Below, one piece after another: positions 1 through 64,000 of a DNA stretch of 64,000 nt. The stretch is from an uncultured Prevotellaceae bacterium (GTDB lineage Bacteria > Bacteroidota > Bacteroidia > Bacteroidales > Bacteroidaceae). Each line of letters begins with the position of its first letter. The first letter of the stretch is position 1. The notes beneath the pieces are model-generated. The model ran no database searches, had not been told where the DNA came from, and saw only the letters and a list, made by a program, of their open reading frames with translations. The position numbers and the translations under genes were made by a program. Location: contig CASGAM010000041.1 in NCBI GenBank assembly GCA_949299545.1, forward strand, positions 62,001 through 126,000, given 5' to 3'.

Positions 1-1078
1 TGACGCCCCGTTTCTTCTTCCATATCTGTATGGGGAAGATGGCCGTCTCGCCGTTGCCTACGCCCTCGTAAGTGCTGCGCAACACTTCGCGGATGATGCA
101 CCGCCCCTCGGCCGAGGTATCGGTCCCGTAGTTGATGGAGCTGAAAACCACCTGATTGCCGCCGCGCGAATGGATGGTGTTCATGTTGTGGATAAAGGCT
201 TCCATCGACTGGTGTACACGGGCGACCGTCTTGTTGACTGCATGTTGCAGGATGCGTGCATCCCCTTGAAGCCCTTCAAGCGGGCGTGACATGTAGTCCG
301 TTATTTTACAATGATACAGGTGGGAAAAGTCCTGTCCGTACAATTCTTCCAATACTTTCACCTCTTCTATGAAACTGTCTCTGACGTAAGGCGCTAAATA
401 AAAGTCAAAAGCCGGGATGGCCTGTCCGCCGTGCATCTCGTTCTGTGCCGTTTCCAAAGAAATACAGCCGAGTATGCTGGCCGTCTCGATGCGTTTGGCC
501 GGCCGTGACGCTCCGTGTCCGGCCGAAAAACCTTCACGCAAGATGCGGTCGAGCGGATGCTGCACGCATGTCAGGCTTTTCGTCGGATAATAATCCTTGT
601 CGTGAATATGCAGGTAGTTGTTGCGGACAGCCTCTTTCACGTCCTCGCTCAGCAGATAATCGTCCACGAACGGTTTGGTTGTCTCGCTGGCAAACTTCAT
701 CATCATGCCTGCCGGCGTGTCAGCGTTCATATTGGCATTTTCGCGTGTCACGTCATTCGACTTGATGTTGATGATTTCAAGAAACATCGCACGCGTCTTT
801 GCCTTACGGGCAATGCTGCGCTGGTTGCGATAGGCGATATACTTTTGGGCCACATCCTTGCGGGCGCTGTCCATCAGCTCTACTTCTACGGCGTCTTGAA
901 TTTCTTCCACGGTCATTTGTGACTTGCCTTTGACCGTCACGTGGTCGGCAATCTGGTGTACGAGATCCATGTCTTCGCCCCGTTCCGTGTGTAACATGGC
1001 TTTGCGTACGGCGGTGATGATCTTCTGTTCATTAAAACCGACAATACGGCCGTCTCTTTTTACAACTGTCTGTATCAT
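1..1078 (-). CDS. nrdD: Anaerobic (class III) ribonucleoside-triphosphate reductase, N-terminal part
   Basis: This open frame runs from an ATG at 1078 off the left edge with no stop, so about 359 N-terminal residues are visible of a family of roughly 700. The protein begins MIQTVVKRDGRIVGFNEQKI, a typical ATP-cone (allosteric nucleotide-binding) domain over about residues 1-95. It continues into the glycyl-radical reductase fold, with NNYLHIHDKDYYPTKSLTC near residue 165 and the stretches HGGQAIPAFDFY and NTIHSRGGNQVVFSS typical of NrdD. NrdD reduces NTPs to dNTPs without oxygen or B12, using formate and a glycyl radical installed by NrdG. The radical site and nrdG would lie beyond the left edge. 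A cobalamin riboswitch lies upstream, implying repression when B12 is plentiful. The start follows AAAAAGGAAACGAAT, a plausible A-rich ribosome site. Confidence 0.95.
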   Translation of the reverse strand, partial: MIQTVVKRDGRIVGFNEQKIITAVRKAMLHTERGEDMDLVHQIADHVTVKGKSQMTVEEIQDAVEVELMDSARKDVAQKYIAYRNQRSIARKAKTRAMFLEIINIKSNDVTRENANMNADTPAGMMMKFASETTKPFVDDYLLSEDVKEAVRNNYLHIHDKDYYPTKSLTCVQHPLDRILREGFSAGHGASRPAKRIETASILGCISLETAQNEMHGGQAIPAFDFYLAPYVRDSFIEEVKVLEELYGQDFSHLYHCKITDYMSRPLEGLQGDARILQHAVNKTVARVHQSMEAFIHNMNTIHSRGGNQVVFSSINYGTDTSAEGRCIIREVLRSTYEGVGNGETAIFPIQIWKKKRGV

Positions 1079-1344
1079 ATTCGTTTCCTTTTTATGAAAT
1101 TACTTATCCTTACAGTTCCCGGAAATGTGACAAACAGAAAGTATTATTTCAGGACAATGTGAAATGTGAAAAACACGATAAAGGGCGCCATGCGTTCGCA
1201 CAGATGCTTTTCACAACCGACATTCCACAGATGTGCCCCGACGCCGGTCGTCCTTTTTTGCCGACGTTGTTGCCTGAATCAGACTTTTCCGATGGTTCAT
1301 TTCCTGCGTTGTCCCCTAAATCCCGAAGAGACACGATGCGGTTT

Positions 1345-1526
1345 TACAGGCAGGTCTTCTGACTTTCTCGCGCCCGGCGTCCTTCCCGAATCATTTAATC
1401 ATCAGTGGAACAGTGGTTTGCCAGGCGTAAACAAACAAGATTACAGCAGCGGGTACTGTCCGGGACTTTCACCCGGTTCCCTTTTCATCCGTGCGGCCGG
1501 ACGGCACGTCACGGACACCTGTTATG
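1345..1526 (-). promoter_or_regulatory. Cobalamin (AdoCbl-type) riboswitch upstream of nrdD
   Basis: Read on the minus strand, the segment has the diagnostic pieces in order: GGTGTCCGTGACG near 1520, AAGGGAACCGGGTGAAAGTC near 1478, ACAGTACCCGCTGCTGTAA near 1455, the TGGCAAACCACTG segment near 1415, and the B12 box AGTCAGAAGACCTGCCTG at 1364-1347. A Bacteroidetes promoter sits just upstream. The next gene in the direction of transcription is nrdD, about 267 nt past the B12 box. B12 elements in front of B12-independent ribonucleotide reductases are an established regulatory theme. I see no clear intrinsic terminator between aptamer and gene, so the expression mechanism is not visible. Confidence 0.93.
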
Positions 1527-1529
1527 TTG

Positions 1530-1559
1530 CAAAGATAGTTTTTTCCGTCATTCCGGACA
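1530..1559 (-). promoter_or_regulatory. Promoter of the riboswitch-nrdD transcript
   Basis: TATCTTTG (1537-1530, minus) matches the Bacteroidetes -7 box TAnnTTTG. TTG at 1559-1557 lies 19 bp upstream as the -33 element. Transcription would start near 1524, right at the 5' edge of the riboswitch aptamer. Confidence 0.75.
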
Positions 1560-1973
1560 AGTCTGCGGGTGACATTTACAAGATTATTTTTCTCTGTTTC
1601 TTCCTGCAATAGGATTGCCTGTCAAAGCAAAGTAGACGGATTTGCCGGCTTATCTGCTTGATTCCTCAATAGATAAACTTTCTGTACAAAGTAATTCGGT
1701 AAAGAATGAGAAGATGATTTTTTTAGGATAACTGTTTTGAAGAGAAGCATAAAAAAGTTGTCGGTTATGGTAAACGCAATCCCTATAATCCGTCCAATGT
1801 TATAAAAATCTGTCGAAACAGTAAGATTCTTAGCTCGTACAGCAAGGATTCTATATATTAAACCTTATTTTATATAAACAAAGGTTTATGATAGATAAAT
1901 AAAGTCTTGTTTTATATAAAACAAGCTTTGTGATAACATTCAGGATTTTTCAAAGAAAGTATGGAACAGGTAT
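1538..1973. other. AT-rich intergenic region with two phased palindromes
   Basis: No credible gene lies between the riboswitch promoter and the typA terminator. The notable content is a near-palindrome at 1860-1887 (arms AAACCTTATTTTAT / ATAAACAAAGGTTT, 2 mismatches in 14) and a perfect 20-bp palindrome CTTGTTTTATATAAAACAAG at 1906-1925. Their centres are 42 bp apart, about four helical turns, and they also read as direct repeats of each other. They could be paired operators. Nothing else was recognised. Confidence 0.6.
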
Positions 1974-2031
1974 AAAAAAAGAAACGGAGCAGACATGCGC
2001 CCTGCGGCGTCAGTTGCTCCGTTTCTTTTTT
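1974..2031 (-). terminator. Terminator of typA
   Basis: Arms AAAAAAAGAAACGGAGC (1974-1990) and GCTCCGTTTCTTTTTT (2016-2031) pair almost perfectly around a 25-nt loop. On the minus strand the stem is followed by a T run just past the typA stop. The symmetry of the A/T tracts could make it work both ways. Confidence 0.85.
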
Positions 2032-2095
2032 ATCGGTTCAGTTTATTGATGTGTGTTTGCTTACCCCGTGGTGAGGTCTGCAAAACAGCATTTTA

Positions 2096-3898
2096 TCAGT
2101 CGCGGTTGGCACGCTTGCGCTCCGTATGGTCGAGGATGATTTTGCGCATGCGCATGCTCTTTGGCGTCACTTCCACATACTCATCCTCGCGGATATATTC
2201 GAGCGCCTCTTCGAGCGAGAAGATGGTGGCCGGTACGATACGTGCTTTTTCGTCAGAACCGGAAGCGCGCATGTTGGTCAGCTGTTTGCTCTTGGTGACG
2301 TTGACTACAAGGTCGTTCTCATGAATATGTTCGCCTACAATCTGTCCGGCATAAACCGAATCCTGCGGTTCGATGAAGAATTTGCCGCGGTCTTGCAGGT
2401 TATTGATGGCATAGGCAAAAGCCGTTCCGCTTTCCAAGGCAATCATCACACCGTTGCTGCGGCGGGAGATTTCCCCCTTATATGGCTGGTATTCCTTGTA
2501 ACGGTGTGCCATAATGGCCTCGCCCTGACTGGCTGTCAACACATTGGTACGCAGGCCGATGATACCGCGCGACGGGATGTTGAACTCGATGTTGACGCGG
2601 TCGCCCTGTGTTTCCATTGAAACCATCTCGCCTTTGCGGCGTGTCACCATATCTATCATCTTGCTGGAGAATTCCTCCGGCACGTTAATGGTCAGTTCCT
2701 CTATGGGTTCGCACTTCACGCCGTCGATTTCCTTGAAAATCACCTGCGGCTGTCCCACCTGCAACTCATATCCTTCGCGGCGCATGGTTTCGATGAGGAC
2801 AGACAGATGCAACACGCCACGGCCTGAAACAATCCAGCGGTCGGTATAGCCTTCCTGGAAGGCGACGCGCAGAGCCAGGTTCTTTTCCAACTCTTTTTCC
2901 AGGCGGTCGTTGATATGGCGGCTCGTGCAGTATTTGCCTTCCTTGCCGAAAAACGGTGAGTCGTTGATGGTAAAGAGCATACTCATCGTAGGCTCGTCGA
3001 TGGTGATGGTCGGCAGCGGTTCCGGATTTTCGTAGTCGCAAATGGTATCACCGATTTCAAAGTTCTCAAGGCCGACGATGGCGCAGATGTCGCCCGAAGA
3101 CACTTCCGTCGTACGCTGGCGCCCCATGCCGGTGAAAGTATGCAGTTCCTTTATCTTGGTTTTTTCCTTTGAACCGTCGCGATGGCTGATGGTGATGTTC
3201 ATGCCCTCTTTCAGGGTTCCGCGGTGTACACGCCCTACGGCGATACGCCCGGTATAATTGGAATAGTCGAGGGAAGTGATGAGCATCTGCGGTGTTCCTT
3301 CAAGTTGCTCAGGTGCCGGAATATGTTCCAGTATCTGGTCCAGAAGATAATAAATATTGTCAGTCGGTGTTTTCCAGTCTTCACCCATCCAGTTGTTCTT
3401 TGCCGAACCGTAGATGACGGGGAAATCCAACTGGTCTTCTGTGGCATTGAGGTCGCACATCAAGTCAAACACCATTTCGTAAACTTCCTCGGGGCGGCAG
3501 TTGGGCTTGTCAACTTTGTTAACCACCACGATAGGCTTCAGGCCTATTTCCAATGCTTTCTGCAATACGAAACGTGTCTGCGGCATCGGACCCTCGAAAG
3601 CGTCGACCAACAGAATGCAGCCGTCCGCCATGTTAAGGACGCGCTCCACTTCACCGCCGAAATCGGAGTGTCCCGGTGTGTCAATGATATTGATTTTCGT
3701 GTCCTTATAGTTGATAGAAACGTTCTTTGAGAGAATGGTAATACCACGTTCACGTTCCAACTCGTTGTTATCCAGCATCAGCTCACCTGTTTGCTGGTTG
3801 TCGCGGAACAGGTTCCCCGCCAACAGCATCTTGTCCACCAACGTCGTTTTTCCGTGGTCTACGTGGGCAATAATCGCAATGTTTCTTATATTCTGCAT
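2096..3898 (-). CDS. typA: Ribosome-associated GTPase TypA/BipA
   Basis: This 600-residue protein is a translational GTPase of the EF-G/LepA class that binds the 70S ribosome and helps ribosome assembly and stress adaptation. Visible motifs are the P-loop AHVDHGKT near residues 11-18, [14 protein letters not shown] near 74, NKVD near 128, then EF-Tu-like domain II, EF-G-like domains, and the TypA C-terminal block [19 protein letters not shown]. Length matches the family (about 600). I start at ATG 3898 ([19 protein letters not shown]), the usual N-terminus, rather than an in-frame TTG two codons upstream. It is transcribed alone, with a TAACTTTG -7 box at 3930-3923 and a strong terminator downstream. 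Confidence 0.97.
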
Positions 3899-3922
3899 AC
3901 TCAATACCTAAAATATCGGGTG

Positions 3923-3930
3923 CAAAGTTA
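3923..3930 (-). promoter_or_regulatory. Promoter -7 box of typA
   Basis: TAACTTTG on the minus strand fits TAnnTTTG and lies 25 bp before the typA start codon. No clear TTTG -33 element is present at the usual spacing. Confidence 0.6.
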
Positions 3931-4083
3931 CAACAAAACATGGAAAAAACCGAAAGATATGCCATATAATAACGATTTTTTTAGCAGGCGACGTGATGCG
4001 GACAACCGTTGCGGGAGCGAGTTTAAGGACGTAAAGAATGATACTTTTAGCAGGCTTTTGGCTACAGGCAGCCTGTTTTTTTG

Positions 4084-4091
4084 TAAATTTG
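4084..4091 (+). promoter_or_regulatory. Promoter -7 box of menC
   Basis: TAAATTTG lies 30 bp before the menC ATG at 4122. A small hairpin with a T run (CAGGCT at 4051-4056, AGCCTG, then T7) lies just upstream. Both features fall inside the longer open frame that begins at 4038, which argues that the frame upstream of 4122 is not translated. Confidence 0.5.
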
Positions 4092-4121
4092 TCAGCACAT
4101 AAAAACTGCGATACGAAAATC

Positions 4122-5159
4122 ATGGATAAAGGACTGAAAATCGACATTCTGCCACGGCTGTTCCATTTCAAGCAGCCGGCCGGCACCTCACGTGGCGTGT
4201 ACACCACGCGGCAAAGCTGGCTTTTGCGCATCACCTCGCCGGCCGTTCCCGGTAAGGAGGCTTGGGGTGAATGTGCGCCGTTGCCTGCCCTCAGTTGCGA
4301 TGACCGGCCGGACTATGCGGCTGTTTTACGGAAGTTCTGTGATGAAGTGGAAAGCGAAGGCTTCATCTGTCGTGGACGTTGGCATGCCTTTCCGTCGATG
4401 GTGTTCGGGATGGAAACTGTCTTGCGCCACTGGGAAACAGGCAGCTTCGCGTTGTGGGATACGCCATTTTCAAGAGGCGAGGAGGGTATTTGCATCAACG
4501 GACTGATTTGGATGGGCGATTATGATGCCATGTTCCGGCAGATAGAGACGAAGCTGGCGGCCGGCTACCGGTGTATTAAACTGAAAATCGGCGCCATCGA
4601 TTTCGACCGTGAACTGGATTTGCTGAAATTTATCCGACGTCATTTTTCCGTACGTGATGTCGAGTTGCGGGTAGATGCGAATGGCGCCTTTACACCTGCC
4701 GACGCTCCCCGCAGGCTGGAAGAACTGGCCAAGCTGGATTTGCATTCCATCGAGCAGCCCATCCGTGCCGGACAGCCTGAGGCAATGGCCACGCTGACAG
4801 CTACCTCACCGCTTCCCATAGCCTTTGACGAGGAACTGATAGGGGTGAATACAGATGAGGGGAAGGCCGAACTGCTCGATCGTCTGCATCCGCAGTATAT
4901 TGTGCTGAAGCCTTCCTTGCATGGCGGGATGGCCGGTTGCCTTAAATGGATAAAGTTGGCCGAGGAACGACAAATCGGATGGTGGGTGACATCGGCTTTG
5001 GAGTCGAATATCGGACTGAACGCTATCGCACAATGGTGCGCCACTTTGCAGCCGACCATGCCGCAAGGATTAGGTACGGGACAGCTCTTTACGGACAACA
5101 TTCCCATGCCGCTTGAGATACGAAAAGACTGTTTGTGGTATGTGGCAAAGGGAGATTGA
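4122..5159 (+). CDS. menC: o-Succinylbenzoate synthase
   Basis: MenC dehydrates SHCHC to o-succinylbenzoate in menaquinone synthesis. The 345-residue protein has the enolase-superfamily layout: an N-terminal capping domain (WGECAPLPAL), then a barrel with the catalytic KxK (CIKLKIGA), metal ligands in VDANGAF, IEQPI and DEEL, and the second lysine in VLKPSLHGG. SALESNIGLNAIAQWC is typical of the family. I use ATG 4122 (MDKGLKIDILPRLF): the upstream 28 codons lack family similarity and overlap a promoter-like box. It overlaps menE by 20 nt, so the two are surely cotranscribed. The rest of the men pathway is not in this window. Confidence 0.93.
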   Translation: MDKGLKIDILPRLFHFKQPAGTSRGVYTTRQSWLLRITSPAVPGKEAWGECAPLPALSCDDRPDYAAVLRKFCDEVESEGFICRGRWHAFPSMVFGMETVLRHWETGSFALWDTPFSRGEEGICINGLIWMGDYDAMFRQIETKLAAGYRCIKLKIGAIDFDRELDLLKFIRRHFSVRDVELRVDANGAFTPADAPRRLEELAKLDLHSIEQPIRAGQPEAMATLTATSPLPIAFDEELIGVNTDEGKAELLDRLHPQYIVLKPSLHGGMAGCLKWIKLAEERQIGWWVTSALESNIGLNAIAQWCATLQPTMPQGLGTGQLFTDNIPMPLEIRKDCLWYVAKGD

Positions 5160-6246
5160 GAAACAGCAGATTGAAGTGGAAGGCCGTCTATGGTGCGCTG
5201 CCGACCGGCCTGCATTGGAGACGCTCAGTCGTACGGAGGCTGACAACGCCCTGCGCGATGTCTATGTCTTCTTGTCCGAATGGTTCGCATCCGGCCCCTG
5301 CATGCAAGTGCAGACCTCCGGTTCTACCGGTCAGCCCAAACAGATGGCTGTCGAGAAACAGCGCATGGTGAACAGCGCCTGTCTCACGTGTGCCGCTCTC
5401 GGTCTGAAAGCCGGCGACACGGCGTTATTGTGCATGGATATGAAGTACATCGGCGCCAAGATGATGGTCGTAAGGGCGTTGGTGGCAGGTATGAAACTGT
5501 TGGTACGCCCGGCTACGGGGCATCCGATGACGCTCATCGACCGGCCGGTCGACTTTACGGCTATTGTTCCCCTGCAGCTTTACAACAGTCTGCAAACCGA
5601 CCGTGAAAAGACACGCCTGTCGGAGTGCCGTATGATTCTTGTCGGTGGCGGCGCCGTGGACGACAACTTATGTCGTTTGCTTCAACCACTGCCCTGTAAG
5701 GTTTACTCCACTTATGGTATGACCGAAACATTGTCGCACATAGCCTTGTGCCGTCTGAACGGGCAACAGGCTGATGGCCGTTATCGTCCGATGGAAGGTG
5801 TCAGCTTGTCGCTGTCGAAGGATCAGACGCTTGTCATACACGCGCCGGCCGTCTGCGGGAAAACTTTGGTCACCAACGATGTGGCGCAGCTATCTCCCGA
5901 TGGCTCTTTTGTCATACTCGGCCGTAAGGACAACACTGTCAACAGTGGTGGCATCAAGATACAGATTGAAGAGGATGAGGCTATCCTGCGCCGGTATATC
6001 AAAGTGCCGTTTGCCCTGACGTCCGTTCCTGACGAACGTTTGGGCGAGGCGCTTGTGCTGCTAGTGCAGGACGGCTCTTGCGACCTTGAACATCTGAAAC
6101 GGTTGATGTCGCGAGAATTGTCTGTTTATCACCGGCCCCGCCATATCTTTGCGGTCGGGCAAGTCCCGCTCACCGGAAACGGAAAGATTGACCGCCGGGC
6201 CTGCAAGGATATGGCTTGTGCGCTTGCCCGACAAACGCCGGCTTAA
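5140..6246 (+). CDS. menE: o-Succinylbenzoate-CoA ligase
   Basis: MenE activates o-succinylbenzoate with ATP and CoA, the step after MenC. It belongs to the acyl-adenylating (ANL) superfamily: the P-loop-like QTSGSTGQPK, YGMTETLSHIA (A5 motif), the hinge region GRKDNTVNSGGIKI, and the C-terminal catalytic lysine motif LTGNGKIDRR are all present. At about 368 residues it is shorter than typical MenE (about 450), as is common in Bacteroidetes. I choose ATG 5140, which overlaps menC by 20 nt. An in-frame TTG at 5113 would extend it nine codons. Confidence 0.93.
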   Translation: MWQREIEKQQIEVEGRLWCAADRPALETLSRTEADNALRDVYVFLSEWFASGPCMQVQTSGSTGQPKQMAVEKQRMVNSACLTCAALGLKAGDTALLCMDMKYIGAKMMVVRALVAGMKLLVRPATGHPMTLIDRPVDFTAIVPLQLYNSLQTDREKTRLSECRMILVGGGAVDDNLCRLLQPLPCKVYSTYGMTETLSHIALCRLNGQQADGRYRPMEGVSLSLSKDQTLVIHAPAVCGKTLVTNDVAQLSPDGSFVILGRKDNTVNSGGIKIQIEEDEAILRRYIKVPFALTSVPDERLGEALVLLVQDGSCDLEHLKRLMSRELSVYHRPRHIFAVGQVPLTGNGKIDRRACKDMACALARQTPA

Positions 6247-6247
6247 A

Positions 6248-6289
6248 CAGAACGATAAAATAATGTATTTTATTCTGTAGGCGTTTTTT
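6248..6289. terminator. AT-rich hairpin between convergent menE and phoA
   Basis: CAGAA...TAAAATA (6248-6262) pairs with TATTTTATTCTG (6266-6277) with a short bulge. A T7 run follows at 6283-6289 on the plus strand. The hairpin overlaps the phoA stop codon. The weak A/T stem makes this a moderate call for a shared or plus-strand terminator. Confidence 0.4.
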
Positions 6290-7709
6290 TGTATTCAGCC
6301 GCTTCTGCTATTTTCAACGGGATTTGCGTATTGTCAAGTCTGCCTGTAAACAGGGTGGCTCCTGCGCCGATGGCATATACCGGCACATAGCCGGCGGAAT
6401 GGCCCCCGCTGGTCCAACCCAGTGTTGCTATTTCATTGATGATGCGTTTGGCTTCGGCCGCTATCGGCTCATTTTGCGCATACTCGCTTTTTTCGAGCCG
6501 GGTGTTTTGTCCTTTCATGGTTTTCTCATAAACATCCTTCAAACGTTTCTCTTGCCGTTGCGTCAGTTGTAGGGTATCCCAGAAGCCAAAATTTTCTCTC
6601 AGTGCCTGGCGGATGGTATCCCATTCCACACGGTTGCCGGTCTCTTTACGCAATTCATTGACCACGCGTGTGAATTTGTTTTCGCTGACGCGTTGGTTCT
6701 CCAATACTTGCAGGTGCAACGTGTATGCGCCTGTTCCTAACGCCAGTCCGCCTGTTTCATGGTCGGCTGTCACTACTATTAAAGTCTCTTCCGGATAAAG
6801 GAGATAAAAGTCGTATGCTATCTTGATGGCTTCGTCAAAATCCTCCACTTCCCGAAAGGCCGTTGCGGCGTCGTTGCTATGGCAGGCCATATCTATCTTA
6901 CCGCCTTCTACCATCAGGAAAAATCCTTTCGACAAGTCTTTTGAAAGAAAATCGATTGCCGAGCGGGTCATTTGCGGCAGTGTCAAGTCATCTTTTCCGC
7001 GATCAATGGCATAAGGGATGGTGTTACGGTCGGTTTTTGAGGCAGCTTCAGGCTGGAAAAGAATCATCTTGTCTGCTTCTTTGCTTTTCCTCAGGTAGTC
7101 GTCATAGCCGCGTGCCAGCGTGTAGCCGTACTCTTCAGCCTGGTCGTAGAGATTTGGCTTGCTTGTGTTGTCCTTGCTGACCGGTTCAAGGAAATCAGAG
7201 CCGGCATAGAAGTCGAAACCGGCTTCATAAAGGTCGCACCCAATGGCGTGATAGTTGTTACGCCCGCTTTCGTGTGCATAAAAAGCTGCCGGTGTGGCGT
7301 GGTCAATGCTGACAGACGTGGCGATGCCGACGCGGCAACCTCTGTTTTTTGCCCATACTGCCACGCTGTTTACCGGCGTCTGCAAGTCTTCGAGTACACC
7401 GACTGCGCCATTCTTTGTTTTATGTCCGGTTGCCAACGCCGTACCGGCTGCTGCCGAATCTGTCACGCCGTTTGTTGCCGAATAGGTCGTGGCGACTGTT
7501 GTGACAGGGAACTGTGTGAACAGTAACGGTTTTATGCCTGTCTGTCCGGTTATTGCGGCGCGGAACATTTCTGTTCCCAGAACCTGGTTGAGTCCCATTC
7601 CATCTCCTATAAAAAAGAAAACATATTTGGCACTGCCGGCGTAGGCGGCAAATACGGTCACAGACAGGATGAATGCTAAGAATCCCCTTTTTGCCATGTT
7701 GTTTATCAT
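6270..7709 (-). CDS. phoA: Secreted alkaline phosphatase
   Basis: This 479-residue protein hydrolyses phosphate monoesters in the periplasm. It carries a signal peptide (hydrophobic stretch about residues 9-24, ending AAYA), the metal-binding FIGDGMG at 33-39, and the active-site TDSAAAGTALATG, with Ser85 the likely nucleophile by comparison with E. coli PhoA (DSA). Further metal ligands lie in VEGGKIDMACHSND, VTADHETGG and GGHSAGYVP. GTEMF and the DYLR region fit the Bacteroidetes branch. ATG 7709 follows AAGGAAAA; ATG 7697 (MAKRG) is an alternative that leaves the signal peptide intact. It is monocistronic with its own promoter. No Pho-box-like site was identified. Confidence 0.93.
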   Translation of the reverse strand: MINNMAKRGFLAFILSVTVFAAYAGSAKYVFFFIGDGMGLNQVLGTEMFRAAITGQTGIKPLLFTQFPVTTVATTYSATNGVTDSAAAGTALATGHKTKNGAVGVLEDLQTPVNSVAVWAKNRGCRVGIATSVSIDHATPAAFYAHESGRNNYHAIGCDLYEAGFDFYAGSDFLEPVSKDNTSKPNLYDQAEEYGYTLARGYDDYLRKSKEADKMILFQPEAASKTDRNTIPYAIDRGKDDLTLPQMTRSAIDFLSKDLSKGFFLMVEGGKIDMACHSNDAATAFREVEDFDEAIKIAYDFYLLYPEETLIVVTADHETGGLALGTGAYTLHLQVLENQRVSENKFTRVVNELRKETGNRVEWDTIRQALRENFGFWDTLQLTQRQEKRLKDVYEKTMKGQNTRLEKSEYAQNEPIAAEAKRIINEIATLGWTSGGHSAGYVPVYAIGAGATLFTGRLDNTQIPLKIAEAAEYKKTPTE

Positions 7710-7769
7710 TTTTCCTTAATACCTTATTATTATAATTATTGTATGCGGTTATGCAAGCGATTGCTTTTC

Positions 7770-7800
7770 CAAACTTACAACCAAAAAGGGAGAATGCCAA
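7770..7800 (-). promoter_or_regulatory. Promoter of phoA
   Basis: The minus strand reads TTG (7800-7798), 20 bp spacer, TAAGTTTG (7777-7770): a full Bacteroidetes promoter. It lies just past the terminator of the upstream lipoprotein gene. Confidence 0.7.
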
Positions 7801-7815
7801 GTAAAGGCATGAAAA

Positions 7816-7858
7816 AAAGCGCTTCAAGGGGGCATTTGCAACCGTCTTGAAGCGCTTT
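7816..7858 (-). terminator. Terminator of the lipoprotein gene at 7871
   Basis: A perfect 13-bp stem (AAAGCGCTTCAAG at 7816-7828 with CTTGAAGCGCTTT at 7846-7858) is followed on the minus strand by a T run. It ends the transcript 13 bp past the stop codon. Confidence 0.92.
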
Positions 7859-7870
7859 CGTCATGTTTGC

Positions 7871-8491
7871 TTAATACCAAATAACGTTCTTTAATGTTGG
7901 GGAAGTACCGGCTTCCGGATATTGGCCACTTTGGTTGCTTGAGAATCTGCCCGGGCTGTTTGCAAATATTAGTTTAATATTTGAAATGGTTGCCGTTTGC
8001 ACTGAAATTGAACCGCTTCCGTTAAACTGGTCACCGCTTTCAGAGTAGCAGCTGATATTCAATCCGGGCCTGCCATATTGTAACGTTTCCGTGGAAGGTA
8101 TGGCCGCAGCTTTCTCTTCATTCAAAAGGTATTGACAGCCTATTTCGTAATAAACAACATCCTCTATACCTGAAAAACTCGTCGTACATTTAATAAAGTT
8201 GACATCAGAATAAGTGAAAGGTCGAACTTCACAAATACTGCTGGTGAGATCATCTGCACTGCACAATGTATCACGCACCATTTCCAAGGTCAGAGGGTTC
8301 TTAAATGTTATGGCTACGTCAGCATAGCGCAACACATCCTTTGCGAAATTGATTTCGTAAGTTAGCGAATAATATTGTGCCGCACTGCCGGTACCGTTAC
8401 CATTACCATCACCATTGCCTTCCAGCTCTTCGCAACCTGACAGCGCGAAAAGGATACTCGCCAATGCCATCAAAGAAAACAGTTTTTTCAT
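7871..8491 (-). CDS. Hypothetical secreted lipoprotein
   Basis: This is a 206-residue protein of unknown function. A lipoprotein signal peptide is clear: MKKLFSLMALASILFALSGC, with the lipobox Cys at residue 20, followed by acidic EEL and a flexible Gly/Asn/Asp-rich linker (GNGDGNGNGTG). The rest is a mostly beta-strand-like domain with several cysteines (SADDLTSSICEV, FIKCTTSF, YEIGCQYL) that could form disulfides. It stands alone with its own promoter and terminator. I do not recognise the family. The acidic residues after the Cys resemble the surface-export signal reported for Bacteroidetes lipoproteins, so surface display is possible. Confidence 0.85.
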   Translation of the reverse strand: MKKLFSLMALASILFALSGCEELEGNGDGNGNGTGSAAQYYSLTYEINFAKDVLRYADVAITFKNPLTLEMVRDTLCSADDLTSSICEVRPFTYSDVNFIKCTTSFSGIEDVVYYEIGCQYLLNEEKAAAIPSTETLQYGRPGLNISCYSESGDQFNGSGSISVQTATISNIKLIFANSPGRFSSNQSGQYPEAGTSPTLKNVIWY

Positions 8492-8583
8492 TTTTATAAT
8501 CTATCCTTTGCCCCCTTATGATACATTTCGGAACCGTTCGGCAACGGGGCGATTTAATTGCCGTCGTCCTTTCGTTTTGACGC

Positions 8584-8616
8584 CAAAGATATGGAAAACC
8601 GTTGGTTTATACAAAA
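8584..8616 (-). promoter_or_regulatory. Promoter of the lipoprotein gene at 7871
   Basis: TTTTG (8616-8612), 20 bp, TATCTTTG (8591-8584) on the minus strand gives a textbook Bacteroidetes promoter. The leader would be about 85 nt. Confidence 0.75.
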
Positions 8617-8654
8617 TTGACTGGCGTTAAAATGCAAAAAATGGCTATGAAAAC

Positions 8655-8685
8655 TTGCGGTATCAAAAAAATAACCGTACCTTTG
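8655..8685 (+). promoter_or_regulatory. Promoter of rpsO
   Basis: TTG (8655-8657), 20 bp, TACCTTTG (8678-8685) lies about 41 bp before the rpsO start codon. Confidence 0.75.
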
Positions 8686-8726
8686 CATCCGCTAAGTGAA
8701 TTAATAACTACATTAAAAACAACGTT

Positions 8727-8996
8727 ATGTATTTAGACGCAGCAAAAAAACAAGAAATCTTTGGACAGTACGGGAAGTCTAACACTGATACTGGTTCATC
8801 TGAGAGCCAGATTGCATTGTTTTCATACCGTATTTCCCATCTGACGGAGCACATGAAGCAGAACCGTAAAGATTATAGTACTGAAAGAGCTTTGACACGT
8901 CTGGTAGGTAAGCGTCGTGCATTGCTGAACTACCTGAAGAGCCGCGACATCGAAAGATACCGCGCCATCATTAAGGCTCTCGGCTTGCGTAAGTAA
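8727..8996 (+). CDS. rpsO: 30S ribosomal protein S15
   Basis: This 89-residue protein has the length and motifs of S15, the primary rRNA-binding protein of the small-subunit platform: TGSSESQIALFSYRISHLTEHMKQNRKDYST, RLVGKRRALLNYL and RYRAIIKALGLRK. It is monocistronic between a promoter at 8655-8685 and a hairpin terminator. pnp, the usual enterobacterial partner, is not here. Confidence 0.98.
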   Translation: MYLDAAKKQEIFGQYGKSNTDTGSSESQIALFSYRISHLTEHMKQNRKDYSTERALTRLVGKRRALLNYLKSRDIERYRAIIKALGLRK

Positions 8997-9020
8997 TTTC
9001 GCAGCCTATGCTGAAGATTT

Positions 9021-9053
9021 AACCGCTTTCCTGCAACGGAAGGCGGTTTTTTT
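9021..9053 (+). terminator. Terminator of rpsO
   Basis: AACCGCTTTCC (9021-9031) pairs with GGAAGGCGGTT (one mismatch) and runs into a T7 tract ending at 9053. Confidence 0.9.
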
Positions 9054-9055
9054 AT

Positions 9056-9063
9056 TATTTTTG
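9056..9063 (+). promoter_or_regulatory. Candidate -7 box of the YfhO-family gene
   Basis: TATTTTTG lies immediately after the rpsO terminator and 42 bp before the next start codon. No clear -33 element is seen. Confidence 0.5.
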
Positions 9064-9105
9064 CACGCATGTAAACATGCGAATATTTATTATAACACAT
9101 AAATT

Positions 9106-11655
9106 ATGAATAAACTGAAAAGTTTCTTGCCGGATGCGTTGGCAATCATTTTCTTTATTGCGGTCGGCATGACCTACTTCTTCACGCCGGTGACCAAAGG
9201 CTTAGTTATCCAGGGACATGATCACACGGGTGGTGTAGGTGCCGGTGTCGAAATGCAGGAGTATCAGCAACGCACGGGCGAGCGTACTCGCTGGACGAAT
9301 GTCCTGTTTTCCGGAATGCCAACCTATCAGATGGCACCGAGCTATGATTCCACGGACACGTTGGTAGGTTTGCAACGGGTGTACCAGTTAGGCTTGCCTA
9401 CTTTTGCCATGTATGTATTTATCATGCTGTTAGGATTTTATATTCTGCTGCGGGCTTTTAATTTTAAAGTGTGGATGGCCGCCTTGGGTGCCGTCTTGTG
9501 GGCTTTCTCTTCTTATTTCTTCATCATTATCGGTGCAGGCCATATCTGGAAGCTTATGGCGTTGGCCTATATTCCGCCGACCATTGCCGGTTTGGTGCTG
9601 TGCTATCGCGGGAAATACCTGTGGGGCGGTTTGGTGACGGCATTCTTTTTGGCGTTGCAGATTCTTTCCAACCATGTTCAGATGAGTTATTATTTCCTGT
9701 TCGTGATGTTTTTCATGGCTTTGGCTTATCTTATCACGGCAGTGAAAGAAAAACAGATGGGGCAGTGGCTCAAGGCGACTGCTACTCTTATCGTGGCCGC
9801 CATTATCGGCTTGAGCATCAATCTGTCCAATCTGTACCACACATATCAGTACAGCAAGGAAAGCATGCGCAGCAAAAGCGAGCTGACCCATCAGGGAGTG
9901 AAAGATCCTGCGAACCAGACCAGCAGCGGATTAGAGCGGGATTATATCACGCAGTGGAGCTACGGTATCGGCGAAACGTGGTCGCTGTTGGTGCCGAATG
10001 TCAAGGGAGGTGCGTCCGTTCCATTGTCTGCCAGCAAGACAGCCATGAAAAAGGCGAACATGCAATACATGCCCGTTTACCAGGCATTAGGACAATATTG
10101 GGGTGAACAGCCGGGCACGAGCGGTCCCGTCTATGTGGGTGCTTTCGTGCTGATGCTTTTCGTGTTGAGCCTGTTTATTGTGAAAGGTCCGATGAAATGG
10201 TGTCTGCTTGCGGCCACTGTCCTTTCGATTCTCCTCTCGTGGGGGCATAACTTCATGGGCTTTACAAACTTCTTCCTTGACTACGTACCCATGTATGACA
10301 AGTTCCGCACCGTAGCATCCATTCTGGTCATTGCGGAGTTCACCATACCGCTTCTGGCTGTTTTGGGTCTGAAAGAAATTATTGACCATCCTGAACTGCT
10401 TTCAGGCAAGTTGAAACAGGTCTATATCAGCTATGCGCTGACGGGTGGTGTCGCTTTCCTTTTTGCAGTCATGCCCGATGTATTTTTCGGCAACTATGTG
10501 TCTTCGTCCGAGATGAATATGCTCCAGAATGCTTCCGCGGCCGGTTACATTCCGTCTGACATGCTGGGCGGCATTCTTGACAACCTGCATGAGATGCGGC
10601 GTGCCGTATTTGTAGCTGACGCATGGCGCAGCTTCATAATCGTCACAATCGGGTTGCTTTGTCTTTTGGCATTCAACATCAAGAAAGTCAGCGGGCAGGT
10701 TCTTACCGGCGCATTGCTGGTACTTTGTCTTTTCGACATGTGGCAAGTCAACAAGCGTTATCTGAACGACTCGATGTTCAGCAAACCGACACCGAAAACT
10801 GCCAGTGCCATTGCCAAGACACCGGCTGACGAAGCCATCCTGCAAGACCCGGACAAAGATTACCGCGTGGTGAATTTCACGACCAATACATTCAATGAAA
10901 ACAACACCTCGTATTACCATAAGAGTATCGGAGGTTATCATCCGGCCAAACTGCGTCGTTACCAGGAGATGATTGAGGTGCATATTGCGCCCGAGATGTC
11001 TGCCTTTGCGCAAGTTGCCGCACGCACAATGGGTGACCTGCGGCAGGTGGATGGTGACACCATTTTCCCTGTTCTGAACATGCTCAACGTTAAATACGCC
11101 ATCATGGGGCAACAAGGCGGGCAAACAGTTCCTGTGCCGAACCCGCATGCTTATGGTAACGGCTGGTATGTCGACAAGGTGCAATACGTGGCCAATGCCG
11201 ATGAAGAAATCTTCAGTCTTAAAAAGACGGATCTGAAGAAAACGGCCGTTGTGGACCGACGATTCGAGTCTGCGCTCGGTGATGCTGCCAAGGTGCAAGA
11301 TTCCACGAGCAGCGTGAAACTGACAGCTTACGATGCCAATGCGCTTACCTATGATGTCTATTCGCCTACCGGCGGTGTGATTGTTTTCTCCGAGGTTTAT
11401 TACCCCGGTTGGACGGCTACCGTTGACGGGCAACCGGTAGAAGTGGTTCGCGCCGACTATATCCTGCGCGCTATCCGGATAGCCTCAGGCCGCCATACCG
11501 TGGCATTCAGTTTCGATCCGCAAAGTCTGCACACTACTGAAGCCATAGCGAATACGTCTATTGTGCTGCTGATGCTTCTCTTCCTCGTTCTCGTGGGACG
11601 CGATGTCGTGCGCCGTAGGAAAAACGGGCAGGAAAGCGAAAAGCCGATAAAGTAA
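9106..11655 (+). CDS. YfhO-family polytopic membrane protein (probable GT-C type transferase)
   Basis: The 849-residue protein has an N-terminal membrane anchor (about 9-27), a conserved loop GHDHTGGVGAGVEMQEY, then around a dozen hydrophobic helices between residues 100 and 550. A soluble C-terminal part follows, including FSEVYYPGWTATVDGQPVEVVRADYILRAIR (a signature of YfhO-like proteins), and a last helix near 815-832 (IVLLMLLFLVLVG). YfhO relatives are GT-C-like and implicated in glycosylating cell-envelope polymers, but the substrate here cannot be read from sequence. It stands alone, converging with the minus-strand argS operon, from which it is separated by a repeat element. Confidence 0.88.
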   Translation: MNKLKSFLPDALAIIFFIAVGMTYFFTPVTKGLVIQGHDHTGGVGAGVEMQEYQQRTGERTRWTNVLFSGMPTYQMAPSYDSTDTLVGLQRVYQLGLPTFAMYVFIMLLGFYILLRAFNFKVWMAALGAVLWAFSSYFFIIIGAGHIWKLMALAYIPPTIAGLVLCYRGKYLWGGLVTAFFLALQILSNHVQMSYYFLFVMFFMALAYLITAVKEKQMGQWLKATATLIVAAIIGLSINLSNLYHTYQYSKESMRSKSELTHQGVKDPANQTSSGLERDYITQWSYGIGETWSLLVPNVKGGASVPLSASKTAMKKANMQYMPVYQALGQYWGEQPGTSGPVYVGAFVLMLFVLSLFIVKGPMKWCLLAATVLSILLSWGHNFMGFTNFFLDYVPMYDKFRTVASILVIAEFTIPLLAVLGLKEIIDHPELLSGKLKQVYISYALTGGVAFLFAVMPDVFFGNYVSSSEMNMLQNASAAGYIPSDMLGGILDNLHEMRRAVFVADAWRSFIIVTIGLLCLLAFNIKKVSGQVLTGALLVLCLFDMWQVNKRYLNDSMFSKPTPKTASAIAKTPADEAILQDPDKDYRVVNFTTNTFNENNTSYYHKSIGGYHPAKLRRYQEMIEVHIAPEMSAFAQVAARTMGDLRQVDGDTIFPVLNMLNVKYAIMGQQGGQTVPVPNPHAYGNGWYVDKVQYVANADEEIFSLKKTDLKKTAVVDRRFESALGDAAKVQDSTSSVKLTAYDANALTYDVYSPTGGVIVFSEVYYPGWTATVDGQPVEVVRADYILRAIRIASGRHTVAFSFDPQSLHTTEAIANTSIVLLMLLFLVLVGRDVVRRRKNGQESEKPIK

Positions 11656-11706
11656 GTCGGTTTTGCCGTATCCTCCTACACACAGTTTGGACGAAAATAT
11701 ATTCAA

Positions 11707-12000
11707 TCCTTCACCTTGCTCATAAGAGCTATGTTCTCAATGAGTTACGGGTGAAGGACTTTATTATGCCTTGCTTTCGGATTGCCTTCACAAGGTTTTT
11801 CCGGCAGCGAGCGGTTCGGGCAAAATTTCCAACCTGTCGTGTCTGCAAAGCGACAGGTTGGAAATTTTGTTTCAGGCTTTGTAATTTCTGTCGCATGCAG
11901 AGATATTGGTGAAGTACTCCGTGAAGGAAAAACATTACAAGTCCTTCACCTGTAATCGTCTGGTTTTATGTCTGTTGTGAGTGAGGTGAAGGAGTGAAGG
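11707..12000. repeat. Intergenic repeat element, copy A
   Basis: This is one of three copies of a roughly 300-bp element in the window. The left end (TCCTTCACC at 11707-11715, partner GGTGAAGGA near 11750) and the right end (TCCTTCACC at 11942-11950, partner GGTGAAGGAGTGAAGG at 11985-12000) each form a hairpin. Between them is an 18-bp perfect stem at 11822-11839 / 11851-11868 with loop TGTCTGCAAAG. It fills the 434-bp gap between convergent genes. Just outside is a small palindrome CAATTTG-GAA-CAAATTG at 12001-12017. Nothing else was recognised in the gap. No transposase is encoded. Confidence 0.8.
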
Positions 12001-12089
12001 CAATTTGGAACAAATTGACTGTAGGGAGACAGGTTTGTATCCGGTTTGTGTTGCTTGGCCGTTGACAGACTGTGTATCTGGAGGAGCGG

Positions 12090-13157
12090 TTAATATGTTA
12101 AAGACAGGCCGTCCAGCAATTTGATATACAGATTGATGGCTTCCCCGATTTCGGTCAGTTCAATATATTCGTTGGCGGTATGAGAGCGTGAGGAGTCTCC
12201 CGGCCCCATCTTCAGAGACGGGAACGGCATGAGCGCCTGGTCGGAAAGGGTCGGCGATCCGAAAGGTGTCCGGCCGAGGGCTGTGGCGCGTTTCACAAGG
12301 GGATGGGCAACGTCGATGCGCGATGAGTTCAACCTGAAAGAGCGCGCCTTTACATCGCTGGCAGTATGTACGTCGATAATTTTGTAGAGTTCCTCGTTTG
12401 AGTAAAATTCGTTGCTGCGCACGTCTACCGTGAAGGTACAGGTGTCAGGGATAACATTATGTTGCGTACCGGCCTGGATGATGGTGACGCTCAGTCTGAC
12501 AGGGCCGAGCAGGGTGGATTCCTTTTCAAAACTGCAGGTGCGCAGCCATTCGATGTCCGTCAGGGCTTTATAGATGGCGTTGATACCTTCGCCACGTGCC
12601 GCGTGTCCGGCACGTCCGTGTGCGGTCATGTCGAGTACCATCAGTCCTTTTTCAGCGATGGCGGGTTGCATGCCGGTAGGTTCGCCCACGATTGCAACAT
12701 TGATGGGGGGGAGTAGCGGTAAGACACTCTCGATGCCGTTTTTTCCGGACACTTCTTCTTCGCATGAGGCGAGAAAAATCAGGTTGTAGGACTGTTGGCT
12801 GGCGGTGAGATACCGGAATGTTTGCAGGAGCGACACTACGCTTGCACCGTCGTCGTTGGTGCCCAGGCCGTAAAGCCGTCCGTTTTCTTCGATGGGGGTA
12901 AACGGGTCGCGTGTCCATCCGGCAACGGGACGTACCGTATCGGTATGTGCGTTCAGCAGGATGGTTGGTTTTTCCTTATCGAAATGCGGGTCCATACACC
13001 ACAGGTTGTGTCCGTGTCTGAGCGGTTTGAGTTGCCATTCCGCCATTTGTTGTTCCAGCATGTCTGCCACTGCCTGTTCTTCACGGCTGACTGACGGGAT
13101 GGCTATCATCTTCCTGAGCAGTTCTGCTGCCTCTTGTGCAAGCGTATCAGTGTTCAT
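12090..13157 (-). CDS. argE: M20-family N-acyl-ornithine deacylase (ArgE-like)
   Basis: This 355-residue zinc hydrolase most likely removes the acyl group from N-acylornithine in arginine synthesis. Motifs are LLNAHTDTVRP (metal His/Asp), GRLYGLGTNDDGASV (bridging Asp), ASCEEEVSGKNG (catalytic Glu pair) and GEPTGMQPAIAEKG, then a dimerisation domain with RAGHAARGEGINAI. The final SHTANEYIELTEI carries the last His ligand. In Bacteroides the arginine pathway is known to use succinylated intermediates, so the true substrate may be N-succinylornithine; the sequence does not decide this. It is last in the argS-rnhA-ltaS-like-argE run, 14 bp after its neighbour. Other M20 peptidases are a less likely alternative. 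Confidence 0.82.
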   Translation of the reverse strand: MNTDTLAQEAAELLRKMIAIPSVSREEQAVADMLEQQMAEWQLKPLRHGHNLWCMDPHFDKEKPTILLNAHTDTVRPVAGWTRDPFTPIEENGRLYGLGTNDDGASVVSLLQTFRYLTASQQSYNLIFLASCEEEVSGKNGIESVLPLLPPINVAIVGEPTGMQPAIAEKGLMVLDMTAHGRAGHAARGEGINAIYKALTDIEWLRTCSFEKESTLLGPVRLSVTIIQAGTQHNVIPDTCTFTVDVRSNEFYSNEELYKIIDVHTASDVKARSFRLNSSRIDVAHPLVKRATALGRTPFGSPTLSDQALMPFPSLKMGPGDSSRSHTANEYIELTEIGEAINLYIKLLDGLSLTY

Positions 13158-13171
13158 AGTGTCTCCTTTTA

Positions 13172-15010
13172 TTAGTTTCCCGGGCTGCCTAATTCATCGT
13201 ACGAATGTTGCAGGATGGCTTTGCCGTTCCGTTCGCGTTCGGCATTGCTTGAGGGAATGTTTACTACCGCTTTGGCCGCCACATTGTCAAAGACGGTGAC
13301 GCCTGTGCTGTCTCTCATCGCGAAGCCGTCGCTGAAGGTGGAGTAGGCAAACGGGTAAGTGTAGTTTTCCGAGAAAATGTTGCGGCTGTAGGTGAAGTCC
13401 GTATGGTCGATGTTCAACTGTCCCAGCAGGGTTGCTGCCAGGTCGCTTTGGTTCATGAGGGTGTGTATCCGTTGGGGAGCCTTGATGGCACCTCCCAGCC
13501 ATAACATGGGAATATGGTAGAAGTCCGGCGAGGTGACGTTGAGCGACGAAGAGCTGCCGTGGTCGGGGAGGCAGACAATCAGCAGATTGTCCCATACGGG
13601 CAGTTCTTTCAGCCGGTCAATAAAGTTTCCCAGACAGTGGTCTGTGTAGGCAAACGCATTTTGGCGGATGTCGTCTAATCGTTTGTAGGGAACAATGAAT
13701 GGTTCGTGGCTGCTCAGGGTCAGCAGACCGATGTGCCACGGTTTGTCGAGAGGTTGCTCGACCACCATCTCATAAAGCTTTTCAAAGGCATATTCGTCGT
13801 GTGCGCCCCATGAACTGGAGGTGCGTTCTTGCAGGCTGAAGTCCGTATCGGAAATGATGTGCTGGTATCCCGTACTGGTAAAGTAGCTGCGCATGTTGGT
13901 GAAATTGATGTCACCGCCATACATGAATGTCGTTTCGTAGCCTTCTTTCTTGAGGCTTGCCGCGATGCCGGGCAGAAGTTGCGACTTGGCCGGGATTTTC
14001 ATGATGGAAGTCGTGGGGTAGCTGATATGTCCGCTTAGTGCGCTGACTAACCCTCGGTCAGTCCTGAAACTGTTGGCATAGACTTGGTCGAAGAAAACAC
14101 CCTCTTTGGCCAGCCGGTCCATATTGGGTGATACGTCTGCATTGCCGCCTAACATACCCACATAATCACGTCCGAAGCCTTCTAAGATGATGAACAGGAT
14201 TTGCGGGCGCCGGTTGTTCAGGAGCGAGAGAGTGCAGTCGTTGGTGTCGGCCGGATAGAGATGCTCCATGCGTTGTGCAAGTTCTGTTTCTTCCAAATAA
14301 TTGTATTTGCTTCCGAAATCTTCTGTTTTCAACCATGAGTATAGCAGGTTGAACGATGGGTTGACGGCCGCATGGTTCAGGAACGGGTCTTCGCTGAAAT
14401 AGGCGCTGCCGATGTTCATGGTCGACCGTCCGATACCGCCCCGTATCATCAGGAAAATGATTCCGCCGGTAAGGATGATGACGGTTTGGTGTAGGAACAT
14501 GATGCGTTTGTAGTCGAGTCGCACCAATTGTTTCGGGGTAACGCGGATCAGGCCGTAAACCAAAAGGGCGGCAAAAACAATGGCGAGTAACACATGCCCG
14601 ATTACATAAGCCGGTGAAACACTGGCTAATGCCTGTTTCGGAGCATCGATGTAGTTGAAAATGGTGGCGTCGATCTTGAATTTCCAGAATTCGTATAATG
14701 AAAGATCTGCGACACTTATGACGGCGACTGTCAGGCCGATGATGGCGAAATACGGGGCGAGCAGCCGACGTAGATGTTTAATGGAAAACCATGTGCTTGC
14801 CCATGTGAGTAGGAACGGTATGGTTATCAGGTAACCAGTCGTGGAAAGGTCCAGACCAAGGCCGTTCCACCATATCCGGAAACAGTCTCCGACTGTCAGT
14901 GCAGACTGGGCTGAGCTTGCATAAGCTATGGCAAAGATTATTTTTTGGAGGGCAAAGAAAAATACAAGTATGCCCGAAAGTTTGAGCAGGTAGAGTAAAC
15001 GGGTTCTCAT
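13172..15010 (-). CDS. LTA synthase/sulfatase-family membrane protein
   Basis: The 612-residue protein has five predicted N-terminal membrane helices (about residues 1-200) and a periplasmic alkaline-phosphatase-superfamily domain. Visible motifs are ILFIILEGFGRDYVGMLGGN (metal Glu), NSFRTDRGLVSALSG (nucleophile Thr in this class), GGDINFTNM, LSSHEPF and CLPDHGSS (metal Asp/His). Relatives transfer phosphoglycerol or phosphoethanolamine head groups to envelope glycans or lipids. A Gram-negative Bacteroidetes has no lipoteichoic acid, so the acceptor is unknown. I choose ATG 15010, six bases after GGAAGG; a GTG 15 codons upstream gives a charged, non-membrane extension. It follows rnhA by 47 bp. 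Confidence 0.88.
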   Translation of the reverse strand: MRTRLLYLLKLSGILVFFFALQKIIFAIAYASSAQSALTVGDCFRIWWNGLGLDLSTTGYLITIPFLLTWASTWFSIKHLRRLLAPYFAIIGLTVAVISVADLSLYEFWKFKIDATIFNYIDAPKQALASVSPAYVIGHVLLAIVFAALLVYGLIRVTPKQLVRLDYKRIMFLHQTVIILTGGIIFLMIRGGIGRSTMNIGSAYFSEDPFLNHAAVNPSFNLLYSWLKTEDFGSKYNYLEETELAQRMEHLYPADTNDCTLSLLNNRRPQILFIILEGFGRDYVGMLGGNADVSPNMDRLAKEGVFFDQVYANSFRTDRGLVSALSGHISYPTTSIMKIPAKSQLLPGIAASLKKEGYETTFMYGGDINFTNMRSYFTSTGYQHIISDTDFSLQERTSSSWGAHDEYAFEKLYEMVVEQPLDKPWHIGLLTLSSHEPFIVPYKRLDDIRQNAFAYTDHCLGNFIDRLKELPVWDNLLIVCLPDHGSSSSLNVTSPDFYHIPMLWLGGAIKAPQRIHTLMNQSDLAATLLGQLNIDHTDFTYSRNIFSENYTYPFAYSTFSDGFAMRDSTGVTVFDNVAAKAVVNIPSSNAERERNGKAILQHSYDELGSPGN

Positions 15011-15057
15011 AATGCCTTCCTTTTTTTTGTTGGTGTTGTTTTGTTTCGAGGCCACTG

Positions 15058-15717
15058 TTATTTCCGTCCGAAGTCGGCCGGAACCTCACCCCAGAGGTTT
15101 GTTTCCCATTTTAGCAGGGGAGAAGCATATTGGTTGTTTCTTAACCAGTTTTCCGCGCGTTGGATGGTGTCAAACAGAGGAGCGGTCTTTTCGGAACGTT
15201 CCAGTTTCGTTTTACAGCACTTCTGTTTTACCCACCCGATGGCGTTGCGGCTGTCGCTGTAAACGGGCAAGTCTATTCCTTTCTGTTTGAGCAGCGCCAG
15301 AGCATGCACGATGGCTAAGAATTCCCCGATGTTGTTTGTGCCGTAGACCGGTCCGTAGTGGAAAATTTCCTTTCCGGTGCGCAGATATACGCCGCGGTAT
15401 TCCATTGGTCCGGGATTGCCGCTGCAGGCAGCATCTACGGCTATGGCCTCGGCAATAACTTCTGCGGGTAAAGAGACTGTCATGTCATGCTGTTCTGCCG
15501 GATTTTCGGCTGTGACAGTCTCAGTTGTTTGTCGACAGCGGCTATCGAGGAGGTTGCCGGGCGGTTCGGAATAGGCCTCTTCTGCAGCTTCTCTTGTTGC
15601 AAATGATTTGTAAATGGCGCCTTTGAAGCCTTTTATTTGTTGCTGGCAATCGGCCCAGGTATCATAAATACCCGGATTGACGCCGTTCCAAACCACATAA
15701 TATTTCCTTTTCTCCAT
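15058..15717 (-). CDS. rnhA: Ribonuclease H1 with N-terminal hybrid-binding (viroplasmin) domain
   Basis: The 219-residue enzyme degrades the RNA of RNA-DNA hybrids. Residues 5-48 (KYYVVWNGVNPGIYDTW...GFKGAIYKSF) are the caulimovirus viroplasmin-like hybrid-binding domain, as in eukaryotic RNase H1. After a linker comes the nuclease domain, with acidic catalytic residues Asp95 (VDAACSGNPG), Glu132 (NNIGEFLA), Asp155 (YSDSRNA) and Asp215 (PADFGRK). It lies 12 bp after argS, within the same operon. Confidence 0.94.
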   Translation of the reverse strand: MEKRKYYVVWNGVNPGIYDTWADCQQQIKGFKGAIYKSFATREAAEEAYSEPPGNLLDSRCRQTTETVTAENPAEQHDMTVSLPAEVIAEAIAVDAACSGNPGPMEYRGVYLRTGKEIFHYGPVYGTNNIGEFLAIVHALALLKQKGIDLPVYSDSRNAIGWVKQKCCKTKLERSEKTAPLFDTIQRAENWLRNNQYASPLLKWETNLWGEVPADFGRK

Positions 15718-15729
15718 CCGGATGGTAGA

Positions 15730-17529
15730 TTACATGCGCTCCGGCACTTCGATGCCTAACAGCCCCATGCCGGTGCGTACGATTTTGCCCACATTGGCCG
15801 ACAACGCCAAACGTACCAGCTTCTTGTTTTCATCCTCTTCGTGCAGGATGCTGAAGTCATGGTAGAACTGGTTGTATTCTTTTACCAGGTCATAGCAGTA
15901 GTTGGCGATGCAGCTCGGGTTATAGTCGTTGCCGGCTTGTTTGACGACGCTCGCAAAGTCTGTCATTAACTGGATGAGGCTGATTTCCTTTTCGCTCAGT
16001 TCTGTGTCGTGCGGCAGCTGTGCGGGAATGTTGATGCCGGCTTCGGCCGCTTTGCGCAGGATGGAGCGGATACGGGCGTAAGTGTACTGTATGAATGGGC
16101 CGGTGTTGCCGTTGAAATCGATACTTTCAGCCGGGTTGAACAACATGTTTTTCCGTGCGTCCACTTTCAGGATGAAATATTTCAGCGCGCCTAAGCCGAC
16201 GATGCGTGCTATCTCGTTGGCTTCATCTTCGGTCAGGTCGGTCAGCTTGTTTATCTTGTCCTCAGACATCTTGCGGGCGGTACTGATCATTTCTTCTATC
16301 AGGTCATCGGCGTCGACAACCGTTCCTTCGCGGCTCTTCATCTTGCCGTTAGGCAGCTCAACCATCCCGTATGAGAAATGTACCAAATCTTTTCCCCATT
16401 CAAAACCGAGCTTGTCAAGCAAGATGGACAATACCTGGAAATGGTAGTTTTGCTCATTGCCCACAACGTAAATCATTTTGTCGATGGGGTAGTCCTGAAA
16501 GCGAAGTTTGGCCGTACCGATGTCCTGGGTCATGTAAACAGAGGTTCCGTCTGAACGGAGCAACAGTTTTTCGTCTAATCCTTCTTTGGTCAGGTCAGCC
16601 CATACGGAACCGTCTTCCTTGCGGAAAAAGAAACCCTTTTCGAGTCCTTCCATGACTTTCTCCTTGCCTTCCAGATATGTGTCGGACTCGTAGTAGATCT
16701 TGTCGAAACTTACGCCCAATGCCTTGTAGGTGACGTCAAAGCCGGCATATACCCATTCGTTCATCTTACGCCAGAGCGCGCGTACTTCCGGGTCGTTCTG
16801 TTCCCACTTCACTAACATCTCGCGTGCTTCCTTGATGAGCGGTGCTTCGTTTTTGGCCTCTTCTTCGCTCATGCCCTTTTCCATCAGGGCTTTTATTTCC
16901 TCTTTGTAGTGTTTGTCGAATGCCACGTAGTAGTCGCCAATCAGGTGGTCCCCTTTTATGCCGGTACTTTCGGGTGTGGCACCGTTACCGTATTTTAACC
17001 AGGCCAGCATGCTTTTGCAGATGTGGATGCCACGGTCGTTCACAATGTTTGTTTTCACCACACGGTTGCCGTTGGCGGCCATGACATTGGCAAGTGCAGC
17101 GCCCAACAGGTTGTTGCGTACATGGCCTAAGTGCAACGGTTTGTTGGTGTTGGGTGAGGAGTATTCTATCATCACCAACGGTGAAGCATCGGTAGCTGCG
17201 GTCAGACCGTAATGTTCGTTTCCATGTATGTTCTCCAAGAGTTTTATCCAGCTGCCGGAAGCCACCGTCAGGTTCAGGAACCCTTTGATGACGTTGAATC
17301 CCGCAATGATGTCGGGGACGGCGCTTTTCAGATAGGCTCCTATTTCCTGGGCTGTTTCTTCCGGTTTCTTTCGGGAGATTTTCAGGAAAGGGAATACGAC
17401 CAGTGTGAGATGGCCTTCAAATTCTTTTTTTGTTTTTTGTAACTGTATCTCTTTTTCAGAAACTGCTTGTCCGTAAAGATGGCTGATGGCCTCAATGACT
17501 GCGGTCGTAATGCTCTTTTCTATTTCCAT
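15730..17529 (-). CDS. argS: Arginyl-tRNA synthetase
   Basis: This class I synthetase of 599 residues charges tRNA-Arg. Visible are the ArgS N-terminal (Add1) domain, the HIGH region SSPNTNKPLHLGHVRNNLLG, the KMSKS counterpart GKMKSREGTVVDADDL, and the DALR anticodon-binding C-terminus ending MGLLGIEVPERM. I start at ATG 17529 (MEIEKSITTAVIEAI): a -7 box at 17558-17551 puts the transcription start near 17545, which excludes the longer frame. It heads the argS-rnhA-ltaS-like-argE operon. Confidence 0.97.
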   Translation of the reverse strand: MEIEKSITTAVIEAISHLYGQAVSEKEIQLQKTKKEFEGHLTLVVFPFLKISRKKPEETAQEIGAYLKSAVPDIIAGFNVIKGFLNLTVASGSWIKLLENIHGNEHYGLTAATDASPLVMIEYSSPNTNKPLHLGHVRNNLLGAALANVMAANGNRVVKTNIVNDRGIHICKSMLAWLKYGNGATPESTGIKGDHLIGDYYVAFDKHYKEEIKALMEKGMSEEEAKNEAPLIKEAREMLVKWEQNDPEVRALWRKMNEWVYAGFDVTYKALGVSFDKIYYESDTYLEGKEKVMEGLEKGFFFRKEDGSVWADLTKEGLDEKLLLRSDGTSVYMTQDIGTAKLRFQDYPIDKMIYVVGNEQNYHFQVLSILLDKLGFEWGKDLVHFSYGMVELPNGKMKSREGTVVDADDLIEEMISTARKMSEDKINKLTDLTEDEANEIARIVGLGALKYFILKVDARKNMLFNPAESIDFNGNTGPFIQYTYARIRSILRKAAEAGINIPAQLPHDTELSEKEISLIQLMTDFASVVKQAGNDYNPSCIANYCYDLVKEYNQFYHDFSILHEEDENKKLVRLALSANVGKIVRTGMGLLGIEVPERM

Positions 17530-17550
17530 GACGTCTGTGTTTTTATGGTG

Positions 17551-17582
17551 CAAAGATACATATATAAAAGGGAGATGCAAAA
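17551..17582 (-). promoter_or_regulatory. Promoter of the argS operon
   Basis: TTTTG (17582-17578), 19 bp, TATCTTTG (17558-17551) on the minus strand. The -33 element lies inside the terminator hairpin of the upstream HU gene. Confidence 0.75.
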
Positions 17583-17595
17583 TTTTGCATCTCCC
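17566..17595 (-). terminator. Terminator of the HU gene
   Basis: A perfect 26-bp palindrome (arms GGGAGATGCAAAA / TTTTGCATCTCCC, 17570-17595) is followed on the minus strand by TTTT. It lies 37 bp past the HU stop and overlaps the argS promoter. Confidence 0.85.
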
Positions 17596-17631
17596 TTTTT
17601 GTCTTGTAGCATTTTCTTATAGAAGTGATTC

Positions 17632-17901
17632 TTAAAGAGCGTTGTTGATTTCGGCACCGGCTTTGAATTTGACAACTTTCTTGGCTGCTATGGTAATCTG
17701 TTCCTTTGTTCTCGGATTGATACCTGTGCGAGCCGGTCTTTCGCTAACTGAGAATGTACCGAAGCCGATTAATGCGACTTTGTCACCGTTCTTGACTGCG
17801 TTGGCAATGGCGTCAAGTGTGGCGTCCAATGCTTTCTTTGAATCTGCTTTGCTCAAGCCTGCACCTTCGGCAATGGCATTGATAAGGTCTGTTTTGTTCA
17901 T
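17632..17901 (-). CDS. hup: DNA-binding protein HU
   Basis: This 89-residue histone-like protein bends and compacts DNA. It has the canonical MNKTDLINAIAEGAGLSK start, GDKVALIGFGTFSVSERPAR core and the DNA-gripping arm GINPRTKEQITIAAKKVVKFK. It is monocistronic, with its own promoter and a strong palindromic terminator. Confidence 0.97.
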   Translation of the reverse strand: MNKTDLINAIAEGAGLSKADSKKALDATLDAIANAVKNGDKVALIGFGTFSVSERPARTGINPRTKEQITIAAKKVVKFKAGAEINNAL

Positions 17902-17944
17902 TTTCTAATAGTATTAACTTGAGAATAATCTATTTCCTTGGTTG

Positions 17945-17975
17945 CAAATATATGCAAACTGTAAATGAAAACAAA
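17945..17975 (-). promoter_or_regulatory. Promoter of the HU gene
   Basis: TTTG (17975-17972), 19 bp, TATATTTG (17952-17945) on the minus strand, about 44 bp before the start codon. Confidence 0.75.
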
Positions 17976-18056
17976 TTTTTTTCTGAAAAATATTCTTTTT
18001 TTCTGAAAAAAAGCCCTCCGGTGCCGCCATACTTTCCCCGAATGGAATAAATTGTG

Positions 18057-18064
18057 TATTTTTG
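18057..18064 (+). promoter_or_regulatory. Promoter -7 box of the rhomboid gene
   Basis: TATTTTTG fits TAnnTTTG and lies 33 bp before ATG 18098. Only a weak TTT -33 element is present 21 bp upstream. Confidence 0.55.
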
Positions 18065-18097
18065 TGCCGTTATTAACAAACATGAAAAGGATTGCTT

Positions 18098-19027
18098 ATG
18101 ATGAATATGCCTCCCATAACTAAAAATCTGATTATTATAAATCTTCTGTTCTTTTTAGCCAAGATTGTGGCGCAGCGTTATGGTATCGACCTTAATGACG
18201 TGTTGGGGCTCCACTTTTTCATGGCTTCAGATTTCAGACTGTTCCAGCTCATTTCCTATATGTTCATGCACGGCGGTTTAACGCATATCTTTTTTAATAT
18301 GTTTGCCGTTTGGATGTTCGGGCGTGTCATGGAAACGGTTTGGGGGCCGAAACGCTTCCTTATATATTATATGGTTTGCGGGATTGGTGCGGGCTTGGCG
18401 CAAGAAACCGTGCAGTATCTTTCTTACTTGTCGCAAGGTTTGTATAATTATGATAATTATGAGTTGGTAAAAGTTGGTTATGCAATGCTTACGATAGATC
18501 AATATCTGAATCTGTGGACGACTGTCGGCGCGTCCGGAGCCGTATATGGTATTCTTTTGGCTTTCGGCATGACGTTTCCCAACGAACGCATGTTTGTCTT
18601 TCCGTTACCGGTTCCCATCCGTGCGAAATATTTTGTAATCGGTTATGCCGTTATAGAACTGATGTCTGCGCTTGGTAACTCAAATGACGGCGTGGCTCAT
18701 TTTGCGCATTTGGGCGGTATGATATTCGGCCTGTTGTTGATTTTGTATTGGCGGCGGAACAATGGTGGCGGGTATGGCTATGACGGAAATGCCGCGGAAA
18801 AATTAAAAAGATGGTTTACAGACAAGTTCGACCGTTTCTCTGCCCCCAAGCGTCCTAAAATGCGTGTACACATGGGTGGCCGCAGGAAGGACGATTATGA
18901 ATACAATGCACGAAAGAAGGCGGATGAAGATGCGATAAATGCCATTCTTGAAAAGGTGAAAAAATCGGGTTATTCGAGCCTTTCCGACGAGGAAAAGAAG
19001 AAGTTGTTTGATGCGAGCCAACGGTAG
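18098..19027 (+). CDS. Rhomboid-family intramembrane serine protease
   Basis: The 309-residue protein has the six-helix rhomboid core. The catalytic Ser is in GASGAVYG (about residue 146) and the catalytic His in AHFAHLGGM (about residue 204). HGGLTHIFFNMFAVWMFG carries the upstream conserved His and Asn. A basic cytosolic tail (residues about 225-309, rich in Lys/Arg, ending SDEEKKKLFDASQR) follows the last helix. Rhomboids cut transmembrane proteins within the bilayer; the substrate is unknown. I use ATG 18098; a TTG two codons upstream is less likely. It is followed after 3 bp by the EEP gene. Confidence 0.93.
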   Translation: MMNMPPITKNLIIINLLFFLAKIVAQRYGIDLNDVLGLHFFMASDFRLFQLISYMFMHGGLTHIFFNMFAVWMFGRVMETVWGPKRFLIYYMVCGIGAGLAQETVQYLSYLSQGLYNYDNYELVKVGYAMLTIDQYLNLWTTVGASGAVYGILLAFGMTFPNERMFVFPLPVPIRAKYFVIGYAVIELMSALGNSNDGVAHFAHLGGMIFGLLLILYWRRNNGGGYGYDGNAAEKLKRWFTDKFDRFSAPKRPKMRVHMGGRRKDDYEYNARKKADEDAINAILEKVKKSGYSSLSDEEKKKLFDASQR

Positions 19028-19030
19028 GCT

Positions 19031-20110
19031 ATGTTAGGGGTTCTGAAGAATATAATTTTCCAGCTTTTGGCCGGTGCCAATGTCATGGCAGCCCTCTTGT
19101 TGTTGCTTTGTGGGCTGACGTCGCATGTCAATCCGGCGGATTATCCCCGTTTGGTGCTGTTTTGCCTTGGCTTCCCCTTGTTGTTGGGGTTAAATATTGC
19201 CTTTGTTTTCTTTTGGTTGATTTTCAAACCTCGAAGGGTATGGTTGCCGTTGGTCGGATTGTTTTGTTCCATTACTTTCATTTATAAGTACTGTCCTTTA
19301 AACTGGCCTTCAAAACATCCGGATGGAGCATTGAAGCTTGTTTCATATAATGTGGCCTCGTTTGTATTGTCACCGGACGATGAAAAAGGAGGCAATGCGA
19401 TTTTTGATTATTTGCTGGCGAGCGACGCTGATATCATTTGTTTGCAGGAAGCATCTGTTTCAGGGACAAAGACTAAAAAATATATGGAGGATGCTTTTCG
19501 GAAGGCAGGTTACCAAATGGCTTTGGCGGATGGTGAGAAAAGGCTTCTTGTTTGTACCCGTTTACCAGTGATAGATGTCGAACGTATTCGTTATGAGTCG
19601 CTTGGCAATAGTAGCGTGGCTGTACGCGTGTTGTATGAAGGGGATACGTTGCTTGTAGTTAATAATCATTTGGAGTCTTACAGGCTCACACAGGAAGACA
19701 AGCAGCATTACAAACATATCATAACGGATCCCGAGAACCCCGAAACGGAGGATTATTCGCGTGCATTGGTGCAGAAGATGGAGAAAGCTGTCAGAGCGCG
19801 TGGCCCTCAGGCTGATTCTGTTTTGTCGTATGTGGAACGTGCTGGCATACCTTCGGTTGTGCTTTGTGGGGATTTCAATGATTCGCCGATTTCTTATCCA
19901 TGTAATCGCTTTTCTTCTCGTTTTACCGACGCTTATAGCCAATCAGGTAACGGCCCGGGGTTTTCGTATGTGCAGAGGGGCTTTTATTTCCGTATCGACC
20001 ATGTTTATGTCTCCGATGATTGGCGGACATATGAAACGTATGTGGATAGGAGCATTCATGCTTCTGATCACTATCCTTTGGTGACCTATCTGTCCAAACG
20101 CAAAAAATAA
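19031..20110 (+). CDS. Membrane-anchored endonuclease/exonuclease/phosphatase-family protein
   Basis: The 359-residue protein begins with two or three hydrophobic helices (about 5-95) and continues into an EEP-fold hydrolase: LKLVSYNVASF, ADIICLQEAS (metal Glu), VNNHLES, VVLCGDFNDSP (catalytic Asp/Asn) and HASDHYPLV (catalytic His). EEP enzymes cut phosphodiesters in nucleic acids, phospholipids or inositol phosphates; the membrane anchor suggests an envelope role, but the substrate is not evident. It starts 3 bp after the rhomboid stop, so the two are cotranscribed, a pairing that recurs in Bacteroidales as far as I recall. Confidence 0.9.
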   Translation: MLGVLKNIIFQLLAGANVMAALLLLLCGLTSHVNPADYPRLVLFCLGFPLLLGLNIAFVFFWLIFKPRRVWLPLVGLFCSITFIYKYCPLNWPSKHPDGALKLVSYNVASFVLSPDDEKGGNAIFDYLLASDADIICLQEASVSGTKTKKYMEDAFRKAGYQMALADGEKRLLVCTRLPVIDVERIRYESLGNSSVAVRVLYEGDTLLVVNNHLESYRLTQEDKQHYKHIITDPENPETEDYSRALVQKMEKAVRARGPQADSVLSYVERAGIPSVVLCGDFNDSPISYPCNRFSSRFTDAYSQSGNGPGFSYVQRGFYFRIDHVYVSDDWRTYETYVDRSIHASDHYPLVTYLSKRKK

Positions 20111-20162
20111 AGAAAATCATAAATAAATTATCTCTCTTGCTGGGAGAATGTGAAAAAAACGT

Positions 20163-20170
20163 TATATTTG
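20163..20170 (+). promoter_or_regulatory. Promoter -7 box of secDF
   Basis: TATATTTG lies 56 bp before the secDF start, in an AT-rich leader. A TTG at 20137-20139 is 23 bp upstream, slightly long for a -33 element. Confidence 0.55.
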
Positions 20171-20226
20171 CACCTTTGTAGCTTAAAAAGAATTACTAAA
20201 ACATTAATTAATAATTTTCAAGTAAA

Positions 20227-23200
20227 ATGCAAAACAAAGGATTTGTAAAGTTTTTCGCATTGATGCTCACCCTTGTATGTCTGTTTTATCTTTCTTTTTC
20301 ATTGGTGACCCGTTACCATATGAACAAGGTAGATGAGATTACTGCAACCCAAGGCGAGGAAGCCGGTTTCCATTATTTGGATTCTGCGCTGAACAACCCT
20401 GTTTGGTTGGGGGTTTATACCCTTAAGGAGTGTCGCGAAATGGAAATCGGTTTGGGACTTGACCTGAAAGGTGGTATGAACGTCATCCTTGAGGTTTCCG
20501 TACCCGAAGTGGTAAAGGCGCTTGCTGACCACAAAACCGATCCAGCGTTCAACAACGCGGTGGCGCAGGCTGCGAAAGAGGCTGTCAACAGCCAAAGTGA
20601 TTTTATTACCCTTTTTGTAAAATATTACAAGCAGGAAAAGCCTGATGGCAGCCTTGCAGAGTTGTTTGCTACGCAACAACTCAAAGGGAAAGTGACTACC
20701 AAGAGTACGGATGCGGAAGTTGAAAAAGTTATCCGTCAGGAAGTGGAGGCAGCTATCAGCAATTCTTATAATGTGTTGCGTACACGTATTGACCGCTTTG
20801 GTGTCGTGCAACCCAATATCCAGGCTCTTGAAGGTCAACAGGGACGTATCATGGTGGAAATGCCGGGTATTAAAGAACCGGAGCGTGTGCGTAAATTGCT
20901 TCAGGGAAGTGCCAACCTTGAATTTTGGGAAACTTACAATACTCAGGAAATCGTTCCTTATTTGGCAACCCTTGACAGCCGTTTGGCTGAGGCCGGTGCG
21001 GGCTCAGAAGTAACTGATACAGTCGCTGTTTCAGAGATGGAAAATCAGGCAGATACTGTAGCTTCAACAACGGATTTGGCTGCAGCCATGAAAGCCCAAA
21101 CCACAGGTGTTGCGGCCAAAACGTCATCACAAACAGACGAACAATTCCGAAAAGACCATCCGTTGGCATCCATTATGCAGTTTGCACAGGGTGCGTCAGG
21201 TTGTGTCGTAGGCTATGTAAATTGGCGAGATACAGCTGCTGTCAATGCTTATATCCGTTCAGATATTGCAAAAGCCGTATTGCCTTCAGACCTTCGTCTG
21301 AAGTGGGGCGTTAAACCGATAGGTCGAGGTGGTAGCGGCGATATTTTTGAATTATATGCCATTAAAGTGACAGAACGTAACGGACGCGCACCGTTGGAAG
21401 GTGACGTCGTGACTGAAGCAAAAGACGATTTCGACCAGCATAACCGTCCGTGTGTGAGCATGACGATGAATTCTGACGGCGCACGCCGTTGGGCTGTTCT
21501 GACAAAGGCGAATGTAGGCCGTGCCATAGCGATTGTGCTTGATGACTATGTGTATAGCGCCCCGAATGTAGAGAATGAGATTACCGGAGGTGTTTCATCT
21601 ATTACCGGACAGTTTACCATAGAAGATACACGTGACCTTGCCAACGTACTCAATACAGGTAAGATGCCGGCACCTGCACATATCGTTTCAGAGGAAGTGG
21701 TAGGTCCGACACTCGGACAAGAGTCCATCAACCAAGGTTTCACATCATTTGTTATCGCTTTCATCCTGTTGATGATTTTCATGTGCGGCATGTATGGTCT
21801 GATTCCGGGTATGGTGGCAAATTTGGCGATGGTACTTAATTTCTTCTTTACACTCGGTATTTTATCTTCTTTTCAGGCGGCGCTTACCATGTCCGGTATT
21901 GCCGGTATGGTGTTGTCACTTGGTATGGCTGTCGATGCCAATGTGCTTATTTATGAGCGTACGAAAGAAGAATTACGTGCAGGTAAAAGTCTGCGTGAGG
22001 CATTGGCTGACGGTTATTCAAATGCCTTCTCGGCTATTTTTGACTCAAACCTTACTTCTATCATTACTGGTATCATTCTTTATAATTTCGGTACAGGTCC
22101 GATTCGCGGTTTTGCTACTACGTTGATTATTGGTATCTTGGTGTCATTCTTTACAGCTGTATATCTTACGCGTATTGTATACGAATATTTCCTTAATAAG
22201 GATAAGTGGCACAACTTGACATTCACTACTGCTTTGTCGCAGAAGTTCCTCAAGAACCCGCAATACAAATTCATGAGTGCTTATAAGAAGTCATTCACGA
22301 TATTTGGTATTTTGTTAGTTGCCAGCATCGCTTTGTTGTCTGTGCGCGGTTTGAGCAAGAGTATTGATTTCACGGGAGGACGTAATTTCGTGGTCTTGTT
22401 TGAGAATCAGGTTGAACCGGAAACGGTAAGAACGCTTTTGGAGAATAAATTTGAGGGAGCGACTGTGCAGGCCATAGCTTTGGGTACGGATCACAAGACT
22501 ATCCGAATTTCCACTAACTACCGTATAATGGAGGAAGGGACGGAAGTTGATGCTGAAATCGAAGCAACGCTCTTTGATGCTCTTAAATCAGGCAACCTTT
22601 TGTCATCTGATCTTGACTTGCAAACGTTTATCGACCGCGATGACCGTGCGGGAGGTTCTATTATCAGTTCGCAAAAGGTAGGACCATCAGTAGCTGAAGA
22701 TATAACATATGGTGCAATCGCATCCGTTATATTGGCATTGGTGGCTATCTTCTTGTATATTTTACTGCGCTTCCGTAACATAGCATTCTCAGTGGGTGCA
22801 GTTGTAGCACTAACAGTTGATACGCTGTTGATTCTTGGCGCTTATTCTGCAGGATGGGGTTGGATGCCATTCTCATTGGAAATAGACCAGGCATTCATTG
22901 GTGCTATTCTGACGGCAATAGGTTATTCTATTAACGATAAGGTGGTGGTATTTGATAGAATCCGTGAATTCTTCCATCTTTATCCGAATCGTGAGATGCA
23001 GCGCCTTTTCAATGAGTCTATCAACACAACGCTTACACGTACGTTGAATACCTCTTTGACAACACTTTTAGTGTTGCTATGTATCCTCTTCCTTGGAGGT
23101 GAAAGTATCCGCAGTTTCGCATTCGCCATGGTTCTTGGTGTGGTTATTGGAACATGTTCTTCTATTTTCTTGGCAGCTCCAGTGGCTTACCTTGCAATGG

Positions 23201-23235
23201 GTAGAACAATCAAGCATGCGGATGAGCAGAAATAA
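20227..23235 (+). CDS. secDF: Fused protein translocase subunits SecD-SecF
   Basis: This 1002-residue RND-type protein uses the proton gradient to help pull proteins through SecYEG. The SecD half (about 1-640) has GLDLKGGMNVILEV, the periplasmic P1 region with RTRIDRFGVVQPNIQ, and the membrane motif GMAVDANVLIYERTKEE. The SecF half (about 680-1000) has DFTGGRNFVVLFE and YSINDKVVVFDRIRE. A low-complexity insertion around residues 255-310 (TDTVAVSEMENQADTVAST...) lies within the periplasmic part. Fused SecDF of this size is normal for Bacteroidetes. It has its own promoter and terminator. Confidence 0.97.
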   Translation: MQNKGFVKFFALMLTLVCLFYLSFSLVTRYHMNKVDEITATQGEEAGFHYLDSALNNPVWLGVYTLKECREMEIGLGLDLKGGMNVILEVSVPEVVKALADHKTDPAFNNAVAQAAKEAVNSQSDFITLFVKYYKQEKPDGSLAELFATQQLKGKVTTKSTDAEVEKVIRQEVEAAISNSYNVLRTRIDRFGVVQPNIQALEGQQGRIMVEMPGIKEPERVRKLLQGSANLEFWETYNTQEIVPYLATLDSRLAEAGAGSEVTDTVAVSEMENQADTVASTTDLAAAMKAQTTGVAAKTSSQTDEQFRKDHPLASIMQFAQGASGCVVGYVNWRDTAAVNAYIRSDIAKAVLPSDLRLKWGVKPIGRGGSGDIFELYAIKVTERNGRAPLEGDVVTEAKDDFDQHNRPCVSMTMNSDGARRWAVLTKANVGRAIAIVLDDYVYSAPNVENEITGGVSSITGQFTIEDTRDLANVLNTGKMPAPAHIVSEEVVGPTLGQESINQGFTSFVIAFILLMIFMCGMYGLIPGMVANLAMVLNFFFTLGILSSFQAALTMSGIAGMVLSLGMAVDANVLIYERTKEELRAGKSLREALADGYSNAFSAIFDSNLTSIITGIILYNFGTGPIRGFATTLIIGILVSFFTAVYLTRIVYEYFLNKDKWHNLTFTTALSQKFLKNPQYKFMSAYKKSFTIFGILLVASIALLSVRGLSKSIDFTGGRNFVVLFENQVEPETVRTLLENKFEGATVQAIALGTDHKTIRISTNYRIMEEGTEVDAEIEATLFDALKSGNLLSSDLDLQTFIDRDDRAGGSIISSQKVGPSVAEDITYGAIASVILALVAIFLYILLRFRNIAFSVGAVVALTVDTLLILGAYSAGWGWMPFSLEIDQAFIGAILTAIGYSINDKVVVFDRIREFFHLYPNREMQRLFNESINTTLTRTLNTSLTTLLVLLCILFLGGESIRSFAFAMVLGVVIGTCSSIFLAAPVAYLAMGRTIKHADEQK

Positions 23236-23288
23236 TGCTTTTCGTGGAAAATTAGAGATAAATATACGGTAACGTTCTTGAAATGCAA

Positions 23289-23330
23289 TGAGCCCTAAAA
23301 GTCGGACAGATGATTTTTAGGGCTCATTTT
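23289..23330 (+). terminator. Terminator of secDF
   Basis: TGAGCCCTAAAA (23289-23300) pairs with TTTTAGGGCTCA (23315-23326) and is followed by TTTT. The remaining roughly 160 bp to the convergent mscS gene show nothing recognisable. Confidence 0.9.
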
Positions 23331-23493
23331 ATGAGGAAAAATTTTGCAGAGGATATGTATGAGGGCGTTTCAAGTATTTGTCGTACGTTTTTTCTATTCA
23401 GTGTTTTTTGACGGGTTTGATATTCTCCTGTTTTGTAGAACGAAATGGCAAAACGTAGTTATACAGGTCCTTTCAACGTTGGTATCTGGAGAC

Positions 23494-24729
23494 TTATTCA
23501 ATTGGTGTTGCCATAGCCGATTGGAATACGCGCAGATCAAATTCCGGAATGATGGCTAGCACATGATCGAAGACATCGGCTTGTACTCCTTCATAAGGTA
23601 TCCAATCTTTGATGGTAGAGAAAAAGTACAGTTCTACCGGCAAACCGCGGTCGGTGGGCTGAAGATGGCGTACCATACAGTTTAGTTCTTTATTAACAAC
23701 CGGCAAACTTTTTAGGTAGGCGGTCAGATAAGCGCGGAAGACTCCTAAATTGGTTTGTCTGCGGCCGTTTACCAAAATGGCATTGTCAATGCCGTGTTCT
23801 TCGTTATAGGTACGAACTATTTCCTCGGTTTGTTCGATATAGTCTTTCAGAAGGTCTATTTTGCGGTATTTTTCAAGCATTTCCGGTGTACAAAAACGGA
23901 TGCTTGTCATGTCGATGTTAATACTGCGTTTTATGCGACGCCCACCGCTTTCTTTCATCCCACGCCAGTTCTGGAAAGAGTCGCTGACTAACAGATAGGG
24001 TGGGATAGTCGTGATGGTATTATCGAAATTACGAACCTTTACGGTGTTTAGGGTCACTTCTATGACCGTACCGTCCGCACCGTATTTCGGCATGGTGATC
24101 CAGTCACCTACTTTCAGCATGTCATTGGCAGAAAGTTGCACGCCACTGACAAATCCCATGATACTGTCCTTGAAAACCAGCATCAGTACGGCGGCAGATG
24201 CTCCTAAACCTGTCAGTAACGCGCCGGGTGATTTGTCAATTAGTATGGCGATTACGACAATGCTGCCGACAGTCCAAAGTAGCACCTGCAAAGTTTGCAG
24301 TAAACCTTTTAGAGGCCGGTCGCGCAGGTTGTCTTTTACACTGTAAATGGAATATGCCGCTTTGAGAAACGCATTCACGAAAGCCAGTGAAGTGATGGTA
24401 ATATATATTTGGCATAACCGTTGGATAAAGTCAATGGCGCCGGATTCTGCGAAGATGAAGGGAATAAACAGGTAGATAACGATAGGAGCTGCCAACCTGC
24501 TCAGATGAAGGGTGACGTTATGGTCGAAAAGTATATCATCCCAAGTGGCTTTTGTACGTTGTACTATGCGTGAGATGGTTTTTAATATAATCTTACGGCA
24601 GAAAATATCGGCAGCAAAGGCAGTAAGTAAAGCGATGGCTATGGCCATATATTGGTCTAAGAGATCTGCTGTCGTCTGTTTGATGCCCCAGTCGGTGAGT
24701 AAACGGTTGATTCCTTCTATCAGTTCCAT
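23494..24729 (-). CDS. MscS-family mechanosensitive channel (YbdG-like)
   Basis: The 411-residue membrane protein has about five N-terminal helices, then the MscS pore and beta domain: LLTGLGASAAVLMLVFKDSIMGFVSGVQLSANDMLKVGDWITMP and GTVIEVTLNTVKVRNFDNTITTIPP. The C-terminal cytosolic part (RRIKRSINIDMTSIRFC, HLQPTDRGLPVELYFF) and the total length match the E. coli YbdG/MscM branch rather than small MscS. It releases solutes on hypo-osmotic shock. It stands alone; the fcl transcript upstream ends at a terminator before it. Confidence 0.92.
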   Translation of the reverse strand: MELIEGINRLLTDWGIKQTTADLLDQYMAIAIALLTAFAADIFCRKIILKTISRIVQRTKATWDDILFDHNVTLHLSRLAAPIVIYLFIPFIFAESGAIDFIQRLCQIYITITSLAFVNAFLKAAYSIYSVKDNLRDRPLKGLLQTLQVLLWTVGSIVVIAILIDKSPGALLTGLGASAAVLMLVFKDSIMGFVSGVQLSANDMLKVGDWITMPKYGADGTVIEVTLNTVKVRNFDNTITTIPPYLLVSDSFQNWRGMKESGGRRIKRSINIDMTSIRFCTPEMLEKYRKIDLLKDYIEQTEEIVRTYNEEHGIDNAILVNGRRQTNLGVFRAYLTAYLKSLPVVNKELNCMVRHLQPTDRGLPVELYFFSTIKDWIPYEGVQADVFDHVLAIIPEFDLRVFQSAMATPIE

Positions 24730-24755
24730 AATTTTGTATATGATAAATACGTTTC

Positions 24756-24796
24756 AAAAAAAACGGTGTCCGTTGTGCTTTCAGACACTACGGACA
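24756..24796 (-). terminator. Terminator of the fcl transcript
   Basis: TGTCCGT (24767-24773) pairs with ACGGACA (24790-24796); on the minus strand the stem leads into CCG and a T8 run ending at 24756. It lies close to the mscS start, so mscS must have its own promoter or rely on read-through. Confidence 0.75.
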
Positions 24797-24877
24797 ACCC
24801 GATTTGTTCGCCGGTGGTATACAAAAATATTACCGACACCATTTTTTCAGGTGATGTCGTTCACCGTGCGTATCTGT

Positions 24878-26002
24878 TTAAACCGTTTGGTGGTTGATAC
24901 AGATTCCCTCTAAATACCAAGCATACAAACGGTGAATACCCTCGTCAATTTCTATTTTGTGGTGCCATCCCAATTCGTGTAGCTTTGTCACGTCTGTCAG
25001 TTTGCGGAGTGTGCCATCCGGTTTTGTTGCATCCCATCGCAGTTCTCCTTTGAAGCCGATTTCCGCCATAATCTTTTCTGCCACTTCGCGGATACTGACT
25101 TCCTTGCCGGTGCCTACATTAATGTGACAGTTACGGATTTCCTTGTCGCCGGTTTTGTAGGTATCCTTGAAATCGACGTTTAGCAGTACATGTACGCTCG
25201 CATCTGCCATCTCTTCACTCCACAAAAACTCGCGCATTGGCTTGCCGGTTCCCCAAAGCGTGACGGCTTCAGGTGTAATACCATAATGTGCCAGTACGTT
25301 CAGAATGTCGTTTTCTTCAGATGACTCGTTAACGACTGTTTTCCTTCCATCTTTTTCCATGCTTACCGGACGCAGGCCGATGTCTTTCCGTACAGCGTCC
25401 CAATCGTCTTCATTAAGACATTTGGCCAAATGGATTTTGCGAATCATTGCCGGTAATACGTGACTGTTTTCTAAATGGAAATTGTCATTGGGGCCATACA
25501 GGTTTGTCGGCATGACGGCGATATAGTTAGTACCGTATTGCAGGTTGAAACTTTCGCACATTTTCAGACCGGCTATCTTGGCAATCGCATATGGTTCGTT
25601 GGTATATTCCAAAGGTGAAGTCAGCAGACATTCCTCTTTCATTGGCTGGGGGGCTTCGCGTGGATAGATGCAGGTACTACCCAGAAACAAAAGTTTCTTC
25701 ACTCCGTGGCGGAAGCTCTCGCCGATGACGTTTTGTTGAATTTGCAGGTTCTCATAAATAAAATCTGCACGGTACTGCAGATTAGCCATGATTCCGCCTA
25801 CGTGGGCTGCTGCCAATACCACAGCGTCCGGCTTTTCCTCGTCAAAGAAACGTTTTACGGCCTGACCGTCTAACAAGTCCAGTTCTTTATGGCTGCGGCC
25901 AATCAAGTTCTCATAACCTCTGTCCTTCAGGTTATTCCAAATGGCGGAACCCACCAAACCGTGATGTCCCGCCACATATATTTTTGCCTGTTTGTCTAAC
26001 AT
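24878..26002 (-). CDS. fcl: GDP-L-fucose synthase
   Basis: Fcl (WcaG) epimerises and reduces GDP-4-keto-6-deoxymannose to GDP-L-fucose with NADPH. The 374-residue short-chain reductase has the nucleotide motif AGHHGLVGSAIW, LAAAHVGGIMANL, the catalytic Ser in FLGSTCIYP, and YAIAKIAG (Tyr and Lys). Length is a little above the E. coli enzyme (321) because of an insertion around residues 200-240 (RPVSMEKDGRKTVVNESSEE), seen in Bacteroidetes homologues. It lies 8 bp after gmd, completing the two-step pathway. Confidence 0.96.
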   Translation of the reverse strand: MLDKQAKIYVAGHHGLVGSAIWNNLKDRGYENLIGRSHKELDLLDGQAVKRFFDEEKPDAVVLAAAHVGGIMANLQYRADFIYENLQIQQNVIGESFRHGVKKLLFLGSTCIYPREAPQPMKEECLLTSPLEYTNEPYAIAKIAGLKMCESFNLQYGTNYIAVMPTNLYGPNDNFHLENSHVLPAMIRKIHLAKCLNEDDWDAVRKDIGLRPVSMEKDGRKTVVNESSEENDILNVLAHYGITPEAVTLWGTGKPMREFLWSEEMADASVHVLLNVDFKDTYKTGDKEIRNCHINVGTGKEVSIREVAEKIMAEIGFKGELRWDATKPDGTLRKLTDVTKLHELGWHHKIEIDEGIHRLYAWYLEGICINHQTV

Positions 26003-26010
26003 AATGCCTT

Positions 26011-27105
26011 TTATTTAACGATACCTTTCTCAAGATATTCTGCCAGATTCATTTTTACTTGTTCGCCTGCACGTTCGACGGCGACTTTTGCCATGTCTGA
26101 TTCTACCATTAGTTTGACTAATTGTTCGAAAGGTGTTTTTGATGGGTTCCAGCCTAATTCTTTTTTGGCTTTTGTCGGATCGCCCCATAAGTTTACCACA
26201 TCAGTTGGCCGGTAAAAGTCCGGTGAAACTTCTACCAAGCAACGACCGGTCGCTTTATCATAGCCTTTCTCGTCGATACCTTCGCCTTTGAACTCCAATT
26301 CGATACCTACGAATTTAAATGCTAACTGGCAGAATTCACGTACGCTGTGTTGTTCTCCGGTGGCGATAACGAAATCTTCGGGAGTCTTGTTTTGCAGAAT
26401 CAGCCACATACATTCCACATAGTCTTTGGCATATCCCCAGTCACGCAATGAAGACAAATTGCCTAAATAGAGTTTGTCCTGTTTGCCTTGCGCGATGCGT
26501 GCTGCAGCCAATGTAATTTTACGGGTTACAAAAGTTTCTCCGCGTCGTTCGCTTTCGTGGTTGAACAGAATACCGGAACAGCAAAACATGTTGTAAGCTT
26601 CGCGGTATTCCTTGACAATCCAGAACCCGTACAGCTTGGCTACCGCATAAGGACTGTAAGGATGGAATGGCGTGTTCTCGTTTTGAGGGACTTCTTCTAC
26701 TTTTCCATAAAGTTCCGACGTGGATGCCTGGTATATGCGACAGGTTTCTGTCAGGCCGCACTGCCGTACGGCTTCTAAAACGCGCAGTACGCCGACGGCG
26801 TCAACGTCGGCCGTAAATTCCGGAGAGTCGAAACTTACCTGTACGTGACTTTGCGCTGCTAGATTGTATATTTCGGTAGGTTTTACTTTGTTGACTACTT
26901 GTATCATACTCATGGAGTCGCCTAAATCTGCATAGTGCAGATGGAAATGGGGTAGTCCTTCCAAATGGGCGATTCGTTCGCGGAAGTCTACTGAAGAACG
27001 ACGGATGGTGCCGTGTACCTCATAGCCTTTTTCCAATAAAAATTCGGCCAAATAAGAACCGTCCTGACCGGTAATTCCGGTAATCAATGCTACATGCCTG
27101 TCCAT
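26011..27105 (-). CDS. gmd: GDP-mannose 4,6-dehydratase
   Basis: Gmd converts GDP-D-mannose to GDP-4-keto-6-deoxymannose, the precursor of GDP-fucose and related sugars. The 364-residue extended SDR shows [36 protein letters not shown], the active-site [27 protein letters not shown], and [17 protein letters not shown]. It sits between ugd (43 bp) and fcl (8 bp) in one operon. Confidence 0.97.
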
Positions 27106-27148
27106 ATTGATTTAGTAATGTTTGTTTTTTGTTTTTATAATTCTTTGT

Positions 27149-28423
27149 TTAGTCTCTACGGAAAATGTCGCGGGTGTAAACCTTATCTTTCACATCATCC
27201 AAACTGCTGTCATAGCGGTTGGCGATGATGGCATCACTTTGCTTCTTGAAAGCTACAAGGTCGTTGACCACTTTTGAACCGAAGAATGTGGTGCCGTCCT
27301 GCAAGGTTGGTTCATAAATCACTACTACGGCGCCTTTTGCCTTGATACGTTTCATGATACCTTGTATGGAACTTTGGCGGAAATTGTCGCTGTTAGACTT
27401 CATCGTCAGTCGGTAGACACCCACCACACAGTTCTTTTCTTCTTCCGGTCTGTAGTCGCCCCGGTTATAATAATCATAGTAACCAGCCATTTTCAGTACC
27501 CTGTCCGCAATAAAATCCTTTCGGGTACGGTTTGATTCTACGATGGCTTCAATGAGGTTTTCCGGCACATCCGCATAATTAGCTAACAGTTGCTTCGTGT
27601 CTTTTGGCAGACAGTAGCCACCGTAACCGAATGACGGATTATTATAATGTGTGCCGATACGCGGGTCTAAACATACGCCGTTGATGATGTCTTGGGTATT
27701 TAAACCTTTCATTTCAGCATAAGTGTCCAACTCATTGAAATAGCTGACCCGTAATGCCAAATAAGTGTTTGCGAAGAGCTTTACTGCTTCAGCCTCAGTC
27801 AAACCCATGAAGAGGGTGTCAATATTTTCTTTGATGGCGCCTTCCTGCAAAAGATTGGCAAAAGTCCGGGCTGCTTCGTTCAGTTGAACTGCTTCGTCGG
27901 CAATGGCTGCAGAAGGAACACCACCGATGATACGGCTCGGATATAGGTTGTCATATAAGGCCTTGCTCTCACGCAGAAACTCAGGGAAAAACAACAGGCG
28001 CAGTCCTTTGCCGTATTTCTTATACAGACTTTCGCAGTATCCTACAGGTATCGTGCTTTTGATGACCATGACAGCCTGGGGGTTGACAGATCTGACGAGT
28101 TCTATCACTTCCTCTACATGACTTGTGTCGAAGTAGTTTCTTACGGGGTCGTAGTTTGTCGGTGCGGCAATCACGACAAAATCTGCTTCCTTATATGCAG
28201 CCTTTCCGTCTAATGTCGCAATGAGTTTCAGTGGTTTTCCTGTTAAATATTGTTCGATGTAAGTGTCCTGAATCGGGCTGATTTGCCTGTTTAGCTTTTC
28301 TACTTTTTCCGGTATGACATCTACGGCATATACTTCATGATGTTGTGCCAGTAATGTGGCGATGGATAGGCCCACGTATCCTGTACCGGCTACGGCTATT
28401 TTTATTTCACTGAATTCTCTCAT
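27149..28423 (-). CDS. ugd: UDP-glucose 6-dehydrogenase (nucleotide-sugar dehydrogenase)
   Basis: The 424-residue enzyme oxidises UDP-glucose (or a related UDP-sugar) to the uronic acid with two NAD+. It has the Rossmann motif [40 protein letters not shown], and the catalytic cysteine in [12 protein letters not shown]. Substrate choice between UDP-glucose and other sugars is not certain; the size resembles the short Ugd type. It precedes gmd and fcl, making a nucleotide-sugar supply group for capsule or exopolysaccharide. Confidence 0.9.
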
Positions 28424-28447
28424 GGTTTTCTTTTTGATAGCACCGTG

Positions 28448-28468
28448 TAAATATAACGAATATTCGTT
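28448..28468 (-). promoter_or_regulatory. Palindrome abutting a -7-like box upstream of ugd
   Basis: A perfect 14-bp palindrome AACGAATATTCGTT (28455-28468) directly adjoins TATATTTA (28455-28448, minus), one base off the Bacteroidetes -7 consensus. It lies about 25-45 bp before the ugd start. It may be a regulated internal promoter of the capsule-precursor operon; this is inference. Confidence 0.35.
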
Positions 28469-28506
28469 GTTTTACCCATGTTTATTGGACTTTTTTTGCT
28501 TGATTC

Positions 28507-28953
28507 TCAGAATTTCTCCAGTTCTAATCGTGCGTAGTCCGATTGTAATGTCATTTTACACCCGTTGCAATGGATTATTTCGAATACAGTTATCACTTGG
28601 TTGTTGATACCGAATGGTTGTAGTTGTTCTGGAGTCGCATTTTTTCCGTTGTCGTATGTGCCACCACGTTGTTTAAAATCTCGTAGTATCAGTTGCGTTT
28701 GGTCGTCATTGTATTCCGTACGTGCCACACAATCCTGAAGGCCTTGCTCTCCTTGTTTTTCAGAGATCTCTGTCACCATGCGGGTGATACCGAAAAACAA
28801 CCGTTCACAATGGTGTGTTTCGCCATCAGCCAATGTAGTGAAGGATTTCAACATCCAGAAACCTTCAATATCTTCGTTAATTGGCCCTTTAGTACATCCG
28901 GCTGATAAGGCCAGCATACAGATGATTCCTAATTTCAATGTTAATGTTTTCAT
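28507..28953 (-). CDS. Small lipocalin-like lipoprotein, function unknown
   Basis: The 148-residue protein has a lipoprotein signal (KLGIICMLALSAGC, Cys at residue 20) and a small domain beginning IEGFWMLKSFTT, which resembles the start of lipocalin-like domains of Bacteroidetes. Internal cysteines occur in HHCERLFF, LQDCVART and IIHCNGCKMTL. Its ATG overlaps the wzi stop (ATGA), so translation is coupled to wzi and a role beside Wzi in the outer membrane is plausible. I cannot assign a specific function. Confidence 0.8.
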   Translation of the reverse strand: MKTLTLKLGIICMLALSAGCTKGPINEDIEGFWMLKSFTTLADGETHHCERLFFGITRMVTEISEKQGEQGLQDCVARTEYNDDQTQLILRDFKQRGGTYDNGKNATPEQLQPFGINNQVITVFEIIHCNGCKMTLQSDYARLELEKF

Positions 28954-30428
28954 AATTTGATGATACCGGTTTTGCGTATGGTAATCATGCCTCCCACACT
29001 GTTTCCTAAATAGTTTCCACGATCAAGCCCGAAACTCCCCGTCAAACTCCAACCTTTTGCTTTCTTCGGGCTGTAGGTCGCTTCAGCCAGTCCGGCAGCC
29101 TGGCATCTCACTTTGTCCAATGGTGTGTAATAAGTTCCCCACTGTCTGCTGTAAGTGAACAGTAACCGCCATTTCCATTCTGCGGTTGGTTCACCGCTGA
29201 TACCGATATGTTGTAGTTTTACCCTGCTGCTTCGTATTTCATTTGCATTATCCGGGCTATATTGTGGGCCGTACAGAAACGGATGCCCCAACGTTGCGCC
29301 GTAGTTTTGCCAGCCAAGGTATTCCCAGTTATTGTAATAATGGTCGTTGCCACTCATTTGCAGGTCATTGAAAGAACCCGCTACTCCGTCGTATAAGACC
29401 GGTCCTGTTTGGTCATGTGTACTCATGCCTTCCCATACGAACGCGCTGATCCAACGGTTTTTTGGCGGATTGATTTCAAAACCGATATGTCCGTCTTTCC
29501 AGCGTCCGTACTGGAAAAACATTTGGGAATGATCCTCGAAATAATGCTCTAAATAAACTCTGACGCGCCAATCGCCTGGATAGGCTGTAATGGCGCCGCT
29601 CCAGCTACCGCAGTGGTTACCTTCGATGTTTTGCAGTGTGCTGCTTTGTTTTGGGATGAAGGCCTTTAACAGAGATCTGAAGCCGTCGGGCATATCTCTT
29701 ATTAAGGAAATGCTACCGTCATCATTCTTTTTCATCCTGTCACCGGCAAATTGTGCGGCATCTGTCAGTGATACTTCAAACTCCAAAGGAAATATCTGCC
29801 TGTTTCCGACACGTGCCATGAGGGACTTGCTATGCAGTAAAACGTTGCGTGTAAATTGCTTGCCGGGAGCTACAAAGTCCTGTTGCCAGCAACCGTCAGT
29901 AAAATATCCGTAAGCAACGTGTCCTTTGAAAGCTAACCAGCCCTTGGTGCCGGGTATGGTCCAGAAATCTTTCATTTCGGCACGTATCTGAGGTATTGGT
30001 CGGGCATTAATGCCTTCTACCATCCAACCACTGGTCAGAGCCTCATTCTTGTCCAATGGGAATCCGGAACGCTCTTTGCTGCCGATACTCAGGTTCAGCA
30101 TCCGCCAGGTAATATCAGCGTATGCCTGCTGTATCCATACTTTTGAGGCCATGTTTATGCCGCCTGCAATGTCTATTCCCGCACCGATACGCCATCCTCG
30201 TTTCAGGTCGTGGCTCCAGGAACCTCCGGCTCTCAGATAACCGCTGCTGGTATGTTCGCTGCTCATGCCGTAACGGTTCGCTGTCAGCCATGTCGGTGCA
30301 TAGTTTCCTTCCGAGAGTGCCCATGCCGCTTCCAGGCGGTAGCAAATACTGTCGTTGGCTGTTGCATTGCAGACGGCGAGGGTGGTGAACAGTGTTGCGA
30401 TACAGTTTTTTATGGATTTTGTCCTCAT
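28950..30428 (-). CDS. Wzi-family capsule assembly outer-membrane protein
   Basis: The 492-residue protein starts with a signal peptide (MRTKSIKNCIATLFTTLAVCNATA) and is rich in alternating aromatic beta-strands typical of an outer-membrane barrel, e.g. SICYRLEAAWALSEGNYAP, WLTANRYGMSS and WKWRLLFTYSRQWGTYY. The pattern matches the Wzi-like capsule assembly family. E. coli Wzi is a barrel that anchors capsule at the cell surface. I start at ATG 30428 because upstream codons lack a signal peptide and overlap the promoter. The ATGA overlap with the lipoprotein, and the ugd-gmd-fcl genes downstream, support a capsule or exopolysaccharide role. Confidence 0.87.
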   Translation of the reverse strand: MRTKSIKNCIATLFTTLAVCNATANDSICYRLEAAWALSEGNYAPTWLTANRYGMSSEHTSSGYLRAGGSWSHDLKRGWRIGAGIDIAGGINMASKVWIQQAYADITWRMLNLSIGSKERSGFPLDKNEALTSGWMVEGINARPIPQIRAEMKDFWTIPGTKGWLAFKGHVAYGYFTDGCWQQDFVAPGKQFTRNVLLHSKSLMARVGNRQIFPLEFEVSLTDAAQFAGDRMKKNDDGSISLIRDMPDGFRSLLKAFIPKQSSTLQNIEGNHCGSWSGAITAYPGDWRVRVYLEHYFEDHSQMFFQYGRWKDGHIGFEINPPKNRWISAFVWEGMSTHDQTGPVLYDGVAGSFNDLQMSGNDHYYNNWEYLGWQNYGATLGHPFLYGPQYSPDNANEIRSSRVKLQHIGISGEPTAEWKWRLLFTYSRQWGTYYTPLDKVRCQAAGLAEATYSPKKAKGWSLTGSFGLDRGNYLGNSVGGMITIRKTGIIKL

Positions 30429-30459
30429 TTGTTCTTTCTGTAAGTCTTTATTTTCATGG

Positions 30460-30491
30460 CAAAGATAGCCAAAACCTTTAAGATAGGCAAA
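30460..30491 (-). promoter_or_regulatory. Promoter of the wzi operon
   Basis: TTTG (30491-30488), 20 bp, TATCTTTG (30467-30460) on the minus strand. The -33 TTTG is itself the end of a second TATCTTTG (30495-30488), so two overlapping start sites are possible. Confidence 0.7.
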
Positions 30492-30595
30492 GATACCTTG
30501 TATGACCGGATGAAAAATCCTCAAATTCTTTTGAACCGAGGCTTTTTGAGGATTTTATCTGATTGCTTACTTGGTCACTGTATGCCTGGGGTACA

Positions 30596-30632
30596 GAAAA
30601 AGAAAAGCCGCGCCATCTGATGATGGCGCAGC
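30596..30632 (-). terminator. Terminator of xylB-xylA
   Basis: GCCGCGCCATC (30607-30617) pairs with GATGGCGCAGC, one mismatch, with a tiny loop. On the minus strand the stem runs into TTTTCTTTTT. It lies 36 bp past the xylA stop. Confidence 0.88.
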
Positions 30633-30667
30633 CCTTATTGAGATAAATAAATAATGGTGTCGTTTTA

Positions 30668-31984
30668 TTAGCAGTACATGTTGACGATAGCTTCGTAAAG
30701 TTCCTGCTTGCCGCTGGTTTGTTTCGGCTCGCCGTTCTTCTTGGCATAAGCCACGATGTCTTCCAATGACAGTTTGCCTTCTTCAAACTCCTTGCCTTTT
30801 CCTGCATCGAAGCTGGCATAACGGTCAGCAACCATCTTCTTGATAGGAGACTTTTCGAGCAGTTCGGCTGCGTTTTCCAATGCGCGTGCCATAGCGTCCA
30901 TACCGGCGATGTGAGCAATGAAGATGTCTTCAAGGTCGGTAGAGTTGCGGCGTGTCTTGGCGTCGAAGTTGGTACCGCCGTTGCCGAGACCACCGTTGCG
31001 GATGATTTGCATCATAGCTTGAATCAGCTCGAAGTTGTCGATAGGGAACTGGTCAGTATCCCAACCGTTCTGGTAGTCACCACGGTTGGCATCGATAGAA
31101 CCGAGCATGCCGGCGTCTACGGCGCAAGCCAGTTCGTGTTCAAATGTGTGGCCGGCCAAAGTGGCGTGGTTTACTTCGATGTTTACCTTGAAGTCTTTGT
31201 CGAGGCCGTGAGCTTTCAAGAAGCCGATAACGGTTTCAGTGTCTACATCGTACTGATGTTTTGACGGTTCCATTGGTTTCGGCTCGATAAGGAATGTACC
31301 GGTGAAACCATTGGCGCGTGCATAGTCGCGAGCGGCTTTCAACATTTGTGCGAGGTGTTCTTTCTCACGTTTCATGTCAGTGTTGAGCAGGCTCATGTAA
31401 CCTTCGCGGCCACCCCAGAATACATAGTTTGTACCACCCAATGCGATAGTGGCGTCGATAGCGTTCTTGATTTGTACGGCTGCGCGTGCAACAACGTCAA
31501 AATCAGGATTGGTAGCAGCTCCGTTCATGTAACGTTTGTGGCCGAACACGTTAGCTGTTCCCCACAAATTCTTGATGCCTGTAGCAGCCATTTTCTCTTT
31601 CAGGTAAGCAACGATTTCTTTCATGTTGGCTTCATACTCTTCGATGGAGTTGCCTTCAGAAACGAGGTCAACATCGTGGAAGCAGAAGTATTCAACGCCC
31701 AACTTCTGCATGATTTCAAATCCGGCGTCAACTTTTTGTTTGGCAATAGCCATGGCGTCAGAACCTTCGTTCCAGGGGAAAGTCTTTGTACCGCCACCGA
31801 ACTGGTCGCCGCCTTCAGCGCAGAGTGTGTGCCACCAAGCCATGGCGAATTTGAGCCAGTCTTTCATTTTTTTGCCCATGATGACTTTCTCAGCGTCATA
31901 GTAGTGGTAAGCCATCGGGTTCTTGCTTTCTTTTCCTTCAAACTTAATCTTTCCTATACCAGGAAAATACTCTTTTTGTGCCAT
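30668..31984 (-). CDS. xylA: Xylose isomerase
   Basis: XylA interconverts D-xylose and D-xylulose. The 438-residue TIM-barrel enzyme is full length for the family-II type: WWHTLCAEGGDQFGGGT, the catalytic His in FCFHDVDLV, FLIEPKPMEPSKHQYD (metal Glu), and NIEVNHATLAGHTFEHELA with GSIDANRGD (metal Asp). It lies 31 bp after xylB in the same operon, so the pair converts xylose to xylulose-5-phosphate. No xylose transporter is adjacent. Confidence 0.97.
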   Translation of the reverse strand: MAQKEYFPGIGKIKFEGKESKNPMAYHYYDAEKVIMGKKMKDWLKFAMAWWHTLCAEGGDQFGGGTKTFPWNEGSDAMAIAKQKVDAGFEIMQKLGVEYFCFHDVDLVSEGNSIEEYEANMKEIVAYLKEKMAATGIKNLWGTANVFGHKRYMNGAATNPDFDVVARAAVQIKNAIDATIALGGTNYVFWGGREGYMSLLNTDMKREKEHLAQMLKAARDYARANGFTGTFLIEPKPMEPSKHQYDVDTETVIGFLKAHGLDKDFKVNIEVNHATLAGHTFEHELACAVDAGMLGSIDANRGDYQNGWDTDQFPIDNFELIQAMMQIIRNGGLGNGGTNFDAKTRRNSTDLEDIFIAHIAGMDAMARALENAAELLEKSPIKKMVADRYASFDAGKGKEFEEGKLSLEDIVAYAKKNGEPKQTSGKQELYEAIVNMYC

Positions 31985-32015
31985 AGTACTTTTGTTTTTA
32001 AGTTAGTAATTTTAG

Positions 32016-33536
32016 TTATTTGTTTGAATCGAGGCGTTTGAGCACGTTAAGCCAGCGCTCATAGGCCTCCATGTATTGAGGTTGCAGTTTGGTATCTGGT
32101 TCGATGACGGCCAATCTTTCAAGTGAAGCAAAGGCTTCCTGGGTGTTTTTGTAGATGCCGGCTCCGATACCTGCGCCTTTGGCGGCACCTACTGATCCGT
32201 CAGTTTCATATAATTCGATGGTAGCGCCTGTTACACCGGCCAGCGTGTCGCGGAACAGCGGACTGAGGAACATGTTGGCACGTCCGGCGTGGATGCGGTT
32301 GATGTCCATGCCCATTTCCCGCATGACGTCAATACCATATTTGAATGAGAAGACGATACCTTCCTGAGCGGCGCGTACGAGGTGTTCGCGGCGGTGGATA
32401 TTGAAGTTGATACCTTCGATGGCGCAACCTGTTTCCCGGTTTTCCATGACTCTTTCAGCGCCGTTGCCGAAAGGAATGATGCTGATGCCTTCGCTGCCGA
32501 CTGGTACTTGTTCGGCCATGCGGTTCATGTCTTCATAGCTGCATCCTTCTTGTACGATGTGGCGGTGAATCCATGAATTGAGGATTCCTGTTCCGTTGAT
32601 GCAGAGCAACACGCCGAGTCGGGTTTGTCCGTCCATGAGATGGTTGACGTGGGCAAAAGTATTGACGCGTGAACGAGGGTCATAATTGACTTGTCCGTTA
32701 ACACCGTATACAACGCCGGATGTACCGGCTGTTGAGGCAATTTCGCCGGGGTTGAACACGTTGAGCGACAGCGCGTTGTTAGGCTGGTCGCCGGCACGGT
32801 AAGTTACGGGTATGCCTGCTTTGATGCCCAATTCTTCGGCAATGGCTGCTGTGACGCGTCCTTGTTCGCTGAACGTCGGACGGATTTCAGGAATGAAACT
32901 TTCGCTGAAGCCGAAATGTTCCATTAGTTCTTTGCATACGCGATTCTCCTTGAAATCCCAGAAGATGCCTTCTGATAGTCCTGAAACAGTTGTTGTAGCT
33001 GTTCCGGTCAGACGCAACGCGATGTAGTCGCCCGGTAGCAGAATCTTGTCTATCTTTTCATAAACCTCAGGTTCGTTCTCTTTTACCCATGCGAGTTTTG
33101 CGGCGGTAAAGTTTCCCGGAGAATTAAGCAAATGGCTCAGACAGAAGTCACTGCCCAATGTTTGCATGGCTTTTTGTCCGTATGGTACTGCACGTGAGTC
33201 GCACCAAATGATGGCGGGTCGTAAGACTTTTCCATCTTTGTCAACACATACCAAACCGTGCATTTGGTAACTGATACCGATGGCCGCCAAACCGTCTTTG
33301 ATGTCAGCTACGCTGCAACCGGCTTTGGTTGCGGCAGTCTGCATGGCCTCTGCAGTAGCCTGTTTCAGATACCCCCACCATGCTTCCGGGTCTTGTTCTG
33401 CCCATCCGGCTTTGAGGCTTGTGATGGGTGCTTCCTGTTTTGGAAAGAAAGCGTTACTCAATGTCTTGCCGTTTTGAGCATCAACGATACATGCTTTTAC
33501 GGAAGAACTGCCAATGTCATATCCAATTAAATACAT
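32016..33536 (-). CDS. xylB: Xylulokinase (FGGY family)
   Basis: The 506-residue sugar kinase phosphorylates D-xylulose. FGGY features are YLIGYDIGSSSVKACIVD (phosphate 1), ISYQMHGLVCVDKDG, WCDSRAVPYGQ, STAGTSGVVYGV, and the C-terminal GAAKGAGIGAGIY adenine region. Pairing with xylA fixes the likely substrate. It is the first gene of the operon, divergent from a Crp/Fnr-type regulator. Confidence 0.95.
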   Translation of the reverse strand: MYLIGYDIGSSSVKACIVDAQNGKTLSNAFFPKQEAPITSLKAGWAEQDPEAWWGYLKQATAEAMQTAATKAGCSVADIKDGLAAIGISYQMHGLVCVDKDGKVLRPAIIWCDSRAVPYGQKAMQTLGSDFCLSHLLNSPGNFTAAKLAWVKENEPEVYEKIDKILLPGDYIALRLTGTATTTVSGLSEGIFWDFKENRVCKELMEHFGFSESFIPEIRPTFSEQGRVTAAIAEELGIKAGIPVTYRAGDQPNNALSLNVFNPGEIASTAGTSGVVYGVNGQVNYDPRSRVNTFAHVNHLMDGQTRLGVLLCINGTGILNSWIHRHIVQEGCSYEDMNRMAEQVPVGSEGISIIPFGNGAERVMENRETGCAIEGINFNIHRREHLVRAAQEGIVFSFKYGIDVMREMGMDINRIHAGRANMFLSPLFRDTLAGVTGATIELYETDGSVGAAKGAGIGAGIYKNTQEAFASLERLAVIEPDTKLQPQYMEAYERWLNVLKRLDSNK

Positions 33537-33588
33537 AGCGCTTTTGAATGAGTGTGAATTAATAGTATTATTTCTTTAGTGTTCCCTG

Positions 33589-33596
33589 CAAATATA
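33589..33596 (-). promoter_or_regulatory. Promoter -7 box of xylB
   Basis: TATATTTG on the minus strand, 53 bp before the xylB start. There is no good -33 element at normal spacing, which fits a promoter needing an activator. An extra half-site TTCTGATAT at 33604-33612 lies between the -7 and -33 positions. Confidence 0.6.
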
Positions 33597-33661
33597 GTTG
33601 TTGTTCTGATATGAAGGTTATTTTGTGTACCTTAAAACAAGGCTTTTTAGATTGTGAACCG

Positions 33662-33687
33662 TTTTTTCTGATTTATATCAGAAAAAA
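33662..33687. promoter_or_regulatory. Fnr/Crp-type palindrome in the xylB/regulator divergent region
   Basis: Perfect 11-bp arms TTTTTTCTGAT / ATCAGAAAAAA surround a 4-bp spacer TTAT. The core CTGAT-N4-ATCAG differs by one symmetric base from the Fnr consensus TTGAT-N4-ATCAA. It lies 66 bp upstream of the xylB -7 box and 60 bp before the start of the divergent Crp/Fnr-family gene. It is therefore a good candidate operator for that regulator. A hairpin role in RNA is less likely because it lies before both genes. Confidence 0.65.
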
Positions 33688-33746
33688 CAGCTTTCAGCTA
33701 AGGTTTTTTAGTCGGATTTATGTATATTCGCTTTATTAAAAAGTAG

Positions 33747-34367
33747 ATGGCGATGGAAACAGATTCTAAAACACTGGCGGACAAGATCCCCTCCTTTACC
33801 GGGTTGTCCGATGAAGAAAAAGAAGCGTTGTCCGCCATATTAATTATGCGTAAAGTGCATAAGAACGAGATGGTTGTACGCGACGGACAGATTTGTCTTT
33901 ATATGGTGTACGTGTGTAAGGGGTTGTTGCGGCAATACTATTACAAGGGAGGCAGGGAGATTACAGAACATTTTACCTGCGAGGGCAATATAGCTTACTG
34001 CATAGAAAGTATTTTCAAGAATAAACCATCACACTTGATGATGCAGGCCCTGGAGCCGTGTGAACTTTGCATGATTCCTTATGCCGGTTTGGTAGAATTG
34101 TCTCTGCGCTACAAGGGTATTGCCGAGTGGTTGCGTCATTTTTTGGAGAACAATTTGATACTCCACCAGGTAAAGGCCGATTCCTGGCGCTTTGAGTCGG
34201 CGAGAGAACGTTATGAACGTTTCTTGAGAGAGTTTCCGACAATAGCCAATCGCGCGTCGGTCAATGACATGGCTTCTTATCTTTTGATGACTCCTGAATC
34301 GTTAAGTCGTGTTCGGACGAGTGTATCAAACGCGGCTAAAAAAGAAAAACTCAACATATCGGAATAA
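33747..34367 (+). CDS. Crp/Fnr-family transcriptional regulator, probable xylose-locus regulator
   Basis: The 206-residue protein has a cyclic-nucleotide-binding-type sensor domain (about 20-130) and a C-terminal winged helix (about 150-200). The recognition helix reads MTPESLSRVRTSV: Glu184, Ser187 and Arg188 align with the Fnr DNA-contact residues E..SR. The N-terminal cysteine cluster that binds the Fnr Fe-S centre is absent, so it is not a classical oxygen sensor, and I cannot name the effector. It is divergent from xylB-xylA with a matching Fnr-type palindrome between them. ATG 33753 (METDSK) is an alternative start. Confidence 0.85.
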   Translation: MAMETDSKTLADKIPSFTGLSDEEKEALSAILIMRKVHKNEMVVRDGQICLYMVYVCKGLLRQYYYKGGREITEHFTCEGNIAYCIESIFKNKPSHLMMQALEPCELCMIPYAGLVELSLRYKGIAEWLRHFLENNLILHQVKADSWRFESARERYERFLREFPTIANRASVNDMASYLLMTPESLSRVRTSVSNAAKKEKLNISE

Positions 34368-34398
34368 AACGCATGACAGCCTGTGTGAAAACAAGTTT

Positions 34399-34427
34399 TT
34401 GTTTTCCGCTTTTGTTTTTTAACTTTG
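34399..34427 (+). promoter_or_regulatory. Promoter of the HTCS gene
   Basis: TTG (34399-34401), 18 bp, TAACTTTG (34420-34427), 20 bp before ATG 34447. A dyad GAAAACAA / TTGTTTTC (34387-34394 / 34399-34406) overlaps the -33 element. Confidence 0.6.
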
Positions 34428-34446
34428 TGGTGTGAAATGTGCCGTT

Positions 34447-37400
34447 ATGAATAGGGTTAACCTAATGTGGCTTTGGTTGTTTGTGCTTCTTCTGTTTCCC
34501 CATCGGGTGTTGGCTCAGTGGGAACTGATTACTTTGCCCAATCAGCGGCAGATGCCGGTGGGCAATGTACATCAGGTTATGCAAGACCGTTCAGGCTATA
34601 TCTGGTATGCTACAGACGGAGGGGGACTTTGTCGTGACAACGGCTATCAGATAGATGTCTTGCGTGAGGGATTGCCTTCTTTACAATTGTCACAGATTGC
34701 AGAAGATACAGCGGGAAACATCTGGGTGGGTACGCTTAATGGATTGTGTCGTATAGACAGGAAGGAGCAGTTCCGGATTCATCGTTTTACCGAGGAACCG
34801 TTCTCATCTGAGGTCATTAATGCGATAGTGGGTACGAGGATTGGCGATGTGTGGGTAGCATCGGGCAAGGTTGTGGTACGTTTTGATGTCCGTGGGCAAT
34901 GTCTCGGCACTTACAGGAACCGGAACGTGAACAATTCTGGTAAATGGGTCAACAGTTTTTACGAGGACAGCAAGGGGCGTTTGTGGGTATTGGAGAGTAG
35001 AAACGGTTTATCACGCTATGTGGCAGAAGCAGACACATTTATGCGAATGCCTTGGAATGGGAGTGATCCCATTGAAATGGTAGAAGACACATTGCATGAT
35101 TGTTACTGGATTTGTACGTGGGACCGGGGTATTATACGTTATGACATGGCGATAGCTGACGGACGGTTGTCTGATGGTACTTTATTTGTGGCTACACCTC
35201 CTTTTAATTCATTGGATATTTGTCTCAGTGAAGATGGCCATACGCTTTTTACCACTGACATGAGTTCTTTGCGTCAGTGGCATATTTTGCCGGATGGCAC
35301 GTTGGAAGAGGATACGGCAATCCGTAATCAGCTGCCGCCGGGCATAAATATATTGGATAAACTGAATCTGGACCGCGAGGGCAATATCTGGGTGGCCAGC
35401 TATATGCCCCATACGTTTATTTTGTCTCAGACACGGTCGCAGGAAGCAGTTTCTACATTGCCGGAACTCAATCGTCAGATGTTGCTGCAAACCGGCATGC
35501 GTCTGTTGCCGCATAATATTATCGCAGACGGCGATGATTTGTGGTTGTGGCAGGGGCGTGTCGGGCTGGTTAATTACAGTCCAGCTTATGGTGTGCAGCA
35601 ATGTCCCGGTATTCGGGGACCTCATCATCTGAGCCGGATGGAAAAATGTGTGGAGCAGGGCGGGGTGTGGCTTGCTCAGGGAGCCGGGCTTTATCATGCC
35701 TGGCGCGAGGGGGCGGAGTTGCGTCTGGAAGAAATTGTCCGTATGCCCGATAATGAGGAGGTGTTTTCGATATTTGAAACAGCAGACGGCTTTTTGTGGA
35801 TAGGGACGGAGCGCAGTGTTTTCCGTTACGAGCTGCGGGAGAGACGTGCCGAGCGGGTGGCGCATACCGGTTCTGCCGTACTTTTCCTCGTTACGGATGC
35901 TTCGGGCAGCCCACATTGGCTGACGGAAGATATGATGTCTGTTTATACGGCTTTGGGGCGCGGGGCTGACGGTACGTTGTGGTGGGGCGATTCCGATGGA
36001 TATATCTACAGGCAGGGGCGTAACGATGCCGCTCCCCGTGTGGCATATTGTGCAGCGGCCGGTGAGACCATCAACCGCATTTGTTGCGACAGTCGCGGTC
36101 ACGTCTGGGCATTGTCCGACCAGACCCTCAGCGAATACAATCCGCAGACCTCCGCGCAGCGGGTTTTCAGCGCGACAGACAAAAGGTGGGGGGTAGATTT
36201 TTTCCGTAGCATTTGTGTTGTTGAGGATAGTGTGTTTGTTGGTTGTGCGGGTAACGTGCTTTGTATGGTGTCTTCTGTTGCTTTGGATCATCCTTCAGAG
36301 GTCCGCCCGCCGGTCGTCAGCACCATTTTATGCGACAATACACTGCAGATGCCTGCGTCGTCATCTGTAGACATCTCTTACGCAACCCGGGTGGTGGAGG
36401 TGCGTATGACAACGCTCGATATCCCATATGCCGGAAATATCCGGTTTGCTTACCGCATTCGTGAACTAAGCGATGAATGGGTAACTTTGCCCATCGGACA
36501 AAATACTTTACGTTTGTTGTTACCCTCCGCCGGAAAATATACTTTGGAAGCAAAAGCGACTGACCGGTTCGGCGTATGGAGCAACCCGGATGTGTTGCTT
36601 GTACTGCATAAATTGCCGGCCTGGTGGCAGACCCGTTGGGCTTACACCATGTATGCTCTTGCAGGTCTGTTGTTCCTTTGGCTGCTTGTCCGCCGTTTGA
36701 TTGCAAGGCAGAAAAAATTACATGAGCAACAGATGCAGGAAAAACTCACAGAACTTAAATTCCGTTTTTTTACGAACGTCAGTCATGAATTACGCGCGCC
36801 GCTTTCGCTTATCATCACGCCTTTGGACAGTATGATAAGAAAAGGTGGGAACGATGCCCTGCAGCCCATATTGCGTCAGGCAGAACATTTGCTGGATTTG
36901 ATAAACCGTCTGCTCGATTTCAGAAAAATGGAGACCGGAAACGAACATCTGCAACCGCGTACCGGCAATCTGACGGAGTTTATCCGTATGGAGGCAGATG
37001 CGTTCAGGCCTTTGGCAGAAAGCAAACATCTTTCGTTGCATGTAGAAGTGCCGGAGAAAGATGTTTACTGTTCATTCGATCATGAGAAGATGCACCATAT
37101 ACTGAGTAATCTTATCAGTAATGCTGTCAAGTATAATTGCCGGGATGGGGATGTATATGTAAAGGTTGATGTTCAAAACGACCGTACGTTGTTATTGGCT
37201 GTCCGGGATACAGGGATAGGCATACCGAAGGCCGATTTGGCACATATCTTTGACCGCTTCTATCAGGCCGGCAATCGTGCGAACGAAACGGGCACCGGTA
37301 TCGGGCTGAACATGACCTACGAGTTCGTACGCCTGCACGGAGGCGAACTGACGGTGGAGAGCGTCGAGGGAGAGGGTAGCACGTTTACCATGAAGCTACC

Positions 37401-38223
37401 CCTTTGTGCAATGCAGGTTGAGGACACTTTGCCGTCAGTTAATGAACCGGAAGAATCCGGTGGAGTATTGCTTCTTTTAGTGGAAGATAACATGGCGTTC
37501 CGAGAACTTCTTGCAGGCGAATTGAAGGCAGAAGGCTATCGTGTGCTGATGGCAGCCGACGGCGTGGAGGCTTTGGAAAAATTACAGTCTCATCCGAATG
37601 TAGATATTATTATCAGTGATATCATGATGCCGCGCATGAACGGCGTGGAACTCTGCAACAAGCTGAAGACAGACATCAAAACGTCGCACATACCTGTCAT
37701 CCTGCTGACGGCGCGTACCGGCGATGAGAATGTTCTGGAGGGTTATGACGCCGGAGCAGATCTTTATCTTACTAAACCGTTCAGTATTGCCATTCTTCAG
37801 AATCGCATCCGGCATCTCCTCGTCCAGGGGCAGAAGCGCCACCAGATATTCCTGCAAAGTGTGGAACTGAAAAGTGAAGATCTGGCAGGAAATGATTTGG
37901 ACCGCCGGTTTATCACTCGCGCCGTGGAGTTGGTTGAGGCTAATATGATGAACACAGAGTATAGTGTTGAGACGTTTGCGGGTGATTTGCATACCGACCG
38001 TACAAACCTCTACCGCAAATTACAGACTTTAACGGGGCAGAAACCTACTGAATTTATCCGCACGATCAGACTCAAACGTGCGGCACAACTCCTTCAGTCC
38101 AGTAACTACAGCATTTCTGAGATAGCCGACCTATGCGGCTTCTCCACACCGAGTTATTTTACCAGTTGTTTTAAAAAGATGTTCGGAAAAACGCCCGGCG
38201 ATTATCAGAAAGAGAATAAGTGA
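34447..38223 (+). CDS. Hybrid two-component system regulator (HTCS) of polysaccharide utilisation
   Basis: The 1258-residue one-protein sensor-regulator has a signal peptide (ending HRVLAQ), a periplasmic sensor of two-component beta-propeller repeats (e.g. VMQDRSGYIWYATDGGGL, AEDTAGNIWVGTLNGL), a Y_Y_Y domain (about 625-715), and a membrane helix near 730-752. Then follow a histidine kinase (HisKA His near 780 in NVSHELRAPLSL; ATPase blocks DTGIGIPKADLAHIFDRFYQ and GTGIGLNMTYEFV), a receiver domain (phospho-Asp near 1057 in IISDIMMPRMNG) and an AraC-type DNA-binding domain (about 1165-1258). Such proteins sense an oligosaccharide in the periplasm and activate a linked glycan locus, here most likely the two GH30 genes. 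I start at ATG 34447; an upstream GTG adds five codons. Confidence 0.95.
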   Translation: MNRVNLMWLWLFVLLLFPHRVLAQWELITLPNQRQMPVGNVHQVMQDRSGYIWYATDGGGLCRDNGYQIDVLREGLPSLQLSQIAEDTAGNIWVGTLNGLCRIDRKEQFRIHRFTEEPFSSEVINAIVGTRIGDVWVASGKVVVRFDVRGQCLGTYRNRNVNNSGKWVNSFYEDSKGRLWVLESRNGLSRYVAEADTFMRMPWNGSDPIEMVEDTLHDCYWICTWDRGIIRYDMAIADGRLSDGTLFVATPPFNSLDICLSEDGHTLFTTDMSSLRQWHILPDGTLEEDTAIRNQLPPGINILDKLNLDREGNIWVASYMPHTFILSQTRSQEAVSTLPELNRQMLLQTGMRLLPHNIIADGDDLWLWQGRVGLVNYSPAYGVQQCPGIRGPHHLSRMEKCVEQGGVWLAQGAGLYHAWREGAELRLEEIVRMPDNEEVFSIFETADGFLWIGTERSVFRYELRERRAERVAHTGSAVLFLVTDASGSPHWLTEDMMSVYTALGRGADGTLWWGDSDGYIYRQGRNDAAPRVAYCAAAGETINRICCDSRGHVWALSDQTLSEYNPQTSAQRVFSATDKRWGVDFFRSICVVEDSVFVGCAGNVLCMVSSVALDHPSEVRPPVVSTILCDNTLQMPASSSVDISYATRVVEVRMTTLDIPYAGNIRFAYRIRELSDEWVTLPIGQNTLRLLLPSAGKYTLEAKATDRFGVWSNPDVLLVLHKLPAWWQTRWAYTMYALAGLLFLWLLVRRLIARQKKLHEQQMQEKLTELKFRFFTNVSHELRAPLSLIITPLDSMIRKGGNDALQPILRQAEHLLDLINRLLDFRKMETGNEHLQPRTGNLTEFIRMEADAFRPLAESKHLSLHVEVPEKDVYCSFDHEKMHHILSNLISNAVKYNCRDGDVYVKVDVQNDRTLLLAVRDTGIGIPKADLAHIFDRFYQAGNRANETGTGIGLNMTYEFVRLHGGELTVESVEGEGSTFTMKLPLCAMQVEDTLPSVNEPEESGGVLLLLVEDNMAFRELLAGELKAEGYRVLMAADGVEALEKLQSHPNVDIIISDIMMPRMNGVELCNKLKTDIKTSHIPVILLTARTGDENVLEGYDAGADLYLTKPFSIAILQNRIRHLLVQGQKRHQIFLQSVELKSEDLAGNDLDRRFITRAVELVEANMMNTEYSVETFAGDLHTDRTNLYRKLQTLTGQKPTEFIRTIRLKRAAQLLQSSNYSISEIADLCGFSTPSYFTSCFKKMFGKTPGDYQKENK

Positions 38224-38344
38224 TGTCAAGTCTTTCTGATTACCTTATGCAACTTGTTTGTTTGATTCGGACTGAGAGAGGAACCTGTTTATGGTGACGT
38301 TTTCGACTGCCGATATATACAACATATAGTTTCCATAAAAAAGT

Positions 38345-38634
38345 ATTCACTCCTTCACCGGATGTGTAAACGATTGTGAATCTGAGCACTATGGATGAAT
38401 ACCTGTGTGGGATTTGCCATCAAAGTTCTTTGCCGGAAATGCAAGCGGTTGCAGCAAAAATTGCGACCTGTCGCTTCTGCAAGGCGACAGGTCGTGTTGT
38501 AGAAGCGACAGGTCGCGTTGCGAACGTCTCATTCCGGTTTGGATGAAATGCTGGTGAAACCTTCAGTAACAAAGTCCTTCACCTGTAATCTATAGATTCA
38601 CAATCGTTTATATATTCGGTGAAGGAGTGAAGGC
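38345..38634. repeat. Intergenic repeat element, copy B
   Basis: A 290-bp element lies between the HTCS gene and the GH30 genes. Ends are TTCACTCCTTCACC (left, 38346-38359) and GGTGAAGGAGTGAAGG (right, 38618-38633). An inner TCCTTCACCTGTAAT (38575-38589) pairs with the right end as in copy A. AACGATTGTGAATCT near 38369 on the left is the reverse complement of AGATTCACAATCGTT near 38593 on the right, so the two halves are long inverted repeats. The core has GCGACCTGTCGC (38463-38474), GCGACAGGTCG (38484-38494) and GCGACAGGTCGC (38505-38516). The flank at 38224-38344 holds nothing I recognise. Confidence 0.8.
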
Positions 38635-38778
38635 TTTTTGCGATAAAGTTGTTGTATGGGTAAGGGGGATTCCAGTCGGCTGTTATCCGTGAATCGTGAT
38701 GAGGCCGTTGGAGATGGAAGCCTGATAAACCTGCAAGGTGTTCATCCGGCTTGTATAAAGCTTGTGGTATAGTGATGT

Positions 38779-38813
38779 TTGCAACATTTTTGATAGGGAT
38801 TTCAACATTTCTG
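38779..38813 (+). promoter_or_regulatory. Candidate HTCS operator: direct repeat upstream of the first GH30 gene
   Basis: TTGCAACATTTTTG (38779-38792) and TTTCAACATTTCTG (38800-38813) are direct repeats agreeing at 12 of 14 positions. They start exactly 21 bp apart, two helical turns. AraC-type dimers typically bind such phased direct repeats. The second copy ends 24 bp before the -7 box, a normal activator position. Confidence 0.6.
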
Positions 38814-38837
38814 CAAAAGAATAAAAAGTTGAGAAGG

Positions 38838-38845
38838 TAATTTTG
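38838..38845 (+). promoter_or_regulatory. Promoter -7 box of the GH30 genes
   Basis: TAATTTTG matches TAnnTTTG and lies 32 bp before the first GH30 start codon. No good -33 box is present, in keeping with an activator-dependent promoter. Confidence 0.55.
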
Positions 38846-38877
38846 CCGGTAGTAATAACCCAATTATTAAAAAAATC

Positions 38878-40392
38878 ATGGTGAAGATATTTTCAAGAAT
38901 GTTTGTTGCAGGCGTGTGTATGGCTTTTTATGCTGTTAATGCCCAAGCGCAGCGTGTTACATGGTATTGTAGTACAGAGGGCGATGAGTGGAAAACCTCC
39001 TCGCTCAAAATGGGTCGGGTTTCAGACGCGGCGGATGTAAAGGTCGAGGCTGTTGACGGAAACGGCGTAGAGTTTAGGGCGTGGGGCGCAACGTTTAATG
39101 AGCTGGATTGGGATGCGTTGGGCGTCTTGACGCGTGACGAACAGGACGAGATCCTCCACCGCGTGTTTTCGCCGGAGGGTGATTTGGGTATTTCCCGCGG
39201 ACGTATATCCATTGGTGCCAACGACTATGCGCGTTCGTGGTATAGTTGCGATGAGGTAAACGGTGATCTTGAGTTGCGGCATTTCAATATTGAACGCGAC
39301 AAACAGGCCATTATTCCCTTTATCCGCGCCGCACAAAAGTATAATCCAGGTCTGACGTTCTGGGTATCGCCCTGGAGTCCGCCCAGCTGGATGAAGATCA
39401 ATAACGACTATCCCGTATTAAGCAGTCGTTATAACAAGATGTCTCCCATGTTGGATTATCTTCTGTATGGTAATGTCGGTGGCAAGACCGACCCGGACGA
39501 GATGAAACTGACCGGAGAGCGCAAAGGCAAATTTCCGCGTCAGTTGGCAACAACGGATTATTTTATACAAGATCCCCGTTATCTGCAGGCTTATGCCAAT
39601 TATTTCTGCAAATTCATTACGGCTTATGCCGAGCAGGGCATTCCCATCGATATGGTGATTTATCAGAACGAGGCTTACAGTTATACGCCGTATCCGGGAT
39701 GTGCGTGGACAGCTGAAGGAACGATCCGGTTCAACCGCGATTATCTTGGTCCCACACTGAAGCGCGAACATCCGGACGTGAGACTTTATTTGGGTACGTT
39801 CAATACCAACCGTGTCGATTATGTGCAGAAAATTGCGGCTGACAAAAAGTTGCAGGAGTATGTGAGCGGAATGGCCTTTCAGTGGGAAGGCCGCGAGGCG
39901 CTGCCCGTTCTGCGTGAAGAGCATCCCGAGTGGGCATATATGTGTTCCGAGAGCGAGTGCGGATGGGGCAGTTTCGACTGGAAAGCCGGTGAGCATACGT
40001 TTGAATTAATCAACCATTATTTAGGCAATGGATGCAATGAATATACTTTCTGGAATTTCATCCTGAAAGATAATGGAGAGAGTCCGTGGGGCTGGAAGCA
40101 GAATGCCCTGATACGGGTCAATAGTCAGACACGTGAGTTTGTTTTTACACCGGAGTATTATGCCGTGAAGCATTATGCCAATTTTATCCGTCCGGGCGCC
40201 CGGATGGTCGGTTACAAAGGGGCAGGCCAGGATTTGAAACCTGTACTGGTTTATCTTACAACAGAAAATAAATACGTTGTGGTGGCCGGCAACTTTACTG
40301 ATGGAGAGCAGGAATTGGTTGTAACATTGGATGGAAAAACATTGAAAACCCAGCTGCCGGCTCATTCCTATAATACGTTTCTGGTGCGTTGA
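38878..40392 (+). CDS. Secreted GH30-family glycoside hydrolase
   Basis: The 504-residue enzyme has a signal peptide (ending NAQA) and a (beta/alpha)8 catalytic domain with the side beta-domain of GH30. The family start is WGATFNELDWDAL, followed by GRISIGANDY and WVSPWSPPSWMK. The acid/base is Glu265 in YQNEAYSY and the nucleophile probably Glu358 in CSESECGWG. Family members include beta-1,6-glucanases, beta-glucosidases and xylanases; sequence alone does not settle the bond cut, though a beta-1,6-glucan type is reasonable. It lies after the HTCS gene behind a candidate operator and is paired with a second GH30. Confidence 0.9.
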   Translation: MVKIFSRMFVAGVCMAFYAVNAQAQRVTWYCSTEGDEWKTSSLKMGRVSDAADVKVEAVDGNGVEFRAWGATFNELDWDALGVLTRDEQDEILHRVFSPEGDLGISRGRISIGANDYARSWYSCDEVNGDLELRHFNIERDKQAIIPFIRAAQKYNPGLTFWVSPWSPPSWMKINNDYPVLSSRYNKMSPMLDYLLYGNVGGKTDPDEMKLTGERKGKFPRQLATTDYFIQDPRYLQAYANYFCKFITAYAEQGIPIDMVIYQNEAYSYTPYPGCAWTAEGTIRFNRDYLGPTLKREHPDVRLYLGTFNTNRVDYVQKIAADKKLQEYVSGMAFQWEGREALPVLREEHPEWAYMCSESECGWGSFDWKAGEHTFELINHYLGNGCNEYTFWNFILKDNGESPWGWKQNALIRVNSQTREFVFTPEYYAVKHYANFIRPGARMVGYKGAGQDLKPVLVYLTTENKYVVVAGNFTDGEQELVVTLDGKTLKTQLPAHSYNTFLVR

Positions 40393-40513
40393 CGGTAGAC
40401 TGCTTACTCCGGAAGCAGAACCAAATATGTCTAATAAATATTGAACAAGGCGCGGAAAGCATCAGCCTTCGCCCTTGCCTTACAGATTTACCCCTTATAA
40501 AATACTGTATTAT

Positions 40514-43500
40514 ATGAAAAAAACTTTGTTTACTGTTTTAGCGTTGTCGGCTCAGATCGGCGTACAGGCTCAGACCATGAAGGCCTTGCAGATATCTACG
40601 ACAGAAGCTGACACATGGCATGTCTATCCCGCCGCTGTGGTGGCGGATGACGGTAATCCGCAGCGGTTGAAATTCACGGCAGCGGATGTAAACTGCACTT
40701 TCCGCAGTTTCGGTACTTGTTTTAATGAATTGGATTGGTATGCCCTGCAACTTCTCCCGCAGGAAGAGCAGGACAGATTCTTCCATAATGTTTTTGATCC
40801 GGAAGGCGACCTGCGTTTCACATTGGGACGTATCCCGATGGGTGCCAGTGATTATGCTGCGCCGGCCAATTTCTATACAGAACTTTACCATGAGCGTAAC
40901 GAGGGCATAGATATTTGGAATGCCTGGTATAGTCCTGACGAGATGCCTAAAGGCGAACAGGACCTTAACATGGAGCATTTCACATTGGAGCGCGACCGGA
41001 AAGCCATTATCCCCTTTATCAAAAGGGCGATGGAAGAGAATCCGGATATGACTTTCTGGTGTTCACCCTGGAGTCCTCCGCAGTGGATGAAGAAAAGCGA
41101 ACATTACAGCAACCGTGCCGGTTATGGGAATGGTCTGGATGTCACCTATCCGCGTTATACTACGCAATTCAAGATGGAAGACCCCATATTGAAAGCTCAT
41201 GCCATGTATTTCAGCCGTTTTATCACGGAATATGGAAAGGAAGGTATACCCATCATAGGTTGTTGTTACCAGAACGAGGCCTATACGGTCAACTATTACC
41301 CCAACACGTCATGGAGCGCCGAGGATGCCGGCCGGTTCAACGCCGACTATCTTATTCCTTATCTCAATGAGCATAATCCCGGAGTGAAAGTATGGCTCGG
41401 AACCTTGAATACGGCCGATGTCAACAACATAGAGACCATCCTGAACACCGTGAGTACGGCCGAGGGATATGAAGGCAAGCGCCTTTCCGAGATGGTGGCC
41501 GGCGCCGGATTCCAGTGGGAAGGCCGCGATGCCATCGCTACCATCCGCAAGGACTATCCCGGATTGGAAATGATACAGACGGAAAGCGAGTGCGGCGGTG
41601 GTACTTTTGACTGGGCGGCAGGCGTCCACACCTTTGAACTGATTCATCATTATCTGAACAATGGTTGCGTGGACTACACCAACTGGAATTCCATTCTTGG
41701 AGGTAACGGCCGCGGCCCGTTCATGAACTGGTGGCAGAATGCGCTTGTGCATATCAACGAACAGCTGCCGCGCGCCAACGGCACCTGTACGGCTTATTAT
41801 ACGCCTGAGTATTATGCGTACAAGCACTACAGTCACTTCCTGTGCCAGGGTACGGATATTCTGAACAAGTCTGTTTCAAAAGAGCTGTTGCTTGTGGCCC
41901 GTCGTCCCGATGGCCTGTATGTGGCGGTGGTAGGTAATGAGTCCGGTTACGAACGTTCTTTGAAACTTGACATCGACGGCCATTGCATCGATGTCAACGT
42001 GCCTGCCCGTTCCATGAATACATTTGTTGTCGGAACAGAAGAACAGATCAATACGCTTGCCGTCGAAGAAGGCATGAAAGAAGGCGAAACAGAGTACCCG
42101 CCTACCAACACACATAGCGTTTACATCGACCCTACACAGAAATACTATCTTTATAATGTAAAAGAAGGGAAATATCTCAATGCCGGCGGACGCTTTGGTA
42201 CGCGCCCTGTATTGGATGACATCGGTTGCGAGTATGTATTGGAATACAGCGATACGGGCGATGACTATTATTTGTCAACACCCTACGGCGTAAATACCTA
42301 TCTGGGATTCTTGGAGGTAGGCAGCGGCCTTGGCTTGGAGCAGAAGTATTTCATGGACAATGCCGGTGCCAAAGAGCGTCTGACCTTCTATCCTTCAGAT
42401 GAGAACAATGTTTATGCCATCGGCATATACGGCCATTATCTGACTTACAAGACATCGCTTTCCATTGGAGAGTTGAACGGCGGCGAGTTGGGGTACGGAC
42501 AGGAAATCAAGGACGGTGATAACGTGAATGAGATTGACGGTTGCCTTTGGAAACTGGTTACAAGGGAAGAACGCTGGGCAGAGGCGCGTGAGGCGACAGC
42601 CGACCAGCCCGCGGATGTCACTTTCGCTTGTCTGAAGAATCCTGATTTCAATCGTCTGCATGACGGAGACGACCTGTGGAATCCCGCACCGGCTACTCCC
42701 GGTGTTTCGGCCGACCCCTATCGCGAATATATAGGCGAATACAGCGGAAATGCCGAAACAGACGCTTATCTGGATCTGAACCATTTGCCGGCCGGGGTTT
42801 ACGAGTTTTCTGTTGCAGGTTTCTGCCGCAGTGCTGAGGAGTTGTCCGGCGAAGCAGCGAGTGATGCGACCGGTTCGGCTTGCATTTATGTTGCTGCCGA
42901 CGGCGAAGCACCTCTCACCGCCACGCTGCCTGCATGGGCTTCAGGCCGTAACGAAGGCAAAATAGGGCAGGGGAATGAAATCGAGGTAGCCGGAGCTGCC
43001 GGATGGTATGCACCCGACGACGCGGTTGCAGCCGTTTACTATCTGACTCGTGGCAATTACGCCCGCACTGCCGTGCGCACAACCGTTAAAGACGGTAAGT
43101 TGCGTATCGGGTTTAAGAAACCGGCTTCGGATGCCGATAGCTGGATGGCGTTCGACCGCCTGCGCATCACATATTACCCTTATGCAGACGATGCCACAAT
43201 GAACATGACATATCTTGAAAAACTGGATGCCAAACTGACGGAAGCTACAGCTTTACTCGAAGGGACGTCTAATCCTACCGGCAAAGAGGTGTTCTCTGAG
43301 GCTATCGATGCCGCCCGCAGGGTGTATAACGACCAGCCTTCATGGTCTGTAAGCCAGGAAGCTATCTTTGCGCTTGAAGACGCCATCGAAGCATTTGGCA
43401 AAGCGCAAGACTCAGGCAGCGTCATGGACGCTATCAACGAGCATAATGGCGATGCCTCTTTCTTGTTGCCTAAGATAACGGCTTGGACGGCTGAAGCCGT

Positions 43501-44740
43501 AACGGTTGTACGCAATGAAGTAACGGACGAGAATTGGGACGGCCTGAAAGGCAGTCCTGTGGGGTTGGTAAAAGTTACTTCCGGAACGGTTTCAACCACA
43601 TTGTCCGGCATGCCTGCCGGCACCTATCGCATGGTGGCTGCTGTACGCGGAACAAAAAATTTCCGTATTACGGCCGAACTTAACGGTGAGGCCGGTGAGG
43701 CCGTCATTCTTCCCGGATGGAATCTCGATGAGGTAGGGGCTGCTCCTATTATTAATACCAACGGTGTGCAGATGGTGGCAGCTGCGGGAGATACCGGTTA
43801 TAACACCGGTTACAACTGTAAAGGCTGGTGCTGGGCTACGACCGAGACAGTCCTTGAACAACCCGGCGACCTTACCTTGGCTGTTACGTCAAATGCCGGC
43901 GAAGGTCAGGTAAGCAATGTTTATCTGTATTATATGGATGGCGGACAGGTCGTAACGGTGGGAGAAGACGGCCTGCTTGCAAATGCCGGCAAGACCGTGA
44001 CCGCAGACATCCGTGTAAGCAACCCGAACGTTGTCATCGAGAGCGAAGAGGCCGTTATGACCGCAGCAGGGACACTTATGAACAATAATCTTGTAGACGG
44101 ACGGATAGCCTGTATGGTGCTGTTCGATGGTTACGCTTATTTGCCGGTGGATGCAACGGCCGACAGCGTTACGCTCCATCGTACGTTGCCTGCCGGCCAA
44201 TGGGCAAGCGTGTGTCTGCCGTTCGTGCCCGAAGAAGACATTGACTTTTACCAGCCATCGGCATTGACGCAAACCGCTTTGGTTTTGAAGGAAGTCAGTC
44301 AAAATATTGTTGCCGACATGCCTTATTTCTGCAAGTCTTCCACGTCTCTTGCGGTGTTGACTGCACACGACGTAACTTTGCGCTCCAATGTTCCGTTAAT
44401 CAACCCGGCTTGTCCGGCAGCGACTTTGAAAGGCGCCTACGAAAAGACGGCTCCTTCGCAGGATGGTATCGACTATGTGCATGCAGGTGATAAAATAGAA
44501 GTCGCAACAGAAAGCGCTTCCGTTGCTCCTTTTACGGCATGGGTGGCAATGGAACAGGCTTCCGATACGAAATCCTTCAGTTTAACGATAGATGACCCTA
44601 CCGGCATTGCGGAGATGAATAATGACCCATCAGCAGAAGCAGATACAACCGTTTATGACCTTTCAGGCCGTAAACTTCCGGCTGTGGTACCCCATGAAGG
44701 CATTTATATTCGTGGAGGAAAGAAACTTTTGAAGAAATAA
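40514..44740 (+). CDS. Large secreted multidomain GH30 glycoside hydrolase
   Basis: A 1408-residue protein: signal peptide (MKKTLFTVLALSAQIGVQAQ), GH30 catalytic domain to about residue 515 (FGTCFNELDWYALQ, GRIPMGASDY, CSPWSPPQWMK; acid/base near 255 in YQNEAY; nucleophile near 357 in TESECGGG). After that come a region with trefoil-like repeats (YYLYNVKEGKYLN), a beta-rich, possibly carbohydrate-binding region, a helical segment (about 898-968), another beta-rich domain (about 990-1136), and a C-terminal tail YDLSGRKL...GIYIRGGKKLLKK like the sorting tails of secreted Bacteroidetes proteins. I start at ATG 40514, where the signal peptide begins. The 121-bp gap after the first GH30 has no promoter, so the pair is likely one transcript. 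Confidence 0.88.
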   Translation: MKKTLFTVLALSAQIGVQAQTMKALQISTTEADTWHVYPAAVVADDGNPQRLKFTAADVNCTFRSFGTCFNELDWYALQLLPQEEQDRFFHNVFDPEGDLRFTLGRIPMGASDYAAPANFYTELYHERNEGIDIWNAWYSPDEMPKGEQDLNMEHFTLERDRKAIIPFIKRAMEENPDMTFWCSPWSPPQWMKKSEHYSNRAGYGNGLDVTYPRYTTQFKMEDPILKAHAMYFSRFITEYGKEGIPIIGCCYQNEAYTVNYYPNTSWSAEDAGRFNADYLIPYLNEHNPGVKVWLGTLNTADVNNIETILNTVSTAEGYEGKRLSEMVAGAGFQWEGRDAIATIRKDYPGLEMIQTESECGGGTFDWAAGVHTFELIHHYLNNGCVDYTNWNSILGGNGRGPFMNWWQNALVHINEQLPRANGTCTAYYTPEYYAYKHYSHFLCQGTDILNKSVSKELLLVARRPDGLYVAVVGNESGYERSLKLDIDGHCIDVNVPARSMNTFVVGTEEQINTLAVEEGMKEGETEYPPTNTHSVYIDPTQKYYLYNVKEGKYLNAGGRFGTRPVLDDIGCEYVLEYSDTGDDYYLSTPYGVNTYLGFLEVGSGLGLEQKYFMDNAGAKERLTFYPSDENNVYAIGIYGHYLTYKTSLSIGELNGGELGYGQEIKDGDNVNEIDGCLWKLVTREERWAEAREATADQPADVTFACLKNPDFNRLHDGDDLWNPAPATPGVSADPYREYIGEYSGNAETDAYLDLNHLPAGVYEFSVAGFCRSAEELSGEAASDATGSACIYVAADGEAPLTATLPAWASGRNEGKIGQGNEIEVAGAAGWYAPDDAVAAVYYLTRGNYARTAVRTTVKDGKLRIGFKKPASDADSWMAFDRLRITYYPYADDATMNMTYLEKLDAKLTEATALLEGTSNPTGKEVFSEAIDAARRVYNDQPSWSVSQEAIFALEDAIEAFGKAQDSGSVMDAINEHNGDASFLLPKITAWTAEAVTVVRNEVTDENWDGLKGSPVGLVKVTSGTVSTTLSGMPAGTYRMVAAVRGTKNFRITAELNGEAGEAVILPGWNLDEVGAAPIINTNGVQMVAAAGDTGYNTGYNCKGWCWATTETVLEQPGDLTLAVTSNAGEGQVSNVYLYYMDGGQVVTVGEDGLLANAGKTVTADIRVSNPNVVIESEEAVMTAAGTLMNNNLVDGRIACMVLFDGYAYLPVDATADSVTLHRTLPAGQWASVCLPFVPEEDIDFYQPSALTQTALVLKEVSQNIVADMPYFCKSSTSLAVLTAHDVTLRSNVPLINPACPAATLKGAYEKTAPSQDGIDYVHAGDKIEVATESASVAPFTAWVAMEQASDTKSFSLTIDDPTGIAEMNNDPSAEADTTVYDLSGRKLPAVVPHEGIYIRGGKKLLKK

Positions 44741-44868
44741 ATTTGTGCAGGTGGCCTGTTGAATGGATTGGGTAACCTGAAAGACCAAACATTAACCAAT
44801 CATGTCCCCCTTGCTTTTCAGGTAATGGTTTTTAATTTGTTAATTAAGCAATTCAGGTAAAAAGATAA

Positions 44869-44908
44869 AAAAGGGCTGTTCCGCCAGAAGATTGGCGACA
44901 GCCCTTTT
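44869..44908. terminator. Bidirectional terminator between GH30 and MG2 genes
   Basis: AAAAGGGCTGT (44869-44879) pairs with ACAGCCCTTTT (44898-44908), with an inner CGCCA/TGGCG stem. The A and T flanks let it end both convergent transcripts. Confidence 0.9.
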
Positions 44909-44942
44909 CTTGATTTATCACGTATAGTCGTTTGTCAATCTT

Positions 44943-47645
44943 TTAATAAAAGATATATTTCCCCTCTTTAGTCATCCCTTCCGCCGACAGATAAATCTCC
45001 CGGCATGATGAGTTGTTATAGAACTCGATGAAGGCTTCCCCTTTCTCATCTGTTTTGACCTCCGGGTTCCAGTAGAGAGTCCTTCTGAAGTCCTCCATCG
45101 GTGGCATGATACTGTAGTCGTTCATCTCAAATGTGTTCGGGATGTTATACCCCTGGAAATAGGTGCGTCTGACCCCCTTATCTCTGAGGGGCGGAGTCTG
45201 GTGTGTATAAATAAACAACATGACAGGAGGGTTGCTTAGAAAACTTTTGCTAACCTGATAGCCTCTGTAGCGTTCCAAATCTTCACAGATATAGATAGAT
45301 TTTATTTCATCTAAAAATACCGGCATTTCCTGATTGGTAGGTCTTAAACTACTGTTGGGTACAAAGTTATTCAAAACCTCAAGAATCGGTCTGCTTTTGT
45401 ATTCCCATATTATCGGATAAATGTCATCATATTCATATGCACGTCTGTCTCCGTTGTTGTTTGCGGAATCCTCCAGGTTTTCCCCGCCCAGCAGTTCCCC
45501 GTAATTCTGTTTGTACAGTTTGTTGTTCCCGAAGAAAGGATTCCTGATTTTCAGCCAGGTCCTGTAGTCCGGTATTTCCACCCCCCAGTCAAGTATGTCC
45601 TCGCTCGCCTGGACACAGTCATAATAGATGTTCGACCGGTACGAACCGTTTTTCTCGTTTTCCCATGCGGCCCTTGCATTCTCGTAAATTCTTTTTTCCT
45701 TCACCTCCACTTCCGGCAAGAGTTTGTCCAGGGCCGAATATTTCCGAATAAGAGTGTCCGCCGGCCGTTCGTTGAATCTGAGTGCAACGTTCTGTTTGAG
45801 CCTTGCATAGACCGTGTCGTCCGTCTCATAAGGGTTCAGCTGCCTTTTCTTCGGTGAGAAATGCCTGTTTATGGCCACATAGAAACTTTTCAGTTCCCCA
45901 TCCTTCCTTGTTTTCAGCACCATGTCCCAGCGGCCTTCAATTTCTGGCAGGCTGAACGAATATCTCCCTACGCTGTCCGTCATAGTCTTTCCGGAGAAAC
46001 TTTGCCCCTTGTCGTTGTAGAGGTACGCAGCGACTTCCACGTCCTGCGTCTTGTTCCATTTCCAGACCCGGTTCAGCTTACCCGTAAGGTAAAGTCCGTC
46101 CTCTACGGGCTGTCTGACAAGGAAAGGCTTGTTTCCGCTCATGGTTTCCCAGTCATACCTTCTCCATCCCTGTACCATCATGAGCAGGTCCGCCGCAGCC
46201 CTGTGCTGCCGGTCGTCCGCTTCAAAATAAAATTCCGGTTTGTGTACATACCCTTTCAGTTCCGATGCCAGCAGCATGTAAGTCAGGATGTTCCCTTTGA
46301 AACTTCCGGCCTGCGTGTTCACATCGATGGCGGATACAGAGAACGTCGTGTTCGGTTCTGTCTTCACGGCGAACCTGACCTTCCCGCACAAGTTAAGTTG
46401 TTCCGTTTCCGGTTTGATGTTGATTTTTTCCCCTGCATTGTTTCCGGGATGCTTGAAAACCATCCTTTCCGCCATGATTCTTCCACCCCTGTCGAAGAGT
46501 GTGAGTTGGCTGACACCACCCGGAAGCCACTGCAACGGCCATATCATTTCCATGTCGTTTTCCTCGGCAGGCAGGGCATGGAAGCGCACGACCCTACCGT
46601 TGTTCATGAGCGAGAGTCCGAGCGAGTCGCCGGCCAGTCCCGGCCGTGAAGTCCGGACACCGATTCTGATAGAATCGGTCCTGTAAAGCATGTCCACGTT
46701 CATTGCCCACCCCTCAGGTAAGGCCTGAGGCAATCGGAACCGTTCAGCTTTCTTTTGGGTGGAAAACGCGAAGGCGTACGGCACAGAGTCCGGTGTGATG
46801 GCAAACCATCCGCAACCATCCCTGACCGTTCCGACCGTTCCGACGATGTTCCCATCCGTTCCGGTGATATAAGCCACGGTATCGACGGGCATTCCTTTTT
46901 CGTTCGTCACCCTGAAAGCCACCCTGCTTTCAATCCCCTTTACGAGTCTGCCCCCTTCCGGATAGAAAGTGACATTCAGTCCCTCATTGTCCGGCTGTTC
47001 TTTCTCCCTGTAATCCGGCAGCCTGTAGGTATATGTCGGTCTGAAGAGTTTCCTTCCGGAATAGTCCCCTTCCCGTTCCGGCATTCCGAATACAGGGACG
47101 GTACGTGAGAACACGCCCCTGTAGTCCCAGTTGGTCATATACCTTGTGTAGGCTCTGATTTCGTAGAATCCCGGCAGCCTGACTTTTTCCGTTTCCAGTT
47201 TGATGTCCCCGTGTGCCTGTCCGTTTTCTATTTTGAGCGTTCTTTTTTCAATGACCTCCCCTCCGGTGTTAAGGAGTTCGACGTAAAGAACCCTGCTGAT
47301 GTCCGACGGTGTTCCTTTGTCAGTCCGTGTCACATAAGCTTTGAAATAGATGCTCTCCCCGACGAAATATCCCGTATTGTCGAGGTGCAGGTACACTTTT
47401 TCCTGTGGGAAGATGGTGTTGAAGATGTTGATGTTCCGGACGAAGTTTTTCAGCTCCCCGGTAGCCGTGTTTATTTCCTGTTGTCCGTCAACTGTTGGGA
47501 CGGTGAATGAGGATGTATCGGACGGTGAGGCATGGATGTTCAGTCCGAGGACAGCAACGACAACTGACAAGAATAGTTTAAAAACATCTGTAGCCTTTTG
47601 CTGTTTAATGGATTGGTCGTGCAATCTGTCCTTTCGGTTTTTCAT
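44943..47645 (-). CDS. Macroglobulin-like (MG2-domain) secreted protein
   Basis: The 900-residue protein has a basic N-terminus and a hydrophobic signal segment (about 22-39, ending NIHA). The part around residues 75-190 (PQEKVYLHLDNTGYFVGESIYFKAYV, RVLYVELLNTGGEVIEKRTLKIENG) is the MG2 type found in alpha-2-macroglobulin-like proteins. Further Ig-like strands follow, and the C-terminal half includes RSNIYYDCVQASEDILDWG and FIEFYNNSSCREIYLSAEG. No thioester motif (CxEQ) is seen. These large Bacteroidetes proteins are of unknown role at the cell surface. Arginine is encoded mostly by AGG/AGA here, unlike the neighbours, which suggests separate ancestry. Confidence 0.8.
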   Translation of the reverse strand: MKNRKDRLHDQSIKQQKATDVFKLFLSVVVAVLGLNIHASPSDTSSFTVPTVDGQQEINTATGELKNFVRNINIFNTIFPQEKVYLHLDNTGYFVGESIYFKAYVTRTDKGTPSDISRVLYVELLNTGGEVIEKRTLKIENGQAHGDIKLETEKVRLPGFYEIRAYTRYMTNWDYRGVFSRTVPVFGMPEREGDYSGRKLFRPTYTYRLPDYREKEQPDNEGLNVTFYPEGGRLVKGIESRVAFRVTNEKGMPVDTVAYITGTDGNIVGTVGTVRDGCGWFAITPDSVPYAFAFSTQKKAERFRLPQALPEGWAMNVDMLYRTDSIRIGVRTSRPGLAGDSLGLSLMNNGRVVRFHALPAEENDMEMIWPLQWLPGGVSQLTLFDRGGRIMAERMVFKHPGNNAGEKINIKPETEQLNLCGKVRFAVKTEPNTTFSVSAIDVNTQAGSFKGNILTYMLLASELKGYVHKPEFYFEADDRQHRAAADLLMMVQGWRRYDWETMSGNKPFLVRQPVEDGLYLTGKLNRVWKWNKTQDVEVAAYLYNDKGQSFSGKTMTDSVGRYSFSLPEIEGRWDMVLKTRKDGELKSFYVAINRHFSPKKRQLNPYETDDTVYARLKQNVALRFNERPADTLIRKYSALDKLLPEVEVKEKRIYENARAAWENEKNGSYRSNIYYDCVQASEDILDWGVEIPDYRTWLKIRNPFFGNNKLYKQNYGELLGGENLEDSANNNGDRRAYEYDDIYPIIWEYKSRPILEVLNNFVPNSSLRPTNQEMPVFLDEIKSIYICEDLERYRGYQVSKSFLSNPPVMLFIYTHQTPPLRDKGVRRTYFQGYNIPNTFEMNDYSIMPPMEDFRRTLYWNPEVKTDEKGEAFIEFYNNSSCREIYLSAEGMTKEGKYIFY

Positions 47646-47703
47646 AGTCGCTTTCGGTTCGGATATGTGTTTTTATTTACCGGTACTTATATGCCAAGAA
47701 AAC

Positions 47704-47743
47704 GTATAACAGAGTTATACAAATCAGTTAACTCTCAAATTTA
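47704..47743 (-). promoter_or_regulatory. Promoter and leader palindrome of the MG2 gene
   Basis: TAAATTTG (47743-47736, minus) is a -7 box. Downstream, GTATAAC-AGA-GTTATAC (47704-47720) is a perfect palindrome placed shortly after the likely transcription start, where a repressor would block. The remaining AT-rich DNA up to 47898 shows nothing else I can support. Confidence 0.45.
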
Positions 47744-47898
47744 CTAAATAAAAATTTTACAAACAATGAACGTCGTCAGTCTGTTACATCATCAAAAAAA
47801 TATGATACATCAGGCTTGTTCCAGTGTAACAATATAAAAATAATCCTCTTCTTATAATACTGTCCCTATACCCAATACAGCAATATTTTTGAAAATAT

Positions 47899-48243
47899 CC
47901 TTCACTCCTTCACCAGTATATCTAATGAAAAAGAATACAGTGAGTTACAGGTGAAGGACCTCTTTTCCTCCACTTTCACAGTTGTTTTTTCTCTGTTCGT
48001 TTGTCCTTTTTGCTGCGACCGCACGCTTCAGAAAAAGCAAGCGGTCGCATTGTAGAAGCGAGCGGTCGCAAATTTTGCTGCGTGCGCTCGCTTTTTATGA
48101 GGTTAGAGATAAGATAGAAGTTTATTGTACGGGCTGTTGTGAATGGAAGAGATATGAAAGGATGATGAATGGCAGAAGAAGAAACATTCACCCGTAATAT
48201 GTTGTTTATATGACGCTTATGATATCTGGTGAAGAGATGAAGG
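47899..48243. repeat. Intergenic repeat element, copy C
   Basis: A 345-bp copy with left end CCTTCACTCCTTCACC (47899-47914), inner partner GAGTTACAGGTGAAGGAC (47942-47959) and a degenerate right end GGTGAAGAGATGAAGG (48228-48243) with inner ATTCACCCGTAAT near 48187. The core has GCGACCGC (48015-48022), GCGGTCGC (48041-48048), then the shared spacer TTGTAGAAGCGA and a second GCGGTCGC (48062-48069). It lies between the MG2 gene and the DUF3108 gene. Open frames across it on both strands look accidental. Confidence 0.78.
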
Positions 48244-48265
48244 TGTTTTTTGTAAGATTGTATGA

Positions 48266-48281
48266 CGCGCGCGTGCGCGCG
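48266..48281. other. Alternating CG tract, potential Z-DNA
   Basis: CGCGCGCGTGCGCGCG is 16 bp of strict purine-pyrimidine alternation in otherwise AT-rich DNA. It sits between repeat copy C and the DUF3108 terminator. Function unknown. Confidence 0.6.
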
Positions 48282-48291
48282 AGAAATTATA

Positions 48292-48330
48292 TAAAAGAAA
48301 AACCGGCGGGTATTCTGGAGTCCGCCGGTT
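48292..48330 (-). terminator. Terminator of the GH3-Ig-DUF3108 operon
   Basis: AACCGGCGG (48301-48309) pairs with CCGCCGGTT (48322-48330); the minus strand continues into TTTTTCTTTT. It lies 30 bp past the DUF3108 stop. Confidence 0.9.
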
Positions 48331-48359
48331 GGTGTATTGTAACTGATATTGTTGAGTTC

Positions 48360-49181
48360 TTATTTGATGATAGAGGTTTGTGGATTCCGTATGCCTTTGG
48401 CTTCTGTAAGGAACGCTTTGGCGCTTCCGAAACGGAGGTACATGTCGAGGCGCACGGGCAGGTGGTTGGCATCGTCGGTGACGTAGAAGGTGACGACCTC
48501 TTTTTCTTTGCCGTTCTTATATTCTACGAATGAAAAAACCAGACAGTTGTAGCGCGTGCCGGTCTCTTCCATCTTGAAAGTGTCTTTGCCGCGGTAGATG
48601 AGAGTCTGCTCTTCCACCTTGCCGCCGTCGGCCATGGGGAACAGAATCTTTTCGCCCACCTTGTAGGAGGAAGCATCGAAGGAGCGGGCCCGCAGGAGCA
48701 TGCTCATCATGTCGTAGATGCAGGTGTTGCTCTTGTGCATGGCTTCTTTGATTTCGCCACGGTGGTTCTTGAAGCGTTGCGAAACGTGGCTCACCCCGCC
48801 GGGGTAGCTGTACCACGCCTCGTCCACGGTGTAGCGGTCGCCTTCGAGGGCGCCCTTGCGGTAGTAGAGGGGAGTGAGCTGTTTGCTGACCACACTCTCG
48901 AGAGTATCGCGCAGCACAAACAGACGATCGGCACGTTTGTTGCCCCACGTGATGAGATGGCAGCGGTAGGCGTCCTGATCGTTCCAGGTCGTGTTGGAGA
49001 CGTCCATCAGCGCATAGCCGACTGTAATCCAGATAAACTTCCAGTTGAAGTACAGTTTGTACGAGAGCGTCTCGCCGGCGCTGAAGGCGGTGTTGGGGGA
49101 GGTGCATTGGGCTTTTGCCCGTGTGGAGGCTGCTCCCGCGAGGATGGCGCAGAGGATGAGCGCGCAGCATGTTTTTTTCAT
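48360..49181 (-). CDS. DUF3108-family periplasmic protein
   Basis: The 273-residue protein has a signal peptide (MKKTCCALILCAILAGAASTRAKA) and the DUF3108 pattern: FSAGETLSYKLYFNWKFIWITVGYALMDV, YHLYR-like AYRCHLITWGNKRADRLF, RDTLESVV...PLYYRKGALEGDRYTVDEAWYSYPGG, and VTFYVTDDANHLPVRLDMYLRFGSAKAFL. The family is periplasmic or outer-membrane linked and of unknown function. It lies 3 bp after the Ig-like lipoprotein gene and ends the operon. Confidence 0.88.
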   Translation of the reverse strand: MKKTCCALILCAILAGAASTRAKAQCTSPNTAFSAGETLSYKLYFNWKFIWITVGYALMDVSNTTWNDQDAYRCHLITWGNKRADRLFVLRDTLESVVSKQLTPLYYRKGALEGDRYTVDEAWYSYPGGVSHVSQRFKNHRGEIKEAMHKSNTCIYDMMSMLLRARSFDASSYKVGEKILFPMADGGKVEEQTLIYRGKDTFKMEETGTRYNCLVFSFVEYKNGKEKEVVTFYVTDDANHLPVRLDMYLRFGSAKAFLTEAKGIRNPQTSIIK

Positions 49182-49184
49182 GGC

Positions 49185-51125
49185 TTATCGTTTATTTCGT
49201 TCTCTTTCCGCGTTGCGGTTCTTGATCTCTTTTTCCTTGTCGGGCTTCTGTTTGGTGATTTCAATGGCTTTTTGTTTCACGAGGGGGATGGCCCGCACAT
49301 TCCAGTCCTGCTCGATTTCCCATTTCGCCTTGGCAGCGATGGGTTTTGGGAAGTAGAAGACCTCTTCGGGCTGGATGCCCTTCGCATAGTCGCCGGTGTT
49401 CCACACGCCATCGCCGTTGCGGTCGATGAAAAGGCGCAGATAGTAGTCACCCGGCTTGAGATAGTAGAAGTCGGCGCGGTTGTCTATTGCACGTTGGCTG
49501 CGTACCACCTTGTCGCTCTTGTCCATCAGTTGCACCACTGCGCCGGTGTCGGGCAGGATGAGTTGGATGTACAGGGCGCTGAAAGCATCCATCGGCGATA
49601 CGGAAATTTCTTTCTTGATAGGGTCGCTGACTTTCCCCAGCACGCTGGTGAACGCGCAGGTGTCGGCTTCAAATTTGTATTTCATGTCGGGTTGCCATTC
49701 GGCATAAAGCATGTAGCTGCGCATCTCGTGTTCGACCGGCAGGAAGAGGAACGGCTCCTGTACCCATAGCGTATCGACCTGTTTGAAGAAATGCAGGGCG
49801 GCGGTGTCGAGTTGTGCCAAAGGCTCGTCAAAGGTGAATTTGATGTTCTGGTTGGGCGCAAGGCTGCCTGCCGGCGCCTGTTTGTATCCCAACGGTTTTA
49901 TGTCGGTGGGCGGCGGTGTTTCCACGTAGCGCTCCTTTTGCCGTTTTTTGAGTCGCTCCTGTTCTTTTTCCCACTTCTCGATACGTTCTTGCAAGGCCTT
50001 TACCATGCGCGAGCGGGTTTGTTTGGCTACGATGTCAAGGGTATCGGTGCGCCACACCAAATTGTAAGCCGTATCGGTGTCTAAGTAAGTCAGACTCATG
50101 CTGAGTGTGTCTTGGTAGGCGAGGAGTGTGTCGGGAATCCAGTAGGTGAGTGTGTCGTTATTGTACGAACGTTCGAGGACAAAAGCGTTGTCGCTGTTGA
50201 AGTTCAGACCTTTGATGGTGGGGATAGTGTCCGACGGAGCTGTGAAATAGATTTTGAAACTGTAGGGGTCGGGACGTTCCGTTTTGAGCAGGTGGAGGTT
50301 GTTGAACTCTTCCTTAAAAGCACGCAGCACAATGTTGTCAGGATAATAGTGGGTGAAGGGTACGGCCCTGATGGTGTCAATATGTACACTGTCTATCCAT
50401 ACGGTGTCTTGCCGCAGGTCGGGGGCACAGGTCGGCACGATGACGGTGGTGTCGAAGGCAATCTTTTCACTTTTCTGGTTGAAAAGGAAATTGCCGTCAG
50501 CGTCTTCGAGCGCAAAGATACGGTATTTGCCGGGAGCGACGCCTTTGATGGTGAACTGGCCGCGGCTGTCGGTCCTCGACACGCGGTCGAAAGGACGGGT
50601 AGTGAAAGCCGTATCGCTGAGATCGGAATGCAGGCCGACCAGTAATCCCTTGATGGGTTCGAGGTTTTCGGCCTCAAGCAGCGTGCCCGACACTTCCATG
50701 GTGTCGATGGTGCTGCCGGTAGAGAACGAATAGGTGAACTTTCCCATCGGGTTTCCCTCGTTGTTGTCCACAATGGCATCGGCGAAGTCGATGGTGTAAG
50801 TTGTATTGGTTTTCAGCGAATCGAACAGGGTTACATTGATGCTTTTACCGCTGGTGCTGATTTCCGGCATCTCGATTTGTGGTGGTGAGACGACGACTTT
50901 TTCCGACGCGTTTTCAAGAACGATGAATTCGTCGAAGGTGAGACGGATTTTCTTGTTCTTATTGTTTTTGGCGCCGTTAGCCGGCGTGCATTTTACGACC
51001 TTTGGCGGTGTTTCGTCATAAGGGCCGCCGTCGGGCGAGCCGATGCTGGCGCAAGCAGCAATGTGAGCCACCGTCCAGATGGCTATAAGCATTGGCAGGG
51101 TTGTTTTTCCGGGTCGTATGTTCAT
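49185..51125 (-). CDS. Ig-like-domain lipoprotein
   Basis: The 646-residue protein has a lipoprotein signal with Cys25 (MLIAIWTVAHIAAC) followed by ASIGSPDGGPYDETPPKVVKC. Next is an SbsA-type bacterial Ig-like domain (residues about 38-138: PANGAKNNKNKKIRLTFDEFIVL...YTIDFADAIVDNNEGN), then a carboxypeptidase-regulatory-like segment (TDSRGQFTIKGVAPGKYRIFALEDADGN). A charged coiled-coil-like linker (about 372-400) and a C-terminal domain with LFIDRNGDGVWNTGDYAKGIQPEEVFY follow. It is a widespread Bacteroidetes envelope protein of unknown role. It lies between the GH3-type gene (17 bp) and DUF3108 (3 bp). Confidence 0.86.
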   Translation of the reverse strand: MNIRPGKTTLPMLIAIWTVAHIAACASIGSPDGGPYDETPPKVVKCTPANGAKNNKNKKIRLTFDEFIVLENASEKVVVSPPQIEMPEISTSGKSINVTLFDSLKTNTTYTIDFADAIVDNNEGNPMGKFTYSFSTGSTIDTMEVSGTLLEAENLEPIKGLLVGLHSDLSDTAFTTRPFDRVSRTDSRGQFTIKGVAPGKYRIFALEDADGNFLFNQKSEKIAFDTTVIVPTCAPDLRQDTVWIDSVHIDTIRAVPFTHYYPDNIVLRAFKEEFNNLHLLKTERPDPYSFKIYFTAPSDTIPTIKGLNFNSDNAFVLERSYNNDTLTYWIPDTLLAYQDTLSMSLTYLDTDTAYNLVWRTDTLDIVAKQTRSRMVKALQERIEKWEKEQERLKKRQKERYVETPPPTDIKPLGYKQAPAGSLAPNQNIKFTFDEPLAQLDTAALHFFKQVDTLWVQEPFLFLPVEHEMRSYMLYAEWQPDMKYKFEADTCAFTSVLGKVSDPIKKEISVSPMDAFSALYIQLILPDTGAVVQLMDKSDKVVRSQRAIDNRADFYYLKPGDYYLRLFIDRNGDGVWNTGDYAKGIQPEEVFYFPKPIAAKAKWEIEQDWNVRAIPLVKQKAIEITKQKPDKEKEIKNRNAERERNKR

Positions 51126-51142
51126 TGCGTTGTCGGAGCTGT

Positions 51143-52651
51143 TTAATGGTTCAGAGATAGGATTTCGTCGATATGTTGGCGCGTGTTGCTCAGCCGCGGC
51201 ACTTTGTGCTGGCCGCCCAGTTTGCCTTTGCTTTTGAGCCAGTCGTCGAAGAGTCCGGGGCGCGCTTCTACGATTTCCAGAGGTTGCAGCGTGATGTTCT
51301 TATAGCGTTTGGCCTCGTAGTCTGAGTTGACCTGTTGCAGTGTGCGGTCGAGCGTCAGGGCGAATGTGGCCATATCATTGGGCTTCTGGACGAATTCGAT
51401 GACCCATTGGTGCCGGCATTTTCCTTCGGCATTCATGAAAACGGGCGCTGCCGTGTAATCCTTTATCTGTGCGCCGGTGGCTTCGCAGGCTGCTTTCAGA
51501 CCTTTTTCCGCGTTATCGACGATTAATTCTTCGCCAAAGGCATTGATGAAGAATTTGGTACGTCCGGTGATGACGAAGCGGTAGGGCGAAGTGCTTGTGA
51601 AGCGTACGGTGTCGCCGATGAGGTAACGCCAAAGACCGCCCGACGTGGAGATGACCATGGCATAGTTGCGCCCGGTCTCTACGCCCCAGAGCGGCACGAC
51701 GTTGGGTGAAGGTTTGTCAAGCTCTTCCAGTGGGATAAACTCGTAAAATACACCGTAGTCCACCATCAGAGTCATGGCGCTGTCCGTCGGATCGGTTTGC
51801 AGACCGAAAAATCCCTCACTGGCGTTGTACGTTTCTACATAATGCATGTCGGGACGACGTATCAGTCGTTGGTATTGTTCACGATACGGCGTGAATGCCA
51901 CACCGCCATGGAAGAATACTTCCAATCCCGGCCATACCTCATCAAGGCTTTCTTTGCCGCTCAGTTCCAATACACGGCGCAGGACGGACAGCATCCAAGA
52001 CGGGACGCCGCTGATATTCGTAATGTTCTGGTGCAGCGTCATTTGTGCAATTTTTTCACGTTTGACCTCGAAATCGCTGGTCAGGGCTACTTCTTTGGTC
52101 GGAGTGCGGAAATGGTTTACAAAGGGGCTGACGTTTTCTATCAGGATCGCGCTCAGGTCACCTACGAGGCTGTGTGGCAGGTTATAGTTCGGAGCATGGC
52201 TGCCACCCAGTATCAGGGCACGGCCGTCGAAAAACCGGCTTTTCGGATTGTTTTGCAGGTAGGTGATGACGCTGTCCGTGCCGCCGCGGTAGTGAGTGTC
52301 GCGCAGGATATCGTTGCTGACAGGTATAAATTTGCTCTTGTCATTGGTCGTGCCGGATGACTTGGCATACCATTTGACGGCGCCTTTCCATAGGATGTCG
52401 CGCTCGCCGTGGCGCATGCGTTCGATGGCGTCTTTCAGTTCTTCGTAGCTGTTGATGCCGGATGTTCTGGCGTAAGTGCTGTAATCTTTCACGGTTTTGA
52501 AACCATGCGCGAGCCCCCATTCGGTGTGTCGTGCTTCGCTGACGAGCCGCATCATGACTTTTTGCTGGAGTTCTTCCGCATGATGTGCGTAGCGGTCTAT
52601 TTCTTTAAGGCGTCTGCTGTAGAATGCCTTTACGATTTTTGTCTTGTTCAT
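51143..52651 (-). CDS. GH3 (auxin-responsive promoter) family adenylate-forming enzyme
   Basis: The 502-residue protein belongs to the GH3 acyl-adenylase family, best known from plant JAR1, where it conjugates amino acids to carboxylic acids. Visible motifs are WYAKSSGTTNDKSKFIPVS (ATP-binding SSGTT), YVETYNASEGFFGLQ (YxASE) and GDTVRFTSTSPYRFVITGRTKFFINAFGEEL. The bacterial substrate is unknown. ATG 52651 (MNKTKIVKAFYSRR) is chosen because a -7 box at 52689-52682 makes the upstream ATG too close to the start of transcription. It heads an operon with the Ig-like lipoprotein and DUF3108 genes. Confidence 0.88.
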   Translation of the reverse strand: MNKTKIVKAFYSRRLKEIDRYAHHAEELQQKVMMRLVSEARHTEWGLAHGFKTVKDYSTYARTSGINSYEELKDAIERMRHGERDILWKGAVKWYAKSSGTTNDKSKFIPVSNDILRDTHYRGGTDSVITYLQNNPKSRFFDGRALILGGSHAPNYNLPHSLVGDLSAILIENVSPFVNHFRTPTKEVALTSDFEVKREKIAQMTLHQNITNISGVPSWMLSVLRRVLELSGKESLDEVWPGLEVFFHGGVAFTPYREQYQRLIRRPDMHYVETYNASEGFFGLQTDPTDSAMTLMVDYGVFYEFIPLEELDKPSPNVVPLWGVETGRNYAMVISTSGGLWRYLIGDTVRFTSTSPYRFVITGRTKFFINAFGEELIVDNAEKGLKAACEATGAQIKDYTAAPVFMNAEGKCRHQWVIEFVQKPNDMATFALTLDRTLQQVNSDYEAKRYKNITLQPLEIVEARPGLFDDWLKSKGKLGGQHKVPRLSNTRQHIDEILSLNH

Positions 52652-52681
52652 GTGTCTGTTACATTCACTTGGATTCTTGCG

Positions 52682-52689
52682 CAAAAATA
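52682..52689 (-). promoter_or_regulatory. Promoter -7 box of the GH3-type operon
   Basis: TATTTTTG on the minus strand, 30 bp before ATG 52651. No clear -33 element. Confidence 0.5.
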
Positions 52690-52769
52690 GCGCAAAGTTC
52701 TCATATATCGGCCTATTAAACAGTTTTTAATCGGCCGGCATCTTTGGGGAGAAGACGCCGGCGTGAAGG

Positions 52770-54263
52770 TCATTTGTTCAGTTTCCAGCTGAAACCGTCT
52801 TTCGTGTCTTTTACTTCAAAACCGAGGGCTGCCAAACTGTCACGGATGCGGTCGCTGGTAGTCCAGTCCTTGGCGGCTTTGGCTGCCATGCGCTGTTCGA
52901 GAAGCATGTCAACGACTTTGCCGAACGCTTCTTCGCGTGCGGAATTACTGCCGGCTTCAGGACGCAGTCCCAAAATGTCGAGGACAAAGGTGTGGAACAG
53001 TTCGCGCAACGCATCGAGAGCGGCAGCCGAGATAGTGGCCTTGTGGTCGGCCACGGTGTTCAGCACGCGGCAGGCGTCAAACAGGTGACTGATGAGGATG
53101 GGAGAGTTCAGGTCATCGTTCATAGCCTCGTAACATTTGGTACGCAACTCGTCCACGTACGGCAGGTCGAAGTGTTCGCCGGTTCCTTTTTCTGCGGCCG
53201 TGATTTGGTCGATGGTTTTCATGCCGTCCATCAGCCGTGACAGGCCCTTTTCGCTGGCTTGCAGCGCTTCGTTACTGAAGTCCACGGTACTGCGGTAGTG
53301 TGCCTGCAGGATGAAGAAGCGGATGGTCATCGGCGAGTAGGCCTGTGTCAGCGCTTCATGTTCGCCGCTGAAGAATTGCGGCAGGGTGATGAAGTTGTTC
53401 AGACTCTTACCCATCTTCTGGCCGTTGATGGTAATCATGTTGTTGTGCATCCAGTAGTTCACCATGTCGCTGCCTTGACTGGCTACGGCCTGTGCTATCT
53501 CACATTCGTGATGCGGGAAGATGAGGTCCATGCCGCCGCCGTGAATGTCGAAATGATTACCGAGATATTTGCGTCCCATGGCTGTACATTCGCAGTGCCA
53601 GCCGGGGAATCCGTCGCTCCACGGGCTCGGCCAGCGCATGATATGTTGCGGTTGTGCGCATTTCCAGAGAGCAAAGTCTACCTGATGATGCTTTTCTCCG
53701 GTACCGTCCAGTTCGCGGGAGTTGTTGATGACATCTTCCAGGTTGCGGCCTGACAGCTTGCCGTAGTGATGGTCGTGGTTATATTTGTTCACGTCGAAAT
53801 AAACGCTGCCCTGGCTTTCATAAGCATAGCCGTTGTCGAGAATCTCCTTGACAAGTTCAATTTGTTCTATGATATGGCCGGTGGCGTGCGGTTCTATGCT
53901 CGGAGGCAGCACGTTGAGCGCATCCATCGCCTGATGGAAACGGTTGGTGTAGTATTGTGCCACTTCCATGGGTTCCAGTTGTTCGATGCGTGCCTTCTTT
54001 GCAATTTTGTCTTCACCCTCGTCGGCATCGTGTTCCAGATGTCCCACATCGGTAATGTTGCGCACGTAGCGGACTTTGTAGCCGATGTGTGTCAGATAAC
54101 GGAACAGCAGGTCGAAGGTGATGGCCGGACGTGCATGCCCCAAATGGGCGTCGCCGTAGACGGTCGGGCCGCAGACGTACATGCCCACGCGTCCGGGTGT
54201 GATGGGCTTGAATTCTTCTTTCTTTCTGGAAAGTGTGTTGTATATGATTAGCTTTTGTTCCAT
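52770..54263 (-). CDS. cysS: Cysteinyl-tRNA synthetase
   Basis: The 497-residue class I synthetase charges tRNA-Cys. [24 protein letters not shown] holds the first zinc Cys and the HIGH motif; WHCECTAM and [10 protein letters not shown] hold further zinc ligands; [12 protein letters not shown] is the KMSKS loop. The C-terminal DALR/anticodon region ends in [28 protein letters not shown]. Length matches the family. It is the last gene of the rpoN-to-cysS run, 31 bp after ispG. Confidence 0.97.
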
Positions 54264-54294
54264 TTTGTTGTTGATTATATTAGTTTAGGAGTTT

Positions 54295-56169
54295 CTATTT
54301 TATCGTCGGATCGTCACCGTTGGCGCGGATGAGTTCGAGTAATTTTTCAACAGCCTCTTCGGTCGGTATGTTTTTCTCGACGCAGATTTGTTTTTTGTAA
54401 AGGCTTACTTTTCCCCGTGCAGCGCCCACGTAACCGTAATCGGCGTCGGCCATTTCGCCCGGGCCGTTGACGATGCAACCCATGATGCCGATTTTCAGTC
54501 CTTTGAGATGAGCCGTTGCAGCTTTGATGCGGGCAATGGTTTCTTGCAGGTCGTAAAGTGTGCGTCCGCAGCCGGGACAGGAAATGTATTCCGTGCGGGT
54601 GGTTCGCAGACGGGCGGCCTGCAGAATGCCGAAAGCAGTGCTGTCTATTGTTTCCGCATTAAGCGTTCCGTTGTTGTGCAGATAAATGCCGTCGCATAGT
54701 CCGTCGAAGAGTAAAGCACCCATATCGGCTGCACTTTCTATCTGGAAGTCCTCACGTTCTTCTTCATCGTGTGCGTATTGCTGGAAGATGACAGCCGGAT
54801 TGCGGAGTCCGCAGCGTGTCAGTTCATGAATTAAAGCCCGCTGTTCGGCCAGCCGGTTTTGGTGTCCGCTTTGTATGATGAGTACCATTTCCGGATGAAT
54901 CCTCAGGCAGGCACGCACTTCTTCCGTCAGCATGCCGTAGGTGATGAACAGGAATTTGCGTTCTGCCGGGCAGGCACCTGCGAAAGGCAGCATTTCCGGC
55001 GTGAAGGCCGGCCAAGTGTTTGGTTCTCCTGTCCATGCGTCAGCATCGATGATGTAGTCAGAGGCTTCGCGCTCTGCCTTTTCCGGCAGTTCCTGTCCGC
55101 AATAGATATAATCAGGTTGTAAGTCGGGATTCTTTCCTTCTCCTGGTAAAACTGTTTCTGTCGGTTTACCCATTCTGTCTGCAATGACGACGGGAACCTG
55201 GTCACCGCCGATGTTGCCTACCGGCTGTGTCTGCCGGCGTTCGGGAGATAGATAGTTGAAGTCATCCGCCGTCAGGCCGGGAACCGGAGCGTGTCCGGCG
55301 CGCCGTAGAACGTAGTCTGCTAATTTGCGTGCCACGGGTATTTCCGCCTCGGGGGCTTCGCTGAGTGACACACGGATGGTGTCGCCTATGCCGTCGGCTA
55401 ACAGCGCGCCTATGCCGACGGCGCTTTTGATACGCCCGTCTTCTCCGTCACCGGCTTCGGTAACGCCCAAATGGATGGGATAGTGCATGTCTTCACGTTC
55501 CATCACGTCTACCAACAGTCTGACGCTGCGTACCATGACGACGGTGTTGCTGGCTTTGATGGAAATGACGACATCGTTGAATGCTTCACGTTTGCAGATG
55601 CGAAGGAATTCCATGCAACTTTCCACAATACCGGCCGGCGTGTCGCCGTATCGGCTCATGATGCGGTCGCTCAGAGAACCGTGGTTGACACCGATACGCA
55701 AAGCCGTATGGTTTTCACGGCAGATGTTTAACAACGGAATGAATCGCTCTTCTATTTTTTTGAGTTCGGCGGCATATTCTTCATCCGTGTACTCCAAATG
55801 TTTGAAGGTGCGGGCGGCGTCAGTGTAGTTTCCCGGATTGATACGCACTTTTTCGGCATAAAGAGCGGCTACTTCAGCCACCTTCGGGTTGAAATGTACA
55901 TCGGCTACAAGCGGTACATTACAACCGGCTGAGCGAACGGCTGCATTAATGTTTCGCAGGTTCTCGGCTTCACGTATGCCTTGAGTCGTAAGCCGCACAT
56001 ATTCGCCACCGGCAGCGGCGATGCGCAGCGTCTGGGCGGCGCTTCCTTCCGTGTCAAGCGTGGACGTATTGGTCATGCTCTGGATGCGGATAGGGTTGTC
56101 TCCGCCGAGAGGAGTGCCGCCGATATTCACTACGTTGGTCGTACGCCGGTTATAGATGAAGAATCCCAT
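54295..56169 (-). CDS. ispG: (E)-4-hydroxy-3-methylbut-2-enyl-diphosphate synthase, long form
   Basis: IspG (GcpE) carries out the next-to-last step of the MEP isoprenoid pathway, reducing MEcPP to HMBPP with a 4Fe-4S cluster. At 624 residues this is the long, three-domain form: an N-terminal TIM barrel (IGGTPLGGDNPIRIQSMTNT, VPLVADVHFNP, RIGVNHGSLSDRI), a large insert domain (about 270-530), and a C-terminal Fe-S domain with YISCPGCGRTLYDLQ and GIMGCIVNGPGEMADADYGYVG. The insert form is known from Bacteroidetes, Chlamydiae and plants. It lies 22 bp after purE and 31 bp before cysS. Confidence 0.96.
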   Translation of the reverse strand: MGFFIYNRRTTNVVNIGGTPLGGDNPIRIQSMTNTSTLDTEGSAAQTLRIAAAGGEYVRLTTQGIREAENLRNINAAVRSAGCNVPLVADVHFNPKVAEVAALYAEKVRINPGNYTDAARTFKHLEYTDEEYAAELKKIEERFIPLLNICRENHTALRIGVNHGSLSDRIMSRYGDTPAGIVESCMEFLRICKREAFNDVVISIKASNTVVMVRSVRLLVDVMEREDMHYPIHLGVTEAGDGEDGRIKSAVGIGALLADGIGDTIRVSLSEAPEAEIPVARKLADYVLRRAGHAPVPGLTADDFNYLSPERRQTQPVGNIGGDQVPVVIADRMGKPTETVLPGEGKNPDLQPDYIYCGQELPEKAEREASDYIIDADAWTGEPNTWPAFTPEMLPFAGACPAERKFLFITYGMLTEEVRACLRIHPEMVLIIQSGHQNRLAEQRALIHELTRCGLRNPAVIFQQYAHDEEEREDFQIESAADMGALLFDGLCDGIYLHNNGTLNAETIDSTAFGILQAARLRTTRTEYISCPGCGRTLYDLQETIARIKAATAHLKGLKIGIMGCIVNGPGEMADADYGYVGAARGKVSLYKKQICVEKNIPTEEAVEKLLELIRANGDDPTIK

Positions 56170-56191
56170 GTTTACAGTCCTCCCTGTTCGC

Positions 56192-56698
56192 TTAATTGCA
56201 TTTAAAGGTGTATTTGACTTCTGCCAGATCCTTGTTGGCCTTTACAATTTTTTCTTTCAGGCTTTCTTTATAGTTTGCCAACTTTCCGGCTATGGTGGGA
56301 TCGCCGGCAGCAATGACCTGTGCGGCGAGGATGGCGGCATTGAGCGCTCCGTTGACGCCTACCGTTGCTACCGGAATGCCGGGAGGCATCTGTACGATGG
56401 AAAGAAGAGCGTCAAGCCCGTCGAGCATGCCTTTGATGGGGACACCGATAACGGGAATGGTCGTGTTGGCGGCAATGACACCCGGCAACGCGGCTGCCAT
56501 GCCGGCACCGGCAATGATAGCTTGTATGCCGCGGCCTTCGGCTTCGCGGGCGAACGTCTCGACCTCAGCCGGAGTCCTGTGTGCTGATAGTGCGTTGATC
56601 TCAAATGGGATTTCCATTTCGTCGAAAAACTTGGCTGCTTTTTCCATGACGGGCAGGTCAGATGTGCTGCCCATGATGATGCTAACAATTGGTTTCAT
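56192..56698 (-). CDS. purE: N5-carboxyaminoimidazole ribonucleotide mutase
   Basis: The 168-residue class I PurE moves the carboxyl group of N5-CAIR to give CAIR in purine synthesis. It has IIMGSTSDLPVMEKA, the catalytic ALSAHRTP, AGAGMAAALPGVIAANT, and GIPVATVGVNGALNAAILAAQV. No purK is adjacent. It lies between the PAP2-like gene and ispG in a housekeeping operon. Confidence 0.97.
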   Translation of the reverse strand: MKPIVSIIMGSTSDLPVMEKAAKFFDEMEIPFEINALSAHRTPAEVETFAREAEGRGIQAIIAGAGMAAALPGVIAANTTIPVIGVPIKGMLDGLDALLSIVQMPPGIPVATVGVNGALNAAILAAQVIAAGDPTIAGKLANYKESLKEKIVKANKDLAEVKYTFKCN

Positions 56699-56729
56699 AT
56701 TTCAGTTTTTTATCAATGAATATTATCGT

Positions 56730-57350
56730 TTAAAAAATGATACCGAAGAAGCCGCAGACAACGCCGATGAGCGTTCCCACGACAATTTGTGCCAGCGTAT
56801 GTTGCCTGAGCCACATGCGGCTCGAACCTACCAAGCCGGCTAATATGATGAGTATGCAAAGCCATTTGACGGGGTTGAACATGAACATTAAAGAGTAGGC
56901 TACCAATGCACCGATGATGCCGCCGGCGCCGGCAGCGTGTGTGCTGATTTTCCACCAGATATTGATGGCTGCACAAAGAAGCTGGATGAAAAGGGCGGAA
57001 ATGATGATGCCTTGCATATAGTGTGGCAGATGCAACTGCTGCATTATGTAGAGGCAGGCCGCATAAGAAATGATGGACCACATGTAGGGGACACCGCGAT
57101 TCTCCCGCATACGCAGGTGATGGGCTGCCCAGCCGTTGATTTTGCGATAGACCCATGCTCCCGCAACCGGGAAAAAGATGGTGAAAACATATACCGTGGC
57201 CAAGACATAGAGTTTGTAGCCAATGGGGAGCAGTCTAAGGTAAGTGAGGCTGAACAAACTGATGAACCCTACTAACGGCAAATAGTAGGGACGGAATATC
57301 CACGACAGAAGTCGTGCGGCGTAGGTGATATGTCTTGTCTTTATTGTCAT
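56730..57350 (-). CDS. PAP2-like integral membrane protein
   Basis: The roughly 206-residue protein has five or six membrane helices. GLVGSSRMWLRQHTLAQIVVGTLIG near the C-terminus resembles the phosphatase motif 2/3 region of PAP2 (type 2 phosphatidate phosphatase) proteins, with Ser-Arg and His. The first motif (KxxxxxxRP) is not obvious, so catalysis is uncertain. I choose ATG 57350 (MTIKTRHITYAARLL); ATG 57377 would add nine residues. It lies between rpoN and purE. Confidence 0.75.
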   Translation of the reverse strand: MTIKTRHITYAARLLSWIFRPYYLPLVGFISLFSLTYLRLLPIGYKLYVLATVYVFTIFFPVAGAWVYRKINGWAAHHLRMRENRGVPYMWSIISYAACLYIMQQLHLPHYMQGIIISALFIQLLCAAINIWWKISTHAAGAGGIIGALVAYSLMFMFNPVKWLCILIILAGLVGSSRMWLRQHTLAQIVVGTLIGVVCGFFGIIF

Positions 57351-57413
57351 ATTCTTAATTGAAACGGCTGGTGGCATTGAAAAATGCCCGGTTTTTATCG
57401 TAAGAACCGTTGA

Positions 57414-58907
57414 TTACCTTCTCAGACGAGCCACCGGAATTCCTAATTGCTCCCGGTATTTTGCCACGGTGCGCCGTGCAAGCGGAAACCCGGCTTCCCG
57501 CAGTTTCTCAGTTAGCGCTTCATCGCTGAGTGGCATACTCTTGTCTTCTTCTTCTATGATGGATTGTAACATGCTTTTTATCTTCCTGACGGTAAATTCT
57601 TCTCCACCGACGGTCGTGACTTTGTCGGTAAAGAACCATTTAAGGGGATAAATACCAAACCGTGTTTCCACATATTTACTGTTGGTCACACGTGATACTG
57701 TGGAGATGTCATACCCTGTTCGGTCTGCTACATCTTTGAGCTTCAGCGGACGCAGTTTCATTTCATCACCTTCTTCAAAAAATTCTTTCTGGAGTTCCAC
57801 GATGCAGGTCATGACGGTTGTCATGGTTTGTTTACGCTGAGCGATGGCATCGATAAAGCCTTGTGCCTGTTCTATTTTTTGACGCGTATATGTCAGTGCT
57901 TCTTTTTCTGCTCTGCTTGCCTGCTCCTTGTTGGTGGCGGCATGTTCAATGATGGATTGAAAAGAAGAACTGATGCGCAGTTTCGGTATGTCGCCGCTGT
58001 TGAGGCTGAGTTCAAGGTTGCCGTCGTCGTCACTTGTTACGAAGAAATCGGGTACGACCTGCCGGAAGTTGTGGCCTTCTATTTCACCCATGGCGCTGCC
58101 TGGTTTGGGGTTTAGTTTTGCCAGGTCTTGTTGGATGATGCGCATGTCAGTAGCCGACAGCTTCATTTTTTCTGCTATCTTATCCCAACGTTTGTGGGTA
58201 AAATCGTCAAAATAGCGTTCTATGACTTTCAGTTCAGCCTGTTTGATGGGGGTTCTGAATTTGCTGTCGCGTTTGATTTGTATCATCAGGCACTCGCGCA
58301 AGTTCCGTGCGCCGACACCTGGGGGATCGAACGATTGTATCTTCTGGAGAACGGCCGCCAGCTCATCTGCATTAGTCTGTATATTGTGGTAAATCTCCAG
58401 TTCGTCAGCCATTAGCGACAGGTCTTTTTTCAGCATGCCGTCACTTTCCAAGGAACCGATCAGGTAGTCCATCAGCGTTTTCTCCCGTTCAGAAAGTTCC
58501 GCTTCGTTCATCTGTTCCCGCATCAGTTCATAAAACGATGTTGTGGCTCCATATTCCATCCTTTGTGCAGGAGATTCCTTTTCGTAAGCCTTGGTTAGAT
58601 AATCCGGCACATCGTCTTCATTGCGATAGTCGTCAAGGATTTGTTTGAGCATGCCGGTGGGTTCACTTTCGCTGAAAAAGTCAGGTTCGCTTTCGTCCTC
58701 AGAGGGATTGCTGTCTGTTATTTCATCATGCTCATCATCGGCAGGGGAAACACTCTCTTCCAACGCTCCGTTTTCCATCAACTCATTCTTTACACGTTGT
58801 TCCAATTCCGCAATCGGCATTTCGAGTAGCTTGACTTGAAGCACCTGTTGTGGTGAAAGCGTTTGAGTCTGCTGCAAAGCCTGTGTCTGTATGATTTTTT
58901 GTGCCAT
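57414..58907 (-). CDS. rpoN: RNA polymerase sigma-54 factor
   Basis: The 497-residue protein has the Gln-rich activator-contact region I (MAQKIIQTQALQQTQTLSPQQVLQVKLLEM), an acidic region II (about 60-110), the core-binding region, the helix-turn-helix (LKDVADRTGYDISTVSRVTNSKYVETRFGIYPLKWFF), and the RpoN box ARRTVAKYREQL at the C-terminus that reads the -24 element. ATG 58907 is used because a -7 box at 58943-58936 places the transcription start after the in-frame upstream start at 58946. It heads the run rpoN-PAP2-purE-ispG-cysS. No sigma-54 activator or convincing sigma-54 promoter was seen in the window. Confidence 0.96.
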   Translation of the reverse strand: MAQKIIQTQALQQTQTLSPQQVLQVKLLEMPIAELEQRVKNELMENGALEESVSPADDEHDEITDSNPSEDESEPDFFSESEPTGMLKQILDDYRNEDDVPDYLTKAYEKESPAQRMEYGATTSFYELMREQMNEAELSEREKTLMDYLIGSLESDGMLKKDLSLMADELEIYHNIQTNADELAAVLQKIQSFDPPGVGARNLRECLMIQIKRDSKFRTPIKQAELKVIERYFDDFTHKRWDKIAEKMKLSATDMRIIQQDLAKLNPKPGSAMGEIEGHNFRQVVPDFFVTSDDDGNLELSLNSGDIPKLRISSSFQSIIEHAATNKEQASRAEKEALTYTRQKIEQAQGFIDAIAQRKQTMTTVMTCIVELQKEFFEEGDEMKLRPLKLKDVADRTGYDISTVSRVTNSKYVETRFGIYPLKWFFTDKVTTVGGEEFTVRKIKSMLQSIIEEEDKSMPLSDEALTEKLREAGFPLARRTVAKYREQLGIPVARLRR

Positions 58908-58935
58908 AATCTCATCCCTGTTAAAAAGACTGCCG

Positions 58936-58943
58936 CAAAGATA
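58936..58943 (-). promoter_or_regulatory. Promoter -7 box of the rpoN operon
   Basis: TATCTTTG on the minus strand, 28 bp before ATG 58907. Confidence 0.6.
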
Positions 58944-59059
58944 CATATTTTTTCAGTAACATGGTGTTCCTGAACGTTGCAGACAGGGGCGTTTCCTCAT
59001 AAAAAATTGTTTTTGTTCGGGCCTTCCCCATTTTGGATATACTTTTTCTCCTAAGTATC

Positions 59060-61285
59060 TCAATTCCTTACTAAGGCATAGTCAAGTTGCTTCTTTTCAA
59101 GGTTGGCTTTTGCTACTTTTATTTTTACGGCATCGCCCAACGAATATCGGTGATGGTATTTGCGTCCCCAAAGACAATAGTTGCGTTCATCAAATTCATA
59201 GTAATCGTCGTCAAGGTCGCGCAGGGGAATCATGCCTTCGCATTTGTTCTCGTTGACTTCCACGTAAAGTCCGAATTCCGTGACACCGCTGATAGTTCCG
59301 TCGAAGACTTGCCCTAAACGTTCGCTCATAAACTCAACCTGCTTGTATTTGATGCTGGCGCGTTCTGCCGAGGCTGCCAACTGTTCCATGGCGCTGCTTT
59401 GTTCGCAGAGTTCCTCGTATTTGTCTTGGCTGACACTTCTGCCTCCTGCTGCGTAGCGTGTGAGCAACCGGTGTACCATGATGTCCGGATATCGGCGGAT
59501 GGGCGAAGTGAAATGAGTATAGTAATCAAAAGCCAGACCGTAATGTCCGATGTTATGGGTGCTGTAGCGGGCTTTCATCATGGCACGTAGTGAGACGGTT
59601 TCTATCAGTTCCTGTTCCTTTTTGCCTCTCACATCGGCCAATAGCTTGTTCAGTCCTTTGCTAACCTCGTCTTTTGAACCGGTGGTTTTGAGCTTATAGC
59701 CGAATTTGACGATAAACTCGCTCAGGTTTATCAGCTTGTTGGGGTCGGGCAGGTCATGTATACGGTAAGGAAATGTCTTTGCCTTTTTGTTCTTAGGCAC
59801 TTTACCGATACTTTCTGCTACAGTCCGGTTGGCTAAGAGCATAAACTCCTCAACCAGTTTGTTGGCGTCTTTGGCTGTTTTGAAATAGACGCTGACGGGA
59901 CGTCCTTGCTCGTCAATTTCAAAGCGTACTTCGTTACGGTCAAAGTTAATCGCACCTTTTTCAAATCTTTTGGCGCGCAACAGTTTGGCCAATCTGTTTA
60001 AGGTAATGAGTTCTTCTTTGAAATGTTCTGTCGGGAGAGCATCTTTTCCACTGAATGCAGGATCGGCGGCATGGTCGCCTGGCGCGTTGTAGTCTTCTTC
60101 AGAGGCTTCGTGATATTTTTCGAGTAAAGCTTGCACTTCCTCATAAGTAAACCTGCGGTCACTTTTGATGACCGTGTGGGCGAGATGCCAACTTTTGACC
60201 GTCGCATTGTCATCCATCATGAAGATGACGCTGTACGCCAGTTTTTCCTCGTTTGGCCGGAGCGAACAGATAAAGTTGCACAGTTTTTCCGGTAACATTG
60301 GGATGGTGCGGTCTACAAGGTATACACTGGTGGCGCGTTTGATGGCTTCTTTGTCAATGATACTGCCTTCCTTGACATAATGCGACACGTCGGCAATATG
60401 AACGCCGATCTCCCATAGGCCGTTTTCAGCTTTACGAATGGAAAGGGCATCGTCAAAGTCCTTAGCATCACGTGGGTCGATGGTGAAAGTTGTCACTTGC
60501 CGCATGTCTTCGCGGGCGGCAATCTCTTCTTCGGTTATGCCCGGTTCTATTTTTTCCGCTTCTTCTTCTACTGCTTTGGGGTAAACGTACGGCAACCCGA
60601 ATTCAGCAAGTATGGCGTGCATCTCGGTTGTATTGTCACCGCTTTTACCCAGTATGTCAATGACTTTCCCGATAGGATTTTTGGCATTAGTGGGCCATTC
60701 GGTAATTTTTACGACAGCTTTGTCGCCCGTTTTGCCGCCTTTGAGCGCTTTCTTAGGAATGAAAATGTCGTTGGCTAACGTGCGGTCTTCTGTCTGCAGG
60801 AAAGCAAAATCTTTTCTCACTTCGAGAGTCCCGACGAAGGATTTGTCATTACGTTTGAGAATTTCTATGACTTGTGCTTCACGCAGGTGGTGTTTTCGCC
60901 GTGCCAGTAACGTTACTTTTACTTTGTCTCCGTTCATGGCATGCAGGGCGTTGCGCTCCGCCACGAAAACCGGTTCTCCGCCATCAGTTGGCGTGACCGT
61001 GTTTTTACCATTGGCTTTACGGTTGAAGATGGCTTCAAATACCTGTCCTTTCGTGTTCAGGCAATATTGTTGTTTGCCGTTGTCTTTGATATAATCGTCA
61101 AGAGCCAAGTCTTCCAGCATGTCAATGCAGAGCATTTTTGCAGGATGCGTGTTAAGCTTCAGAAGTTTAAAGATTTCTTTTAAACTGTAGAGCTGTTCCG
61201 GGTTACTTTGAAAGAGGTCGATGAGCATATTCGACAAATCTTTTTTCTTCAGCCGTTTACCGGCTTTCTTACCAGTCTTTCCCAT
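59060..61285 (-). CDS. rnr: Ribonuclease R
   Basis: The 741-residue 3'-5' exoribonuclease degrades structured RNA. It has an N-terminal basic helix-turn-helix region, cold-shock domains (FVGTLEVRKDFAFLQTED), the RNB catalytic domain with TFTIDPRDAKDFDDALSI (catalytic Asp residues) and the conserved YSTHNIGHYGLAFDYYTHFTSPIRRYPDIMVHRLL, and a C-terminal S1 domain (QVFDGTISGVTEFGLYVEVNENKCEGMIPL). The basic tail of E. coli RNase R is missing, as in many Bacteroidetes. I use ATG 61285 (MGKTGKKAGKRLKKKD). It is divergent from the CDF exporter gene. Confidence 0.96.
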   Translation of the reverse strand: MGKTGKKAGKRLKKKDLSNMLIDLFQSNPEQLYSLKEIFKLLKLNTHPAKMLCIDMLEDLALDDYIKDNGKQQYCLNTKGQVFEAIFNRKANGKNTVTPTDGGEPVFVAERNALHAMNGDKVKVTLLARRKHHLREAQVIEILKRNDKSFVGTLEVRKDFAFLQTEDRTLANDIFIPKKALKGGKTGDKAVVKITEWPTNAKNPIGKVIDILGKSGDNTTEMHAILAEFGLPYVYPKAVEEEAEKIEPGITEEEIAAREDMRQVTTFTIDPRDAKDFDDALSIRKAENGLWEIGVHIADVSHYVKEGSIIDKEAIKRATSVYLVDRTIPMLPEKLCNFICSLRPNEEKLAYSVIFMMDDNATVKSWHLAHTVIKSDRRFTYEEVQALLEKYHEASEEDYNAPGDHAADPAFSGKDALPTEHFKEELITLNRLAKLLRAKRFEKGAINFDRNEVRFEIDEQGRPVSVYFKTAKDANKLVEEFMLLANRTVAESIGKVPKNKKAKTFPYRIHDLPDPNKLINLSEFIVKFGYKLKTTGSKDEVSKGLNKLLADVRGKKEQELIETVSLRAMMKARYSTHNIGHYGLAFDYYTHFTSPIRRYPDIMVHRLLTRYAAGGRSVSQDKYEELCEQSSAMEQLAASAERASIKYKQVEFMSERLGQVFDGTISGVTEFGLYVEVNENKCEGMIPLRDLDDDYYEFDERNYCLWGRKYHHRYSLGDAVKIKVAKANLEKKQLDYALVRN

Positions 61286-61387
61286 GACGAGTCGTTTTAA
61301 ATGTTTAATGCAGTCTTTATAATGTTGCAAGTTAGCTAATTTTATTGATTCTTTGTTTTTTTATCTCACATTTTTTCTGAAATATTG

Positions 61388-61395
61388 TATCTTTG
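61388..61395 (+). promoter_or_regulatory. Promoter -7 box of the CDF exporter gene
   Basis: TATCTTTG lies 29 bp before the start codon in the divergent region with rnr. No -33 element at normal spacing. Confidence 0.55.
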
Positions 61396-61424
61396 CGATT
61401 TGTTTAACTTAATAAAACAAACTT

Positions 61425-62345
61425 ATGACAAATTCTGATGGTTGTACAAGGGCAATATATAAAGTGACATGGATAGGCAGTGTCGTGAATTTGCTGTTGT
61501 TGGCTTTTAAGTTTCTTGCCGGCATATTGGCCGGAAGTGCGGCAATGATAGCGGATGCCGTACATTCTTTGTCTGATTTTATCACGGATGTGGTGGTGAT
61601 TCTTTTTGTTAGGTTGTCGAATAAGCCGCAAGATAAGGATCACGATTACGGGCATGGCAAATATGAGACGCTGGCAACGGCCATTATCGGTATCGCATTG
61701 TTGGCCGTCGGTGCCGGTATTTGTTGGGATGGTCTTTTGTCTATCAAGGCGGTGTGTGACGGCGAGATGCTTGAAGCACCCGGCTGGCTAGCTTTTGTAG
61801 CGGCCATTGTGTCTATCGTGTCAAAGGAAATATTGTTCCGTTATACTGTCGTGGTAGGTCGGAAGACAAATTCTGCAGCGGTGGTTGCCAATGCATGGCA
61901 TCACCGCAGTGATGCCTTGTCGTCTATCGGTACGGCTGTCGGTATTGGCGGTGCTATTATGCTGGGGCCGTCATGGCGGATCTTAGACCCATTGGCGGCT
62001 GTTGTAGTGAGCTTTTTTATCATGAAAGTTTCCGTAACGTTGCTTAAACCCTGTATTGATGATTTGACGGAACGTTCGTTACCTGATGATGTAGAGATGC
62101 AGATAGAGAAAATTGCCAACGAAACGCCCGGGGTCAGCGAACTGCATAATTTGCGCACGCGGCGTATCGGCAATCATTATGCCATCGAAATGCATGTGCG
62201 TATGGACGGACATCTTACGTTGAACGAGGCGCATGCTAAAGCTTCGCAAATAGAGCAGAGGCTCAGGAATTCTTTTGGCCAACAGACACATATCGGGATT
62301 CATGTGGAGCCGGTCAAAAATGCAGATGGTAAATACGAAAATTAA
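61425..62345 (+). CDS. Cation diffusion facilitator metal exporter
   Basis: The 306-residue protein exports divalent metals by proton antiport. It has six membrane helices and the two metal-site motifs: ADAVHSLSDF in helix II (Asp44, Asp51 with His47) and WHHRSDALSS in helix V. The C-terminal cytosolic domain (VSELHNLRTRRIGNHYAIEMHVRMDG, HIGIHVEP) is the usual dimeric metal-sensing fold. HHxxD in the second motif favours zinc over manganese, but the metal is not proven. It is followed 18 bp later by an epimerase gene. Confidence 0.93.
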   Translation: MTNSDGCTRAIYKVTWIGSVVNLLLLAFKFLAGILAGSAAMIADAVHSLSDFITDVVVILFVRLSNKPQDKDHDYGHGKYETLATAIIGIALLAVGAGICWDGLLSIKAVCDGEMLEAPGWLAFVAAIVSIVSKEILFRYTVVVGRKTNSAAVVANAWHHRSDALSSIGTAVGIGGAIMLGPSWRILDPLAAVVVSFFIMKVSVTLLKPCIDDLTERSLPDDVEMQIEKIANETPGVSELHNLRTRRIGNHYAIEMHVRMDGHLTLNEAHAKASQIEQRLRNSFGQQTHIGIHVEPVKNADGKYEN

Positions 62346-62363
62346 CGACGAAAGGGATTCCTT

Positions 62364-63401
62364 ATGAAGATATTGGTTACAGGTGCCAGTGGTTTCATTG
62401 GCAGTTTTATTGTTGAAGAAGGGCTGGAACGAGGACATGAGATGTGGGCCGGTATGCGCCCGACGAGTAGTCACCGGTATTTAGATGAATCTGCTGTGTC
62501 CTTTGTGAATTTGGATCTGGCTCACCCGGACATACTGCGACGTCAGTTGGCCGAATGTAAGGAACAGTTTGGAGGTTGGGATGTCATAGTGCATGCTGCC
62601 GGTGCTACAAAATGTATCGACAAGCGTGATTTCTTTCGGGTGAACACCGACGGTACCCGTCATATTGTAGAGGCTCTTCGTGATCTTGAGATGGTGCCTC
62701 GCCGTTTTGTTTTCATCAGTTCGCTTGGTGTTTACGGCGCCATCAAGGAAAAACCAGTCCGCAGGCCGACTTCCTCCCAGCCATGGGTTTACGAACCCAT
62801 TTGCGAAGAAGACGTCCCTGCGCCCAATACGGCTTACGGTGCGAGTAAACTCGCGGCGGAGCGTTTTTTGAGAGGAGTGGAAAACTTTCCTTACGTCATA
62901 CTCAGACCGACCGGCGTTTATGGTCCGAGGGAAAAGGATTATTTCATGATGGCGCAAAGCATCAGCCGCCATGTAGACTTCACGGTCGGATTTCGTCCGC
63001 AGGAGATAACCTTTGTATATGTAAAAGATCTTGTCAACGCCGTTTTCCTTGCCATGGAAAAGCCCGTTGTCGGCAAGTCCTATTTTATCAGTGACGGACA
63101 GGTCTATCACAGCACTGCTTTCAGTGACCTTATTGCTGCTGAACTAGGGCATCCTTTTTTTGTCAGGATAAAGGCGCCGGTATGGTTGCTCCGCGGAATC
63201 TGTGCGGTCAGCGGCACCTTCAGTGCCTGGTTTAAACACCCGTCGACGCTTAACAACGACAAATTTCACATACTGCGTCAGCGCAACTGGCAATGCGATA
63301 TAGAACCTGCCCGCCGCGAGTTGGGTTACAAACCTTGCTATCTGTTGCCGCAAGGAGTGAAAGAAACGATTGCATGGTATAAAAAGGAGGGATGGTTATG
63401 A
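62364..63401 (+). CDS. NAD-dependent epimerase/reductase (extended SDR)
   Basis: The 345-residue protein has a Rossmann start MKILVTGASGFIGSFIVEEG, the extended-SDR active site SSLGVYG with YGASKLAAE (Tyr and Lys), and RPTGVYGPREKDY. A hydrophobic stretch near residues 270-290 (KAPVWLLRGICAVSGTFSAWF) suggests membrane association, as in SDRs that act on lipid-linked substrates. Its stop overlaps the start of the PAP2-like gene (ATGA), so the two are translationally coupled and probably act in the same lipid or glycan pathway. The substrate is not known. Confidence 0.88.
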   Translation: MKILVTGASGFIGSFIVEEGLERGHEMWAGMRPTSSHRYLDESAVSFVNLDLAHPDILRRQLAECKEQFGGWDVIVHAAGATKCIDKRDFFRVNTDGTRHIVEALRDLEMVPRRFVFISSLGVYGAIKEKPVRRPTSSQPWVYEPICEEDVPAPNTAYGASKLAAERFLRGVENFPYVILRPTGVYGPREKDYFMMAQSISRHVDFTVGFRPQEITFVYVKDLVNAVFLAMEKPVVGKSYFISDGQVYHSTAFSDLIAAELGHPFFVRIKAPVWLLRGICAVSGTFSAWFKHPSTLNNDKFHILRQRNWQCDIEPARRELGYKPCYLLPQGVKETIAWYKKEGWL

Positions 63402-64000
63402 GCCTGAACACCGAAAAATGGATTGCTCGCCTGAAGCTTGCGATGGTTCCGGCCGGCATGGGGTCAGGTTTGTGGCCGATAGAGCTTCTTATCATTGCTT
63501 ATGCGATGCTGACTTTGGGTTTTGCCATACCTGTATGGCAGAAAATGGCCGACCCGTGGGAGTTGGTCAGCCACAGGGCGTTTATTTTTGCTGCGATGTT
63601 TCTCATGTGGGGGCTTTACCGTTTGTGGCCCACCCGTTTGATGGCTTTCGTGCGGATTTCTACCCAGATGTCGATGCTTAATCTCTGGTATCCAGAGACT
63701 TATGCGTTCAGTAGCATCAGAGGAAATTTCGACCATGTATTTGCCCGTTGGGATGCTGTGCTATTCGGTTGTCAGCCCTCATTGGAATTCAGTCGTCTTT
63801 GTCCTTGGGGATGGTTCAGTGAGGCGGTCAACATGGGGTATTTTTCTTATTATCCCATGATACTTTTTGTGATGATATTTTTTGCTTTCTGCCGGTATGA
63901 GAAATACGAGCGTGCTTCTTTTGTGGTCATGTGTTCGTTTTTCATTTTCTATATGATATATATATTTCTTCCTGTTGCCGGACCGCAGTTCTATTTTCCG
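63398..64000 (+). CDS. AUR1/PAP2_3-like membrane phosphotransferase, N-terminal part
   Basis: An open frame starts at ATG 63398, overlapping the epimerase stop, and runs off the right edge (201 residues visible). It begins MSLNTEKWIARLKLAMVPAG and holds about five hydrophobic segments. FDHVFARWDAVLFGCQPS and FLPVAGPQFYFP resemble the conserved parts of AUR1-type inositol-phosphotransferases in the PAP2 superfamily; the catalytic His motifs would be past the edge. Such enzymes make inositol-phosphoryl sphingolipids, which some Bacteroidetes produce, so a sphingolipid or inositol-lipid role is a reasonable but unproven inference. Confidence 0.72.
   Translation, partial: MSLNTEKWIARLKLAMVPAGMGSGLWPIELLIIAYAMLTLGFAIPVWQKMADPWELVSHRAFIFAAMFLMWGLYRLWPTRLMAFVRISTQMSMLNLWYPETYAFSSIRGNFDHVFARWDAVLFGCQPSLEFSRLCPWGWFSEAVNMGYFSYYPMILFVMIFFAFCRYEKYERASFVVMCSFFIFYMIYIFLPVAGPQFYFP

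Follow-up and report, generated by a model that had tools for sequence, protein, structure and literature searches.

Dispersed palindromic elements in a Prevotellaceae genome and other Bacteroidales, with boxes matching those beside a VapE-like helicase gene

The window analysed here, a stretch of 64,000 nucleotides from an uncultured Prevotellaceae bacterium, carries three intergenic elements, A, B and C, each consisting of two half-sites that mirror one another. Their limits and parts are as follows.

11677-12023, no strand: copy A, whole element, from outer TACA to outer TGTA
11700-11715, plus strand: left tandem box pair of copy A, degenerate, TATTCAATCCTTCACC
11745-11759, plus strand: left inner inverted box of copy A, TTACGGGTGAAGGAC
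11831-11859, no strand: core hairpin of copy A, AACCTGTCG ... CGACAGGTT
11941-11956, minus strand: right inner box of copy A, GTCCTTCACCTGTAAT
11985-12000, minus strand: right tandem box pair of copy A, GGTGAAGGAGTGAAGG
38318-38656, no strand: copy B, whole element; in A and C the left TACA is 3 bases closer in
38344-38359, plus strand: left tandem box pair of copy B
38360-38394, plus strand: left variable arm of copy B, 35 bases, its middle part complementary to the right arm
38463-38516, no strand: core of copy B, three GCGACCTGTCGC-type units
38574-38589, minus strand: right inner box of copy B
38618-38633, minus strand: right tandem box pair of copy B
47876-48262, no strand: copy C, whole element; right TGTA at 48259-48262
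47899-47914, plus strand: left tandem box pair of copy C
47945-47959, plus strand: left inner inverted box of copy C, TTACAGGTGAAGGAC
48228-48243, minus strand: right tandem box pair of copy C, degenerate

A sequence-only reading of this DNA had described three structured elements, and the positions and ends that it gave were all recovered in the window sequence. Its positions hold, but its limits were drawn too tightly, since conservation continues about 24 bp further out on each side, to TACA and TGTA. The motif CTTCACTCCTTCACC, with at most three mismatches, occurs eight times in the window against 1.5 expected, a count reached in none of 100 shuffles, and six of the eight matches are ends of A, B and C. 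As had been noticed, A and C have the left inner arm GAGTTAC[G/A]GGTGAAGGAC in common, and A and B the right inner arm AGTCCTTCACCTGTAAT. The hairpin of the copy A core (11805-11873) also matches contig positions C29:60161, C18:26805, C6:27038, C34:25864 and others in the same genome that are not among the listed elements, as though the cores harboured another dispersed family of palindromes. Elsewhere in the window, a cobalamin riboswitch (RF00174, 96 bits) lies at 1332-1537 on the minus strand.

The family is not limited to the three copies that had been proposed. In the genome to which the window belongs (G000; 2.32 Mb in 41 contigs, 79% complete), the outer box pair GGTGAAGGAGTGAAGG was matched 28 times with at most one mismatch and its reversed control once; for the inner box AGTCCTTCACCTGTAAT, with at most two mismatches, the counts were 23 and 2. 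These correspond to at least 23 elements, of which A, B and C are three; the further copies that the sequence-only reading had proposed to look for thus number at least 20. Both box pairs were recovered in 18 elements, with 290-494 bp between the outer boxes. Elements on contigs C22, C24, C11 and C33 have one end that is degenerate, missing or at the contig end, and one more lies on C8. Crude calls of open reading frames of at least 90 aa overlap 4 of 22 elements, including one of 94 aa in copy B.

Each half-site follows the same plan: an outer TACA, an A/T tract, two tandem boxes of about 8 bp, some 35 variable bases, an inverted box and then more boxes, with the other half as its mirror image. 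A column count over 40 ends places TACA about 24 bp outside, followed by TTT and AAAA tracts and CCTTCACTCCTTCACC, and on the inward side a weak T.TAA motif, TTA..GGTGAAGGA and a CTTTCA-like box. A TGTA motif is present in 32 of 36 ends in this genome, about 20 bp outside the boxes, and the base that follows it is T in 18 and G in 14. The A and T tracts sit at the two feet of the element hairpins. Alternating CGCGCGTACGCGCG-like runs occur just outside the TACA end at window positions 48266-48273, in some elements of the window's genome (L001, L012) and in seven Alloprevotella loci.

In GTDB genomes, 33 stretches matched a gapped pattern of the element. Of these, 28 come from one Tannerellaceae MAG (JAISZA, Nc350_bin62, G081) and one each from Nc350_bin136 (G082), Kf353_bin89 (G083) and Alloprevotella sp. 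Lung230 (G084); the Nc and Kf Tannerellaceae MAGs we take to be from termite-gut samples. The remaining two, from an actinomycete (L071) and an archaeon (L083), were set aside as unlike the family, having a compact palindrome and a shorter spacing, respectively. Box counts with at most one mismatch, relative to the reversed control, are 40/1 in the window's genome, 61/1 in JAISZA, 21/0 in Kf353, 63/3 in Alloprevotella and 3/2 in G082. The exact box is absent from 79 of 80 related genomes other than the window's own, including 16 of the 17 of the same genus; the remaining congener, G016, has a single isolated exact match, without the rest of the element. As part of an element, the exact box was seen in 1 of the 81 related genomes searched, the window's genome included. 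Different tandem palindromic repeats adjoin elements elsewhere, of CTACCTCAGAGGTAG type in Alloprevotella sp. Lung230 (L223, L227, L231, L235, L238, L241, L244) and of TGCTCCCGTCCGGGATAAATC type on the 3′ side of the single G082 element (L055).

The element-rich genomes share a partner gene. A vapE-DUF3874 gene, encoding a VapE-like AAA+ helicase, was found once in each of five such genomes (G000, G081, G083, G084 and G172, the last from another family than the rest), by PF05272 in the first four and by a VapE profile in G172, and in every one of the five an element or half-site of the same box type lies beside or around it. The arrangement is most complete in JAISZA (JAISZA010000042, L063), where two half-sites 2.37 kb apart flank divergent HU-HIG and vapE-DUF3874 genes, whose products are a 203-aa HU-HIG protein (PF18291, 3.7e-30) and a 413-aa VapE-like/DUF3874 protein (PF05272, 1.3e-26; PF12990, 1.6e-22). 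This unit has the same ends as the small elements but encodes HU-HIG and VapE, and neither gene is a transposase by Pfam. In Kf353 a half-site follows the vapE stop codon, and none occurs in the 654 bases available on the other side before the contig starts. In Alloprevotella an element ends about 217 bp before the vapE start codon, that is, on the 5′ side. In the window's genome one part of vapE lies on contig C4 and the other on C22. The distance from the gene to the element upstream of it is about 140-190 bp, according to which start codon is chosen, and no such boxes are found on the 3′ side. In G172 the element follows vapE. By rough arithmetic, the chance that vapE lies so close to one of about 10-60 elements in a 2-3 Mb genome is roughly 2% or less per genome.

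In G082 one element of this type was seen, and the genome has only a sub-threshold PF05272 match, where there is a low-scoring array of different sequence; no CTTCAC-type boxes stand beside that gene. Nor do such boxes accompany the three vapE genes of the congener G016, two of which have other inverted repeats nearby; one of these genes, without CTTCAC-type boxes, is preceded by a perfect 35-bp inverted repeat with a 27-bp loop (L117 3133-3229, G016:C24). By the listed open reading frames, no HU gene was seen beside vapE in L112, L114 or the C22 piece of the window's genome. Upstream of vapE there are palindromic iterons of TTTCACAGCTGTGAAA or TTATCA type (L112 327-448, L113 907-962, L250 about 3700-3800), which occupy the gap to the HU gene if one is present; these are candidates for a second regulatory or origin site.

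The association between dispersed boxes and vapE recurs with a second box sequence. A survey with the VapE profile found matches in 28 of 198 genomes of the order, the window's genome included, and G172 was chosen because its VapE was the nearest in this survey outside the window's genome. The box beside its vapE (ATCTGCAAC) has 32 matches in that genome against 1 for the control. They fall at 16 sites, including the one at vapE; inverted pairs with a span of 140-188 bp make up 12 of these sites, and the sequences inspected show the same half-site plan. The dispersed boxes are thus the same as the box beside the genome's own vapE in this lineage as well. Dispersal was seen in this one of the eight genomes searched with a vapE-side box type. 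Among the other seven, searched with one CTTACYAC-type pattern, five have boxes at vapE, one of these (G060) with one extra site that has one mismatch, and two gave no match. In G172 too a different repeat adjoins an element (L165): a query of one element with its flanks returned 132 matches, many of them to modules that lie beyond the palindrome.

Tandem boxes on both strands, with a box of its own in each lineage, also stand directly 3′ of part of the order's vapE genes. Two-strand arrays scoring at least 4 occur in 11 of 34 windows of 300 bp 3′ of vapE, and the other 23 fall below the threshold; control windows taken from the same loci hold such an array in 6 of 367 cases (Fisher 2.7e-9). 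Arrays were already known from these loci when the score was designed, so that it describes more than it tests. The count began from 37 loci, three of which were dropped for want of 3′ sequence, and left out the vapE pieces of the window's genome, L249 and L252-L261. Among the control-window arrays, those of L114 and L250 and one of the two in L112 are themselves linked to vapE and lie on its opposite side.

Spacing is better conserved in these arrays than the letters of the boxes. Counted from the outermost box, the first two boxes lie at 0 and +8/9; an inverted box comes at +48 to +54 and a forward one at +72 to +76, and others often stand at +83 to +97. This register holds in window copies A and C, in JAISZA, Alloprevotella and the vapE copy of G172, and in G192, G218 and G060, while the box itself changes by lineage (TTCAC, TGCAA, GACTAC, TTACAAT, TTACCAC). 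Deviations occur: window copy B has one additional inverted match, and in L165, a dispersed copy of G172, the forward box is at +93 and follows three inverted ones; by exact matching G074 and G208 are without the inverted box; near +75, G067 shows no forward box; in Kf353 all boxes after the pair are inverted; and Bacteroides finegoldii L250 has single boxes. Near-fixed spacing with changing letters suggests that a multimeric protein may read the boxes.

The hairpins formed by the elements could be taken to indicate a dispersed family of structured RNA genes. Folded as single strands, the copies have z-scores against shuffles of -10.9 (A), -12.9 (B) and -6.0 (C), and in the window's genome the variable arms, those of about 35 bases between box 2 and the inverted box, differ between elements, with the two arms of one element often the same sequence inverted. 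The element's own right arm is the best match of 18 in 11 of 18 elements, and the observed mean was reached by none of 20000 permutations. Identity within elements exceeds that between them only from about -5 to +60 (roughly 0.6 against 0.3-0.4 in the variable part); because the excess stops outside that interval, terminal gene conversion looks unlikely as its cause. An element of Kf353 (L061) resembles this pairing by eye. Arms oriented by arm type show no within-element excess, however, in 18 elements of JAISZA (864 of 5000 permutations) or in 10 of G172 (4955 of 5000), so that left-right pairing is a lineage trait and not a defining feature, and a universal left-right stem was rejected. Beyond foldability and the paired arm changes of the window's genome, little supports a structured RNA. 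Within that genome, wobble-type arm differences do not clearly favour a strand (27 vs 15 of 68, orientation being arbitrary); no Rfam family reaches its gathering score in the elements, copy A giving only microRNA-family matches, far below it; and the nearly fixed box spacing suggests a reader that binds DNA. An RNA gene family is thus very improbable.

The same compensating arm changes, and strong hairpins with A and T tracts at their feet, might be expected if the elements were host-maintained chromosomal sites, immobile and retained by selection, which serve as bidirectional terminators, as 3′ UTR structures or to titrate VapE. Gene context is in keeping with such a role: of the 20 elements flanked by called genes at either end, 8 have convergent and 12 tandem neighbours, and none has divergent ones, by crude calls that assign 1655 of 5719 intergenic bases of the window to divergent pairs. 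This bias is compatible with a terminator function and also with tolerated insertions, from which avoidance of promoters is likewise expected. Sites maintained by the host do not fit well with the near absence of exact boxes from the genus, nor with the 7 of 18 elements whose own right arm is not the best match, and we judge this explanation decidedly unlikely.

Direct signs of transposition, for which the sequence-only reading had proposed two checks, were not found. For copy A, the flanks lie on different contigs in all 15 of the 17 same-genus genomes where both matched. Comparison of flanks with the other loci, a set that included no Alloprevotella element, gave self-overlaps or shared repeats alone, and the genus of G172 comprises one genome. 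No target-site duplication stood out in 18 + 16 + 10 elements, whose exact termini are uncertain; the best excess was a 2-base match in 6 of 16 JAISZA elements (1.7 expected), with 3-base matches in at most two among the registers listed. Since neither an empty site nor a target-site duplication was found, we infer mobility from dispersal, patchy distribution and the result in G172.

In being short and intergenic, with terminal inverted repeats and tens of copies, the elements resemble MITEs, from which the lack of a detected target-site duplication sets them apart. It is unlikely that they are ordinary MITEs which an unrelated transposase, of DDE type for example, mobilises in trans, with vapE and HU as cargo or chance neighbours. 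Their occurrence as an exact-box element in 1 of 81 related genomes would agree with this, and the 2.4-kb unit may be read as cargo between transposon ends. Neither of its genes is a transposase by Pfam, however, and cargo does not explain why the vapE-side box led to a dispersed family with a different box in G172, or why vapE-side arrays exist in lineages without dispersal. The BrickBuilt MITE of Porphyromonas gingivalis has 23-nt tandem units and terminal inverted repeats like those of ISPg1/ISPg9, according to PMC4596501. Unlike it, none of 18 elements carries the terminal repeat CCGAAAGGTCTC with at most one mismatch, and TRF found no array in copy A.

The genome-wide pattern finds its closest analogy in REPINs and RAYTs, in which, as PMC3116915 describes them, paired inverted repeats are scattered and a partner gene has a matching repeat beside it. 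The elements are alike in being dispersed intergenic inverted pairs, with a partner gene accompanied by a repeat of matching type (PMC3116915, PMC3733652). They differ in that the partner is a VapE-like AAA+ helicase with DUF3874, an initiator-type protein, and not a Y1/HUH transposase; in the 290-494 bp between outer boxes and the tandem boxes at nearly fixed spacing; and in lacking a strict GTAG tag at the hairpin foot, where TGTA is followed by T or G. The gene that stands beside a repeat of the dispersed type is vapE and not a RAYT gene. PF01797, the Y1 transposase family, has no match in the window's genome (79% complete) or in Kf353, while JAISZA and Alloprevotella have one such gene each and G172 a weak, stop-containing match. 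Movement of REP or REPIN elements by a RAYT could account for the paired repeats, the partner gene and the ends at which G follows TGTA, and two of the genomes would possess the enzyme, but with boxes that match the neighbourhood of vapE such movement is extremely improbable. Of the MITE-like or REP-like element first suggested, the dispersed family stood, and assignment to a named REP/REPIN, RAYT or MITE class did not, with no Y1 transposase found in the 79%-complete genome of the window, no target-site duplication and no empty site. Because tested defining features did not turn up, we claim membership of neither the REPINs, the MITEs nor BrickBuilt.

Divergent HU-vapE pairs occur outside the element-rich genomes. 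Bacteroides finegoldii has two such loci, one of which (L251) has box-like arrays on both sides, by eye. In Parabacteroides distasonis (L252, NZ_OY725757.1) an HU gene and an unannotated vapE match in two pieces lie between rpsL and mutL, apparently the remains of an HU-vapE two-gene unit. The records of both species are labelled plasmids; that of Parabacteroides, which carries rpsL, fusA and mutL, looks chromosomal. More distant VapE relatives, at 26-28% identity, are annotated as 'virulence associated protein E' or 'DNA primase' in phages of Flavobacterium and Nonlabens; two scans for viral relatives gave none, and a third gave one locus at 24% identity. The VapE profile matches the solved chain 7pds, 'Similar to D. 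nodosus vapE' (6.8e-11), presumably a SaPI protein. A single-sequence AlphaFold model of VapE had a mean pLDDT of 35.7 and was discarded.

Phage satellites such as SaPIs have self-loading replication initiators, which the protein resembles. In SaPI Rep helicases a C-terminal domain recognises an iteron origin directly downstream of the helicase gene, according to PMC7581432, and VirE-family AAA+ domains have been proposed as helicases for the replication of mobile elements in PMC5862659. The likeness to a SaPI/SCC-type replication module lies in the VapE/AAA+ sequence family, in the two-strand short repeats directly 3′ of the gene in part of the lineages (the 11 of 34 windows above, and not at vapE of the window's genome or Alloprevotella), and in a C-terminal domain expected to read DNA, here predicted to be DUF3874 by comparison with PMC7581432. 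The system departs from such modules in that the origin-like array is also scattered as many stand-alone chromosomal copies. On the strength of the 7pds match and of what these two sources state, the vapE-side array is most likely an initiator-binding origin with DUF3874 as its reader. A literature search found no paper on DUF3874, and among the open PubMed Central papers listed by the searches, judged by titles and abstract openings, none linked VapE or DUF3874 to dispersed repeats.

The best explanation, to which we assign a probability of about 0.6, is that the elements are dispersed, non-autonomous copies of a VapE-recognised, origin-like site composed of two inverted iteron-like half-sites. 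Binding by VapE, opening or copying of the palindrome and a step of insertion are what we infer. The DUF3874 end of VapE would bind the boxes and the helicase would open the palindrome; copies arising from local opening or replication, as hairpin or single strand, might then settle elsewhere, mostly behind genes. The insertion step would proceed without a known enzyme, because VapE contains no nuclease domain by Pfam. Units such as the 2.4-kb HU-vapE unit would have given rise to the small elements as non-autonomous derivatives. A broader proposal, which we advance tentatively and hold as somewhat doubtful, is that these are members of a widespread Bacteroidales class in which a transposase-free HU and VapE-DUF3874 unit, bounded by inverted iteron half-sites, disperses these origin-like ends in the form of small palindromes, through copying driven by an initiator helicase, with box and DUF3874 co-evolving in each lineage.

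The layout, together with boxes that match the vapE-side site, points to an unrecognised kind of spreading repeat. If VapE does spread or maintain the palindromes, the result would be a system of dispersed repeats founded on an initiator helicase instead of a transposase. DUF3874 would then gain a testable role as a reader of boxes, and an explanation would be offered for the HU/vapE gene pairs of Bacteroides and Parabacteroides. The combination of near-fixed spacing with changing boxes makes the co-evolution of protein and DNA in this family directly testable.
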